Of a stretch of DNA of 64,000 nt, positions 1 through 64,000 are shown piece by piece. Under the pieces are notes generated by a model that was given only the letters and a program-made list of their open reading frames with translations, was not told where the DNA came from and did no database searches. The stretch covers positions 930,001-994,000 of the forward strand of contig OX381705.1 in the NCBI GenBank assembly GCA_947462335.1. Reading direction: 5' to 3'. Source of the DNA: Harmothoe impar (taxonomy: Eukaryota; Annelida; Polychaeta; Phyllodocida; Polynoidae). Within the stretch, counting starts at the first letter, position 1, and every line of letters starts with the position of its first letter. The position numbers and the translations under genes were made by a program.

Positions 1-1249
1 AGAAGTTTGTAGGCAGTGAGTACTGTAGTCCCCAGTCCCTCACAGAAGTTTGTAGGCAGTGAGTACTGTAGTCCCCAGTCCCTCACAGAAGTTTGTAGGC
101 AGTGAGTACTGTAGTCCCCAGTCCCTCACAGAAGTTTGTAGGCAGTGAGTACTGTAGTCCCCAGTCCCTCACAGAAGTTTGTAGGCAGTGAGTATTGTAG
201 TCCCCAGTCCCTCACAGAAGTTTGTAGGCAGTGAGTACTGTAGTCCCCAGTCCCTCACTGAAGTTTGTAGGCAGTGAGTACTGTAGTCCCCAGTCCCTCA
301 CAGAAGTTTGTAGGCAGTGAGTACTGTAGTCCCGAGTCCCTCACAGAAGTTTGTAGGCAGTGAGTACTGTAGTCCCGAGTCCCTCACAGAAGTTTGTAGG
401 CAGTGAGTACTGTAGTCCCCAGCCCCTCACTGAAGTTTGTAGGCAGTGAGTACTGTAGTCCCCAGTCCCTCACTGAAGTTTGTAGGCAGTGAGTACTGTA
501 GTCCCCAGTCCCTCACTGAAGTTTGTAGGCAGTGAGTACTGTAGTCCCGAGTCCCTCACTGAAGTTTGTAGGCAGTGAGTACTGTAGTCCCCAGTCCCTC
601 ACAGAAGTTTGTAGGCAGTGAGTACTGTAGTCCCCAGTCCCTCACTGAAGTTTGTAGGCAGTGAGTACTGTAGTCCCCAGTCCCTCACAGAAGTTTGTAG
701 GCAGTGAGTACTGTAGTCCCCAGTCCCTCACTGAAGTTTGTAGGCAGTGAGTACTGTAGTCCCCAGTCCCTCACAGAAGTTTGTAGGCAGTGAGTACTGT
801 AGTCCCCAGTCCCTCACAGAAGTTTGTAGGCAGTGAGTACTGTAGTCCCCAGTCCCTCACAGAAGTTTGTAGGCAGTGAGTACTGTAGTCCCCAGTCCCT
901 CACAGAAGTTTGTAGGCAGTGAGTACTGTAGTCCCCAGTCCCTCACAGAAGTTTGTAGGCAGTGAGTACTGTAGTCCCGAGTCCCTCACTGAAGTTTGTA
1001 GGCAGTGAGTACTGTAGTCCCCAGTCCCTCACTGAAGTTTGTAGGCAGTGAGTACTGTAGTCCCCAGTCCCTCACTGAAGGTTGTAGGCAGTGAGTACTG
1101 TAGTCCCCAGTCCCTCACTGAAGTTTGTAGGCAGTGAGTACTGTAGTCCCCAGTCCCTCACTGAAGGTTGTAGGCAGTGAGTACTGTAGTCCCCAGTCCC
1201 TCACTGAAGGTTGTAGGCAGTGAGTACTGTAGTCCCCAGTCCCTCACTG
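1..1249. repeat. 43-bp minisatellite, about 29 units
   Basis: The unit AGAAGTTTGTAGGCAGTGAG plus TACTGTAGTCCCCAGTCCCTCAC repeats every 43 bp from the window edge. Variants are mainly CACAGAAG/CACTGAAG, CCCCAG/CCCGAG and TTTGTAG/GGTTGTAG. On the minus strand each unit holds an acceptor-like CTACAG and a donor-like GTGAGG. The array abuts an open coding-like segment at 1250. Confidence 0.95.
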
Positions 1250-1720
1250 CTCACAGCCGGGTACTGACGGAGCGCACTAACTATCTCATCGTGATCTGGT
1301 TTGATGGTGTGGACATCGAGGACATCAAAGATGAGAGTCTGAAGTTCTACCTCAGAACCAACACATACATAAAGTACAGCTGTTAGTGGTTCTGGGGCAG
1401 ACTGCAGCATTCCATGCCAGAGAAACCTCTCACCGTCATGAGGGGCATGGAGCTCCCTGAGCACGGATTCCAGATGCTGTTTCCACATCCTGAGTCCATC
1501 TTCATAACCCATGAGCTGGTCAAAAGGTACCATGAACACATGAGGCAGCTTGCAGGACAAGAGCGGCAGGAGGAGGGCCCTGTGGCGGCCCGTCTGGAGG
1601 GGCAGGGGCTGATATTGTATAGCCCTGTAACAGGGAGGCAGGAGGAGGGCCCCGTGACGCCCCTTCTGGAGCGACCACTTGTACAAAAAGATCTACATTG
1701 CCTTTTGTTGCCATCTATAT
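1250..1720. other. Possible exon of an unidentified gene, strand unclear
   Basis: Both strands are open here. Minus: an open frame from about 1686 to the array includes APEPLTAVLYVCVGSEVELQ and would end at GTGAGCA before GTGAGG. Plus: a segment after a CTCACAG acceptor reads NYLIVIWFDGVDIEDIKDES, then a stop near 1385; another open frame starts at 1414. I recognise neither as a known family. The segment is clearly less AT-rich than its flank, so one real exon seems likely. Confidence 0.3.
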
Positions 1721-1734
1721 ATATATATAACTAA

Positions 1735-4070
1735 AAAAAAGGTGTGTTTCAGGCAACATGGTCCAACGGAAAAATAATTCTAATGATTTATTAACATTCT
1801 GAGAGTACAAGGAATGAGTCTCAAATTGTCTTCTGACTCAACAGAATGACTCTGTTCCTTTATAAAACCATTTCCCAATGTCAGACTATCAGTCAGGCCG
1901 GGGAGGTCAGTGAGAATTAGTTATTCTTAACCAAAGAATTGCTAAAAATTAGGAAAAATAAGAATATAAAAGAAATTATTTTAAATCCACAAAATTGGGA
2001 AAATAAATCTGGCCTTCATGGAATCTAGAGTCGGGTTTCCTCAATCACATCTTTTTTATATGGCCTATGAATACATCATATACCTGTATAACCAAGGGTA
2101 CTAACCAGTTACATTGTTGTACAACAACTTAAATGTATGAATGTATGCAAAATTGCACTTATTTACGTATAAAGATGTTATGGTCAGAAATGTTAAAAAT
2201 CTCAGGTCATGACATCTTATCCTGGTTCTAGGCAGTTTTACTTTTTGCCACAAGGTGCCATATGTGTAGCTCATGCTTATATCTTTAAAAAGGTTACTCC
2301 ATACAATATCTGTGTATATCCAAAAGGTGAATAAGTAAGGATACAGATATCATTATCATCATCAATTAAGTTTCCACGTATCGATAACTCCCGCTGGGGA
2401 TTGATACATGAGGTTCAAAACTGGCCATAATACAGATTTATTCACAGCAAAGTTAAAACTACACATTTTTACAATTTTCAAAGAATCTTTTTAACTTGCA
2501 AAAATATGTACGGAGTGAATATTTATATAGTGTTGAATTAAAGTGCCAAATTTTGGAAAATTTCAAATTTAAAGTGAAATTGTACTTTTCAACAAATTCA
2601 TGAAAATGTATACACGTGAATATATCGACGTTTACAGTAGTATAATGTTAGTACAATGATGGAGTCGGAGCAGACTTATTAGTGGATCACTAGCTATAGC
2701 CTGTGTCACGTTTATTCTCATTACAATACACCTCAGAAATGACTATAATTTGCCATCAGTTGTGTTGGTGTAAGCACTGCTGCCCCCTGTGAACAAACTC
2801 TGTCATATACATTTTATAATACAGACATACATCAATCACCCCACCTGGTATGTAAATCATAAACCTCACTTCTTCAACCAACTGACCACTGATGTCATTT
2901 AAAATATATCATCATCACACTTTTAAAATGGACATAATCAACATACTTTAAACTCAAGCAAATACTGTGATCTTCATTACCCATATATATTTTATCACTC
3001 AAAAATAACAATCAAATATGGATACACTATTGCTTATTGTATGACTTACAAACTTGTTAAATCTAATAAATGTTATCATCCTACTCCTGCCTCGACTTGT
3101 TTCTGGGGTTGCAGTAGTGAAAGTTCTTCCCATATGACAAAAAAAAGTTTTTCAAATGTTTTCCACATCGTCATGTTTCCAAAGCTAGGGGATATGCTTT
3201 TCATATTTTTTAGAATCCACAATATTAGTCTTAGTTTAACCACAGGTTTTTCCTGACTCTAAACTGAAATTTGCAGGAAAATAATTACTTTGGCAATCAG
3301 CATATATCCGTACCAGTATAGCTCAATATTACCGTAATTTCTCATCTAGAAGCCGCGGCTAGTACATGAGTGCGACGCATATGATTAACACAAAGTCAAG
3401 TTGTGGCTATGGCCACTCAAAATAAAAGTTGTTTCTCATCACCAAGCAGTGAAAAATATGATGAGGGCATTTTTCATTTAAATTCTTTTTTTTTGACATG
3501 TGGCTAAAATATATAGGGACATTTGGACTTTTTGCAATCAATTTTGACATTTTAATAATTGGAGTTTATTGATCAGTAAAAGCTGTTATAATACAAGTTA
3601 TTCTTATCTAACTGCATTACTGACCGCAGAAGCTTTAAATTGATACCAAATTTGGCAATAATTATCCAATTTTAACATAATTTTCATAAAAAATGTTTTA
3701 AAAAAAGAAAAAAGTTTTTCATGATTTTTCTGATGTGCGCTGATGAGGAACAGCTTTTTTTTTGAGTGGCCCAATATGCAAGTCTTTAGATACTCCCGTG
3801 CTAAAGTGACAATGATGAGACCCCCTGTGTGACTTAGAGGATGTCCCCAAAGTCTAGGTGCGGCTAATAGGTGAGGTTTTACGGTATGAGGGAAATCCCT
3901 AACTTGTCCTGAATCCGACCCAAAGCTGGCCTCTGGTGCTGGCAGAAGGTGGTAGTGCCGGCAGACTCCACATGAAGCTGGTGGAGCCATCTGGTGGATA
4001 TTCTCATAAACTAATGGTACTATTTCTCAAATGGAAATCAAAAGGTCTATTTTCTTATTTAGTTGTCAAT
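1735..4070. other. AT-rich non-coding stretch
   Basis: No convincing coding region. It contains weak remnants of the TACCGTAAAACC transposon family near 3330-3400 and 3820-3890. Other open frames here are short and AT-driven. A GGTGTGTTTCAGG phrase at 1740 recurs at 28100, suggesting another dispersed repeat end. Confidence 0.5.
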
Positions 4071-4073
4071 TAA

Positions 4074-4474
4074 TCCAGTCAACATTGCATAGTGAGGCCC
4101 ATATGTGTTTTGATTTGAGCAAGCTGATTTGCCCACATCTGGGTTATGGTCCTTTTTGTCCAGGGCTATACGTGGGCGCCCAGATGGGTCAGCCCAGATT
4201 TGAGATGCCCAGTTTGAGCCTAGATTTATTCCACTTTAGCAAAAACTATAAGAAAGTACACTAAATGGTAATTTCTGGTGACAAATCAAATGTCAAAATG
4301 CTTTGAAATATTAACAATGTATTTATGAAAAGAAAGGTTTTCCTGGGCTGGCCCATCTGGGTTTCCACTTGTAGCCCTGAACAAACAGAAACATAACCCA
4401 CATAATTATGGGCAAGCCCAGCTGGCCCAAGAAAAACAACACATATGGGCCCCATTGACCAAAGCTGACTGGAC
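4074..4474. mobile_element. Foldback MITE, family with copy at 35945
   Basis: The ends TCCAGTCAACATTG and its imperfect inverse frame a roughly 400-bp element with inner inverted GGGCCCATATGTG blocks and GCTGATTTGCCCAC / GGGCTGGCCCATCTGG motifs. A second copy in the same orientation lies at 35945-36296. No open frame; non-autonomous. Confidence 0.6.
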
Positions 4475-4950
4475 ATGTAGCAAAACTCCTACTTCTTTAC
4501 ATGGCTGATGAGATTAAAGTAATAACTGAAGTAACAAATCAAACCTAACAAAGGTATTGACTGACGGGGATTATAACTACCTGCAACTACGATGGTAGAT
4601 ATTGGAGTCACTCAAGCATTACCTTCCCACCTGTATTGTTTGCTGTATTTCCGCCAGGGGGCAGTGTGGTTACTACTGTGGTTTAGTGTCAGCACCCCAC
4701 ACCAGATGGAGGTACAGGTCAGGGTCAGGTCCCAGCTGGTGGCTTGGGGGGGGGAGGGGGGGAGTAGCTGACCCATTTACCCCACCACGAGGACTGTGTT
4801 TCACTTGAAAAACAAGCATGTTTTCCTCTTAGAAATAAGAACTTGACGATCATCTCTGGGTGCTCTTTTGCATTGTATTTCAAAAGGATTCTTACTATAT
4901 ACCATATATTGTGTGTTTCACAAGCTAATTTAGCAGTTCTGTACCTGATA

Positions 4951-5296
4951 TACTGTAAACGTATATATTTTTGCGCAGCTAAACTTTCGCGCATCTGCCA
5001 TAGAGGGACATGTTCGCGCATTTATATTTTTGCGCATCTGGGGCCACCACATCTTAAGCTACATGTCATTTTTTACGGTTTGTAAATTGGACAATTATTA
5101 AGGATATTAGCGCCCAAAGACTAGGGGCATACCTGTATAGGATTATAGATACTAGTGGCATTATATAGTGCTTCATGTCATTGGAAAGCTAATTTCATAG
5201 GCATAATTTTCGCGCACATCATAATTTCACGCACCTAAGCATGTGCGCTAAAAACGTGAAAATATGTAATGAGCGAAAATTAATACGTTTACAGTA
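4951..5296. mobile_element. MITE with TACTGTAAACGTAT terminal inverted repeats
   Basis: It starts TACTGTAAACGTATATATTT and ends AATTAATACGTTTACAGTA. The interior carries several GCGCA/TGCGC-rich blocks. No coding capacity. TA flanks are compatible with a TA target duplication. Confidence 0.6.
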
Positions 5297-5604
5297 TCTG
5301 ATTTTAGTGTTGGCCCAAAATTGGCCCAACGTCATTTCCTTGCAATGTCATGGCGACGTTCTGATGAATGGAAAATGAAAGTTTGCCTTTGCTTGTATGG
5401 ATGTCATGTGTCTGTGAACACCAACTTATTATCATATACGTTATGAGGAGTGCTATGGGGCCAGATTCTCACCCACTAGCACTAATTTGCAACTAATATA
5501 GTAATATAGTAGAGTATGAAAATAGATTCCTGTAACAAAATTATGCTTTATGTGTCTATTTATATTTTTATTAACAATTAAATATACACAATTCATCATA
5601 TTAC

Positions 5605-5610
5605 TTTATT
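5605..5610 (-). terminator. Polyadenylation signal of the receptor gene
   Basis: A canonical AATAAA on the minus strand lies about 35 nt after the stop codon of the cytoplasmic exon. Such a short 3' UTR is plausible; no better signal lies closer. Confidence 0.55.
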
Positions 5611-5644
5611 TGTGTAGGGCAGTGTATGTACAGTGTAAGGACCT

Positions 5645-8600
5645 TCACATGACCTTCACCTGATGACCCTCAGATGACCTTGTGTCTGGGGGAAATAACA
5701 AGGTCACAGGTATTTGCCCTTCCAGTGAGTCATCTGTCATAGGACACACATTTACCATAACTGCGGCATTGTAACCTTCAGATGAAGAATTGCTCTCAGC
5801 GGATGACCCTGACTCATTATTTTGACCTTGAGTTGACCTGTCTACATGCAGCTGTGTTGCTACAGTGTTGTAACCCTCAGATGAGGAATCACTGCTGAAG
5901 GAGGATAACCTTGACACATGGTTTTGACCTTCCGCTAACATGTTGGCCATTGGTGGCAGATTTGTGTCGACCATTTTGTACTCTCCAGATGAACTGTCAC
6001 TACACAGGGGTAACCCGTAGTCCGCATGTTGACTCTCAGTCAATTGATTTGATCCTTCATTGTCAGAGGCTGATACAAGAGGAATTTCTCTTTTCAATGG
6101 TTGTTCCCATTTTGGTGGCAAACAGGTTGCTACTGAATTATACCCCTCAGATGAACTGTCACTGGAACACGACAACAACTTGGACACAGGTGACCTCCTA
6201 GAAGGCAGATCTGTTGCTACAGTGTTGTAACCCACTGATGAGGTCTCACTCTGAGAAGGTGACCTTGCTGGAGGGTTTTGACCTTGAGATGACCTTATTG
6301 AGGGTAGATCTAATACAACAGGATTATAACCTTCAGACCTTGCCATTACAGCAACCTGACCTTGACCTGTGTCACCCTCTGCCGCCAGTTCTGTCCTTAC
6401 ACAAGTTTGACCTTGAGGTGAATGAGATAACCTTGTAGTAACCGGATTGTAACCGTCAGACGAGGCGTCGCTTCCAGATGACAACCTGCATACAATAGCA
6501 CCAGGCATTCTTCTTGATGGTCCAGCTTTATCTGAAGGTGACTTTCTACTGGTTGTGGCATCTAGCAGCCAGGACAAACTTGTGCTGACAGCTCTGTAGC
6601 TGCAACCCCCAGAGTCACTACCAGCAGAATTAGCACCAGAGCCACCACTACCATGGTTAGTGCCAGAGTCAGTAGTACTAGAGTTTGTACCAGAGTTAGT
6701 AGTACCAGAGGTATCAGAATTTGTACCAGCAGAGTTAGTGTTAGCAGACCTGTAGCTTGAGGTGTGTGAGGGGGAGGAGGGGTGCTGTATAGGCTTGTAG
6801 CCTGAAGTGTGTGAGGGGGAGGAGGGGTGCTGTATAGGCTTGTAGCTGGAGGTGTGTGAGGGGGAGGAGGGGTGCTGTATAGGCTTGTAGCTTGAGGTGT
6901 GTGAGGGGGAGGAGGGGTGCTGTATAGGCTTGTAGCTTGAGGTGTGTGAGGGGGAGGAGGGGTGCTGTATAGGCTTGTAGCTTGAGGTGTGTGAGGGGGA
7001 GGAGGGGTGCTGTATAGGCTTGTAGCTGGAGGTGTGTGAGGGGGAGGAGGGGTGCTGTATAGGCTTGTAGCTGGAGGTGTGTGAGGGGGAGGAGGGGTGC
7101 TGTATAGGCTTGTAGCTGGAGGTGTGTGAGGGGGAGGAGGGGTGCTGTATAGGCTTGTAGCTGGAGGTGTGTGAGGGGGAGGAGGGGTGCTGTATAGGCT
7201 TGTAGCTGGAGGTGTGTGAGGGGGAGGAGGGGTGCTGTATAGGCTTGTAGCTGGAGGTGTGTGAGGGGGAGGAGGGGTGCTGTATAGGCTTGTAGCTTGA
7301 GGTGTGTGAGGGGGAGGAGGGGTGCTGTATAGGCTTGTAGCTTGAGGTGTGTGAGGGGGAGGAGGGGTGCTGTATAGGCTTGTAGCTTGAGGTGTGTGAG
7401 GGGGAGGAGGGGTGCTGTATAGGCTTGTAGCTTGAGGTGTGTGAGGGGGAGGAGGGGTGCTGTATAGGCTTGTAGCCTGAAGTGTGTGAGGGGGAGGAGG
7501 GGTGCTGTATAGGCTTGTAGCTGGAGGTGTGTGAGGGGGAGGAGGGGTGCTGTATAGGCTTGTAGCTTGAGGTGTGTGAGGGGGAGGAGGGGTGCTGTAT
7601 AGGCTTGTAGCTTGAGGTGTGTGAGGGGGAGGAGGGGTGCTGTATAGGCTTGTAGCTTGAGGTGTGTGAGGGGGAGGAGGGGTGCTGTATAGGCTTGTAG
7701 CTGGAGGTGTGTGAGGGGGAGGAGGGGTGCTGTATAGGCTTGTAGCTGGAGGTGTGTGAGGGGGAGGAGGGGTGCTGTATAGGCTTGTAGCTGGAGGTGT
7801 GTGAGGGGGAGGAGGGGTGCTGTATAGGCTTGTAGCTGGAGGTGTGTGAGGGGGAGGAGGGGTGCTGTATAGGCTTGTAGCTGGAGGTGTGTGAGGGGGA
7901 GGAGGGGTGCTGTATAGGCTTGTAGCTGGAGGTGTGTGAGGGGGAGGAGGGGTGCTGTATAGGCTTGTAGCTGGAGGTGTGTGAGGGGGAGGAGGGGTGC
8001 TGTATAGGCTTGTAGCTGGAGGTGTGTGAGGGGGAGGAGGGGTGCTGTATAGGCTTGTAGCTTGAGGTGTGTGAGGGGGAGGAGGGGTGCTGTATAGGCT
8101 TGTAGCTTGAGGTGTGTGAGGGGGAGGAGGGGTGCTGTATAGGCTTGTAGCTGGAGGTGTGTGAGGGGGAGGAGGGGTGCTGTAGGGGCCTGTACCTAGT
8201 GAGGCAGCACTCAGAGCTGGACCTGGGGTTAGCAGTCAGCCTCAGTACAGTACACACCCCAGGGTCAGGCAGGTGGTGCGCGCTAGAATAGTCACTGATT
8301 AAACTATTTGTCGTGAACTTCTTCGCGAATGGTGGACATTTTGTCTTTTTACCCTGCCGTGGTTGGGATGGTGTGTTTGAATGGATCTGAGGGCAGGAAC
8401 CGATCAGCTTCCGGCAGCATGTACCACCAATCTCCCCTACATTGAACCACACCGTGGGGTTCAACTCAGAGTCATCGTACCCCGGCGGCTGTCCGCCATA
8501 TTGGTTGTAATATTGTCGCTGGGAGAAGCATCCGTCTGACTTACAAATTCCCGCAGCAGATAGAAAATCCTCCTTCTCCTTTGAATATTCAAACTCTGCA

Positions 8601-8887
8601 AATTTGACATTGACTTTAGCGATCTGATTCATGGGCGGTGGCTCCGGAGGCTTCTCCTTCGTGTTCTTCACCTTCCTGTCCTTGACCTTGGTCTTGTTGT
8701 CACCAAGGGCATGTTCCTCGATAGATATTGTCTCATAGTGACCGCTGTCTTGTGAATCACTGTCAGCGGGCAGAAGCGGCTGCTGCCCGAGTTCATGGTT
8801 ATTGGGCAGTAGTCTTGTTATGACCTCATTGTTAGAATCCACGAGATATCCACGCGATAAGAACTGGTCTGAACTAGTGGTATTTCT
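5645..8887 (-). CDS. Receptor exon 15: giant tyrosine-rich cytoplasmic tail
   Basis: One exon of 3243 bp encodes about 1080 residues and the stop codon; the acceptor TTAATTGCAG precedes 8887. From the membrane side it has GHYETI, an acidic/basic stretch, then RQYYNQYGGQ with two adjacent YxxQ sites (STAT3-docking type in vertebrate receptors). Next come 31 copies of a 15-aa SSYKPI-containing repeat, a Ser/Thr/Asn/Gly-rich spacer, and about seven spaced GYNxV-type tyrosine motifs. The tail is far longer than in vertebrate gp130 (under 300 aa). The frame is fully open through the repeats, which implies selection against frameshift. Confidence 0.85.
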   Translation of the reverse strand, partial: RNTTSSDQFLSRGYLVDSNNEVITRLLPNNHELGQQPLLPADSDSQDSGHYETISIEEHALGDNKTKVKDRKVKNTKEKPPEPPPMNQIAKVNVKFAEFEYSKEKEDFLSAAGICKSDGCFSQRQYYNQYGGQPPGYDDSELNPTVWFNVGEIGGTCCRKLIGSCPQIHSNTPSQPRQGKKTKCPPFAKKFTTNSLISDYSSAHHLPDPGVCTVLRLTANPRSSSECCLTRYRPLQHPSSPSHTSSYKPIQHPSSPSHTSSYKPIQHPSSPSHTSSYKPIQHPSSPSHTSSYKPIQHPSSPSHTSSYKPIQHPSSPSHTSSYKPIQHPSSPSHTSSYKPIQHPSSPSHTSSYKPIQHPSSPSHTSSYKPIQHPSSPSHTSSYKPIQHPSSPSHTSSYKPIQHPSSPSHTSSYKPIQHPSSPSHTSSYKPIQHPSSPSHTSSYKPIQHPSSPSHTSSYKPIQHPSSPSHTSGYKPIQHPSSPSHTSSYKPIQHPSSPSHTSSYKPIQHPSSPSHTSSYKPIQHPSSPSHTSSYKPIQHPSSPSHTSSYKPIQHPSSPSHTSSYKPIQHPSSPSHTSSYKPIQHPSSPSHTSSYKPIQHPSSPSHTSSYKPIQHPSSPSHTSSYKPIQHPSSPSHTSSYKPIQHPSSPSHTSSYKPIQHPSSPSHTSSYKPIQHPSSPSHTSSYKPIQHPSSPSHTSGYKPIQHPSSPSHTSSYRSANTNSAGTNSDTSGTTNSGTNSSTTDSGTNHGSGGSGANSAGSDSGGCSYRAVSTSLSWLLDATTSRKSPSDKAGPSRRMPGAIVCRLSSGSDASSDGYNPVTTRLSHSPQGQTCVRTELAAEGDTGQGQVAVMARSEGYNPVVLDLPSIRSSQGQNPPARSPSQSETSSVGYNTVATDLPSRRSPVSKLLSCSSDSSSEGYNSVATCLPPKWEQPLKREIPLVSASDNEGSNQLTESQHADYGLPLCSDSSSGEYKMVDTNLPPMANMLAEGQNHVSRLSSFSSDSSSEGYNTVATQLHVDRSTQGQNNESGSSAESNSSSEGYNAAVMVNVCPMTDDSLEGQIPVTLLFPPDTRSSEGHQVKVM

Positions 8888-11800
8888 CTGCAATTAAAAA
8901 CACGAGAAAATTAACCAACACCGTTGGCTAAATGAATATTTAATGGCTGAACTACTTATTATTACCTTCCTCTGTGAGTAAAAACACCAGATATGAACCA
9001 ATAATGTCAGATTAATAAATCTTTACCAGGTGAACTATTTATTTTTATTATTAATGCAGATATGGGAGAAGTTGAATTATTGAAAAGCCAAATGGCGTCG
9101 GTTACTTATGGCTACTATTACAAGAAGTGTGCAAGACGGCCAAATTGGGAGGAAAGGTCAGTTTAGGATTGGGTTACAATTCAGTTTAACCTTTTAACAC
9201 TTTAAGGATGGCATAATGCATTAAAGTATCATGTCATTGGTCATCATAATGCATGGATACCGCCCTGGTGAGTAACTTGCCAGTGCTGCATTCAAGCATC
9301 ATGCTGACCCCACGGGGTTGAGACACTCCTGAAGGGTTGGCATGATGCAGCGCCGGTGAGTTACTCGCAGGGCTGGATTGGTGCATCATGATGACAAATG
9401 TCATCTTTTAGCGACATACCGTCCTTAAAGAGTAAACATAGTAGTTTATTTAACTCTGCCCACTACTTGTTGTCATGATGCACCAATGCTGACCTAAGGA
9501 GGGACAGCATTCATACATCATGGCAGGGCAGCATGATGCATGCATGAATGCAGCACTGGTGAGCTGATTGCAGCATTTTAGTTAAGAACCGGTTGGACTA
9601 GTTGTAGAAACCGGTAGCTACAACGCAAGTTTTCTAAGACCCCAAAGATCATACATGCTCCTACAGTTTTGAAAATAGTACAATTTTGGCCTATTTTCTA
9701 ATCACAGCATTATAGCAAATTACACAATGTTTTGTTTCAGATTTTAGCCCTACAAAATTGGATGGCATAAGTCTAACTCGCGTATAGACCACATCCCTTT
9801 GACAAATCATATAAGCCACAGAGGGGGTTTGAATTTTGGTATTTCGGTGATGTGATATAAACATAAAAACTCTCATATTAGCTGCACCTTATGTAGGCAT
9901 ATTTGGTATCAAATGGAGTCGAGTTGCGGCTTCTATGCCATACTTTACGGTAGTTTTCCCGTTTCTGGGACTAGTCTCTGAGATGTAAAAGCACTAACCT
10001 GTACGGAGACAGCAGAGGGAGTGATGGGTTGGGGGATGTTGGACTTGATGTAGCGCCCGGTCCTCCTGATGGTGAACATACAGACAGGTTAACACACATC
10101 TCTACTTACTACAGTGTCTTAAAGTGACATGGGCCGATGATTAGGGCTCAAAAAATCAATTTTGTTATAAATGAACAGGAATGTTCCCCATGGCCATACT
10201 TCATGTGCCAGATACTTTTTAATCTCATTCCCTAGAATTGAGCTTAGAATATGACAAAATATCAGATTATGGCTCAATTTGCTAATTTTGGAGTGCACGC
10301 TACAAGATTTCCCGATTGAAAATACACTGTAAAGTATTATTCTTTGGCCACATCTGAATAAATTACATTTTACTAGGCCCCATCCTCCAAATATGATATT
10401 GTACTAACATTTGAAACATATTTAAGCAGGATTTAAAATATGAAAAAATATCGGACCATGTCACTTTGATGTTTCAAACCTTTAGACCACACTAAAACAA
10501 ACATTGGTCAATAGATTTCACTTTAAAAAAGAATCGTGCAACGAGCAAAATTTTCATCAATTTTGAACCATTTTTTTTGTTGATGGATTTTGCAGCCTCC
10601 GACAAAAAGTTTTTTTAGATATAATTTTGAAGTTAAGCTACAAGTATTTAACTTCTATGTTTTTATAAAATGGTTGGCCGTGCATTATAGCCTCGGAGAA
10701 GTCAAGTGACCGTTTGTTATAGAGTAACAGTGCACGCTGAGCTGCTACAACTAGGTCAAAGGCCTTATATTGACACAGGAAATGTACAACATCATAGTAT
10801 CTAGATCACTATAATGTCAATAAGTTTATAGCTGTGGAGTGCAAAAAATACAATCTATACGGTTATGTATCTCCTCAGGATAAAAATAAATGAAATAAGA
10901 ACAAAAACAAAATAACTGATTTATAAAAACAATAGAAAATCCGTTCCTCACACCTCGAATGTCTGTTGTCCTATAATGCACTCTGATGCATTTGTTCATT
11001 ATAGGAAAACAGACAGCCTCAACGTAGAGAACATCGTTTTCTATTCTCTAAATAACGACCCACCTCCCTACGATGACGAGGATGACGAGCACGAGGAGGC
11101 TGCCGAGCGAGATGAGGAGGACGGTCAGCGCCATGTTGGCCGGCACTGGGAGGGCAACACAAGAACAACAAGAACTATTTGAAAATGGCACTCCGATCTG
11201 TATTTTATAGAAAACATAACAACGAAAAGACACAAAAGATAGTGCGATATACCATTAGGAACCTAAAATTTATGTGAAGACATCTATCTACTTTTTGTTG
11301 AGATGAAATGAGAATTCAAATTTTTTGAATTATTTAAGTATTTTTTTCAAAATGTCTATTCAATAGAATAATGTGTATCTCTGTGGTTGGTTTTTTATTC
11401 AATTTGTCCCTCTAACATTTGGGTGTCCAAACTGTCCATACACAAAATGAATAAAATCCTCCAAGCCTTTTATTTTTACTGTTTTTTTATTTTATCCTCC
11501 GTGCATTGAAAAGTTTCTGAGGTGTCCATAACCCCCCCCCCCCCCCCAAAAAAAAAGTATGGCCTAAGATATACAACACAACCAGAATACCAAATCGGTT
11601 TACCAGATGCCAGAGTTTAGAACCCACAGTTCTGACTCAAAACGGCCTCTCAAAAGGCTGCTTCAAGTACACATCTTCAAGGACAGGTTATCAAGCTAGG
11701 TTAGTTATTGTATAATAAGGATTATAGTTTTTATAATATTTCTTACTGAGTTACTTGAGTCTAAATACGCCAACAGTGTGACCAGTTTCTAAACATGCTT

Positions 11801-14800
11801 GGAACTTAGTCAAATATTCCTACTTATTGCCAGTCTACTACTGTAAAACCTCGCGTATAAGTCTAACATGCGTATAAGCCGCACCCAGAGTTTGGGCCGA
11901 TCCTATAAGCCGCACCAGAGATCCTATTATGGTGGTTTTTAGTACTGGACCATAGTAGCAAATACTCACAGTTAAGCCACACCCTGACCCTGGACCTATC
12001 ATATTGAAGCCGCACCGGCAATCTGACTTGCGTACTAGCCGCGGCTTACACATGAGGTTTTACGGTACATCAATGCAAAATTACATTTGGGATATAAGTA
12101 TGATCCCAAATCGTGTTAATGTACAAACAGTATCCCAGCACCTGTACCTTGTGGTATGGCCGCTGCTAGCCGGGTTCTGATTGGTCGGTGCTCGGTGCTC
12201 GGTACGCGGGGGACACCGACCACACTAACGGTGTAGTTGTAGCTCTGTAGGCCCCTGATGGTGTATTCAGGTGTAGACGACGCCACCGTCACGTCACCTG
12301 CGGGTGCAAATAATCCATAGGGATTATAAAACTTGATCTGATGATAAAATTGCACAGTTCAAATTGAGTATGAAAATGGACGGGACAGATTTAGTAATAT
12401 GGTTCCCTTGGAAAGGCTGAATTTGGCTTGCATCTTACAAGTGTAAAAACATATTAAAGATATTATCATTTAAAAAATATTTTTCACAAATTCAAAATGA
12501 ATTGTCATTTCTCTATTAAAGTACATTAGGATTAGGATTTCCCTATAATTTACTGGAGGCTAGGACAGGACAGCCAACTCTATATCATTGAGAAAGAATT
12601 TAGTCAAACGGTTTGGTATTATCAAACAGTTACTGCTACTTAGAGGTGAAACACTTTATGAACATGAAGTTTATAACAAAACCTGATGTACCTAAACAGC
12701 TTTGCTGATTTCTTCCCCAGTGCTGCATTCATGTATAATGATGCCAAAGATCATAGCACATTAAAGTATTAAAATACCTTAAAGAGCTACTATGGTAGAT
12801 AGTTTACAAAGAGCATAGCACATTAAAGCATTGAAATACCTTAAAGAGCTACTATGGTATTAATTATACCTAGCATACGATAATGGCATTCATTAAGCCT
12901 AGGAGTCTGTATGCCCACCGTATGAAGTAAAAGGGATATACGCGGACCTGTGGGTATATGGGCCGTATGCCCATGGCTGGGACTAGCCATGGGCATAGGC
13001 CCCATATGCCCACGGCTAGGCCTGGAAAAGGGGCGCCCTGCCCACCCCTCCCCTCCCGGCAAAATGTGGAACTACAGTGGCGCAAGTGGGAATTAGGTCA
13101 CAAAGTCAGCGGTTGTATACGATGACATTTTGTCACCAGTGATGGGGATGAAATCTACAACTCCCAGGATATAACAGGCACTTGTGTCAGCCACTTGTGC
13201 CCCTAATGATTGTTGCTAGGCACACAGGCCTATGGCTAGATTAAAGGCTTCTGCTCATGTCTAACTATAGGAAGATAACTCAAGATTAACTAACTTATTC
13301 AAGACAAACTCATGTGTGAAACTTTCAGCAAACTATAAAATTCTAGCTTGGCTAGGTATAATAAAGCCAAAACCACACGGGAAAGCATCCAGACCCTGCA
13401 TGCCCATTCGCCGATGCCTATGTGTACGATAGTCTCGTGCTACGCACTCGAGCCCGTACACATAGGCATACGCTCATGGGCGTCAGGGTCTGAATGCTTT
13501 CCCGTGCAGTTTTGGATTAGTACTAACTGGTGGTGGATAGGTTACCTGTGCAGCTGCTGGTGTGGGGTGAGGGACACTTTGTAGATAGGTTACCTGTGCA
13601 GCTGCTGGTGTGAGGTGAGGGACACTTTGCAGCGTACCTGTAGTATGTACTAACTGGTGGTAGATAGGTTACCTGTGCAGCTGGGGGTGTGAGGTGAGGG
13701 ACACTTTGCAGCGTACCTGTAGTATGTACTAACTGGTGGTGGATAGGTTACCTGTGCAGCTGCTGGTGTGAGGTGAGGGACACTTTGTAGATAGGTTACC
13801 TGTGCAGCTGCTGGTGTGGGGTGAGGGACACTTTGCAGCGTACCTGTAGTATGGACTAACTGGTGGTAGATAGGTTACCTGTGCAGCTGCTGGTGTGAGG
13901 TGAGGGACACTTTGTAGATAGGTTACCTGTGCAGCTGCTGGTGTGGGGTGAGGGACACTTTGCAGCATACCTGTAGTATGGACTAACTGGTGGTAGATAG
14001 GCTACCTGTGCAGCTGGTGGTGTGGGGTGAGGGACACTTTGTAGATAGGTTACCTGTGCAGCTGCTGGTGTGAGGTGAGGGACACTTTGTAGGTAGGTTA
14101 CCTGTGCAGCTGCTGGTGTGAGGTGAGGGACACTTTGTAGATAGGTTACCTGTGCAGCTGCTGGTGTGGGGTGAGGGACACTTTGTAGATAGGTTACCTG
14201 TGCAGCTGGTGGTGTGGGGTGAGGGACACTTTGCAGCATACCTGTAGTATGGACTAACTGGTGGTAGATAGGTTACCTGAGCAGCTGCTGGTGTGGGGTG
14301 AGGGACACTTTGTAGATAGGTTACCTGTGCAGCTGCTGGTGTGGGGTGAGGGACACTTTGTAGATAGGTTACCTGTGCAGCTGCTGGTGTGGGGTGAGGG
14401 ACACTTTGTAGATAGGTTACCTGTGCAGCTGCTGGTGTGAGGTGGGGGACACTTTGCAGCGTACCTGTAGTATGGACTAACTGGTGGTAGATAGGTTACC
14501 TGAGCAGCTGCTGGTGTGGGGTGAGGGACACTTTGTAGATAGGTTACCTGTGCAGCTGCTGGTGTGGGGTGAGGGACACTTTGTAGATAGGTTACCTGTG
14601 CAGCTGCTGGTGTGGGGTGAGGGACACTTTGCAGCGTACCTGTAGTATGTACTAACTGGTGGTAGATAGGTTACCTGTGCAGCTGCTGGTGTGAGGTGGG
14701 GGACACTTTGCAGCGTACCTGTAGTATGGACTAACTGGTGGTAGATAGGTTACCTGAGCAGCTGCTGGTGTGGGGTGAGGGACACTTTGTAGATAGGTTA

Positions 14801-17800
14801 CCTGTGCAGCTGCTGGTGTGGGGTGAGGGACACTTTGTAGATAGTTTACCTGTGCATCTGGTGGTGTGAGGTGAGGGACACTTTGCAGCGTACCTGTAGT
14901 ATGTACTAACTGGTGGTGGATAGGTTACCTGTGCAGCTGCTGGTGTGGGGTGAGGGACACTTTGTAGATAGTTTACCTGTGCAGCTGCTGGTGTGAGGTG
15001 AGGGACACTTTGCAGCGTACCTGTAGTATGGACTAACTGGTGGTAGATAGGTTACCTGTGCAGCTGCTGGTGTGAGGTGAGGGACACTTTGCAGCGTACC
15101 TGTAGTATGGACTAACTGGTGGTAGATAGGTTACCTGTGCAGCTGCTGGTGTGAGGTGAGGGACACTTTGCAGCGTACCTGTAGTATGTACTAACTGGTG
15201 GTAGATAGGTTACCTGTGCAGCTGGTGGTGTGGGGTGAGGGACACTTTGTAGATAGGTTACCTGTGCAGCTGCTGGTGTGAGGTGAGGCACACTTTGCAG
15301 CGTACCTGTAGTATGTACTAACTGGTGGTGGATAGGTTACCTGTGCAGCTGCTGGTGTGAGGTGAGGCACACTTTGCAGCGTACCTGTAGTATGGACTAA
15401 CTGGTGGTAGATAGGTTACCTGTGCAGCTGCTGGTGTGAGGTGAGGGACACTTTGCAGCGTACCTGTAGTATGGACTAACTGGTGGTAGATAGGTTACCT
15501 GTGCAGCTGCTGGTGTGAGGTGAGGGACACTTTGCAGCGTTCCAGGTGATGAGGTAACGGGCGGCGTACCCCACCTCCGCGGTCAGTGAGCAGTCCGGCG
15601 GCACGAACACAACCAGGATCTCTTTGTTCACCTCCCTCCGCAAGCTGAACTCCACGTAGGGCAGAGCTACAGGCAGAAACACAGCCAATAATAATTACCT
15701 CATTTCAAGAAAATAAGTATATTAAGGGGTCGTAATAGGCAGGATCCAAGAGACACTTAACCATCTATAATTTAGTCAAAAATATGTCAAATTTTATATG
15801 GTGTGAAAACAAAAACGTTATTTATCAGCTTGTTTTGCTTTAAAAAGCGTTATGGAACAGAAGTAGAACATAATTTATAGGTTTATTGATTGAAATAGGT
15901 TTTTTGTGTCACTGTTGAGGGCACCTTTCTTTCATTTGTTGATATTTTAGTTTTTAAGGTCTACAGGGCCGTTCAAAGTTGCGTAGTCACCAAAAAACTG
16001 TGATTTTCCCTAATTTTGCATGAAAATAACAGTTTTTTGGTAACTTTGCAACTTTGAACAGCTCTGTAGATCTTAATAATTAGAATATCACTAAAAGAAA
16101 GAAAAGTGCCCTCAATTATGATACCAAAAATCCATTCTGATCATTAAACCTGAAAATATCGTGTAGGCATAACTTCCATCAGGGAACTTATCCTGATAAC
16201 CTTTGTGTTTATTTTATGTCCTCATTAACAATATTTGTCAGAATTCTACTTAATTGCTCTGAAAAGTCTACTTTATAGTGGTTAAATCAACAATTTTGAT
16301 GATTTGACAGGCCATGAAGTATGGACGAGGGTTATTTCACGGGGGGTGTTAAATACGGCCTTCCTTAGTTAACTGAATGGGAGTGCCGTATTTACCATGA
16401 AATACAATCTACTTACACCGGTTAGTGTGGTAGACACAGATCCACTCAGCAGGAAGCCCACTGCTGCCCCCTGGTGTATTGGCCGCCAGTGCTAACCAGG
16501 CACCTGAGGGGGAGGCAGGTTGGGGGATCTCCTGGGTGACGTCAGTCCTGGGTCCTTCTATCATATCAACCTGTACAGGGCCCTGCAGGATAGAAAATGA
16601 AGAAATCGTCAGATATGTGGCTATCCGGTCCTCCAAAAATGTAGCTGGTCCTGCCACATTGACAATTTGCAGGACCAAATGTCTTGGTCGATGAAAAAGT
16701 TTTCGCAAAGACTGACAAAGAATGCTGGATGAGGGTATGATGTTTAAATAACACTCTTTATTCCATGTGGAGAAACAAAGTTACTATGCTTAAGTACGGG
16801 AATGGCCGTTCTCCACACCCCCGTGGAGAAACTGATGCTCATTCTCCAAGGGCTGTTTCTCCATGATGATGTCACAAGAATAGCTATGAAACCAATCTTG
16901 TCATTTTTAGATATAATTTATCAATGATTGCATGAAATAAACACAGAGATCAACTCTAATCAGTCTGAACTCCTGGTTTCTCCACTCGTGGGACCTTGGG
17001 CAGCATCACACTCGGCTCCGCCTTGTGTGATACGGCCCAAGGTCCCACTCATGGAGAAACCTGTTGTTCAGACAGATTATCGTGGACCTCTGTCTATTTG
17101 TTTAAGCGAATCACTGGGTAGCATTGAATGGATCTAATTCTGTTCATGGCTGCACTACTCTAGGTAATTAGAAAAGAAAGTTACCATGCAAATCACAAAG
17201 TAACTTTCTGTTAAATCATGATATTCATGTGAGAGAATAGCTGGACATATTAGAATTGTGACATTTTTACTGTTTGTCCTTTACATATGTTCTAAAATTG
17301 TCAATCTTGAGCAATCATTCCAGGACTACATTCATTCTCAATTCAAACCAATGAACATTTTCAATCCATCCTCGTCAAAGATTTTGATTGGTTAGATAAT
17401 CAGCAAACCTCCAATCAGGATGACTCATGTTACCACATCTGAGGCTTAACCCTTTACCGTAAAAGCTTACGTAGAAGCCACGGCTAGTACGCGAGTCAGA
17501 TCGCCGGAGCGGCTTATAAATAGGATCCAGCCAAAGTCGGGGTGCGGCTTCTACGTGAGTTTTTCAAATTGTAATTTTCAAATTGACCATAAAATGGCCT
17601 TAACACAGCTGCAAAAGTCACATGCAGGGGGGGGGGGGGGTAAACACCCAACAAATGTGAGAGGCCATTGTCAATCCCTGATACTCGCACCTCAGCCCTC
17701 AGACAATGAAGCCAACTCGCACCTCAGCCCTAAGACAATGAAGGCCACTCGCACCTCAGCCCTAAAACAATGCACACCACCGCTAAACCCTGCTAGCATC

Positions 17801-20800
17801 CTAACACTTAGCCTCAAGCCAAAGTAAGGGGTGCAGCTTATACAAGAGTTTTTCCTAGGCTCATTCAGAATGCCAGTGTGGCTTATAGGATCGCGCCAAA
17901 CTCGGGGTGCGCCTTATACGCGAGGTTTTACGGTATGTGACACTCTATCAAAATATATTAGCATGATCCATGACCCTGAGAGACCCAGCAGGTGGGCATG
18001 ATGCACCAGTGCAGTACCAGCTGTTTTGATGCATCAGGACAACAGAATTACTTGACACTTGGGACATTGTGCCACAGTTTTTGCCCTCCTGATTATGAAC
18101 AAGCAGCTAGATTACAGGGCATATTATCTACTGATCATATTGCAGCCAATAAGCAATTCCTATTCTAGATCCTTTAATGAGCAATGGATCAAATATCAGT
18201 AGAGATTTTGCAACAATCGGAATTTCAAGCTTTAGTTAGTTACTTATCCGATTTTCATTTCTTCGTTATTGTCATAATCAAAACGTCAGATGAACAATCA
18301 AACAGAATACTTGATACCTCCAGTAGATTACACGTAAAACTTGAAATTGACTATTTTACACTCAAAAGAAATCATGCTGACTTGTAGTGTTGTATACTGA
18401 GATTGTACTTCGTTGGGTTTATATTTTTGCAGAATCCGTGAATTTTTATATACTACCGCAAATTTTCATATTTCGCTACCTACACTAAATTGTACACCTA
18501 CAATAGATTTTACCTCGCAGTCCCGCAGAGTATGGTGTTGTCCAAACTTTATTGGTCTAAATTTGTAAACAAATTAATCCTTAGAGAGTATACTACTTGT
18601 TTCCAGTGGTATTTAGGATAGGATTTGATGCTAGATAGGCCTACTAAGGCAAAATTGAATTATGGATATGTCCCCAGTCTCCCACTGCAAAACTAGTGAA
18701 GACAGGTCTGGCCACACAAAAAGGCCTGTATCGAAAAAGCCAATTACAAACAACCCTTTAAATGGCTTTTAATTTTTTGGGAAAAAATGTATATGTATAA
18801 GAAAAGAACAGTGGCTAAGCCCAATGAAGTGCATGGCTATCTTATTTTTGCCTTGTAGCCTTGTAAATATTATAGGCGGTTTTCCTTTGTCTTGCCACCC
18901 AACTCTGGTGTAATTTGATTTAAGTACGAGACAGGCCCATTCAAAATACAATTTGTTTGTAATCATTTATGGCCAAATCAGGATAGATATATAGTTTTAC
19001 ACAGTATATTGACCTACATATTTCGGCTTTAGAAACCCAACTGAATCCTCTAGTTCAGGAAAGCCCAATATGCGACTGGACATTCTGTCCTGCTACACTT
19101 GTAAATCTGCTGGACCGGTGGCATATTACAAGGACATTGCCACTGTGCTGCATGTTTTTGCAAGGACTGCTATATAAAACGGCGCTGGGGGTTGCAAGGC
19201 TTCAGTACTAGACAGACCTGGCAGGTGTCAGTGCGGCAGGTGACCAGGGTGTAGTTGCTGACGGTAACGCCCCCTGGTGGCTCCCACCACACCGTAATGT
19301 GCGTGTCGTTCCTCTCCGCCATGACTGACCTGGGCCCCGGAGCAACTGGAAAGGACAAATGTAGAATTATGTTGGATCTTGTATCAAATAGATTGGCTTA
19401 ATACCTGCCACAGGAAAGTCACTTTTCTCACTTTCTCAATGGCAATTGGCATGCAAGCCTGAAGAATTGTTCATTTTTGACCAAGAGAATTGGCAATGGT
19501 CACCTGGTCACTTGGGATAATAACGCAGTAAAGCAGAGCATTTCTTTAAATGTCATTTAGTTGAATAAAACATTCAATATGGAATCTTCCATACAAAGAA
19601 AAAGCAAAAGCATCAAAAGGGAGTGCAGATTTCCTCCAGAATGACTCCGTTCTTTAGGGGCGCCCAGGCTGCCTAGGGGAGCATAGAGGTGACTCCCTGA
19701 CTGACCTAGGAGAGTCACCTAGGGGATTTACATAGCTCCCTGGACTCCCTTTTGAAGCTTTTTCTTTTCTTTCTCTACTTACCTGGTTTCTTGATGACCA
19801 TGTTGGCTGCCGGCGACACGCCCACTATAGTGTAACCCTCTATGGTAACGTTCAGCGTCTGCCAGTCCGTGTCGGCCATGTTGAATGTGACGCTGTGCAC
19901 GTGACCCTCAGTGTATAGTGTGAGTTCTGGGGCGCTGGGTGAGGTTACGGTAACCGTGTGGTTCATTATCCGACCATTCTGGTATCTTTCTGGGATAGGC
20001 TGAAACACATTCAAATAAAAATTAGGAATTCGCCGCAATTCAACCGCCTTATGGGAAGCCACAATTTTGCAAATGTTTATGAAATGAGAAGGCCTTATAG
20101 AGCACTTCATTTTGACTACCGTAAAACCTCGCTTTTAAGTTGATTTTTATTTGCAATTTATTTTTGCTATAAGTCGAATTTTCCTCTCTAGAATCCAATT
20201 TGACCTATAGGTGAAGTTTTGAAAAAAGTTAACTATTAAGGGACCCAAAAATGGTTAACTTGAATGCTGTAAAATACACCTTTTTTCAGGGATAGTTTTT
20301 CTATGCAAGACTTATTTCTCCCCACCACAAGCAGGGGTCGTCTTTAGGACAGTTAATTATGAATATTACTTTGGCCCCAGGAAAAATGTTTTTTAGTTGG
20401 GCTCTGGGTTAGGATGTGTCCCCTTCAAAATTCTCAAACTCCAATTTGACCTATAAGTGAGGTTGTCCAAAAAGTGAAAGCTTTTTCATATAAGTCAATT
20501 TTTCCCCTCAAAATTCCAATTCGACCTATAAGTGAGGTCGACTTATAAGCGAGGTTTTACGGTATATCCCTGTCCCTTTGGCCTGCACCAGAGGCATGTT
20601 ATAAACTGAACTTATCTGAACTTAGGCACTCCAGACAATATAAGCTCTTGCTTATGTTAGATATCAATGATTGGACACTTGTTCAGAAGAGGAACTGGCT
20701 CAGTGGATTATTTACATTAACAGCATTTACCCTTTGATAATACCAATATATTTTAGGTTCAGTTATGTTTATAAGATTAAAACTATAGAATGTGTGTTAC

Positions 20801-23800
20801 CTGCCAGATAACTTGAACTTGTCCAGAACCAAACACGCGGAACCCACCAGGTATGATGACAGGTGACCTCTCGGGGGCTACACATAGAAGAAGATTAGTT
20901 TTCCATATCAGGTTTCATTCTGAAGAACTTTAAGTAGTAGCCGTGGCTAGTCCGTGACTCACATCACCAGTGCGGCTTATAGTATCGGCTCAAAGTCAAG
21001 GTGCGGCTAACACACACGTTTTTAAATGTATGCTACAGTACTACAGTCGCAATAATAAGATCGCTGGTGCGGCTTATAGGGTATTTCAAAGCCTTTGTGC
21101 AGCTTACACAAGTTAGCCTTATATCTGTGGCTTTACCATGGTACATAAATCAGTGGTAAGGCTTAGGACTTTCTGAGGATGTTAGTTCCAGATAAACAAT
21201 GTCTATACATTCAAAGGGCCCAAAAAGATGCACATTTCGTGGGTATTTAGATAAAGGAAGTGAAGCTGGGCCTCCAAGACCAGATTTGCTGGTCCATTCT
21301 CACAAAAGTACATCTGCCAGATCATGGTGACATAACCCTAACTCAAACAAATATTTATGTTAGGAGTTGTTTATGTTTAGATCAAGGCATCCGATTTGTG
21401 AGATTAGCCCAAAAACCGGGTAGTCGAGTCCCAGTTTAATGTGACATGGTCTGATGATTAGGGCTCAAAAATCAATTTTGTTAAAAATGAACCAGAATGT
21501 TCCTTATGGCCATACTTCATAAGCTATCTACTTTATTTCATCTGACTCCCTAGAATTGAGCTTAGAATTTGACTAATTATCAGATCATGGCTCAATTTGC
21601 TAATTTTGGAGTGCACATTGAAAATACACTGTAAAGTACTATTCTTAGGCCACATCTGAAGCTCCAACTTTGGCTCTTATAGTCCATAGATTACATTTTA
21701 CTTGGCCCTACACTCCAAATATGATATTGTACTAACATTTGAAAAATATATAAGCAGGATTTGAAATATGAAAAAAAATTGGACCATGTCACTTTGAGGC
21801 GGAGAACTTGCTGCGGTCAGGACACGTACACGGCCCTATATATGTAGTGTCATATCGGGCCATCGTCAATTGGACTAATATCTGAGATTTGATATGCACA
21901 CAATCAGCAGTTAGGTGTGTACTTTGGGTTTATTTGTATGTTAGGTATACGATGGTATGCACCTAGTACCCTACCCAGCTCTCTCTGCCTGGCTAGTAAC
22001 GGGTGCCTCTTATATACAATAGGGTGGTGCAGCGCCACTGGTGGTGGGTGAAGGTACTAGGTAGCAGGTGTTTGTGTGCTTTGTCCTCGGCTTGTATGCG
22101 GGAACAAAGCAATCGTATATGATATTCTTGGTCAATTAATAGCTGTTTGAGCCTTCATAATATCACAGTAGGGGCCCTGAGGGTTTGAGTAGAGACCTAC
22201 CTGCTACATCCGTGGTGTGGTTGGTGGTGGTGGGGAGCTAAGTAGGGGCACTGGGGGTTTGAGTAGAGACCTACCTGCTACATCCGTGGTGTGGTTGATG
22301 GTGGTGGGGAGCTATGTAGGGGCCCTGGGGGTTTGAGTAGAGACCCACCTGCTACATCCGTGGTGTGGTTGGTGGTGGTGGGGAGCTAAGTAGGGGCACT
22401 GGGGGTTTGAGTAGAGACCTACCTGCTACATCCGTGGTGTGGTTGATGGTGGTGGGGAGCTATGTAGGGGCCCTGGGGGTTTGAGTAGAGACCCACCTGC
22501 TGCATCAGTGGTGTGGTTGATGGTGGCGGGGAGCTATATAGGGGCAGGGGGGGGGTTTGAGTAGAGACCCACCTGCTGCATCAGTGGTGTGGTTGATGGT
22601 GGCGGGGAGCTATATAGGGGCAGGGGGGGGGTTTGAGTAGAGACCCACCTGCTGCATCAGTAGTGTGGTTGATGGTGGTGGGGAGCTATGTAGGGGGGGG
22701 TTGAGTAGAGACCTACCTGCTGCATCAGTAGTGTGGTTGGTGGTGGCGGGGAGCTATGTAGGGGGGGGTTGAGTAGAGACCCACCTGCTGCATCAGTAGT
22801 GTGGTTGGTGGTGGTGGGGAGCTATGTAGGGGGGGGGGTTGAGTAGAGACCTACCTGCTGCATCAGTAGTGTGGTTGATGGTGGTGGGGAGCTATGTAGG
22901 GGGGGGTTGAGTAGAGACCTACCTGCTGCATCAGTAGTGTGGTTGATGGTGGTGGGGAGCTATGTAGGGGGGGGTTGAGTAGAGACCTACCTGCTGCATC
23001 AGTAGTGTGGTTGGTGGTGGCGGGGAGCTATGTAGGGGGGGGGTTGAGTAGAGACCTACCTGCTGCATCAGTAGTGTGGTTGGTGGTGGCGGGGAGCTAT
23101 GTAGGGGTGCTGGGGGTTTGAGTAGAGACCCACCTGCTACATCAGTGGTGTGGTTGATGGTGGTGGGGAGCTATGTAGGGGCCCTGGGGGTTTGAGTAGA
23201 GACCCACCTGCTACATCAGTGGTGTGGTTGATGGTGGTGGGGAGCTATATAGGGGCAGGGGGGGGGGTTTGAGTAGAGACCCACCTGCTACATCCGTGGT
23301 GTGGTTGATGGTGGCGGGGAGCCCGTCATACTTCCCCCCGTGTGGCGTGCCCCACACGGTGATGTTGTAGGTGGTGTAGGGTCGCAGGTCTGTCAGCGTG
23401 TAGCTGTACACGTCACGGCCTACTGACTCCTGAACAGAATAAAACACACAAAGGGACTTAGAGCCTACTGGCACATAGACACTCCAATACGGTAACTAGT
23501 GTTCAAACTATATTCTATTTTCTTTGCCTTAAAGAGAGGCAAGTCTTTGGAATTATGTAGATAATGATGATAGCAAATAATTAGGCCAGACATTTTCTTT
23601 TTTTTGAAAAATAAATTGTCAATGGATTAACCATTTTTTGTCATGGGTTCTCTAAGAAGATTAATTAGAGGTTGGGTTAAAAAAAAGAAATCCATAAGAT
23701 CGCACCATTTAAAAAAATGTGAAATCCATTGACAAACATTTTTGGTGTAGCCTAATGAAAAAAAAAAAATTGACCTTTTTGCTGGTTTCTCCCGTGTTGT

Positions 23801-26800
23801 ACAGTAACCAGTAGTTGGTATGAGAAGTGCTGCCCTTGTCATAGTTGTCATGAGTCCAGCTGACCTCCAGGCTGGTCGCGTTAACCACCTCCACACCCAG
23901 CCCTTCTACTGCAGGCGGCTGCACTGTAATGTAAAGTGAGGCAGACATGGTGAGCATTTTATAAATGACTGCTTTGTTCATCACTCTAGTGTGGCTTCTA
24001 ACATATTCAATGAATTTTCTAATTGCAATCAACAAATCGATAAAAATTACACAAATTGCCATTGGCTCTCATTGCCCCTGCTTCACTGCTTAAGGTGGCT
24101 AGACCCTATGCTAAACATACAGGTCCACTGCGCAGGTTCTTGTGCAGATGTACATGCAGTTTTTACAGAAAACACCAGGGGGTGTCTTTGGCTATGTTTT
24201 TGTCTCTCAGGGCTTTAATTTTCATGTGTGGTGAAAACACTCTCCAAGACCTGTCTCGGGGTGTGAACCCAGGATCTCCTGCATGTGAAGCTAATGCTTT
24301 ACCCCTACTCTACTGGGGCTCTGGTAGTAACCATGCTGAAAGCTATGCCTGTACCACATTGAGATTGTGTCCATATACCCTTACATTTAAAATATACAGG
24401 GGACCATGTGTTCCAAATATTGTTCTTGGATGTAAAACACTATAGACTATTATTCTGAGAGAACTATGGAGAAAGTTAATTACTTTAGGATGTTATTTTC
24501 TGCAAATATATGTGACTAAATACTCTATGATCCTTTTGCAGATCAAAGTCAGATTAGCTCAAAATTTAGATGATGGGGTCTACCCATATAATATAAAGCT
24601 TATTACCATATGTCTGGTTGGCCTGTAATATGAAGGTCTTGTTGTGGTGACTCCCCGGCCTGTGCAGGGTGAAGTTGTAGGTGCCGTACTGCACGAACTG
24701 CCCCATGGCCGCCATGTCTCTACACTCCGGGTACCGCAGGTCCCACCCACACACGTGGCACGAGCAGCCACTCGGCATCCGCAGGCAGTGTTTCTGTACA
24801 TCTTCATGTCTGTGGAAAAGAGTCTGTTAGAGGTGTGGGAGAACCAAGGGTACTAGTCAAAGGGCCATCAGGACCCAAAGGTCCTAGTTTAGTGGTCCTC
24901 TGAACCAAAGGTCCTATAGATGTTCCCACTATATATGGGACTCAAAACTTAAAGTTTCCCCTGTATGTTTTGAAGAGTCATTGATAATTTTGCAACGCCT
25001 AAACCTACAATAGTGATTTAGGTATCAGGTTGAAGCTAGGATAAAAGGCTGAATAATTATGGCATTGTCCCTCCCATATCATTTTTGAGTTTATAAGTGT
25101 ATTTATTCACAAAGTGATTTTCAAAATACAAATACAGTTACTTCAAAAGAGATATCTTATCTCTATATAGGTCGGCATGTGTGGTACAGTAAATAATGTT
25201 ATATGATGTGTATACTAACAGTGTAAGTCAGTTCAGCATAGAAAAAATAAACTTATATCCGAATTCATCTGATGATCTTCCGCATAAGTTATGGATGAAC
25301 GTATAACATCTGTAACATATGTTACATCTGTTTCATCTGTCTATCATACAGGTTATCATACAGTTTATAGCAGGTCAACGACCATTATCTCGTTGCGCCT
25401 TAATAAATAGCTGGCGCAGTGTTTTTAAGGCCTTAGCCTTAAAGATGTCCTTAGTGTCGGCTTTACGACAAGATGTGTTCATCTGATTCCACAGTTCTAT
25501 TCCTCTATATAACGGGCTTTTACGGAAGCCCCACAAGTTTGAATCAGGATATCGCAGTAGACCGGTGTCGGTTGAGCGCATGTGACCGGTTGCCATGGAA
25601 ACCGTGAGAATTTTTTTCTGAAATCTTGGATTTTTATCTTTCATCACTCTATACGCCATTACAGGGTAACTAATCACAGTGTGGATATGGGAAGTCCACA
25701 GAATGGGTAAAAATAAATTCCGCTTCTTTTGAACCTATTTTGATAGCTCTAGCACCCTTACTTTGGAAAATATGAGCCTCTAAACAGATTATCAGAATGA
25801 GCCAAAACATGCTTTATGCCTGCCATTGAACAGAATATGCTAGAATCTCTTGAACGGTTATGCTCAGATACCCAATAGTAGGTGCAAATCCAAGCTTGTA
25901 GTTAGAGCTACAATCCTAATGGGAAGGGGGGGGGGCAGTTGGGGGGGGGGAGTTTATGGGCCTTGTTTTGGCAGCCAGAATAAAGTTTTTGTTATCCCAC
26001 TGTGTTCTACTATAGGGAATCTGACCGTTGGGTCTAAAAATCAGGCTTTCAAGAGTTAAGTGGTGCATTCTTGCAAAATGTGCAAAATGATAGGTAACTA
26101 ATTGTTACATTTTGCCTCATAACTCAAGCAATATAAGCCCATTTTCTCAACTTAAAACAGTTTTGGAAAGCCAAGACAGTCTGCTTTCCAAAGAAAGATC
26201 GTAAACTATGTGTTTGATGATAATAGTCTCAATAATCTGTCTGGGCCACATATGATGCTTCAGAAAGTTGAAAATCTGACATCATATAGGCCTGTGTAGG
26301 TCAAAGTAACCCATTTTTTAGGCTGTTCCACTCACCCACTTAGCTATAAAAATCTGAATTTGTCCACATTTTTAATCAATTATGCTTAGAAATGATGTGC
26401 AGGGCTTCTACTGTATGATCAAAAAAGAAATGACTGCCAAAAACACATTCAAACTGATAATTCCCTTCAGTGAAATACACATTAATTGTTGAGTCCCATA
26501 TATGGTGGGAACATCTATAGTACATGGGGCCCATCAGACAAAGGTTGAGGAGCCATGTGAACCTCTAGTCAGCTAGTCAATGGGTACTTTTAACCAACGA
26601 TTCTGGTCAAGGGGTCTTTTTTTGGACCATAAGGGCTAGTCAAGTAGTCCTTTGAAATAATGGTCCTGGTCTAGGGATCCTAACTTAATGCCTTAATGTC
26701 TATGATAGGAGCCTTCTGAGACAGGAAAAAGATTTCACAAGAAAGGCAAGCTAGTAGTCATGGTAATCTGGGTGTCCTTTGAACCTGAGGCGCTAGTCTA

Positions 26801-29800
26801 GGGGTTCTTTGAACCAAAGGTCCTAGTCTAGGGCGCTCTGAACCAAAGATCTTATTCTTGGGGCTCTCTGAACCAAAGGTCCTACTCTAGGGGTCCTCTG
26901 AACCAAAGGCCCTAGTCTAGGGGTTCTTTGAACCAAAGGTCCTAGTCTAGGGCCCCTGAACTAAAGATCCTATTGTAGGGGTCCTTTTAATCCAAGGTCC
27001 TTGTCTAGGGGCCCTCTGAACCAAAGGTCCTAGTCTTGGGGTCCTTTGAACCAAAAAGCCTAGTCTAGGGGTCCTTTGAGCCAAATGTTCTAGTCTAGAA
27101 GTCCTTTGGTTCAAAAGTCTTAGTCTAGAGGTCCTTTGAACCAAAGGTCCCAGTATAGGGCCCCAAGAACTAGAGGTCCTAGTCTAGGGGCCCCAGAAGC
27201 AAAGGCCCTAGTCTAGGGGCCCCCTGACCAAAAGGGCCTAGTCTAGGGGCCCTCTGAACCAAAGGGCCTAGTCTAGGGGCCCCCATAACCAAAGGCTCTA
27301 GTCTAGGGGCCCCCTGAACAAAAGGTCCTAGTCTAGGGCCCCTTTGAACCAAAGGGCCCTCTGATTCAAAAGTCCTTGACCAAGGGGCCCACTTGCCAAA
27401 GGTTGTGGGGCTCTCTGATCCAAAGGTTCTTGTCCAGCAGTACTTTTAACAAAATATTTTTGAACCATAAGGGTTAGTCCGTTAGTCCTTTGGACTGAAT
27501 GTCCCAGTCCAAGGGCCCTCCTAACTAAATACCTCAGTCTATAATAGGAGCCCTCTCAGTCACGAAAGAGATATCACAAGAAAAGCAAGCTATTTTTCGT
27601 GGTAGGAGCCCCCACATAACATAACATGAGCATCTGAACCAAAGATGCTAGTCTAGGGGCTTCTGAACCAAAGCTAGCCTAGGTACCCCCTGGACCATAA
27701 GCTCTAGTGTAGGGGCCCCCTTAACCAAAGGTTCTAGTCTAAGGGCCCCCAGACCTGAAGGTACTAGTCTAGGGGCCCCGAACCAATAATCCTAAATTAG
27801 GGGACCAATAATTGGTGGTCTAGGAGCCCATACACTTTAGTGGGTTTCAATTCTAAGGGCAGAGACCACCTGTATGACTCATAGTAGTGACTCCTTCACC
27901 AGAGAGTATGTCAGGGAGGAGATAATATCTACTGCAGATATCACAAGGTTAATGACAGTCCTAAGTGGATTCCTGGAGGGATATGGCCACTCGAATAATG
28001 TGGGGAACACTTGTTCAGACCTAGTACCAATGACATTGATAACAACGACATTAAGTACAATGTACACAAACCTCAGCCTGCTGAGGGCAAATTAATAAAA
28101 AGGTGTGTTTCAGGTAACATGGGATGAAAATCTAGGGTCGGTAGGTCGGACTTTTTCTTTTTTAATTATTTAAAAAAAGATTTACGTCCCTTTTACGATA
28201 CCAAAAATTGTAAAAATGGGGGGAAAAATTAATTATTTTTGTAAAACTGAAATTTACCCGCAAAAAGTGTAAAACTTAATTTATGACATCATTCTTACAT
28301 CCAGACTTCATATCTGAATAACATGGATCAAAATTCTATGGTGAGCATATATATATATTTAGAATTAATTTCAACCTCAAAATATCAAATGCCACAGAAG
28401 AGGTGGTCCATTCACTTGTTAAATATGTCAATAAAATTGTGACAATGATACCATTTCATTACCTGTCTTGTAACATGAAAATAAAGAGAATAAGTAGCTC
28501 GATGTTACAAGTAACATCCGTTAATAATATCAGGATCAGCTGAATGTACGCATACTGCAAGGTATCTATAGAGCAATGCAGCAAGAAAGGGTGACTTTTC
28601 AGAAAAGTTGTTGATACGTTTTTGAACATTTCTGAAGTGTGACCAACTAATCCAGGAATATAACCTCAAAATCCTGCATTTTAATGTATACTATTTGAAA
28701 GATATATTTGCGAATCTCCTAATATGAGACGTTTGCGAATATAACCATTATAAACCATGCTGCATGCATTTTGTTGAAACTAATGTAAACACAACTTCAT
28801 TTTGAAAAAGTCACCCTTTCTTGGTGCATTGGGCGCATGTAGAGGGGATGTATGGTCTCTATCATGCAATGAGGCAGTAAGTGTGGAATGCGTTAAGGAT
28901 GGCATTATACATGAATGCAGCCCTGGCCAATAAGTCAAGCTATGTACATCCACTCAGTAGGGCTAGTCTATGTTATGACTTAGACTATATTAACTATCTA
29001 AGACCAGCATAGTGGGGTTTAATGCACCATCTCCAATTGCCATTCACTATTATAGAACAGTGCTAGAAATGGAAATGAGACACGCTCGGTGATTACATTG
29101 CATGAAGCAGCCAATTTAAGCAAATTTAAGAACAAATCTAAAATTGTTTAATGTCCTTCTCTTTGGTACTTTGGTAAAGTAACTTTAAACAACTTTTATG
29201 CAGAAATAAATATATTTGGCTTAAAGCTGCTTAACGGCCATTCATCAGCTTTAATTGTTGCTTAAAGTTGCTTTAATGGAATTTTTCATGCAGTATTATG
29301 CCTATTTAACACACCAGTTCTGCTTTAATACATCATGCTGACCCTATATATAACTATAGGGTTAATACACTCAGGAAGAGGCACAAAAGCAGTAACAGCA
29401 GCGAGTTATTCGCTGTCGCTTCTGCATTGGTGCATCTTGATGTCAAATGAAAACTTAGTATTGAAAGATCATGCTGGCCTTAAAGAGTTAATGAAAAAAT
29501 AAGAAATCTGGCAAACAGGCAATATGTTAGCGTGGGTCGAGTTGCAATATGTGTACCCGTACCTTCCTATAAACGCAGAATACCTTTCTCTGTAGAGAAG
29601 CAAGGGGAAAATACAAAATCTAGAATTAAAAACATGATGAAAGAAAATGTTATTCATTACTAATATGTTGCGTTTCAACACATTTGAGATTATCATATGA
29701 GTTGCTCACAGAGAAAGTTAGTAAGTAGAAAGTTAGCAAGTAGAAAATTATAATCATGTTTGCTTAAATTAAAAAAAGCTGAAAAAAAAGACTCAATCAA

Positions 29801-32800
29801 AATAAAGCATTCGGTCCAAGTATTAATCCTTGGGGGACTCCATTGTAACATTGTAACATTAATCAAAGCAGCCTTCAGTCTACACACCCCATGTGACGGC
29901 CTCCTCCTTGTGGCCTGGTTGGACCTGGCTGCAGTGTACACAGGTGTACGTACTGAGTGTTACTACATGTATGTAGGATAACAGCAACACCTGACCCTAC
30001 ATCTTTATCTAACTGTACCATATACCTCATACCCAACACCTGTACTCAGAGAGTGAAGCGACAGCTCCACATCTTTATCAAAATGTACCATATATGTCAT
30101 ACCCAACAGGTCTAGTCAGAGGGTGAGGGCCCTGGGAATTTCTCAACAGAAGACAAGTGTCGGGAGTGGGTTGGGTGGGGGGACGAATTTGAACCAAAAT
30201 CTGGATTTGTACCAACAAAATTGTCTCGCACTATTCAGTGGAAAAGTATACGCGATACTTGTATCATGCAGATTTCTTTGGGCTGAAATCCACCAAGCCA
30301 AGCCCCCGACCCTCGACTGTTGACAAGACAATTTCCACCCCTCCCTAGCTGTAGTTAAAGCGGCTATAGCCAATTTTTCCTGAAATTCGAAATCCTACTT
30401 AATTGTGTTCAAAACAGGGATAGGGTTCAACCAAATGTGATCCATGGGTAGTGATAGGTCAGAATGGGACCCCATGTGGCCCACCTATGGTGTATTTTCA
30501 ATGGGGGAATAAAATATTGCAAAATTTGTATTCCAAAATAACCATAATATTGGGCAATGAAATCAAATTTGAGCAAAACTTTGGGTAATAAGGGGGAATG
30601 GAATAGATAGGAAGGGAAGTATGTTATTTATGAACTCATTTTCGAGCTCCAACCATCAGATGAACTAACTTTTAGACAATTTCCACCCCAGACGATGACA
30701 AACTGAAACATAAATATTATTAAGAACGTGAACTGTTTGTTGGGGACAGAGGTCATCAGTGTCAGTGTAAGGACGCTGAGTATCAAGACTTACTTGACTA
30801 CCCATGACAACTCGTTGTACCGCGAGGTGCCGTTAGCGTCACACCATGTACAGTCCATGCTCTTGAAGTTGTTGATCACACACCCAAAGTCTGGCGTCTC
30901 CGTCTCTGAGGAGAACATAATTATGAAGCATTAACCTATGGTGGAAGGCTTAGACAAAGGAATTCACACCTTGGGGATATCATGTTCCCTCATATACCCC
31001 CTCTGTCATGGTTATCTAAAAAATAATTCTCATATGATATAGATCTAATACTTATATTGATTACCTAGATTGTAATATTAAACTTTCCCCAATTAGGGAT
31101 CTACTTTCTCCATGACTTTCCAAGTGCTAATGCTATGGTGTAGTAATTTCGCAAAGGCACTTATTATAGAACAGTCAATATACTTAACAGAAGAGACACT
31201 CAGCCTAAGATATTCCTTAGGATTTACCAAAAAGCATTATGTAGCATTAATAACCACCAATTTGAGCACTGCCACATTTCTAATAAGCTTCATGGCAAAG
31301 AAGCATTCATAGCAAATAAGCCTAATTCACTCAATATTCATAGCAAAAAGATTGTCCATTCTTCTAATGTGAATAAGCCTTATAGCAAATTAGCAAATGA
31401 ACAAAATTAAACATACTCATAGACATTTACATCATTGAATGCAATCACATCGACTGTGGGTGTGCACAGCAGTTGTGATCTAAACAGTTTGTAGGAGACG
31501 GAGAAAGACATGGAGAAGACAGCGGATAGAGAGCAAGAGAGATAGAGAGAGACAGACAGAGACAGACAGAGACAGACAGAGAGAAGAAGAGAAAGAAAGA
31601 GAGACTGTGTAATTTAACCAGATCTACCCCCCCCCTTTTATTATTATCATTATTAGTATTTACTGTGCATGCATGTATTTACTCCAGGTATGGATGATTA
31701 ATTGGTGTGTTTGTGTGGTGTGCCTCTGTACCACCCGTCCCTCCTCCAGGTTCTTGGAATTAGCTCCAGACAGAGGGATGGAAGGGTGGTAGTGGTCTGA
31801 TGACAGTGGCGTAGGAAAAGGGGGGGGGGCAGGGGGGCCCGGGCCCCCTCAATCACAGAAGAGGGGGGGCCTGAATATGTTTGGGCCCCCCCAAAATTTA
31901 CTAAGACCCTATGATGTAATACACAAACTTTCCAAAACATACTTTTCCCACATAGGGAAAAGTGGGGACATTGGGGCCTGGCACCCATTTATAACTAAAG
32001 GGGGCTCAAATACTACTTTTCTATACAATTCCTATATGAGCGTGTATATGTACTTTCATGATTGAAAGCCAATATTTAAGGCAGGTTGGGTTGGGCCCCC
32101 CTGGCCCCCCCAATGAAGATTTGCTTCCTACGCCTCTGGATGAGGGTGTGATTAGTGAGTGGCTATGACCTCATTTGGGCCAGAGGTACCACCATTTTGG
32201 GGGCCTAAGGTGGGGGCTTTGCATGCTAGGCCCCTCCCTCTGGGCTGGAGGTAGGGCCAATATGATGAGCTGCTCAGAGCTGGGAGAGCAGAGAAGAAGG
32301 AGAGCAGGCCCTGTGTTAAGATCTTGGACAATTGGAGGTGGTGTCAATAGGAAGCCACTGACATGGATGTTGGACTTGGCAAAATAAAAAGATCCTGGAT
32401 ATTACCTTTATTGCTAAGTGTTGTTATGTTACAACTGCCAAACAGACAGAGACAGGTAGAGAGCCAATGGGTGACAGCAACATTGAGAGACAGAGAAAGA
32501 GGGCAGAGACAGAAACAGAACAATGAAATAACCCTTCAAGATGGCCTGGTGCCATCAATGTTTTGTTGTAAACCTCCCTCACGGGAGGCATGGTGAGTAC
32601 TCACTGGTGCTGCAATCATGCATCATGGATTCATGATTTATATAATAAGTAAAGGCTGGAGAAGTATATTCAGATAATGTTTAGGTTTCAGAAATGAATT
32701 AGTACTGGCTAACAAATCAGTTAACCTAGTTTGTCATTTTCTGGCTCCCTACACGACCAGCCTAGTTTAGTTAAAAAGGGGCAGGTTGGTCATCACTGAA

Positions 32801-35800
32801 CAACTCACCATAGTCTTCTCCATTTCAATGAGTGTTACTGTTAAGCAAAGAACTTTTGAATAAGGTATTAGTCATATGTTGTTTTTCCTCAGTCATTTCT
32901 GAATAGTACTTGGACATGCCTGCCCAATGTGCCAATGACTAACATGGGAGAGCCACTACAGACTAAGGGCTGGAGCATTTAAATTATTGGTAGAATTGTC
33001 CCCATAATGCATGACCGCAGCACTTGCTTGTAAGTCACCAGCGCTGCATCATGCCGACCACCTGAGAGTGTATCAGCCCAGGAGTGCATCAGCCCGGGAG
33101 TGTATCAGCCCGGGAGTTTATCAGCCCGGGAGTGTATCAGCCTGGGAGTGTATCAGACTGGGAGTGTATCAGCCCTACCTACCGAGCACGGTGACCAGTT
33201 TGGGCATGGCGACCCTCCTCGTGTCGCCGGTCTGGGCGTCCTCCTGGTAACAATGGTACACCCCCGCGTGTCGCAGAGTCACGTGGGGCACGGTGTAGTT
33301 AGCCTGACACACACCAGGGGGCGCCAGGCGGGCCCCGCGGTGGTAGAGGTAGAGTACCGGGCGGTGCCTGGAGGGGGCGCCACAGGTAGTGGTGTGACAG
33401 GACAGCAGCAGGGGGGAGCCCTCCAGGAGCACCACGTCGTGGGGGGGCAGCAGTACTGGGGGAACAAGCAGGCTTACCATCTACAAGCAGTACAGGCATA
33501 GCAGGTCAGCCACTCAACAAAGGTTTAGGCCAATTAAAAAAATAAAATGGTTTCTCATCACCGCACGCATCATAGAAATCAGGTTTTGAGGAAAACTTCA
33601 CATTCTATTTTTTTATGCCGAAGTGGTGGCGTAGCCACCTGGTGGTGCCGCCAGGCACCACCAGAACGAGGTATATGATGTTTGCACTTTGCCAAAAGTC
33701 AGAACGGGCGCCGCCATCTTGGATTGTGCCGCCATCTTGGATTAAGGTGTCACAACACAAATTTATGCTATGTGATAACAATAATATAAATCAACCTTTG
33801 ATAGTTCCTGAGGTTGATTATAATCATACCTACCCCCCCTAATATGGACCCAAGAAATTCAATGGTTCTATTGGTTTGTGACTAATACAGCTGGTTGCCT
33901 AGCAACAGCTATTCTAATTGTTTATCTGCCTAGCAACACACATTTCCATGGTTCTAAGGTTGATTATAATCATACCTACCCCCCCTAATATGGACCCAAG
34001 GAATTCAATGGTTCTATCCATTTGTTGCTCATACAGCTGGTTGCCTAGCAACGGCTATTCTAATTGTTTATCTGCATAGCAACACACATTTCTATGGTCT
34101 TAAGGTTAATTATAATCATACCTACCCCCCTTAATATGGACCCAAGAAATTCAACGGTTCAATCCATTTGTTGCCAATACAGCTGGTTGCCTAGCAACGG
34201 CTTTTCTAATTGTTTATCTGCCTAGCAACACACATTTCCATGGTCCTAAAGTTGATTATAATCATACCTACCCCCCCTAATATGGACCCAAGAAATTCAA
34301 TTGTTCTATCCTTTTGTTGCTTATACAGCTGGTTCCCTAGCAACAGCTATTCTAATTGTTTATCTGCCTAGCAACACACATTTCAATGGTCCTGAGGTTG
34401 ATTATAATCATACTTACCCCCCCTAATATGGACCCAAGAAATTCAATGGTTCTATCTATTTTTTGCTCATGCAGCTGGTTGCCTAGCAACGGCTATTCTA
34501 ATTGTTTATCTGCCTAGCAACACACATTTCCATGGTCCTGAAGTTGATTATAATCATACGTACCCCCCCTAATATGGACCCAAGAAATTCAATGGTTCTA
34601 TCTATTTGTTGCTCATACAGCTGGTTGCCTAGCAACGGCTATTCTAATTGTTTATCTGCCTAGCAACACACATTTCCATGGTCCTGAAGTTGATTATAAT
34701 CATACCTACCCCCCCTAATATGGACCCAGGGAATTCAACGGTTCTATCCATTTGTTGCTAATGCAGCTGGTTGCCTAGCAACAGCTATTCTAATTGTTTA
34801 TCTGCCTAGCAACACACATTTCCTTACCCCCTAGCATGGACCCAAGGAAATGCCATATTTGAAGTATTAAATATCATCCTTCCCCCTGATAACCCCTTCC
34901 TGGCCCTGCTTTTTTGGTGTCTTGAATGGGTTCCCTTCAAACATACCAACCATGTAGACATTATGTTTCTTCGAATGCAAGAATTGCGGTTGTTGCCGCG
35001 TATAAAAATGCCTTTTTACGCGGCAACAACCGCAATTCTTGTTTTCTAATTTTTGATGAAAAACATGATAAAAATGGACAAATATTGGCATACTTGGTAT
35101 TGTTACTGAGCGGCAAAAAAATATCCTGTAGTGGCTTGAATAAGCGCACCTGCGCTTATTAATTTCAAGGGTACCATTTACTCTGCGCTTATACAAGACC
35201 TGCGCTTATTCAAGATAAAAAATGGCCTAAATTCCCATTTCATTACCCTCATTTACCCTGTGCTTATTCAAGACCTGCACTTATCTAAGACCCCTGCGCC
35301 CATTTAAGCCACTACGGTAAGCAAAATATAAACCTTTCGCAAGGAAATGTCACATTTTAGTGATAAAGAGTTAATTAATCTGCAGAAATTGGGAAAATAT
35401 AAATAGTTTCTAGGCATCTGTATTGCTGAGAGTAGAAGCAATAATTTGATACTAAACATAAATTCATCAATTTTTATCATGTTTTATAACAAATTTGGGA
35501 TTCTTCTTTTCTTTTTTCCTCCAAACCTGATTTCTATGCTGAGCATGGTGATGAGAAACCAGTGGGTATCAATAAAATCATTTAAGCAGGGGGCAGACCC
35601 AGGGATTTAGAAAAGCGCAACAGATTGAAATATCATTAGAACAGGCTTTTAAAAAGGCGTGGTCTGGGTCCGCCCCGCTAAGTTGAACAGACAAATATAA
35701 TGATTGATCCCTTCATTAACTTTTGCAGCATGTAGCAGACTATTAGGTACAGCAGCTGAGGCAAGAAATGATGCACAGGCAAATATCTTATCTATAGATG

Positions 35801-36704
35801 AGGCTTCATTAAAATATGAAATTGTATAACATCTATGAAGCACAGAAAGGCAGACATGCAAATATCTTATCTTTAAATTGCATTCATCACCGCCTAAAAG
35901 GGAAACAGTGATTCAAATATAGATTCACATATTTTAAGACACTCTCCAGTGGACATTGCATAGTAGGGCCCATAAATGTGTTCTTACTTGGCCAAGCTGA
36001 TTTGCCCATATCTGGGTTATGGTCCTTTTTGTCCAGAGCTAAAGGTGAGAGCCCAGATGGATCAGCTCAGAGCGCAGATTTATTCCACTTTAGCAGAAAC
36101 TATAAGAATGTAAAAATAAATGATTTCTGGGGGAAAATCAGATGTCAGCATATTTTGAAAGATTTCCCATGTATTTATGAAAAGAATCAGCTCCATCTGT
36201 GCTCCCACTTATAGCCCTGGGCAAAAAGGACCATAACCCAGATAGGGCTGGCCCAAGTAAAACACATGTGGGCCCCAGAGACCAATGTTGCCTGGGTGTC
36301 TAAGCTCCTATAATCACTGTGTATACATGCCACCAACAATAAGTTATATATACTGAAAGTTCCAGCACAATAATACAAACTAACTGATGCATCATACCTT
36401 TGGTGGCCATGATACACGAATGAAGCCCTGGTGAGTAACTCACTCGTGCTGCATTCAAGCAACATGCCGACCCTATGGGGGCGAGACACACCCGAAGGGT
36501 AGGCATGATGCACCAATGCAGCACTTGTGAGTTACGCACTGGGGCTGCATTGGTGCATCAGGAAGACAAATGTCACTTTTTACCGACATCCGGCCTTAAC
36601 GGGCTAGAGGGTAAAGGTGCCCTACCTGCAGGATAAGGGTTCCCCATGGTGACGTAAAGCTGGGAGCACAGCAGCAGGCAGAGGGGGAGACCGCTCCCCA
36701 CCAT
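5645..36704 (-). CDS. gp130-like class I cytokine receptor (15 coding exons, whole span)
   Basis: This is a predicted single-pass membrane receptor of 1752 aa, spliced from exons at 36704-36626, 33455-33183, 30905-30794, 24809-24607, 23923-23775, 23429-23285, 20877-20801, 19999-19783, 19345-19218, 16582-16417, 15666-15499, 12297-12148, 11145-11064, 10065-9999 and 8887-5645. Every donor is GT, every acceptor is AG, and all phases match. Domain order is signal peptide, Ig, a two-module cytokine-receptor homology region, three more FN3 modules, TM helix, Box1 and a long tyrosine-rich tail. That is the gp130/LIFR/G-CSF-receptor plan, also related to insect Domeless. By family knowledge it would bind a helical cytokine and signal through JAK and STAT. 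A strict WSxWS motif is missing. The 5' UTR and promoter were not located. Exact orthology cannot be decided from this sequence. Confidence 0.85.
5740..6480 (-). repeat. Diverged C-terminal GYNxV tyrosine-motif repeats
   Basis: The tail after the 45-bp array contains SSDGYNPV, RSEGYNPV, SSVGYNTV, SSEGYNSV, SSGEYKMV, SSEGYNTV and SSEGYNAA, spaced roughly 30-45 residues apart and often followed by T-x-LP. One unit has lost its Tyr (NEGSNQL). They look like an older protein repeat than the 45-bp array. Confidence 0.8.
6769..8189 (-). repeat. 45-bp coding minisatellite, 31 units
   Basis: The unit translates to SSYKPIQHPSSPSHT. The YKPIQ codons recur every 45 bp exactly 31 times between about 6781 and 8175, and a diverged first unit (YRPLQ) lies at the membrane side. 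Units differ at only one or two bases (Ser/Gly before Tyr, CTGGAG versus CTTGAG), so the array is young or being homogenised. Each unit has one Tyr in an S-x-Y-x-x-I context. Confidence 0.95.
8890..9995. other. Receptor intron 14 with dispersed repeats
   Basis: This intron lies between the cytoplasmic and Box1 exons. It contains a GCATGATGCATGAATGCAG-family repeat at about 9196-9570 and a degraded TACCGTAAAACC-family element at about 9775-9958. No extra exon was found. Confidence 0.6.
9196..9570. repeat. Interspersed 'GCATGATGCATGAATGCAG' family copy
   Basis: It contains GGCATAATGCATTAAAG, alternating TGCATTCAAGCATCATG and CATGATGCATGAATGCAGC phrases, and 'TGAGTTACTCGCAGGGCTG'. The family recurs near 18000, 28900, 29330, 33000, 36400, 53600, 55200, 55870, 57700, 58050 and 62400. 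Copies are imperfect palindromes without coding potential. Confidence 0.7.
9999..10065 (-). CDS. Receptor exon 14: juxtamembrane Box1
   Basis: The 67-bp exon (phase 2 to 0) encodes RRTGRYIKSNIPQPITPSAV. An aromatic residue, then I-P-x-P about a dozen residues inside the membrane, is the Box1 pattern that docks JAK kinases (gp130 has NVPDP). A separate tiny juxtamembrane exon is also usual in cytokine receptor genes. Confidence 0.75.
10121..10467. mobile_element. MITE with AAAGTGACATGG ends
   Basis: Left AAAGTGACATGGGCCGAT and right ATCGGACCATGTCACTTT form an 18-bp inverted pair with one or two mismatches. Internal text such as ATTGAGCTTAGAAT and TTTGGAGTGCAC also occurs in the copy at 21438. 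Lies in receptor intron 13. Confidence 0.7.
11064..11145 (-). CDS. Receptor exon 13: transmembrane helix
   Basis: The 82-bp exon (phase 1 to 2) encodes LTVLLISLGSLLVLVILVIV followed by Gly-Arg, one uninterrupted hydrophobic helix with a basic stop-transfer residue. This fixes topology: the Ig/FN3 region is outside and the tyrosine-rich exon is cytoplasmic. Confidence 0.85.
11839..12067. mobile_element. MITE of the TACCGTAAAACC 'GCGGCTTATA' family
   Basis: Begins TACTGTAAAACCTCGCGTAT and ends CACATGAGGTTTTACGGTA, with several internal AAGCCGCAC / GTGCGGCTT repeats. Related elements lie at 17455-17935, 20117-20564 and 63774-63999, with fragments at 3350, 9780 and 20930. Short, non-coding. Confidence 0.65.
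12148..12297 (-). CDS. Receptor exon 12: second half of FN3 module 5
   Basis: The exon has 150 bp, phase 1 to 1. It encodes EYTIRGLQSYNYTVSVVGV and then a linker with IRTRLAAAIPQ. 'L-x-x-Y-x-Y-x-V' is the standard FN3 E-F strand pattern. It is the last extracellular module before the membrane. Confidence 0.8.
12957..13006. repeat. Hairpin around CCCATGGCT
   Basis: TATGGGCCGTATGCCCATGG and its near-perfect inverse flank a 5-nt loop, GGGAC. It lies inside receptor intron 11. No gene. Confidence 0.6.
13367..13513. mobile_element. Foldback MITE beside the 48/79-bp array
   Basis: AAAACCACACGGGAAAGCAT and ATGCTTTCCCGTGCAGTTTT are inverted. The inner CCTATGTGTACG / CGTACACATAGG pair extends the hairpin to almost the whole 147 bp. 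Ends within a few bases of the minisatellite. Confidence 0.65.
13518..15540. repeat. Minisatellite copied from exon 11 end and its splice donor (79/48-bp units)
   Basis: About 32 copies of GATAGGTTACCTGTGCAGCT with the following GTGAGGGACACTTT occur as two interleaved unit lengths. The long 79-bp unit also carries GCAGCGTACCTGTAGTATG and ACTAACTGGTGG; the short unit is about 48 bp. Read on the minus strand, each unit repeats the exon text CAGCAGCTGCACAG before GTAACC. The array runs continuously into the genuine exon end at 15499. Confidence 0.9.
15499..15666 (-). CDS. Receptor exon 11: first half of FN3 module 5
   Basis: The exon has 168 bp, phase 1 to 1. It encodes LPYVEFSLRREVNKEILVVF, then CSLTAEVGYAARYLITWNA and CPSPHTSSCTG. 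The final 44 nt plus the GTAACC donor are copied about 32 times in the downstream minisatellite, so exon-end choice could vary between alleles. The copy contiguous with the FN3 coding sequence was taken as the real end. Confidence 0.7.
15890..16147. mobile_element. Long foldback (MITE-like) element
   Basis: An extended imperfect palindrome: inner arms CCGTTCAAAGTTGC / GCAACTTTGAACAG and CAAAAAACTG / CAGTTTTTTG, outer arms GAGGGCACCTTTCTTTC / GAAAGAAAAGTGCCCTC. No open frame; within receptor intron 10. Confidence 0.65.
16417..16582 (-). CDS. Receptor exon 10: second half of FN3 module 4
   Basis: The exon has 166 bp, phase 0 to 1. It encodes AWLALAANTPGGSSGLPAEW and WICVYHTN, the F-G strands of an FN3 domain. 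Two overlapping donors exist. I chose GTAAGT at 16416, giving phase 1, because it keeps the next exon in its FN3-like frame. Confidence 0.75.
16941..17100. mobile_element. Foldback element with GGTTTCTCCA arms
   Basis: Arms GGTTTCTCCACTCGTGGGAC and GTCCCACTCATGGAGAAACC surround GCATCACAC / GTGTGATAC, and the pairing continues outward through TCAGTCTGAAC / GTTCAGACAGA. A shorter related copy lies at about 38222-38285 (TCCACTCTAATCAGTCCAAA to GTGGACCTCTGTC). Confidence 0.6.
17455..17935. mobile_element. MITE of the TACCGTAAAACC family
   Basis: Left TACCGTAAAAGCTTACGTAG and right CCTTATACGCGAGGTTTTAC then GGTA are inverted. The interior includes repeated CTCGCACCTCAGCCCT units and a G-run. Intronic, non-coding. 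Confidence 0.6.
19218..19345 (-). CDS. Receptor exon 9: first half of FN3 module 4
   Basis: The exon has 128 bp, phase 1 to 0. It encodes APGPRSVMAERNDTHITVWW and EPPGGVTVSNYTLVTC, a clear FN3 A-B-C strand set with the paired Trp and an N-x-T site. A nearby Cys pair (TCRTDTC) may add a local disulfide. Confidence 0.8.
19597..19770. mobile_element. Foldback MITE 'CATCAAAAGGGAGT', copy 1
   Basis: AAGCATCAAAAGGGAGTGCAG pairs with CTGGACTCCCTTTTGAAGCTT at the other end, with internal inverted GGTGACTCCCTGACTGACC / GAGTCACCTAGGGG motifs. Same family as 40724-40977. It sits a few bases from the exon 8 donor at 19783. Confidence 0.65.
19783..19999 (-). CDS. Receptor exon 8: second half of FN3 module 3
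   Basis: The exon has 217 bp, phase 0 to 1. It begins PIPERYQNGRIMNHTVTV, the familiar FN3 C-strand signature 'PIP...NGxIxxYxV'. It continues through LNVTIEGYTIVGVSPAANMV to the domain end. The donor is GTAAGT. Confidence 0.8.
20117..20564. mobile_element. MITE of the TACCGTAAAACC family, ATAAGTCGA variant
   Basis: TACCGTAAAACCTCGCTTTT and the inverse AAGCGAGGTTTTACGGTA are the ends. The interior repeats ATTTGACCTATAAGTGAGG and CTATAAGTCGAATTTTCC blocks. It lies in receptor intron 7. Confidence 0.6.
20801..20877 (-). CDS. Receptor exon 7: first half of FN3 module 3
   Basis: A short exon of 77 bp (phase 1 to 0) encoding ERSPVIIPGGFRVFGSG and then QVQVIWQ. It corresponds to the opening strands of a membrane-proximal FN3 domain. 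The small size is normal for the half-FN3 exons of this receptor class. Confidence 0.75.
21438..21796. mobile_element. MITE, second copy of the AAAGTGACATGG family
   Basis: Same orientation and internal order as 10121-10467, including GGCCATACTTCAT and GCTCAATTTGCTAATTTTGG. The right end GGACCATGTCACTTT is intact and the left end is slightly eroded. Intronic. Confidence 0.65.
22165..23320. repeat. 74-bp minisatellite copied from exon 6 end and its splice donor
   Basis: About 15 units of roughly 70-77 bp precede the genuine exon end. Each contains GTAGAGACCCACCTGCTACA, TCCGTGGTGTGGTTGATGG and GTGGGGAGCT. On the minus strand this is the coding end of exon 6 (CACCACGGATGTAGCAG) plus donor GTGGGT. 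Length varies through G-tracts of seven to nine. Confidence 0.9.
23285..23429 (-). CDS. Receptor exon 6: second half of FN3 module 2, WSxWS replaced
   Basis: The exon has 145 bp, phase 0 to 1. It encodes the FN3 E/F strands LTDLRPYTTYNITVWG. Where WSxWS is expected before the domain end, the sequence is GGKYDGLPATINHTTD, so the motif is lost or never formed. The last 40 or so bases and the splice donor seed the 74-bp minisatellite that fills the next 1.1 kb of intron. Confidence 0.8.
23775..23923 (-). CDS. Receptor exon 5: first half of FN3 module 2
   Basis: The exon has 149 bp, phase 1 to 0. It encodes a proline-opened FN3 half (QPPAVEGLGVEVVNATS, then LEVSWTHD and TNYWLLYNTG). LEVSW is the usual B-strand Trp motif. 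It sits at the position of gp130 D3, the second half of the cytokine-binding region. Confidence 0.8.
24258..24320 (-). repeat. tRNA-Val-like SINE head
   Basis: On the minus strand AGAGTAGGGGTAAAGC resembles an A box, a TTCACAT loop would give anticodon CAC, and GGGTTCACACCCC resembles a B box and T arm. The 5' and 3' ends do not form an acceptor stem, so I read a tRNA-derived SINE remnant, not a tRNA gene. Flanking 24180-24450 is probably its body. Confidence 0.45.
24607..24809 (-). CDS. Receptor exon 4: second half of cytokine-binding module 1
   Basis: This exon of 203 bp (phase 2 to 1) reads in the frame containing MPSGCSCHVCGWDLRYPEC and then YGTYNFTLHRPG. Cysteine-rich loops followed by an aromatic-Asn-Phe beta strand fit the distal part of the first cytokine-receptor homology module. 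Two other frames are open here, but only this one links the flanking exons. Confidence 0.75.
25375..25677 (-). pseudogene. 5'-truncated LINE: C-terminal end of a reverse-transcriptase ORF
   Basis: A 100-aa frame contains LWGFRKSPLYRGIELWNQMN and KDIFKAKALKTLRQLF. The pattern '(R/K)-x-x-x-YRG-x-x-LWN ... F-K-x-x-(L)K' is the conserved tail found after the RT domain in many animal non-LTR retrotransposons. No RT core, endonuclease or ORF1 precedes it, as expected for a 5'-truncated copy. CATCTGT-rich repeats at about 25300-25345 may be its 3' tail. It lies in receptor intron 3. Confidence 0.55.
26780..27800. repeat. Degenerate 30-bp tandem array 'AACCAAAGGTCCTAGTCTAGGGG'
   Basis: More than 25 diverged units of roughly 30 bp built from CCTAGTCTAGGGG(C/T)CC and TGAACCAAAGG. 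Diverged outliers lie at 24860-24920 and 26560-26690, suggesting a larger decayed array. Each unit has a CCTAGTCTAGG near-palindrome. Intronic; the frames through it are shadows. Confidence 0.75.
28575..28830. mobile_element. MITE with AATGCAGCAAGAAAGGGTGAC ends
   Basis: Left AATGCAGCAAGAAAGGGTGA and right TCACCCTTTCTTGGTGCATT are inverted with one or two mismatches; 256 bp, non-coding. Confidence 0.65.
30794..30905 (-). CDS. Receptor exon 3: first half of cytokine-binding module 1
   Basis: The 112-bp exon (phase 1 to 2) encodes FGCVINNFKSMDCTWCD. Its spacing of C, M-x-C-T-W matches the diagnostic first disulfide and Trp of class I cytokine receptor D2 domains, where gp130 has C...MRCEW. This is the strongest local evidence for the family. 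The donor is a consensus GTAAGT. Confidence 0.85.
31500..31610. repeat. GACAGA purine microsatellite
   Basis: Repeats of GACAGAGACAGACAGAGA and GAGAAAGA make up about 100 bp of pure purine-biased sequence. No gene. Confidence 0.8.
31804..32138. mobile_element. MITE with CAGTGGCGTAGGAA ends and GATGA duplication
   Basis: The ends CAGTGGCGTAGGAA and TTCCTACGCCTCTG are inverted. Next to them are G-rich and C-rich blocks that also pair. The 5-bp sequence GATGA flanks both sides (31799-31803 and 32139-32143), compatible with a target duplication. Confidence 0.65.
33064..33176. repeat. 17-bp tandem repeat abutting the Ig-exon donor
   Basis: About seven units of GAGTGTATCAGCCCGG. On the minus strand the array starts within about ten bases of the exon 2 donor at 33182. 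The unit is also a fragment of the GCATGATGCAT-family text (CGGGAGTGTATCA) seen elsewhere. Confidence 0.8.
33183..33455 (-). CDS. Receptor exon 2: Ig-like domain
   Basis: This symmetric phase 1-1 exon of 273 bp encodes one Ig-like domain. Strand-B LLLSC, the core VLYLYHRG (no Trp) and the strand-F motif AGVYHCYQ supply the expected two cysteines. gp130, LIFR and the G-CSF receptor also carry an N-terminal Ig-like domain before their cytokine-binding modules. The acceptor follows a C-rich tract, and the donor GTAGGT is followed at once by a short tandem repeat. Confidence 0.8.
33812..34825. repeat. 146-bp satellite with RFX X-box palindromes, 7 units
   Basis: Units of 145-147 bp include GATTATAATCATACCTACCC, CTAATATGGACCCAAG, AATTCAATGGTTCTATCC and GGTTGCCTAGCAACGGC. 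The exact 13-bp palindrome GTTGCCTAGCAAC occurs at 33894, 34040, 34196, 34478, 34624 and 34770; the unit near 34332 has one mismatch. Each unit also has a second half-site TGCCTAGCAACACAC. Located in receptor intron 1. Confidence 0.9.
34978..35041. repeat. 25-bp perfect hairpin
   Basis: CAAGAATTGCGGTTGTTGCC plus GCGTA pairs perfectly with its inverse across a 14-nt A/T-rich loop. The size is compatible with a tiny MITE or a small-RNA hairpin. No gene context beyond receptor intron 1. Confidence 0.7.
35126..35317. mobile_element. MITE with CTGTAGTGGCTT ends
   Basis: CTGTAGTGGCTTGAATAAGC at the left and CATTTAAGCCACTACGG at the right are inverted. The interior repeats CTGCGCTTATTCAAGA-type units. 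Similar in style to the TACCGTAAAACC family, but with a different core. Confidence 0.55.
35945..36296. mobile_element. Foldback MITE, second copy of the 4074 family
   Basis: Shares GGACATTGCATAGT, GCTGATTTGCCCA, GGGTTATGGTCCTTTTTGTC and TTATTCCACTTTAGC with 4074-4474 in the same order. It is shorter because of internal losses near its right end. Confidence 0.6.
36395..36600. repeat. 'GCATGATGCATGAATGCAG' family copy upstream of the Ig exon
   Basis: Contains GCATGATGCACCAATGCAGC, TGGTGAGTAACTCACTCGTG and CTGCATTGGTGCATCAGG in inverted arrangement. It lies in intron 1, ending about 25 bp before the signal-peptide exon's donor. Confidence 0.65.
36626..36704 (-). CDS. Receptor exon 1: signal peptide
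   Basis: The start codon at 36704 opens MVGSGLPLCLLLCSQLYVT, a typical hydrophobic secretion signal. The exon ends CCTGCAG before GTAGGG, leaving phase 1. A pyrimidine tract ending TTTACAG lies just upstream, near 36733, so a 5' UTR exon may be spliced on. I chose this ATG because it gives the signal peptide and joins in phase to the Ig exon. Confidence 0.75.
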
Positions 36705-37906
36705 ACCAGCAGTGTACAGGCAACCAGATGGGGACCTGTAAAGTGATGAAAGCGGAAGGTTACTAGTATTATAACATCTTCATATTTAGGTCCTAAATAA
36801 TTGTATCAGTCCATGTGGTCTATGCCTGTAAGGAAGACAAAAGGGGGAGGTTACAAGTATTATAACATCTTCATATTTCTATTCAGGAATTAATTTTCAA
36901 AAATACATTACAGGTATTCACTATTCAAATAATGAAGCCAGCTGCTTGGCTGCCCTGTCTGCCTGCCTGAGAGGGGAGATCAGCTGTGACCTAGTTATAC
37001 CTGGGCACAGGTGAGGAGAGGGTAGGTGGTGCCCCCTGGTAATCAATACATGAACCAAACGTATGACTCCTGCTTCTAACCATCTTCACTGATATTTCTA
37101 TCTCCCGGACTGGGCTAAACTGCTGGTGCAGAATGTCAACAGCTTGTTGCAAGGTAACAGCTTATACAACTATAGTGCAGACAGGCTACACTGGTTATGC
37201 TGGTACCAGGAGCTCTACCATGGGTACGGTGGTCGGAGGATTTAAACAAATGAATCAGACATATAGATATCATATAAGTACAGAAAGACAGCAAAAAGCC
37301 CAAATTCCATCCAATGGGTATATTAATATATAAAAATATACACTCAACATTAACCACATATAGGGAACACAGCTAGAGTCACATACAAAATATTACAGGG
37401 GCTTGAAAAACCCCTTTAATAATTTAAAACACACTAAAATAGGTGAACACAGGTATATTGCCAGTGTCTAGTAAAAAGTGCACTTGTAAACAAGTGTCAG
37501 TGTGACTGAGCCTCAGCTGGGCCAGAGAGTGACCAGCTGGCCAGAGGTTGACCAATGAGACCCAATGGAGGGAAAAATCATGCATAATTAAGTCCAGCTG
37601 GATTTTGCCAGCAGGTTTGGCGGGCACTTTTGTAGTTGTGGTATAACGACACAGAACTCATCCTCGTTTTCTAAAGTACAGAAAGTCCCAATATTGACAT
37701 AGAGTGTGTGGCTAGACAGGACCTTATGTAATAGTAGTCCACTTCCTAGAAGGCCACCCAGTGCATGCTGGTAGCAGGAGTTATACCATGGGGGGCAGGA
37801 CCCTGGATCGGCACATGTCATAACAAACTGTTCTGTGTTGTAGACTGAGGCAATCTGTTCTCCTCCATGTGGAGAAACAACTTTACTATTGTGAGGGACA
37901 CGCCTA

Positions 37907-38104
37907 TTTCCGAAAATGACATTTTTAGGAGACACTGGGACTCAAACCTTGCCAAGCGATTGCTCTACCACTAAGCTACATTCCCCCAGATAGACCGTGT
38001 CTCACGTTACTGGATCGGCATGCGACGTGCACAGTGACTACCTGAGTGGGCCACCACTGCGGGCCTACCTCTCAGGTGCGGGAATTACTAAGCCCCTACA
38101 CTAT
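37907..38104 (-). mobile_element. Composite tRNA-containing SINE, copy 2
   Basis: Read on the minus strand: GTAGGGGCTTAGTAATTCCC, GCACCTGAGAGGTAGGCCCG, GATCCAGTAACGTGAGACAC, then a tRNA-like part GGGAATGTAGCTTAGTGGTA and a T-arm-like segment, then GTCATTTTCGG. Same order as 63387-63605 but opposite orientation. The tRNA-like part has lost part of its anticodon arm here. Confidence 0.6.
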
Positions 38105-38387
38105 GCTTTCTTTGAACTTAGTTTGAACTGTTTCTCATGTTTTCTATGTTGAGGTCATCAAAATAGTCTTGAAAAATAGTTGTTTTAAATGGAATTAATC
38201 AATAATCACATGAAATGAATACACAAGTCCACTCTAATCAGTCCAAACTTCTGGCCCCCCTTCTGGTGCCTTGTGGACCTCTGTCTATAGGGCTCCTTGG
38301 GGTTAGACCACGGGCGCGGCCATGTCCAACCCCCGGTGCTTCCTTTGGTTGCCTCTAGATGGGGCCTAAGTCAGGATAGTGATTGCT

Positions 38388-40310
38388 TCAGTCTGTGTTA
38401 CCCTGAAGACATGTGAATAGCATTGGCCCTCCATAACTAGGCCCGCTACCATAGGGTAGTGCATGAAAGTTAGAGTGATCATATATATACCCATCAATAG
38501 AAGGCTCACTCTCACCAGATCGATGCAACTATTATTTGGACGTACATGATCGGCGGACGTACATGATCGGCGGACGTACATGATCGGTGACGTACATGAT
38601 CGGTGACGTACATGATCGGTGACGTACATGATCGGGAGTTATTGACTGCCCTACCCTTTCTGACCATGTTAAAACATAAATATATCTTACCAAGGTGTGC
38701 ATATGGTGTGTGTCTTGACATGTTCTATGTTAGACATGTGTATAGGACTAGGAATAGAATTTTACTTGACATTTCAATACCGATCATGTACGTCATGTGA
38801 CGTACATGATCGGTGACGTACATGATCGGTGATTATTGACTGCCCTACCCTTTCTGAACAAGGAAAAACATAAATAAACCTTACCCAGGTGTACATATGA
38901 TGTGTGTCTTGACATGTAAGATGTTAGACATGTGTAGATGCGACTAGTAAGAGTATTTTACATGACATTTGAAATACCGATCATGTACGTCATGTGACGT
39001 ACATGATCGGCCATTATTTATTGACTGTCTTAATTACCCTTTCTGACCATATATAAAACATAAATCAATCATAGCAAGGTGTACATATGATGTAGGTCTA
39101 AATATGTATAATCATAGACATGTAAAGCAGTGGGTAATGAGGAAATGTTACATGACATTCCAAGCCGATCATGTACGTCATGTGACGTACATGATCGGTT
39201 ACACATTGAGCCCCCCCCGCCTCCGGCCCCTATAAATATTTTGGGAGTTTTTTTTTCTAATAAACTCCCCAAAGATACATTACAGCCTGTAGGTATGGTT
39301 GGGAGAGTTAAACATCGTAGTGCAGGGGGTAAAAGATGGATTTTGTACTCTGCCGATCATGTACGTCTGCCGATCATGTACGTCCGCCGATCATGTACGT
39401 CACTTTTTTAGTTGCACTGATTTGGTGAGAGTGAGCCAGAAACAGTGTTGCCCTTCATTCTTACATCTGCTCCTGGTACAAGTCGTGCAGCTGCTGCTAT
39501 TTGTTGAATTTCCTTAGATTTCAGGAGTTCATCATCAGTCATATCATTAGAGAAAGTGACTTTGTCATATCGGCTTCCCTTGACATTGTCTCTCATGCCA
39601 AATATCTCCGACTTCATGGGTGCTGTGGTACAACGAAGTTTTATGGGCCTTACCCATGAATTTCTCTGTGGGGGGGCGGGGGGGCCGGGGGGAGGGGGGG
39701 TGGGGGCCTTTCCCATCCGTGAGGCACCATTAGTGACAGCGTACACAAAAGAGAGTTTTAACTGTGTGAATAAATGCCTCATGGTTAGATGCATCGGTTC
39801 ACCATGTACTTCTGGGACCCCTCTTATTATGATGTTTAACTCGCGCTGGGAATCATCGATTTTCAGATCTTTTTCCTCCCTTTTCTCAAGTTTTTGCTCG
39901 ATTTTCTCGATTTGTTCTTCAAGCTCCCCCATTTCAAGTCTAACACTAGCTACTGACGCTTCAACCGCGGTTTTATTGTTCGCAATGTCGGTGCGTAACT
40001 CGCCGAGGGTAGTATCAATGTCATCCTGTTTGTTAAGAATACTTTCTAATTGGCCAGTAGTTTTAGTTTTGTGTTCTACCAATTGGTTTAAAGAGGATCG
40101 GACTTCTTTCATAAACTTTTCCATTTCTGAATCCCCCATAGTGTATTGGTCACCGGTGGTCTGGGCAGTGTTGATGGTAGTAGTGGCTATGGAGGAAGCA
40201 GTACTCACTGGTGGTGGATCTGGTGTCGTATCGACAGGTGAAAATGTATTTCTGTTCCTACCTTCGATCCTTCTTAGCTCCATACAACCAAAATTGGTAC
40301 AGATATTCAC
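38388..40310 (-). pseudogene. LINE ORF1 (coiled coil + RRM-like), split by a DNA element
   Basis: The intact upstream part (40310 to about 39438) encodes a Ser/Thr-rich N-terminus, a long coiled coil (TLGELRTDIANNKTAVEAS through KIEQKLEKREEK), then an ORF1p-like nucleic-acid-binding domain starting ELNIIIRGVPEVHG and including VTFSNDMTDDELLKSKEIQQ. A 935-bp element at 38503-39437 interrupts it. Skipping the element and one AGAA copy resumes the same frame for about 37 codons to a stop at 38388. No reverse transcriptase follows, so this is a partial non-LTR retrotransposon. The clade is unresolved. Confidence 0.75.
38503..39437. mobile_element. Iteron-rich non-autonomous DNA element, 935 bp
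   Basis: The ends GGCTCACTCTCACCAGATCG and its inverse at 39410-39437 form the TIR, and AGAA flanks both sides (38499-38502, 39438-39441). Just inside are direct copies of GACGTACATGATCGG: six at the left and three inverted at the right. The interior has three units of about 190 bp, each ending in two 16-bp arms (CCGATCATGTACGTCA and inverse) 2 nt apart, at 38780, 38977 and 39165. No coding capacity. Confidence 0.85.
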
Positions 40311-40723
40311 TGTGATCTTATACCACCGACAAATCCAACTTAGAGACTTTAGGTTTCCTATATCACATTAAATCTAGCAGTATTGTCCCCTGTGTGCGTC
40401 GGTGCGTCTACCTGGTTGCCGCCATTGCCGTCTATAGTCAATGCTTGGCGTTAACTGACTCCTGCCCTTATTTATTTAATTGTGAGGTTTAATTAAGTGG
40501 TCTCACTGTAAGTTCATACAATCAGGATTAAGATAATAATTGACGAGGAGAAAGACCGACACTATTGTTAATTATGTTCAGAATTAACTGGGATTATTAA
40601 TTTCTAATTCTGTTCAGATTGCCATGCAGGAGTAATAGTTGAGATTAATTTGCCATCTCATATAATCCTATTTCTGGGAACACTCATTAATTACGTTATT
40701 TTTGAGTTATATGTCAAAAGAAA

Positions 40724-40977
40724 ACACAGAGAGAAGAAACAGCATCAAAAGGGAGTCCAGGCTGCCTGCAGAATGATTCCCCTGTTTAGGGGAGTCCAGG
40801 TCGCCTGAGGGGGCCAAGGTGACTCTCTGACTGACCTAAGGGAGTCACCCGGGGGAGTCATGTGACCCAGAGAGCTATATTACTCCCCCAGGTGACACCC
40901 TTAGGTCAGCCAGAGAGTCACCTAGGCTCCCTTAGGCAACCTGGACTCTCTTTTGATGCTGTTTCTTTTCTCTGTGT
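40724..40977. mobile_element. Foldback MITE 'CATCAAAAGGGAGT', copy 2
   Basis: ACACAGAGAGAAGAAACAGC ... CAGCATCAAAAGGGAGTCCA at the left matches the inverse CTGGACTCTCTTTTGATGCTG ... TCTCTGTGT at the right. The arms extend inward almost to the centre. Confidence 0.7.
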
Positions 40978-41442
40978 ATGGTGTTTAATTTGCCTGAATG
41001 GTAGCAATAATATCTCTAATGATATCAATCACACGTGCATTGCAGTCAGGCGTCAAGCCGACAAGGGAGCGGCAATCCTCAGCCAGCAGCCACTATTTTG
41101 ATCAATTTACAGGAGGATAAAATTTATACACTCTCAATCTGGAAGACGCTAGACTGACTGATGTTTAAGTGTGTTCGTTCTAAAATTTAGGCCAATGTAA
41201 CTCCATACAAATAACACGCCGGCACTGCTTTGGTGCATAAATCTAAAGCTTTCAGCGGCGGCCCTTAAAGGGTATACATCATACATATATGTAAGCTATA
41301 CTGTCGGCACATACACTGATAGTCTAAATGCTCTGGGCCTTAGTCTGTGGTGGCTTAGTCATAGGGACATTGGTCAGAATGACAAACTGATATTCAAGAA
41401 TGATTCAGGCAAAATGAAATATGGCTAAAGCCTGTTACTAAG

Positions 41443-41823
41443 AGCAGTCTTTGCAAAAACATGCAGGACAGTGTCTATGTCCTTCTGAATTGCCACAGGT
41501 CCAGCAGATTTACAAGTGTAGCAAGAACGAATGTCCAGTCACATGTTGGGCTTTTCTGAACTCTAAGAATTCAGTTGGGCTTCTAAAGCTGAAATATGTT
41601 TGTTAATATAAAGTGTAACACTATGTATGTATCCTTATTTGGCCATAAATGATTACAAATAAATTGTATTTTTAATAGACATAACTCTTTTATACTTAAA
41701 ATGCAGAAAACATCAGATATGTGGCTATCCGGACCTCCAAAAATGTAGCCTGTCCTTCAACATAGCAAATTCGCAGGACCGAATGTTTTGTGGGATGAAA
41801 AGGTTTTCGCAAAGACTGTAAGA
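41443..41823. mobile_element. MITE with CAGTCTTTGCAAAAAC ends
   Basis: The left end CAGTCTTTGCAAAAACATGC and right end GTTTTCGCAAAGACTG are inverted. Related pieces lie in receptor introns: 16600-16712 matches its right half (GATATGTGGCTATCCGG, GTTTTCGCAAAGACTG), and about 18940-19170 matches its left half in the opposite orientation. Confidence 0.6.
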
Positions 41824-42239
41824 GCAATGGAATAACTAAGCAGGGTGGGTCACTACTGACTATTCCTGATAGTATTAACTAACCATAGTTGGTCCTACAG
41901 GGAGCCATAAAAAGGCTAAGCTGGTTCGCTGCTATTGACTAAGTTCTGGAGTTTAACGATTATCTGTGAAGATGTTCGGCGGAAGTCAATGCTTGGCAAA
42001 ATACTGTCTGTGTACAAATGTACCACCATGAGGTCCATATTGAGAGGACCAGCATGCTAACACTGGTTACACATTGTGTCACAGTGTAAGCCCCTATTAT
42101 ACTGTTACAATATCAACTATCACCCTGGATATCCGCCTTATATATGATACAGTTCCATCATGGTATAACAATGTAGTTTTGGAGTACTGTATTTGTAAAT
42201 CATCTGATGACAATGAATGAGTCTGACGTTAAATTTTCC

Positions 42240-42268
42240 ATCTATCATATATATATATATATGCATGC

Positions 42269-42306
<38 letters not shown>

Positions 42307-42316
42307 ATACATATAT

Positions 42317-42359
<43 letters not shown>
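42240..42359. repeat. AT microsatellite at the left edge of the Polinton
   Basis: Almost pure (AT)n with a few TGCATGCA and GTATGTGTG interruptions. The Polinton is inserted in it, and a matching (AT)n tract continues at 51883-51926 beyond the right TIR. Confidence 0.9.

Positions 42360-42365
<6 letters not shown>
42360..42365. other. Left target-site duplication TATATG
   Basis: The six bases before the left terminal AG equal the six bases after the right terminus at 51877-51882. Six bp is the standard Polinton duplication size. Because the host site is an AT repeat, partial matches by chance are easier, but the final G is shared as well. Confidence 0.8.
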
Positions 42366-42367
<2 letters not shown>

Positions 42368-42707
42368 TAGTATAGTATGTATCGGAACGGGACTATAGTT
42401 AAGTACTGTTTATTACTCAATCGACATGCAGCCAATCAGAGGCCTCCATTTGGTCACGTGACCGGAAGTGACCTACTTAGGGGATTAGTGGTGACGTCAC
42501 GTGACCTAGTTAGCCAATCAGAGGCCTCCATTTGGTCACGTGACCGGAAGTGACCTACTTAGGGGATTAGCGGTGCATTCTGGGTAACCCTGCAGCCAAT
42601 CAGAGGCCTCCATTGGGTGACCGGAAGTGACCTACTTAGGGGATGGTGCATTCTGGGTAACCTACTGACCTACTTAGGGGACCGGAAGTGACGTCATATG
42701 ACCTAAT
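42366..42707. repeat. Left terminal inverted repeat (342 bp)
   Basis: Matches the inverse of 51535-51876 with about two substitutions. It is built from subrepeats: AGCCAATCAGAGGCCTCCAT (three copies), GGTCACGTGACC (two), ACCGGAAGTGAC (several), GTGACGTCAC and GGTGCATTCTGGGTAACC. Inside it the sequence continues with further diverged CCGGAAGTGAC / TCACGTGA units to about 42830. Confidence 0.9.
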
Positions 42708-43019
42708 TTAGGATCACGTGATCGGAAGTGACCTGATGAGTCACGTGACCGGAAGTGACGTCACACGACTTAATGGCCAATCGGAAGCGACCTGATTGAT
42801 CACGTGACCGGAAGAAGAAGAAGTTTTTTTTTTGTTTAGGATCCCGTGACTGGAAGCGACGTCGTCACATGAGTGACGCTTTAAGAGACTGCGCGACTTA
42901 CTAGTAAAAGAAGCCGTATGATAATAAAAACACAACAATATTTTCTTTTAATTTTTTTTTATTTTTTTTTTTCAATCTTGATAAACACTCTATTTTTGAA
43001 AAGATGCACACGCTTATTT

Positions 43020-43025
43020 TTTATT
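43020..43025 (-). terminator. Polyadenylation signal after the polymerase gene
   Basis: AATAAA on the minus strand lies 10 bp past the stop codon, within an A-rich run. Confidence 0.4.
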
Positions 43026-43034
43026 TTTTTTTTT

Positions 43035-46000
43035 TCATATCTCTAAAGGACTCGTTGTCACACCGTCAGAATGCACGCGACGCTTATAATACAAGTAGCG
43101 CACGCCGTCTTTCTCTATGGTGTAGGTGACCATTTTGTTTCGCACCACTTTGAAATTTCTATTTACAGCAATGAGAGTTTTTCGTTGGCGAAGAACATCC
43201 AAGAAGGCGTCTGGTTCCTGGGGGTTTTGTTTCTTCTGTACGCCTTTTGCACTCCATTTTTTGGATTTTCTTTCACCGGTGTCGCTGACTCGATCGTAGC
43301 AAATGTAAGTCTTAGGGTTGAGACTTAGGATCCCGTCACCTTCCCACTCCGCTTTCATGAGCCCCGAAGTTCTCAGATCGTGAAGGTACCGTCTCTCACA
43401 ACATCCGCCGGGCGGCGCACACCATTCTCGCACTCTTTCCGTTTTTGTCTTCACGAAAAGCTCTAAGTGCTCGTCGCACACCGCTGTCGGAAGCCACTTT
43501 CGTTTCTCTCTGAAGTACGTCTCTCTCAGGCGAGGTTTCACTAGGTCATCCAACGTGGCACCGCTGAGAGCCATGTAAAGACTGTCGGTGTCCATTTGAC
43601 AAAGGGCATAATCGCGCCGATCGACGAATCTATCCAAGAAGTCGTATGTGAACTCTAACATTTTCAACTTCGCGTACTGGTATACCATGAACCCTATCTG
43701 AATAGGGAGGTTGTTCTTGACCGTTTTCGGTTGTAGTTCGACTTCAAACAGATCGGAAGTCAACTCGGACGCCTTTTTGAAGCGCCACGAATTGGCCAAT
43801 AGTTCGAACTTCCGACTGTCAGTGTATCTCACCGCCGTGTGTTTTTCTTTGTTGCAGATTGTTTTACCGTACGTAGCGTTTCCCATTAACTTGTAACAGT
43901 CTGACAGAATTTTCTCGTTCTCGTTCACGTCGCCACGTCTTCGCGCCGCCGTCACTTCGTCCGCGAAACCGGCAAAGGAGCGTTTAGGTAGGTATTCTAC
44001 CACCAGCTGCACTTTGGTGACTATCAAACCGTGCTCTAAATACCACTTGAGAAGCGGCGTTCCCAAGAGAATATTTTTTCCGTGGTAACTCCCTATCAGA
44101 CATCTCTGAGGCGTGCTCAACAGCTTTTCTTCCTGCGCAAAGTCTGACATGTGAGGGCCTATGTCCGATTTTGAAACGGTCGCGTTCTTGAAAACGGGGG
44201 TCATTTCTTCGAAGTACTCTCGTAGGTGAGGCGGCGTAGTGATGTCCACTTGAACTAAACCGAACATTTTCTCCTCTTTCACAGCGGAAAGGATGTCGCT
44301 CTCGCTCATCGCGTTTCGAGACACTTTCAAAGCGTCAACCTTCCAGCGTTGTTGGGAGGCCTTGACCCGCTCATCTCGACGCTTCATCTCTCGCCATTCG
44401 CACTCCCACACGACGACCAGCTTGTAACCTAACGCTTTCAAGTAAGCGCTTACTCTGGTCGTTCTGTCGCGTCTCTCCTCTCTCAGTGAAGCGCACTGAT
44501 ATCGGTGCGACGGTATGCACTCGTGAGCGTGGAACCAACACCCGTGAAACTGGAAAACCGTATTAGAGGCCGCGTGAAATCCGTCCACGCGAATTCTCCG
44601 ACAGCCTACCGCCATCTCGCCGCCGTTCAGAGCGTGGCGCAGTTTCACGTCGCGGTCGTGCTCTACGAAGCGTAACCACTCCAAAGCGCTGTGAGAGTTT
44701 CTTTGCCTGATTTCGGGCTTGAACTCGGTCTCGGGCCGTCTCACCGCGTAATAGCCCGTGCAGTGCGCTTCGCTCATGCAGCGCAAGTACAGAGAGTTAG
44801 CGTCTAGTCCTAGGATGTGTTGGCACGGTCTCGCTTCTTCGCCGTACTTGTGCTCCCTTATCCGCGTGGTGCCCTTCTCGTGAAATCTATGGAAGATGAT
44901 GGAAGGACCGCCGACTAGATTCTCTTTGATCAGAGCGTGGAGGACGGCGTCGAACTGGGGAAACGTTGTGAACGCGTCTTCTAGGTTTTGGAAGAGGAAG
45001 CGTAAAGTCAAACCGGCGAGAGAAACTCCGTCTTTCAACATGTCGATGCCGCGATCTTGGAAAAATTTAGCGTGATTTTTCAGAGCTTCTATGAAAGGTT
45101 TCACGTCTTTGTTGTTGTAGTGGATCAAGTAGTCTTCCATAGTTTGCATCTTCTCGTCGGACCAAACTTTCTGACATGCGGCGTAGTCGGATTCGGACAT
45201 TTTGACGCCCGTCAGCTCGCTGTCGAAAGCCGATCTCGGCGGCAGCGTTCTGTTTGCCAGTTTCCTGGTAGACGTCATCCATTCGTAAGGAAAGTGACCT
45301 TTCTCTTCGTTCCTGGTGAAAGCTCGCAAATAGGTCGCGTAGTTGTAACCGGGTGCCAAATAGTTGACTACGTCCAAGAAAACCGTGTGCTGTGTGTAAA
45401 CCGCCAAGTATTGATTGCTTCTCTTTATGACGCTGAATTCTTGGTTTCTTCGGTCTCCGGAGGCGAAGAACGAGTGAAGGCGTATTTTGATCAGGTTCAA
45501 GTCGTAACGCCCCGAGTTGAAGCCCACCACTGGAGCTTGACGGATGTATCTCAGAAGACGCTTCTTCAGTTGAACTAACGGGTGTCTGGTCTGAGCCGCA
45601 GCGAAGCCGCCTGGAGAAGGGGTGGTGAACGTCGCCTCCTCCAGCAGGAGAGCTTCACCTATCGCCGCATCTAACTTCGCTAACGTCGGTCGGTAAAGTT
45701 CTAGCACAGCTTCCCCGATCGCTTTGGCGTTCTCGTTTATGTGATTTAAAACTCGGTCCAACAAGGGGTCGGAATCTGCGTCGGACGCTCTGACGAAGCA
45801 GACGGGCCCCTCCCACCCCGGAAAGTCGGATGCGACGCTAGCCGACAAAGGGACGTGATCCCACAGCAGGGACACGTGCTCCGTCGACGGTTCTTTGCAC
45901 GGTCTGAAGAAAGCCTCGAAATCGAAGGCGATCTTGTAAGGGTAGATTCCGGAATGTCCGTCGGGGGGAAAAATGGAGAAGTCTGCTAGCGCTTCGAAAA

Positions 46001-47162
46001 TCGTTCTCGAATTTTGGTAGATGCCACCTACGTAGCGCAACTTGACTTGTCGGCAAGAGGAAAGCTGGTTCCTGTGTCTCTTCAGCAAGAACTCGGTGGT
46101 GAACGCCGCCTTACACTTGCAACATTCGTATATGCCCGCGTACGCGTTGAAGTCCGTGACGAGAGAGACGTGCAAACCGCCTTTCGCCGTCAGGTGTAGG
46201 TTGACTTTACCTCGGGCGGCCACAGTTCTGGAAGGCGGTCTGATCAGAGTAACGCGTCTTCTCAACTTCCGCCCCGGCACTTGACGCGACGCGGTGTAAA
46301 CCGCTATTTGTACGTCAAACAAGTTCTCTAACGCGGGTAAGTCGCGGATGTTCAGACCCGGAAAGGATTCAGGTGTGGCAGCGGGACAGAACTGACGTAA
46401 CAAATCTGAAGCGCGCTTGCTGGTGTTGTATAAGTGAAAGGAAATGCAGCGGAAGATGCAGAGGTTGTCCTTGTTGGGAAAATCTAACACGCCGCTTCTC
46501 TTTCCAACTCGACCGGCCTGAGTGATCCTACCGCCTATGGGGAATTCCCCCGGTCCCATGTAAACGCAGATGTTCAAATTGGTAGGAAAAAGAACGTGCC
46601 ACTTGGTGTCAGCGTCGCAAAGTTTCCGTACCTCCTCGCAAGCGACGGTGTTTTGCATCTTTGAGAGGAGCTCTTCCAAAGTTTCTGAATTAGTTACAGT
46701 AGGGAGCGGTTGTATGAGAGTTGCGTTGTTCTGGGAGGCGTGGAAGTAGCGCAGTTTGCTCTTGTCTTCTCTGTGTTGTAACAGTAAGCCTACCGAGAAA
46801 CCCACTTTGTATCTGAATCTTTGTGTCAAGTGAATGCGACGCATAGTATCTACAGCGTCACTCAACTCGCCGGTTGGTAGCCTGAAGTTTGTTACACTCA
46901 CGCGAGTCCCGTGCATCCTGACGCCCGTTTGTATCGCAGGCCAATTCGCCGTGAACGTTTCCTCCCCGTTCGGTACAGCACATATGCGCGGAGGGACGGT
47001 CACCCCGTCCAGAGATTCGCGTCGACAAGCGCTCTTTCGGCAATCCCCTTCGCCGCATAGAGGGCAAAACTTAGCTACTACTCTACAATTTTCTACGTGT
47101 CTCTCGTGGTTGTACGCTCTTTTAAACATTTTGAAACACTTTTCGCATACGTACTGTGTCAT
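43035..47162 (-). CDS. polB: Protein-primed family B DNA polymerase with zinc-finger, OTU-like and Vsr-like parts
   Basis: The start is the ATG at 47162 with A at -3; the frame is open slightly further upstream without ATG. The protein has 1375 aa. In numbering four higher than from this ATG: a C2H2-like finger (residues 10-30), an OTU-protease-like segment with D236-x-x-C239 and H335, and a second Cys/His cluster near 352-374. The exonuclease motifs are DFE (418-420), N553/D558 and Y686xxxD690. The polymerase motifs are A DANSLY (791), B KLMGNATYG (1095), C MDTDSLY (1194) and KTY (1288). Between A and B lies FHGCWFH ... VVVWECEW, a Vsr-endonuclease-like insertion. All catalytic residues I can recognise are present, so proofreading and synthesis should both work. 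It would copy the linear element from a protein primer. Confidence 0.9.
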   Translation of the reverse strand: MTQYVCEKCFKMFKRAYNHERHVENCRVVAKFCPLCGEGDCRKSACRRESLDGVTVPPRICAVPNGEETFTANWPAIQTGVRMHGTRVSVTNFRLPTGELSDAVDTMRRIHLTQRFRYKVGFSVGLLLQHREDKSKLRYFHASQNNATLIQPLPTVTNSETLEELLSKMQNTVACEEVRKLCDADTKWHVLFPTNLNICVYMGPGEFPIGGRITQAGRVGKRSGVLDFPNKDNLCIFRCISFHLYNTSKRASDLLRQFCPAATPESFPGLNIRDLPALENLFDVQIAVYTASRQVPGRKLRRRVTLIRPPSRTVAARGKVNLHLTAKGGLHVSLVTDFNAYAGIYECCKCKAAFTTEFLLKRHRNQLSSCRQVKLRYVGGIYQNSRTIFEALADFSIFPPDGHSGIYPYKIAFDFEAFFRPCKEPSTEHVSLLWDHVPLSASVASDFPGWEGPVCFVRASDADSDPLLDRVLNHINENAKAIGEAVLELYRPTLAKLDAAIGEALLLEEATFTTPSPGGFAAAQTRHPLVQLKKRLLRYIRQAPVVGFNSGRYDLNLIKIRLHSFFASGDRRNQEFSVIKRSNQYLAVYTQHTVFLDVVNYLAPGYNYATYLRAFTRNEEKGHFPYEWMTSTRKLANRTLPPRSAFDSELTGVKMSESDYAACQKVWSDEKMQTMEDYLIHYNNKDVKPFIEALKNHAKFFQDRGIDMLKDGVSLAGLTLRFLFQNLEDAFTTFPQFDAVLHALIKENLVGGPSIIFHRFHEKGTTRIREHKYGEEARPCQHILGLDANSLYLRCMSEAHCTGYYAVRRPETEFKPEIRQRNSHSALEWLRFVEHDRDVKLRHALNGGEMAVGCRRIRVDGFHAASNTVFQFHGCWFHAHECIPSHRYQCASLREERRDRTTRVSAYLKALGYKLVVVWECEWREMKRRDERVKASQQRWKVDALKVSRNAMSESDILSAVKEEKMFGLVQVDITTPPHLREYFEEMTPVFKNATVSKSDIGPHMSDFAQEEKLLSTPQRCLIGSYHGKNILLGTPLLKWYLEHGLIVTKVQLVVEYLPKRSFAGFADEVTAARRRGDVNENEKILSDCYKLMGNATYGKTICNKEKHTAVRYTDSRKFELLANSWRFKKASELTSDLFEVELQPKTVKNNLPIQIGFMVYQYAKLKMLEFTYDFLDRFVDRRDYALCQMDTDSLYMALSGATLDDLVKPRLRETYFREKRKWLPTAVCDEHLELFVKTKTERVREWCAPPGGCCERRYLHDLRTSGLMKAEWEGDGILSLNPKTYICYDRVSDTGERKSKKWSAKGVQKKQNPQEPDAFLDVLRQRKTLIAVNRNFKVVRNKMVTYTIEKDGVRYLYYKRRVHSDGVTTSPLEI

Positions 47163-47365
47163 GTTTTTTTTCACTCGGTTACCAACTACTTAGCCGTCTA
47201 ACTATCTATCTATCTATCTAGCCATCTATCAATCTGTCGTCTATGTAACTATCTTTCTGTCTGCTGTCTGTGTATCCGTCTGTCTGTCTGTCTGTCTGTC
47301 TGTCTCATACAGCGTACGTCAAACGCTGTGTGTGTGTGTGTGCGCGCGTGAGCGTTGAGCGTCTC
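47163..47365. repeat. Intergenic TATC / TGTC microsatellites
   Basis: (CTAT)n at 47203-47222 and (TGTC)n at 47278-47303, with a GTGTGTGTG tract at 47331-47341, separate the PC4-like and polymerase genes. No TATA box is evident for the polymerase. Confidence 0.7.
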
Positions 47366-48952
47366 TCATTCCGAATCTATGCCGAGATATTTCAGAATGA
47401 TCTCTGTTTTGTCATCCAACTCTTTGAGCGCTCTGGCGGACAGCGTCACCCCCTGCTGTGTGGGTTTTTTGTCAGGACCTTCGTACTTGCGCACGTGGAC
47501 GAGGTTCTTACCGCTGTAGTAGCTCACAGCTGCGTACACTTCGCCCGCCTCATCCAGCACTGCGAACCAGGGGGTGTGATTAGGTTTTCCTTGCGCGGCC
47601 GCTGTGTCGCGTATGCGCACCACTGCGCGGATATCGGCGATGCGTGCTATGAGCTCGCGCAGCGCGTCGGCCGTGAAGTGCACTCGCTTGCTTCTGGTCA
47701 GAGACGCCTCTTTCACCTGGCCGTCTTTTGTGTAGCGCGGCCTCCTAGACAGTCTAGCCACGTCCTCCCAGATCTCCAGCGTCAAAGCTCCGTCTAAGCA
47801 GAACTCTAACCCGAGTGTTTTCTCTGCTTCTTCTCGTCCATCTCCTTCTTTTTCTTGTATTTTTCTCTTCTTAGTGGGCCTTGTTGTTCTGGAACTCACC
47901 TTAGAACGTTTCACACCCGCAGGATGAGTAACACCATCAGCGTGAGCTGAATCAGCAGCAGAACCGATAGCAGGAGCAGCGTCAGCGCTGGTGGTATCGG
48001 AGGTCTCGTTGTTGGAACAGCGCAGCCACACGCCGTCCGTGCTGTGTGTAGCGGTAGAAGATGAAGCGCCGCCGCCGCCCTCGTAAGGTGGCGGTGAGGG
48101 CAGTCGCCACGGACCGGACGGGGGGGCGCTAGCAGTGGAGGAAGTGAGGTCGAAAGGTCGAAGAGGGAAGCCGAAAAACGTACCGCTCACCCCTTGCCCT
48201 TCGGGTTCTTCGTACGCCTCGTCGTCAGCGTCGTTCTCTGTCTCACCCTGTTGCTGCTCCTCCTCCTCCTCTTCTTCTCGGTTCAGGGGCTGAGTGTCCG
48301 AATAGCTGTAACTCTCAGCGCGAGCGGCGTCGAGGGCGTCCGTCGATGTAGTGGTGGAGGAGAGGGGCTGTGCAACGTGCGGCAGGTCATCAAAGTCATC
48401 AACAGTAGTGGGGAGGTAAAAACCCGGTTGCCAGTACTGCGCTGTGCCAGGAGCGTTGTCGTCAGTAGTAGTAGCAGTAGCAGCAAGTGCAGCAGAAGCA
48501 GCCGCAGCAGGCGCAGCCGCAGCAGACGCAACAGTAGCAGGCGCAGCAGCAGCCTCAGCAGGCGCAGCCGTAGCAAGCGCAGCAGTAGCAGGCGCAGCAG
48601 CAGCAGCAGCAGCAGCAGCAGCGGCAGGCGGGACGGCGGTAGCAGCGGCAGCGCGCTTAGCAGCAACGTGTACCGTCGCGAGTGTAACAACGTCGCTAGC
48701 ACGACGACTGCTACCAGTAGTACTACTAGTACTACTACCACTACTACTACTACTGCTACTACTAGTGCTACTGCTACTACTACTACTACTACTACTGCCG
48801 CGAGCGCTCGCTACAGCAGGAGGGTGATAAGACCAACCGGCTGCGGCGGTAGTCTCATGTTCAGTAGCAAGAGCAGGCACTGACGCTAAACGAACGCTGT
48901 TCCGCGTAGTCTTCTTGTTCTTGAACGCCGCTAGCTGTTGTCTTTTGCTCAT
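47366..48952 (-). CDS. Low-complexity Polinton protein with PC4-like C-terminal domain(s)
   Basis: The start is the ATG at 48952 in an ideal ACCACCATG context; the protein has 528 aa. The N-terminal half is poly-Ser, poly-Ala and acidic (REEEEEEEQQQ), with a PPPY motif near residue 290 and a basic nuclear-localisation-like run (TRPTKKRKIQEK) near 360. The C-terminus reads YAAVSYYSGKNLVHVRKYEG and KPTQQGVTLSARALKELDD, matching the PC4 (p15) strand-strand-helix pattern '(V)...G..LV.IR.Y....G...P..KGI.L....L..L'. A weaker copy precedes it (RRPRYTKDGQVKEASLTRSK, FTADALRELIARI). By inference it is an ssDNA-binding partner of the polymerase. The fold call needs a profile search. Confidence 0.6.
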   Translation of the reverse strand: MSKRQQLAAFKNKKTTRNSVRLASVPALATEHETTAAAGWSYHPPAVASARGSSSSSSSSSSTSSSSSSSSGSSTSSTTGSSRRASDVVTLATVHVAAKRAAAATAVPPAAAAAAAAAAAPATAALATAAPAEAAAAPATVASAAAAPAAAASAALAATATTTDDNAPGTAQYWQPGFYLPTTVDDFDDLPHVAQPLSSTTTSTDALDAARAESYSYSDTQPLNREEEEEEEQQQGETENDADDEAYEEPEGQGVSGTFFGFPLRPFDLTSSTASAPPSGPWRLPSPPPYEGGGGASSSTATHSTDGVWLRCSNNETSDTTSADAAPAIGSAADSAHADGVTHPAGVKRSKVSSRTTRPTKKRKIQEKEGDGREEAEKTLGLEFCLDGALTLEIWEDVARLSRRPRYTKDGQVKEASLTRSKRVHFTADALRELIARIADIRAVVRIRDTAAAQGKPNHTPWFAVLDEAGEVYAAVSYYSGKNLVHVRKYEGPDKKPTQQGVTLSARALKELDDKTEIILKYLGIDSE

Positions 48953-49013
48953 GGTGGTGACTGTAGAGAGCAGCAAAAAAGAATGAGTGAGTGAATGGAG
49001 GTTTCCAAGCCCC

Positions 49014-49020
49014 TTATATA
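49014..49020 (-). promoter_or_regulatory. TATA box of the PC4-like gene
   Basis: TATATAAGG on the minus strand lies about 62 nt before the ATG at 48952, the spacing expected for initiation near 48985-48990 and a short leader. Confidence 0.55.
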
Positions 49021-49072
49021 CGCCTTCTCGCTTCTAGAGCTAAGCTACTTACCGACCCTGTTCAGCTGCCGC

Positions 49073-49405
49073 CGGCTGGCCGGCGGCCATTCACAAAGAG
49101 AAACAAAAAGACATAAGGCATGACGTTTTCAGCTGGATCCCTTTCCCCCCCCCTCTTTTGAGAGATCGACTGTGATGATGAGCTAAGCCGCTTACCACCC
49201 TGTTCAGCAATTCAACGCGCATTAGCTGTATAAAGGGTTAAGCGGTTGCTGCCTGCCGTCGACTGACCGGCGGCGGCCATTCACAAAGACATAAGGTATG
49301 ACGTTTTCAGCTGGATCCCTTTTTGAGGGATCCACTGTGGTGAGCTAAGCCGCTTACCACCCTGTTCAGCCATTCAGCGCGCGTTAGCTGTATAAAGGAT
49401 TAACG
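49073..49405. repeat. Direct duplication in the divergent promoter region
   Basis: Two copies of a block with CGGCCATTCACAAAGA, GACGTTTTCAGCTGGATCCC, GAGCTAAGCCGCTTACCACC, CTGTTCAGC and TTAGCTGTATAAAGG (about 49083-49240 and 49272-49400). Each contains a TATAAAG element on the plus strand. A third AGCTAAGC...TTACCGACCC fragment lies at 49040. They probably regulate the two divergent genes. Confidence 0.7.
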
Positions 49406-49910
49406 GTAACGGTGATGAGCTTACAGTGTGTATACAAAAAAAAACTACAGGAGGCGTGTGGCGTGAAGCAGGACCCCCCTAAGACGAACGTGTCTGTCTG
49501 TGAGTAGAGGCGTGTGCATGTGGTGAGCGACTTAAGTGTAAGACAAAAATCGCCACCTCCTGCCGTGGTGAGTAGACCGGGCCGGCCAGGCGGGCGGGCG
49601 GCCGGCTAGTTCAATAGGGAGGGGTGACAGCTGCCTAAGGCTGTGCATGAAAAAAAATCCGATTTTCACCTGACCTCTGACGTTTGTTACAATGAATGTC
49701 AGAGGGAGGGAGACGTCCTCGGGTAGGGGGTAGGAGGTATTAAGGCTATGAGTGAGGAAAAAACACCGTTTTCAGCTGGTCTCCACGGATAGCGATGCCA
49801 CACCCCCTCGTCATCTAAGCTCTTAAGGAGCGGAGCGGCTGAAAAAGCGTCATGCGGACAGGGTGCTAGACAGCTGGAGCGCTGTTGGAAATGGGATTAA
49901 ACTCCCTCTG

Positions 49911-49918
49911 TATAAAAA
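49911..49918 (+). promoter_or_regulatory. TATA box of the tandem death-domain gene
   Basis: TATAAAAAG lies about 150 nt before the ATG at 50060. Initiation near 49940 would leave a leader containing the CCG/CCA repeat. Confidence 0.45.
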
Positions 49919-49969
49919 GCTCTCATTTCTGTTGGAAAAAAAACATATCACCTCTGACCCCAGTAACGG

Positions 49970-50002
49970 CTACTACCACCACCACCGCCACCACCACCAC
50001 CG

Positions 50003-50033
<31 letters not shown>

Positions 50034-50045
50034 TGCCGCCGCCGC
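49970..50045. repeat. CCA/CCG triplet repeat in the leader of the death-domain gene
   Basis: (ACC)n grading into (GCC)n ends 15 bp before the start codon. Frames through it give poly-Thr/Ala or Arg/His and are not real proteins. Confidence 0.85.
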
Positions 50046-50059
50046 CAAGACGAGACGAG

Positions 50060-50809
50060 ATGGCTCAAGCTATTCCACTTTCAAGCTCGCCTTCACCGCC
50101 CGGTGCGCCTGAAAAAAAGTTAATGCGGCTTGACGACGTGAGACGCGGCGCGAGGCAGCAGACCGATGATGGGGAGACCCGACAGGTAGGACAGCGGCGG
50201 TTAGCCTATAGCGACGCCTTGCTTCGTCAACTAGGTAAAGAGTTGAGCGGCTGTTGGAGAGAGTTGGGCAGTAGCTTAAAAGTCAGCGCCGCCCGTATGG
50301 ATGCTCTAGTAGAGCGCAGTGTCAAGACACCGGAGGAGCTGTGTACGGCGATGTTCCGAGTGTGGTGGGGTGAAACCCCGCATCGTCATAGATGGGGCGA
50401 GCTCGGTCGCGTCTTCACCCGCATAAGACGCATGGAACTGTTGGCTCAGTGGATGGCCCTTCTCCACAGACAGGGGTTGGATTTCGAAAACCCCGACTCG
50501 CGCGCGATGCATAAGCACTTGGGCACCCTCGGCAGACGTCTGGGTAGCAGGTGGAAAGAGGTGGGGGACCATTTAAAATTGTCGCCTGAGAGGTTAGATA
50601 AGATCGCTGAAGAATGCGAATACGGAGGAAGTCCCGCTGAGTGGGCCTTCCGAGTGTTGAAAATGTGGCAAGATGAAGCTGACGGCGCCGGCGGTACGCC
50701 TTTTGAACTCCTTCGAGTGTTGACTGAGGACATGGGAAAGTTTGGCCTCGGCATCGCGATATTACTTGACTTTATCAAGCAAGAAACAACGAGAACGACG
50801 GACATGTGA
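50060..50809 (+). CDS. Tandem death-domain protein carried by the Polinton
   Basis: The 249-aa protein starts at an ATG with G at -3 and +4. Residues 1-50 are a Pro/Ser- and Arg-rich leader. DD1 (about 53-137) reads LLRQLGKELSGCWRELGSSL, RMDALVERSVKTPEELCTAM, then FRVWWG; DD2 (about 152-240) reads LGRRLGSRWKEVGDHLKLSP, LDKIAEECEY, FRVLKMWQDEADGAGGTPFE and LLRVLTE. 'LG..W...(A/G)..LKLS...(L/M)D.I' with 'R.L..W......A....L...L' is the canonical six-helix death-domain pattern. It has no kinase, caspase or membrane segment. By inference it is an adaptor or decoy acting on host apoptosis or innate signalling. No Polinton core gene resembles it. Confidence 0.8.
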   Translation: MAQAIPLSSSPSPPGAPEKKLMRLDDVRRGARQQTDDGETRQVGQRRLAYSDALLRQLGKELSGCWRELGSSLKVSAARMDALVERSVKTPEELCTAMFRVWWGETPHRHRWGELGRVFTRIRRMELLAQWMALLHRQGLDFENPDSRAMHKHLGTLGRRLGSRWKEVGDHLKLSPERLDKIAEECEYGGSPAEWAFRVLKMWQDEADGAGGTPFELLRVLTEDMGKFGLGIAILLDFIKQETTRTTDM

Positions 50810-50960
50810 ATTGTTGTGTTTTATTTTCATACGTCTTCTTTATTAGTAAGTAAAAAAAAAAATATCATAACAATTAAGACGCGCGATCTCTTAAAGTGTC
50901 ACTTCCTCCAGTCGCAGCTGATCGCCTCATCGCAGCACGTGATAAACAAAAAAAAAACGA

Positions 50961-51002
50961 AGAGACACGCTTCTTCCTCTCGAGAGGAAGAAGCGTGTCT
51001 CT
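50961..51002. repeat. 42-bp perfect palindrome downstream of the death-domain gene
   Basis: AGAGACACGCTTCTTCCTCT and its exact inverse meet at the centre with no spacer (TCTC|GAGA). It begins about 150 bp after the stop codon, inside the element. Confidence 0.9.
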
Positions 51003-51054
51003 CGATTGAAATCTTTTTCTTTTCTTTTTTTCTTAAAAGAGACAAACGCCCCTT

Positions 51055-51200
51055 AGAGTGCTCCCCCACCCCCCTAGAGTGCCCCCCTCCCCCCTCCCCC
51101 CCTCCCCCCCACCACCCGCCCCATGCATCCTAAAAGCGCCCCCCTCCCCATGCATCTTAAAGAAGCCCCCCTCCCCCCCTCCCCTCCCCTCCCCCCCTTA
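51055..51200. repeat. C-rich low-complexity tract
   Basis: CCCCCTCCCC runs alternate with ATGCATCCTAAAAGCGCCC-type and CACTCTAAAGAACG units. No gene; part of the right non-coding arm of the Polinton, which also holds AATAAA at about 51260. Confidence 0.7.
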
Positions 51201-51427
51201 TACACTCTAAAGAACGCTTCTACCTAGTTCAATAAGTCACTTCCAGTCGCTCGTAAAACAATAAAAAATGAAGAAAAATGAAAAAAAAACTTATATCGTA
51301 GTGTTTTTTATTAGTTTACCGAAAAAAAATAAGAGACTCGCCTCCTCCTCCAAAAAAAAAAGATATCACATTTTAAAGCCCGTGACCCCTTAAAGACGCT
51401 CATCTCTTCATTAAGTCGCGTGACGTC

Positions 51428-51458
<31 letters not shown>

Positions 51459-51534
51459 CTTCTTCTTCCGGTCACGTGATCAATCAGGTCACTTCCGGTC
51501 ACGTGATCCTCAATGAGGTCACTTCCGGTTGGCC

Positions 51535-51876
51535 ATTAGGTCATGTGACGTCACTTCCGGTCCCCTAAGTAGGTCAGTAGGTTACCCAGAATGCACCATC
51601 CCCTAAGTAGGTCACTTCCGGTCACCCAATGGAGGCCTCTGATTGGCTTCAGGGTTACCCAGAATGCACCGCTAATCCCCTAAGTAGGTCACTTCCGGTC
51701 ACGTGACCAAATGGAGGCCTCTGATTGGCTAACTAGGTCACGTGACGTCACCACTAATCCCCTAAGTAGGTCACTTCCGGTCACGTGACCAAATGGAGGC
51801 CTCTGATTGGCTGCATGTCGATTGAGTAATAAACAGTACTTAACTATAGTCCCGTTCCGATACATACTATACTACT
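51535..51876. repeat. Right terminal inverted repeat (342 bp)
   Basis: Inverse of the left TIR with the same subrepeat order. Inward of it the subrepeats differ from the left side in order and number, then reach a (CTT)n tract at 51427-51468, the counterpart of the short GAAGAAGAAG tract on the left. Confidence 0.9.
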
Positions 51877-51882
51877 TATATG
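51877..51882. other. Right target-site duplication TATATG
   Basis: Identical to 42360-42365; marks the right boundary of the Polinton. Confidence 0.8.
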
Positions 51883-51884
51883 CA

Positions 51885-51926
<42 letters not shown>

Positions 51927-51928
<2 letters not shown>

Positions 51929-53580
51929 TGTACATACACTGTAAATAGTTAGTGTAGGTACACAGCAGATTCTACTCTAGATCTACAGTATAATCTACTG
52001 TAGAATGGATTTACAGTAGAATCTACTGTAAATTTACTCTTTACCTACAATGACCTGTACACCTACAAAATTGGCAACCAACTTTTTACAGTGTACTTGG
52101 TTGTTTTTAACCTTTGAAAACCGCAGTGTAAACCGTGATTGCTGCTTGAAAACCTTACAGTGTAAAGCCCCATGGCAGGGCCCCATGGGATCCCAGCTCT
52201 GAGCTGTAATAGTACCTAAGGATGACATGTAATTGTCCCCATGGTAGCTTTTGAATATCATTAGGTAGAGTTTAGAATTCAGTGAAAGACGATATCCATC
52301 CCTTAAAGAATTCAACTAACAGGAAGATAAGGTATTTTAGTACCCACTCGACTCACCGTCCGACATCCATATTTAATCAAAATTAATCATTGCATTGATA
52401 ATTGATACATTTCTTGTAATTTAACCACCAGAACACGTCTTTTAAATTACAAACTTCAATTATATTTACAATTAATAGTGATTATTAATTCTAATTCTGA
52501 TCTCATTTTCACGGAGGATTAATACTCAAAATTAATTTCAAAATAGAAGTAAATATCCATCGTCAGTTGATTAATGATAACAATTATTATTAGCTGAGAA
52601 ATGCGTCGATTTTATAATGTCCGATATTATTCCAGAATCAGCATGAATTCTTTTAACTGTTTAACTTTACAACTTTGTTACGTTACTGGATCGGTATGTT
52701 CCTTATATAGGGGTGTAGGATTACCCAAGTGATACCTCCCTGCGGATTTATCACCAAGGTGCGAATAATCTGTGCCCCTGCACTGCCCCTACTCAGCTTA
52801 CATCAACCCTTCTAGACTCGGATTCTCCGGGACTGGGCTTTCTCTCCCTCCTAGAGGGGGCTTTATCAAGCAGTGACAGAGAGTCCCAGCCCCCGGAAAT
52901 CTAGTGGTCTTCCAACATCAGGGATGCTCACCCACTGGAGCCTGAAGGTCCCAATGGGGCTTTATCAAGCAGTTGCTGAGATACCCCGGCACCAACGATG
53001 TAAGCTTTCCACACCATACCGATTCAGCCAATCCAACCAACCCGTTGACAAGCCTCCAACTGCGTTACTAACTTCCAACATACCCTTCTACGACTTGGTT
53101 GCTCCCACTTGGTAAGAGGGTCTTATTCTTGGGACTCACTAAGACTGACCCAGTTTCCAAGGTCACCGATCCCCTAGAAAACGCTTACCAAAGCGGGTAA
53201 ACACCAGACACTCAAGGCACAATTTTCCGTCCATCAATCACCCTCATTATTTTCACCAATGAGATCTCACCAGTATAGATTGACTATGAAAAAGTCATCT
53301 ACAATTTGTAGCAATCGCTACAAATATGAACACTATACATCTGATACTAGTTCTGGACACATGTCCCTGCTTAACATTTAATTATACTATACCTACTAAC
53401 ACATAACTATTGTCTAACTTGAGCATTCCAAATGGAGAAACCTGTACTACAGCGAGAAACAAATTTATCGAACATCATGTGAATGAATAAATTTGATTTA
53501 AACAACAACAACAAAAAAAAAAAAACTGACATGTCAACGTGCCCCTACACTCTGTATGCTTATCCCTGCCTCTACGTAAA
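51927..53580. other. Non-coding stretch right of the Polinton
   Basis: It contains a TACAGTAGAATCTACTGTA palindromic patch near 51990-52030 and GTTACTGGATCGGTATG at 52683, a fragment shared with the composite SINE. The remainder, including 52700-53200, has no supportable exon. Confidence 0.5.
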
Positions 53581-53589
53581 GCGCACACT

Positions 53590-53780
53590 CTGATGACAGG
53601 ACTGAGGGGGACATTCATGCAGCTGTGGTGGGTCTACTCAACAGGGCTGCATTCATGCATCATACCAATCCCACTGTTTCAACCCTGTCTGAATTCAACC
53701 CTGGGGAGTAGATTTGCCAGTGCTGCATTGATGCATCATGAAGGGCAAAGGCATGATGCATGAATGCAGCTGTCAGCAGT
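53590..53780. repeat. 'GCATGATGCATGAATGCAG' family copy
   Basis: TGCATTCATGCATCATACC, CTGCATTGATGCATCATG and GGCATGATGCATGAATGCAG occur in inverted arrangement. Confidence 0.7.
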
Positions 53781-53799
53781 TGGATTAAGGCGACCAGTT

Positions 53800-56700
53800 C
53801 TCCCAGGTAACCTGTGTTCCTAAAGTATCCAAACACATGATTGCCACCAGAACAAGAAAACAATCGACCTTTAAATTATGAAATCTGACCGATGAAATCC
53901 AATCTGTTTCCTCAGCATAGGGGAATTATGCAATGATTGTGGCAAATACTTGGCTTTGTTTGGGTCATTTTAGTGGGCATGGACTCTGACACCCAATCAC
54001 CATTCCCACCTCTCTGATAATTTGAAGGATTTGATGGTTACCAAAGTGTGATTTGTATTACAATGTTGTGTTACTGCACAAAACAGGTCGTGGATGAATC
54101 TATGGTAATCCTGCCAAAATCCTGATCTGTGTGAGATGTTCGCACATGCCATTGGTTTACCGCTTTAATTCCATCAAGAGTTGAATGTTGTACGAGACAC
54201 TTGGAAAAATTAGTTATTTCAAATTGAAAACAGGGAGAGTGCTTATTGTGTGAATACCGTAATGAATTAATGAACTTTAAACCAGGTACCTGAATTATGT
54301 CATGAATTATAGTCGCAAGTGCCCAAGGCTCTTATCAAATTATTTCAATCACATTTAGATACTTATGAGCTTAATGCAGTAAGAAACCGTAAGAAAAAGT
54401 TAGTTAGTTCTAGTTTGAAATATCAGCCAAAAAGCATGGCGGCGCTTATTCTGCCAAATACATCACTGAATAACTTTACCGCCCTCTCCTGGCTTCCACC
54501 CACCTGCGATGCCTGCCATGCATGTTCTGCCGCAACCCGGGTCGCATAACGAGACGAAAACAAGTTTTTCATTTCGTCGCCATAAGAGCCTTTCGGTGAT
54601 CTATTCATTTTACAGATGCGACTCGCCGTCGGCAAAGAGAGTGAAAACAGAATATCATTTTGTCCAAGTCTGTCCTCATGATAGGCCTGACGCGGCTCGG
54701 GTTTCCCGCTGATGATTCATATTGTCTAACTAAAATATCTTATGAAGAAATTCTAGAGAATATCTTATGAAGAAATTCTAGATGCCGCCCCCCTCTCCAG
54801 ATCCTCCCTCTCCCAGAGCATGGGGAATGTTTCCCATGACTTTAGGGAGTGGTCATTTTTTAACTACAGGGGGGGTCCGTGGAATTTTCACAAAATCGGG
54901 TCAAGTTTTTTAGTCCTCCCCGCGGGAGGGGTCGAAAAATGTTAAGCCTGCCCTCCCCCCCACCAGAAGGTTGAAATTAAGTGCGGGGGACCTCTTTGAG
55001 CTATAGTAATGCACAGGCTTTTTCGCTAAAAAGTGGTGCAATATTTTTGCCCCCCCCCCATCAAGCTGTCCTAATCTTTTTGGTCCCGTCCCCAAATCTA
55101 CGAACTCCCCCTGTTGTCAAGAAGATGAACACTCCCTTAGATGGTGGCTTACACACCACCTTCACTCTGTGATGCATTAAGGATCCGTGCTTATTTGTTG
55201 TCATGATACATTAATGAATGTCCAGTGAGTAACACCATGGGGCTGCATTGGTGCATCATGCCAACCACGTAAATAGTATATATTAGAATGCAGGATTTTG
55301 AGAACATATTAATATTTTGTGGTGTCACAGTACAAATTCACCCCCAGAATGTTGTAGTCGTAAATAGTGCCAATGAAAAACGGTACAACTGTGCATATAA
55401 TCAGTGGTAGGAGGCCTTAAATTTGTCACAGAATCATAATCTGCGGCCCAAATTGTTCCCAAAGGCCTTGGTAAAAAAAAAGAAAAAAGTTGGTTGTTGC
55501 CATGGTAACCCTGGGTGGTGCTTGGAGGGGTCAAATGTCAAGGTCAAAGGTCGCTGGGCACTTGTAAAATTTCTCCAGTTTGGGTAAGTCTGTCACCATG
55601 GCAACTAGCGCAAAATCCGAGCACACTTTTTTATGCGGGATGCAAATAAAAAAATCAGATATGTGTTAAGCTTTAATTAAAGGGGTCATTTATTACTGCA
55701 CACTCAAAAGAACCCAACTTTTTGCCCGTCTGAAGGAAAAAAATTGGGTCAGAACCAGAAATTTTGTCGGCTATTTCTACCGTGACACCTTAAGCTTCAG
55801 AAATGTTCAAAAGGTTTATTAACAAGGTTCTGAAAATTGAGCCTTTTTTTCTGCAGATTGATAAATGTAGATATATGAATGCAGCCCTGCTGGGTTTGTC
55901 TGTTTGGCGAGTTACTCTGCCCATAATGACAACCAAGGGCATGGTACATGAATGCATTATGCCGTCCTTAAAGGGAAATGCTGCTTGTACAGAGGTTACT
56001 AAAATTTATTGCTCTTTGCATCGAACTCGGATCATTCAAATTTGATTATGATCAAACAGAAAATCGAAAAGAATTGACATGTCGCCGAGCTAACTTTCAT
56101 GATACAGCCATTTGAACAGAAGAGTACCTAAACTATAGTAACAACTGGGAAAACAGTCTTGACCAGTGAAACAACCCTCTCCCATAATTACCAAGTGTGA
56201 TCATGTGACCATAGCTTTAATAAGGTAAAACAGAAAATACATACTACAATCATTTAACAATTATTGCACCCAGTGAAATAATCCACTTTTGGATGCTTCT
56301 TGGGATCCTTTGTCGTACTGTAGGTTATACTATACACAGTATGTATCTGTGTTTATCTAGTATGAACAACCCCTGAGGTGTGTGCTATCTCTGACTAGCT
56401 ACTCAGTCACTGTACAGTGATAGGGGGCTCACTACTAATCCATTAGGGAGTCACAATAGAGCTATTAACCCTTTACGGACGGCAAGGTGCTTTAATGAAC
56501 TTTGCCGTGTTGTACCATCAGTCACATGTTGTGAGTAGGGTGAGCTGTTGGGGCCAAATGGTATCAACAAATGCCAACTACATAGCGTTACGGCGTCCTT
56601 TTCCATCTGCACATTCAGGCTCCCCGCCCTCCAACGGTTATTTATGATACAGCTACTTATTGAGATATCACTGATTATCGCCCACACATACACGTGTAAT

Positions 56701-58020
56701 ACTAATTACTTTGCTATATAGGGGCTACCAAAATGTGGGTAGAGCATTAAACAAGTCTTATTTAAACAGTATAATTACTTACTTCCTCTTTCTAATGTCA
56801 TTTCCTTCTTAAATCATACTTTATTACTGTGCCTACACACACGAACCACCACAACTGATAACAGCATGCACTACAAATACTGGTAAACCTTAAAACTGTG
56901 CTCCAAGCCAACACGCGGCTCCGATCTCTTGTGGGAGTGTCAAAGTAATCTTGAAATTGAATAAAACCCCAGGTGAGACACACGTGGACAGAGCGCTATT
57001 GAAAGTGAAAGTTATGATAAACTTTATCTTTTTTTCACTTCCTAGTTCAAATCTAAGTGAGGGACTTAGAGATACAAAATCCTGGAATAGACATATCAAC
57101 GATTATGAAAAACGATAAAGACGTTAATACAATTGTACATTATTGTATGGGAGTGCACCTAGATACATCTAATCACAAAAAAAAGACATTTTACAAAAAG
57201 GGCCTTTTCACCGGAATTATTCCTTATTTTATGAGGGGATGGGTTGCTGCGGACAAACTACTAGTTCAGAAAAGGAGTGTTCGGAGGGAAAATAAGTTAA
57301 ATTCAGTTTTTTTTTAAAAACGTGTTTTTCAATTACTTTTTTTAATGCCCTCGAAGCTGGTTGTAGGTCTGCGTATCAAAGCATCAGACATAAAACAATA
57401 CATGCTTCCTCAGAGCAAGAAACCAGTTGTTACCTGTTTTGTTATTTGGCTATACATAGTTATGGGGGTCTGGATTGGGGGTCCCCATGTTGATTGTCTA
57501 TCTTAAAAAATGGCCGGTGTCGATGTCGCCTAATAATGTCCCATGTGGCTTTTAAGAATTGCTCATGTCGCCTGTCACTATGTTTTTCAAGCCTCATGTC
57601 CCATGTCACTAGGCCTCATGTCGATGGTCGATTCTAAGAAATAGCTGTGTCGCCGTGTCAAGTTTGTTGGTCCACACATGGCCGGTGCTACAAGAGTGCA
57701 TCGTGCTGATCCTTTGGGAGTGTATCAACCCTCTAGGGTCGGCATGATGCTTGAATGCTGCACTGGCGAATTACTCACCAGGGCTGCATTCATACATCAC
57801 ACCAACCAAGGGCATACAGACCTTAACTGTTTACCAGGCCCCCTATGTAGAGACATGACATGAACTTGTGTTTTGATTAATCACTTATTATCGCTCACAC
57901 ATCATCTTGTACCCAGCAGGAGAATTATGAGAGATTACAATTCTTGTTTTTAGGCCAACAACAACGTGACAAGTACCAGATAAGTAGAACAACAAGCATC
58001 CCCTCCCCTGTAAGGGCCGC
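53800..58020. other. Repeat-bearing intergenic region
   Basis: No convincing gene. It holds GCATGATGCAT-family copies at about 55170-55270, 55860-55980, 56463-56500 and 57690-57830, and a 29-bp tandem duplication ATATCTTATGAAGAAATTCT at 54736-54782. The other open frames lack recognisable domains or splice context. Confidence 0.5.
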
Positions 58021-58270
58021 ATTGTGCTTTAATGCATCACACACATCTGTCTGCATGATGCATGAATGCAGCTCTGGTGAGTAACTTGGCATGACAACAT
58101 TCACACATCATGCTGACACTTCGGGAGTGTATGCACCCGCGTGTATACATCAACGCTGTAGGATTAGCATGATGCTTGAATGCAGCAATGGCGAGTTACT
58201 CACAGGGCTTCATTCATGCATCATGACGACCAAGGGCATGAGGCATTAAAGCTACATACTGCGGCCTCTG
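58020..58270. repeat. 'GCATGATGCATGAATGCAG' family copy
   Basis: Contains GCATGATGCATGAATGCAGC, CTTCGGGAGTGTATGCACCC, GATGCTTGAATGCAGC and CATTCATGCATCATGACG; the same modular text as at 62400. Confidence 0.7.
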
Positions 58271-58704
58271 AAGGGTTACCCGAGCACATGGTCATGTCCC
58301 TTGTCATCATGATACGTAGCTGCGGCCCTGCACCCCTAACTATACAATATCTTTGATGGTCTTATATATCGTATTTTGATGGCATCCTTTATGAAAAGTA
58401 ATAGCAAATGGTATTCATGATGTGATGAGATGAGATGAGTGTACATTGGTATGTCGTATGATATTTAACATTCATGAAGCAGCGTGGCTAATCCTTCTTG
58501 ATGACTATCTTAAATTTCCACAGGGTCTCTATGCGGAGTCTGATGAAAAAGGCTATTGGACACACAAGTACTGTACAGCCCTTAAAGGGTTAATTAAGAT
58601 AAAAAGGACCATTGTACACAGGGGTATCTTATCTGTCTCCGCCTCTCCTACAGCCTCCTTCTACAACTGATGGTTGATTTATTCTGATGCAGATCCAGCT
58701 AAAG

Positions 58705-59788
58705 TACAAGCACAAATACAAGTAAAAGTAAAAGTACAAGTAAAAGTACAAGTACAAGTAAAAGTACAAGTAAAAGTACAAGTAAAAGTACAAGTAAAAG
58801 TACAAGTACAAGTACAAGTACAAGTACAAGTAAAGTACAAGTACAAGTAAAAGTACAAGTACAAGTAAAAGTACAAGTACAAGTACAAGTACAAGTAAAG
58901 TACAAGTACAAGTACAAGTACAAGTACAAGTAAAAGTACAAGTACAAGTACAAGGACAAGTACAAGTACAAGTACAAGTACAAGTATGAGTACAAGTACA
59001 AGTACGAATACAAGTACAAGTACAAGAACAAGTAAAAGTACAAGTACAAGTACAAGTACAAGTACAAGTACAAGTATGAGTACAAGTACAAGTAAAAGTA
59101 CAAGTACAAGTAAAAGTAAAAGTACAAGTACAAGTACAAGTACAAGTATGAGTACAAGTACAAGTACGAGTACAAGCACAAGTACATGTACAAGTACAAG
59201 TACTAGTACAAGTACTAGTACAAGTAAAAGTACAAGTACAAGTAAAAGTACAAGTACAAGTAAAAGTCAAAGTACAAGCACAAGTAAAAGTACAAGTACA
59301 AGTAAAAGTAAAAGTACAAGTAAAAGTAAAAGTACAAGTACAAGTACAAGTACAAGTACAAGTATGAGTACAAGTACAAGTACGAGTACAAGTACAAGCA
59401 CAAGTACAAGTACAAGTACAAGTTCTAGTACAAGTACTAGTACAAGTAAAAGTAAAAGTACAAGTACAAGTACAAGTAAAAGTAAAAGTACAAGTAAAAG
59501 TAAAAGTACAAGTACAAGCACATTTACAAGTACAAGTACGAGTACGAGTACGAGTGCAAGTAAAAGTACAAGTACAAGTGAAGTACAAGTACAAGTACAA
59601 GTGAAGTACAAGTACAAGTACAAGTAAAATGTACAAGTACAAGTAAAAGTACAAGTACAAGTAAAGGTAAAAGTAAAAGTACAAGTACAAGTCCAAGTAC
59701 AAGTACAAGTAAAAGTACAAGTAAAAGTACAAGTAAAAGTAAAAGTACAAGTAAAAGTACAAGTACAAGTACAAGTACAAGTACAAGT
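58705..59788. repeat. AAGTAC / AAGTAA hexamer microsatellite, about 1.1 kb
   Basis: Repeats of ACAAGT with interspersed AAAAGT units, plus rare TATGAGT and ACTAGT variants, in a 6-bp register that slips at GTAAAGTAC. All long frames over it (poly Tyr-Leu, Thr-Cys, Ser-Thr) are consequences of the repeat. Confidence 0.95.
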
Positions 59789-59938
59789 CGGCATTTGGTG
59801 CAAACATCATCCCACTGGCAGATATAGAGTGAATAACACAAGTAGAAGTAAGGCCCAGGGTGGGTACTGTGAAGGTAGCTTGAGTCATTGTGGGTATACC
59901 TGATGTCAGACTAAGCTGTAGAGGCCGACAAAGGGATT

Positions 59939-60039
59939 CCTTAAAGTGGCATTCTCACCGAGCCTTTCCCACTCACAATTCTAGTACTGTTCTAGTCTGC
60001 TATGTGGTAAGTGCGAGTGGTGAGAATGCCCCTTTAAAG
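59939..60039. mobile_element. 101-bp foldback MITE
   Basis: CCTTAAAGTGGCATTCTCAC and GTGAGAATGCCCCTTTAAAG are inverted with one or two mismatches. Inner GTGGGAAAGG-type pairing is weak. Confidence 0.65.
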
Positions 60040-62390
60040 TGGGTATATCCAATTTTTCTTGTCCCACACATGGGATATACTAACTTTAATGAGAGCACAG
60101 CTGATAACAACTGTCGCCCTACCGCCCTACTTATCAGAGGTTGGGATATTTGACAGCCCTATGTTTTTATTGGAAAAAAAACAACGAACATGGACTACTC
60201 CACTCCAACCACGTTGATCAGACGTAAATCTATGTTGAACTTTGGTCTGAACTACGTAATTTTAGTAGGTTTATCAATGTCAAAATGTGGCGGGAAACGG
60301 ATAGTTCCGGGCGCCACCGCTGCCGCAGATCGCCGCAGACAAGCAGACTGCGTCTATTACGCCCGTGACCTCTTTCCAGGCTATACTGAATAAATCTTCC
60401 CCATCTTTGGTCACAATTTACCTTAATATTATATCCAACCTTGGGTCTATGATTTAACACCAATCACAACTCCATAATTATGTATTTAACTAAAGAGTCT
60501 GGTTGTTTGGTACAACATTCCAAGGTTGCCAATCAGCTGACTTCAACCAAGCCATTTGATTGGCTCCTGGTTGAAGGAAGCCAGTTTGCCCTGAAGTTTT
60601 CACCTGTTAAGATGTCCTATCTGTTCTGTAGAGCCAGCTCCAGCTTTTATCCATCTTGGTGAGTTTAGGTAAACCTTTATTATACACTTTATATACATAT
60701 TGCTGACCTGTGACTAGTGCTTGATTTATTGTACCGTTTCTGATAATATATGTCCTTTTTGTCAACCAAATCAACATGAAAATGTCTGGTCTTTATTCCA
60801 CATGAGTTGCCTTTCATTCCAACATGGCCATTTTGGATCCCTCACTTTCCACCCTTCTCCCAGCTTAAATATGTAGTAATTATATGTCATTTGAATATCA
60901 AACTAATCTCTATTAAGTCCTTGGCCGTTCTCCCGTTAAAAAAACGTTAAGGTTTATTTACCAATCTCAAACCTGCAGGTCTGATTTACGTAGCTCCTGA
61001 AGACTTAAATCTATGTTTAACACATTACATATAATTCTACATAGTGGGACTCAGACAATGACTTGTAATATATTGCAGACAAATTTACATTTACAAACAA
61101 TATTCATACAAAGTAACTACTATAATTTTCAATCTCATCTTATTCTACATAGTATATTCTTGTAGTTTAATTCAACAGCCTGACAGTATAGATCTGTTGA
61201 ATAGTTTTGGTTGCAGAGAGGCTTTGTATTTTTTCCATTACCACCAATGTGGTGTCCTCAAAGTAAAGTGCCTCAAAGCACCTATTCATGCACAATACTT
61301 TAATCACCTGTCCTTTAGATATAGATATTCTATTGAATATGGTTTATTTGCATGATATTGAATCCATAATTAATGAGAATTTACTGCTTGAATGTGGTAG
61401 ATTTGTTAAAGAGCTGTAATATTCTCTCCATAATTGATAGTGCTGCCACCTAGTGTGACACGGAAAAGTCATCTACCCAATTGAAGTTGGAAAGTTACAT
61501 CTTTTAACGTAGATCTACATAGAATTTTTACGTCTGAATGAGGTAGATCAACGTAAATCAGACGGCTACATCTGTTGAACGTAAATAAACCTTAACGTTT
61601 TGACGTCAACAAACCTTCCAAAATTATCAATCTCAAACCTTTTGGTTGGACATCTACCTAGAGAAACCTCTGAGTTACGTTGGAACTACGTAGGGTGTTT
61701 ACTGGGTGGCCACTGAGTGGACTACTGCAAGGATAGGAATTCTACAACTTAGTAGAAATTCCACGTTTTGAGGAAAAACCAACCTCCTCAACTTAAGGTT
61801 GTAATTTTGCTTACTTATCAGGAGCACCTCTGACTCTCCCCCTTCTGAGGACCTAAAGGAACTCGACTGCCATTGTTCTTGACGGTCATGCCGCAGTGGC
61901 TATACAACCCTTGGGACAGTAGCCCCCCCCCTCCCCGGAGTAGGGCCTACTCATTTGAAAATACCATACTTTAACGCAGCCAAAAGTAATTACACAGCTA
62001 AAAATAATTATCTCCTTTTAAGAAAGGAAGATTATTAAACTTATCTGGATGACAAACGACTATTTTTTAGGAATGAATATTTTCTTAAAACAAGTGGTTT
62101 GTCCTCCAGACGAGTTAAATAATCTTATTTTCCTGAAATGAGAATGTATTGGACCCTTTGTTGGATTACTAAATGGATGCAGCCCTGGCAAACAATATAT
62201 TCAAGCGCTGTGTAATCCTAAAAGGTATAATTAAAAAGACAGAGCGCCCACGTATTGTACTACAAGACTGCACTGTGAGCCCCCTGGTGCCAATTATATA
62301 CCTCATGTTTTAGACTCAAGACCCCCCCCCCCCCCCCCATTAGTCGCTAATCGAAAATAAAGGTATTTCTGGTGTTCTCTCTCCGAGAAT
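60040..62390. other. AT-rich stretch without a recognisable gene
   Basis: No domain, splice pair or tandem array stands out. GTAAATAAACCTTAACGTTT at 61580 and AAAACGTTAAGGTTTATTTAC at 60945 are inverted copies about 640 bp apart and might be the ends of an undescribed element. Confidence 0.45.
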
Positions 62391-62399
62391 ATTAGCCAT

Positions 62400-63001
62400 T
62401 CAACCCTTTAAGGACTGCATAATGCATTAATGCATTATAAATGCCCATGGTAGGCATAATGCATGAATGCAGCCCTGGTGAGTAACCCGCCAGGGCTGCA
62501 TTCAAGCATCATTCCAACCCTATGGGGTTCAGATTCTCCTGAATGGTCACCAATGCAGAGTCATTAATCCTCTATAAGGACCTTTGCCGCCATGATGCAT
62601 TAACGCAGCCTGGCCGAATAAGTACTGCATCGGGGCATGCTGACCTTTCAGGATATCAACCCTATAGGGTCGGCATGGTGCGTGAATGCAGCATCGGCGA
62701 GAGACTTGCCAGTGCTGCATTCATGCATCATGACTACCAGGGCATGATGCATGAATGCAGCCCTGGTGAGAGACTTGGCAGCGCTGCATTCATGCATCAT
62801 GACTACCAGGGCATGATGCATGAATGCAGCCCTGGTGAGAGACTTGGCAGCGCTGCATTCATGCATCATGACTACCAGGGCATGATGCATGAATGCAGCC
62901 CTGGTGAGAGACTTGGCAGCGCTGCATTCATGCATCATGACTACCAGGGTATGATGCATGAATGCAGCCCTGGTGAGAGACTTGGCAGTGCTGCATTCAT
63001 G
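62400..63001. repeat. GCATGATGCAT-family copy with a 69-bp cruciform array
   Basis: After a standard family copy (62400-62690) come about five units of 69 bp. Each is an inverted repeat: GCATGATGCATGAATGCAGC, spacer CCTGGTGAGAGACTTGGCAG, then GCTGCATTCATGCATCATG. The 69-bp length is 23 codons, which keeps both strands open without implying a gene. Confidence 0.85.
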
Positions 63002-63386
63002 CGATAGGGAAGAAATGTGAGAACTAAAAGCCAGCATCATCTATTAACTGAATAACAAATGGTGGGTTAATTATATAAAGAATAGCAAAGACCAGCATTG
63101 TGTTGAATCAATTTCGGAGACAATTTAATCCAGGTGATTTTATCTGCAAGTACGGGCGGAACCTTGGCATATTTTTCTAAGTAACATCTGGTGGGACCAA
63201 CTTTAACAAAGTGTTGATTTGCCAATATGTCCTAAACAATAATAATAGGAGTTTCCCTCTACGTATATAAATGGAGAGATCGGATCCTTATATTCCCCAT
63301 TTCGGATCCTTATATTGCCCCTTTTCTTTATCCTTTACTCAGAAAAAGAGGATGCTAATGGATTCATTTTAACCCTTTATAGCCGA

Positions 63387-63605
63387 GTGTAGGGGCTTAG
63401 TAGTCCCCGCACCTGAGAGGTAGGCCCGCAGGGTTGGCCCACTCAGGTAGTCACTGCGCCCCTGCCATACCGATCCAGTAACGTTGACACAGTCTATCTG
63501 ATAGGACAAGGGGATGTAGCTCAGTGGTAGAGCAGTCGCTTGGGAAGCGGAAGGCCCAGGGTTTGGGTTCGAGTTCGAGTCTCCGAAAAAGTCATTTTCA
63601 GAGAA
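63387..63605 (+). mobile_element. Composite tRNA-containing SINE, copy 1
   Basis: The order is GTAGGGGCTTAGTAGTCCCC, GCACCTGAGAGGTAGGCCCG, GATCCAGTAACGTTGACACA, then a tRNA-like part from 63510: GGGGATGTAGCTCAGTGGTA (A box), CGCTTGGGAAGCG (anticodon arm, GGG) and GGTTCGAGTTCGAGTC (B box). It ends GTCATTTTCAGAG. The acceptor stem does not close, so it is not a functional tRNA gene. The copy at 37907-38104 has the same order. Confidence 0.65.
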
Positions 63606-63773
63606 ACCGTGTCCTTCACACTAGCATAAACTATGTAGCTGACGCCATGGCTGGCCAAACACCAGCTAAAGTAAACATAACACTAGTGGATCTAGCCAAG
63701 GGTCGGCACAGGGAAAGCCCCTGAAAAAAATGTCTATATTTTGATATTTCGGCCAGCCTTACCGATGTGTGTA

Positions 63774-63999
63774 TACCTTAAAACCTTGCGTAGAAGCTGC
63801 GGCTTGTACGTGAATCAGACTCAGCTTTCTTTTGATACCAAACATGCCTGTATAGGGTGCGGCTTATACAAGAGTTTTTATATATATAGTACAGTACCAA
63901 ATAAGGAATTCTCAGAGCCCCTCTGCGGCTTATATGATTTGTCTAAGTTAGGGGTGCGGCTAATACGCAAGTTAGGCTTTTACGTGAGGTTTTACGGTA
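63774..63999. mobile_element. MITE of the TACCGTAAAACC family at the window edge
   Basis: TACCTTAAAACCTTGCGTAG and the inverse ACGTGAGGTTTTACGGTA are the ends, with GTGCGGCTTATACAAGAG and CTGCGGCTTATATG inside. The right end coincides with the end of the window. Confidence 0.6.
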
Positions 64000-64000
64000 G

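Follow-up and report, generated by a model that had tools for sequence, protein, structure and literature searches.

A Polinton-type element of Harmothoe impar with replication genes only is probably one half of a split Polinton

How does a Polinton-type element that carries a polymerase, and in which we found no integrase, come to be inserted in an annelid genome? Polintons are treated as one-piece elements, in which polymerase and integrase travel together, and AG ends and a 6-bp target-site duplication are among their traits. The window, by which we mean the whole stretch of 64,000 nucleotides analyzed here, contains an element of 9,511 bp at 42366..51876 (hereafter type A) that starts with AGTAGTATAG and ends with CTATACTACT; these limits were confirmed to be exact. 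The insertion is complete, with AG...CT ends, terminal inverted repeats, and the hexamer TATATG at either flank. Its features are:

42360..42365, no strand, left target-site duplication TATATG
42366..42707, forward strand, left terminal inverted repeat
42428..42644, forward strand, tandem 82-bp units within the left repeat
43035..47174, reverse strand, PolB, 1,379 aa as listed from a GTG
44340..44588, reverse strand, Vsr-like endonuclease insert in PolB, about residues 863-945
46140..46469, reverse strand, vOTU-like domain of PolB, which holds Cys239 and His335 (residues 236-345, all limits approximate)
47366..48976, reverse strand, PC4-like protein, 536 aa from a TTG
50060..50809, forward strand, protein with two death domains, 249 aa
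51535..51876, reverse strand, right terminal inverted repeat
51877..51882, no strand, right target-site duplication TATATG

An alignment of the two terminal repeats has 299 matches in its first 300 columns and 338 in its first 340, beyond which similarity drops; the repeats contain about 2.7 tandem copies of the 82-bp unit. The flank is TA-rich and two hexamers would agree by chance in about 20% of cases, so that the duplication in the window is weak evidence by itself. The matter is settled by the other copies of the element described below: 17 of the 18 others seen at both ends carry different 6-bp duplications. With the window included, the duplication is present in 18 of 19 copies and differs in all 18; the exception, L025, has both ends and no 6-bp duplication. 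The sequence-only reading had called the element a Polinton from its AG termini, 6-bp duplication and long inverted repeats, and the ends and duplications bear this out.

Three genes fill the element, PolB and the PC4-like gene on the reverse strand and the death-domain gene on the forward strand. PolB matches PF03175 (29.9 bits, cut-off 25.8) and likely starts at the ATG at 47162, where its homologue P0001 begins. In the predicted model, its N-terminal part has an OTU fold (mean pLDDT 75.9), for which Foldseek returned 4bop with probability 1.00 and E 0.0098; no structure matched this region at E <= 0.001. Cys239 and His335 of the vOTU-like domain are present in 23 of 24 aligned sequences, window included, and the exonuclease and palm residues that we checked, the catalytic ones among them, are kept in 23-24 of the 24. 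Type A thus has the PolB with an N-terminal OTU-like domain that is expected of Polintons and adintoviruses. The Vsr-like endonuclease domain sits between palm motifs A and B, with Asp864 and His882 in 24 of 24 sequences and two other histidines in 21 and 22. The best viral fold matches of the PolB model are the polymerases of PolB-bearing densovirus and parvovirus records, which we take to be bidna-type, and of an adintovirus. In a tree of 54 of the 120 available sequences, 24 of which form the alignment used above (A1), the window groups with P0001, P0002 and P0003 (SH-aLRT 100), adjoining P0004, P0005, P0006 and P0022; the four PolB relatives in the sister clade lie on contigs of 16.6, 17.6, 9.6 and 12.7 kb. 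The N-terminal domain of such polymerases has been proposed as a terminal protein (PMC4061559, available part), and the OTU domain has been proposed to detach that protein (PMC11071308, available part). The N-terminal region of the PolB of type A is probably a terminal protein and a putative primer of replication.

The PC4-like protein, which likely starts at the ATG at 48952, is rich in alanine and serine and has its PC4-like domain at the C-terminus. This domain scores 21.9 bits against PF02229, under the cut-off of 25, and the predicted model is poor (pLDDT 50). The death-domain protein matches PF00531 over two stretches (32.5 bits, cut-off 22.6). Its nearest PDB sequences are weak matches, FADD to the first domain (E 0.017) and RIPK1 to the second (E 0.0085). 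Three relatives of this protein are 95, 75 and 57% identical to it, in parallel with PolB relatives at 100, 77 and 65%, which fits a gene that descended with the element. Its likeliest role is that of a putative decoy for cell-death or innate-signalling adaptors.

None of the other genes of a Polinton was found in type A. Ten further open reading frames had no Pfam match, and neither Pfam searches nor the listing of frames revealed an integrase, packaging ATPase, adenain-like protease or capsid. The longest frame outside the three gene spans has 107 codons, fewer than an integrase or capsid gene usually needs. These results agree with the sequence-only reading, which had seen intact frames for a polymerase, a PC4-like protein and a tandem death-domain protein in 9.5 kb, and none of the four missing genes.

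Type A lacks most Polinton genes, and a full Polinton of which this single copy had suffered a deletion, or a join made in assembly, could look like this. We searched the assembly (1,511,831,793 bases, 736 contigs) with the first 1,001 bases of the element and scored 40 of 1,124 candidates, window included; these 40 all match over the full length of the query at 100% identity, as rounded. The first 20 of the other 39 were fetched, a choice that favours young copies, and come from 13 contigs. Seventeen are full length, one is internally deleted, and two are cut, L013 by the end of its contig and L021 by the limit of the fetched stretch. Counting the window, 19 copies are visible from end to end; 18 of them measure 9,456-9,529 bp and the deleted one 8,359 bp. 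Since 17 further full-length copies have the same structure, both explanations are refuted, and we give them next to no credence. The comparison of lengths and insertion sites that had been proposed returned near-constant lengths in 18 of the 19 copies and a different duplication for each of the 18 that have one. The suggestion of a distinct lineage with its own cargo is upheld in that the family is compact and brings a death-domain gene of its own.

The family moved recently. Near-identical terminal repeats need not prove this by themselves, because protein-primed replication can equalise the ends of an element. The claim of recent movement, which had been drawn from those repeats, holds on other grounds: pairwise divergence between the 18 full-length copies averages 0.14% (range 0.04-0.33%). 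Minor variants number 113, of which 101 are private and 12 shared; none of the shared ones was found in the three genes, which argues for a recent burst. Substitutions among these young copies are 33 nonsynonymous and 20 synonymous (P 0.09).

The ends of type A are far more widespread than these copies. The terminal 33-mer, searched with up to 3 mismatches in the whole 1.51-Gb assembly, occurs 7,155 times in forward and 7,178 times in reverse orientation, and its reversed control 0 times. At two ends per element this gives about 7,000 elements of about 9.7 kb, or 4.6% of the assembly, and counting only elements with both ends gives about 5,700, or 3.7%; both estimates are rough, since the pairing rate comes from the first 100 listed of 14,333 places, in the first 5.3 Mb of one contig. 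Among these 100 ends, 80 form 40 neighbouring pairs and 20 are unpaired. The pairs measure 8.7-9.9 kb (28 pairs), 10.3-10.5 kb (10), 13.2 kb (one) and 15.9 kb (one), so that 38 of 40 lie within 8.7-10.54 kb. Thirty could be classified, mostly by their left ends and all in that same stretch of 5.3 Mb, as type A (7), B (10), C (7) or D (6). The seven called A have left ends at 80-99% identity, older sub-lineages included, and owe their class to their ends, not their genes.

All ten listed pairs of 10,344-10,537 bp are of type B by left-end sequence. Read from the tip, three B ends are identical to the repeat of type A over 98 bp and then diverge. The one B copy tested for a target-site duplication has GTTATT. 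Two B interiors of 7.5 kb (L031 and L032) contain the same series of long open reading frames; their identity is 99.3% across 5.9 kb and 96.5% across another 1.0 kb, which makes type B look young as well. The proteins of L031, all on one strand, have 435, 141, 372, 378, 396, 110, 239 and 216 aa. The 378-aa protein is an integrase (PF00665, 50 bits, cut-off 32.6; match to a retroviral integrase at 1.3e-9) with a chromodomain that scores 19.5 bits, below the Chromo cut-off of 25.1. The 239-aa protein is a packaging ATPase (Adeno_IVa2, 24.3 bits, cut-off 21), and the right end of the copy that contains L032 (L040) encodes an adenain-like protease (PF00770, 20.7 bits, cut-off 21.3). By resemblance, the 435-aa protein is a candidate major capsid protein and the 372-aa one a candidate penton protein; these two had no Pfam match, and the former no meaningful match in PDB. 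No parvovirus-type NS1 helicase or capsid was matched by Pfam among the tested frames of A and B.

PolB was not found in either B interior, and tblastn of the three proteins of type A against both gave no match. The end pieces of one B copy are only 1.4 and 1.75 kb long and thus leave no room for a PolB gene of 4.1 kb. The genes that type A lacks are in type B, another element with the same tip, which the earlier reading had not foreseen. Where they were read, A and B between them make up the Polinton core set, with no overlap seen. That reading had considered a self-replicating element that takes its integrase from full Polintons: an integrase is indeed needed in trans, but the source that we see is type B, not a full Polinton. 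The label of a miniature Polinton is therefore better replaced by that of one half of a split Polinton.

This could also be explained if A and B were both satellites of a complete one-piece Polinton, present or recently lost, that supplies what each lacks. Such elements exist elsewhere: the reported adintoviruses are single pieces of 13.3-14.6 kb, two of the three near-complete (PMC8363768, available part), and two of the four sister-clade PolB relatives lie on contigs of the size of a whole adintovirus (16.6 and 17.6 kb). However, only 2 of the 40 listed pairs exceed 10.6 kb, and both have type C middles, one with a 3.8-kb LINE insertion and the other with repeated units of about 1.1 kb. No element with both PolB and integrase was seen among those examined, which are a sample of the genome, and the core set is already complete in what was read of A and B. 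We regard a complete helper as unlikely.

The other two types carry the end of type A and are nearly gene-free where read. In one whole copy of type C, read in pieces, there is an alanine-rich frame at the left end, whose two pieces adjoin in phase by their coordinates, and all other frames have at most 149 codons; the copy tested has the target-site duplication CAGTAG. In 4.0 kb read of a 9.4-kb copy of type D there is no frame above 110 codons, and a unit of about 280 bp, also present in C, occurs there three times. The lengths of the types are alike without being equal, with B at 10.3-10.5 kb and the other types at 8.7-9.9 kb. When ordinary DNA transposons give rise to non-coding derivatives, these usually become shorter. 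That C and D mostly stay at 8.7-9.9 kb, with B about 1 kb longer, is what would be expected if packaging held their length.

The shared ends also hold candidate regulatory motifs. CACGTG occurs 5-7 times per type in the 500-bp left ends of A, B, C and D (the stretch of D starting 60 bases in), against means of 0.03-0.18 in 100 resampled sequences. The left end of A has 5 CCGGAAGT and 3 TGACGTCA, and CCAAT as well, that of C has 5 ATTTGCAT, and that of D has 3 TTGGCGGGAAA. We take the motifs counted here to be E-box, ETS, CRE, octamer and E2F sites, by their consensus. To judge from these motifs, which suggest as much, each type may be tuned to host factors of S phase or of particular cell types.

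Types C and D raise the question of whether type A needs its genes at all. It might be an ordinary passenger of the integrase of type B, with a polymerase that it can do without and genes that are relics being lost. An integrase alone can insert linear DNA, C and D have spread almost without genes where read, and PolB is broken or deleted in 5 of the 20 copies with the region in hand. Yet PolB is whole in the other 15, and all three frames are kept in 11 of 19 copies with all gene regions in hand; the catalytic residues of PolB are conserved over the 24 aligned sequences. Moreover, an integrase makes no new copies of DNA, so that a polymerase is still needed, and B is without one where read. 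We therefore find this explanation improbable. Taken singly, the PC4-like frame has at least 550 codons in 17 of 21 copies and the death-domain frame is open in 20 of 20 (270-280 codons from stop to stop).

The probable explanation is a split Polinton or adintovirus, with A as the replication piece, B as the integration and packaging piece, and each acting on the other. We observe directly which genes A has, and B in the parts read, the shared tip, the 6-bp duplications, the number of ends and the youth of A; the mutual action, the packaging and the effect of the death-domain protein are what we infer. The PolB of A, with its N-terminal region (probably the terminal protein), vOTU protease, exonuclease and palm in this order, would start protein-primed replication at the shared terminal repeats and copy A, B, C and D. 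The PC4-like protein would probably cover the displaced single strand, and the death-domain protein probably bind host death-domain adaptors and blunt cell death or innate signalling while DNA is copied. Type B, of about 10.5 kb and with the common repeat tip, would supply the integrase with its chromodomain, the packaging ATPase, the adenain-like protease and the capsid-like proteins, and its integrase would insert A, B and the near-non-coding C and D with 6-bp duplications.

A more ambitious version, to which we give tentative credit, slightly short of an even chance, is a multipartite dsDNA virus, of Polinton/adintovirus descent, whose segments exist for the most part as thousands of insertions in the genome. 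Replication and control of the host would fall to A, integration and particle formation to B, and the nearly gene-free C and D would be kept near packaging length; all would bear one common end sequence and be inserted by one integrase. Here A and B, with their common ends and complementary genes, are known as integrated copies only. A split set, if true, would show a route from a Polinton to a segmented DNA virus, or to two transposons that depend on each other. The similar length of coding and near-non-coding types offers a genome-based test of the long-standing question of whether Polintons make particles. At about 4-5% of the genome (3.7% by paired ends), the family would be a major recent remodeller of it, and the death-domain gene, with relatives at 57-95% identity and an open frame in all 20 copies in which it was read, points to viral-type control of host death signalling.

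Among known systems, the replication set of adenoviruses consists of a terminal protein, a polymerase and a single-strand binding protein, and their terminal repeats are rich in sites for host factors. Type A would differ by its PC4-like binding protein and by a terminal protein that probably forms one polypeptide with the polymerase. Polintons (Mavericks) and adintoviruses (defined in PMC11071296, available part) have, like A, a PolB with an OTU-like N-terminal domain, AG ends and a 6-bp duplication, the last two seen here in 18 of 19 copies of A and in one copy each of B and C. Like B, they have an integrase with a chromodomain, a packaging ATPase and an adenain-like protease, none of which was found in A itself. 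Within the available text of PMC8363768, which gives a gene list for the first of its three adintoviruses, PolB, integrase and capsid-type genes share one molecule of 13.3-14.6 kb, whereas here such genes are divided between an element of 9.5 kb and one of 10.5 kb that share a repeat tip. Bidnaviruses, among them the multi-segment Vesanto virus of Drosophila, likewise place a Polinton-type PolB on one segment out of several, and many of these segments end in similar terminal repeats (PMC4061559; PMC8363768). However, their ssDNA genomes are small and encode a capsid and a helicase of parvovirus type (PMC4061559), whereas our family has an adenovirus-type packaging ATPase and protease, and its copies are inserted between target-site duplications. 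Finally, transpovirons and cytoplasmic linear plasmids have a Polinton-like ancestry minus the structural module (accessible portion of PMC11071308), as A alone would, but A is integrated with 6-bp duplications, and the module that it lacks is carried by a partner element whose ends are the same.

The PolB of the type A element, the Polinton-type element of the window, includes a Vsr-like domain in which Asp864 and His882 are conserved in all 24 aligned sequences (that of the window included):

Window 44340-44588: Vsr-like mismatch endonuclease domain, inserted into the polymerase so that palm motif A lies on one side of it and palm motif B on the other.

Relatives of this PolB were also seen in L001 and L002, from a bin labelled as symbiont of the tubeworm Escarpia laminata; these two sequences are probably host DNA.

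Two copies of type C, the nearly gene-free element sharing its terminal repeat tip with type A, are over-long. One reaches 13.2 kb because a LINE lies within it (L035:2216-5991, in the stretch from its middle), with an endonuclease/reverse transcriptase ORF of 1,003 codons. The 15.9-kb length of the other may come from repeated units of ~1.1 kb (L034:3355-9501, likewise from its middle).

In the window, outside the type A element, there is a possible host-gene exon: a long minus-strand frame (5645-8893) in which many tandem repeats of the HPSSPSHTSSYKPIQ type precede SSEGYN motifs. Finally, a coiled-coil frame of 319 codons (39408-40367) resembles a LINE ORF1.
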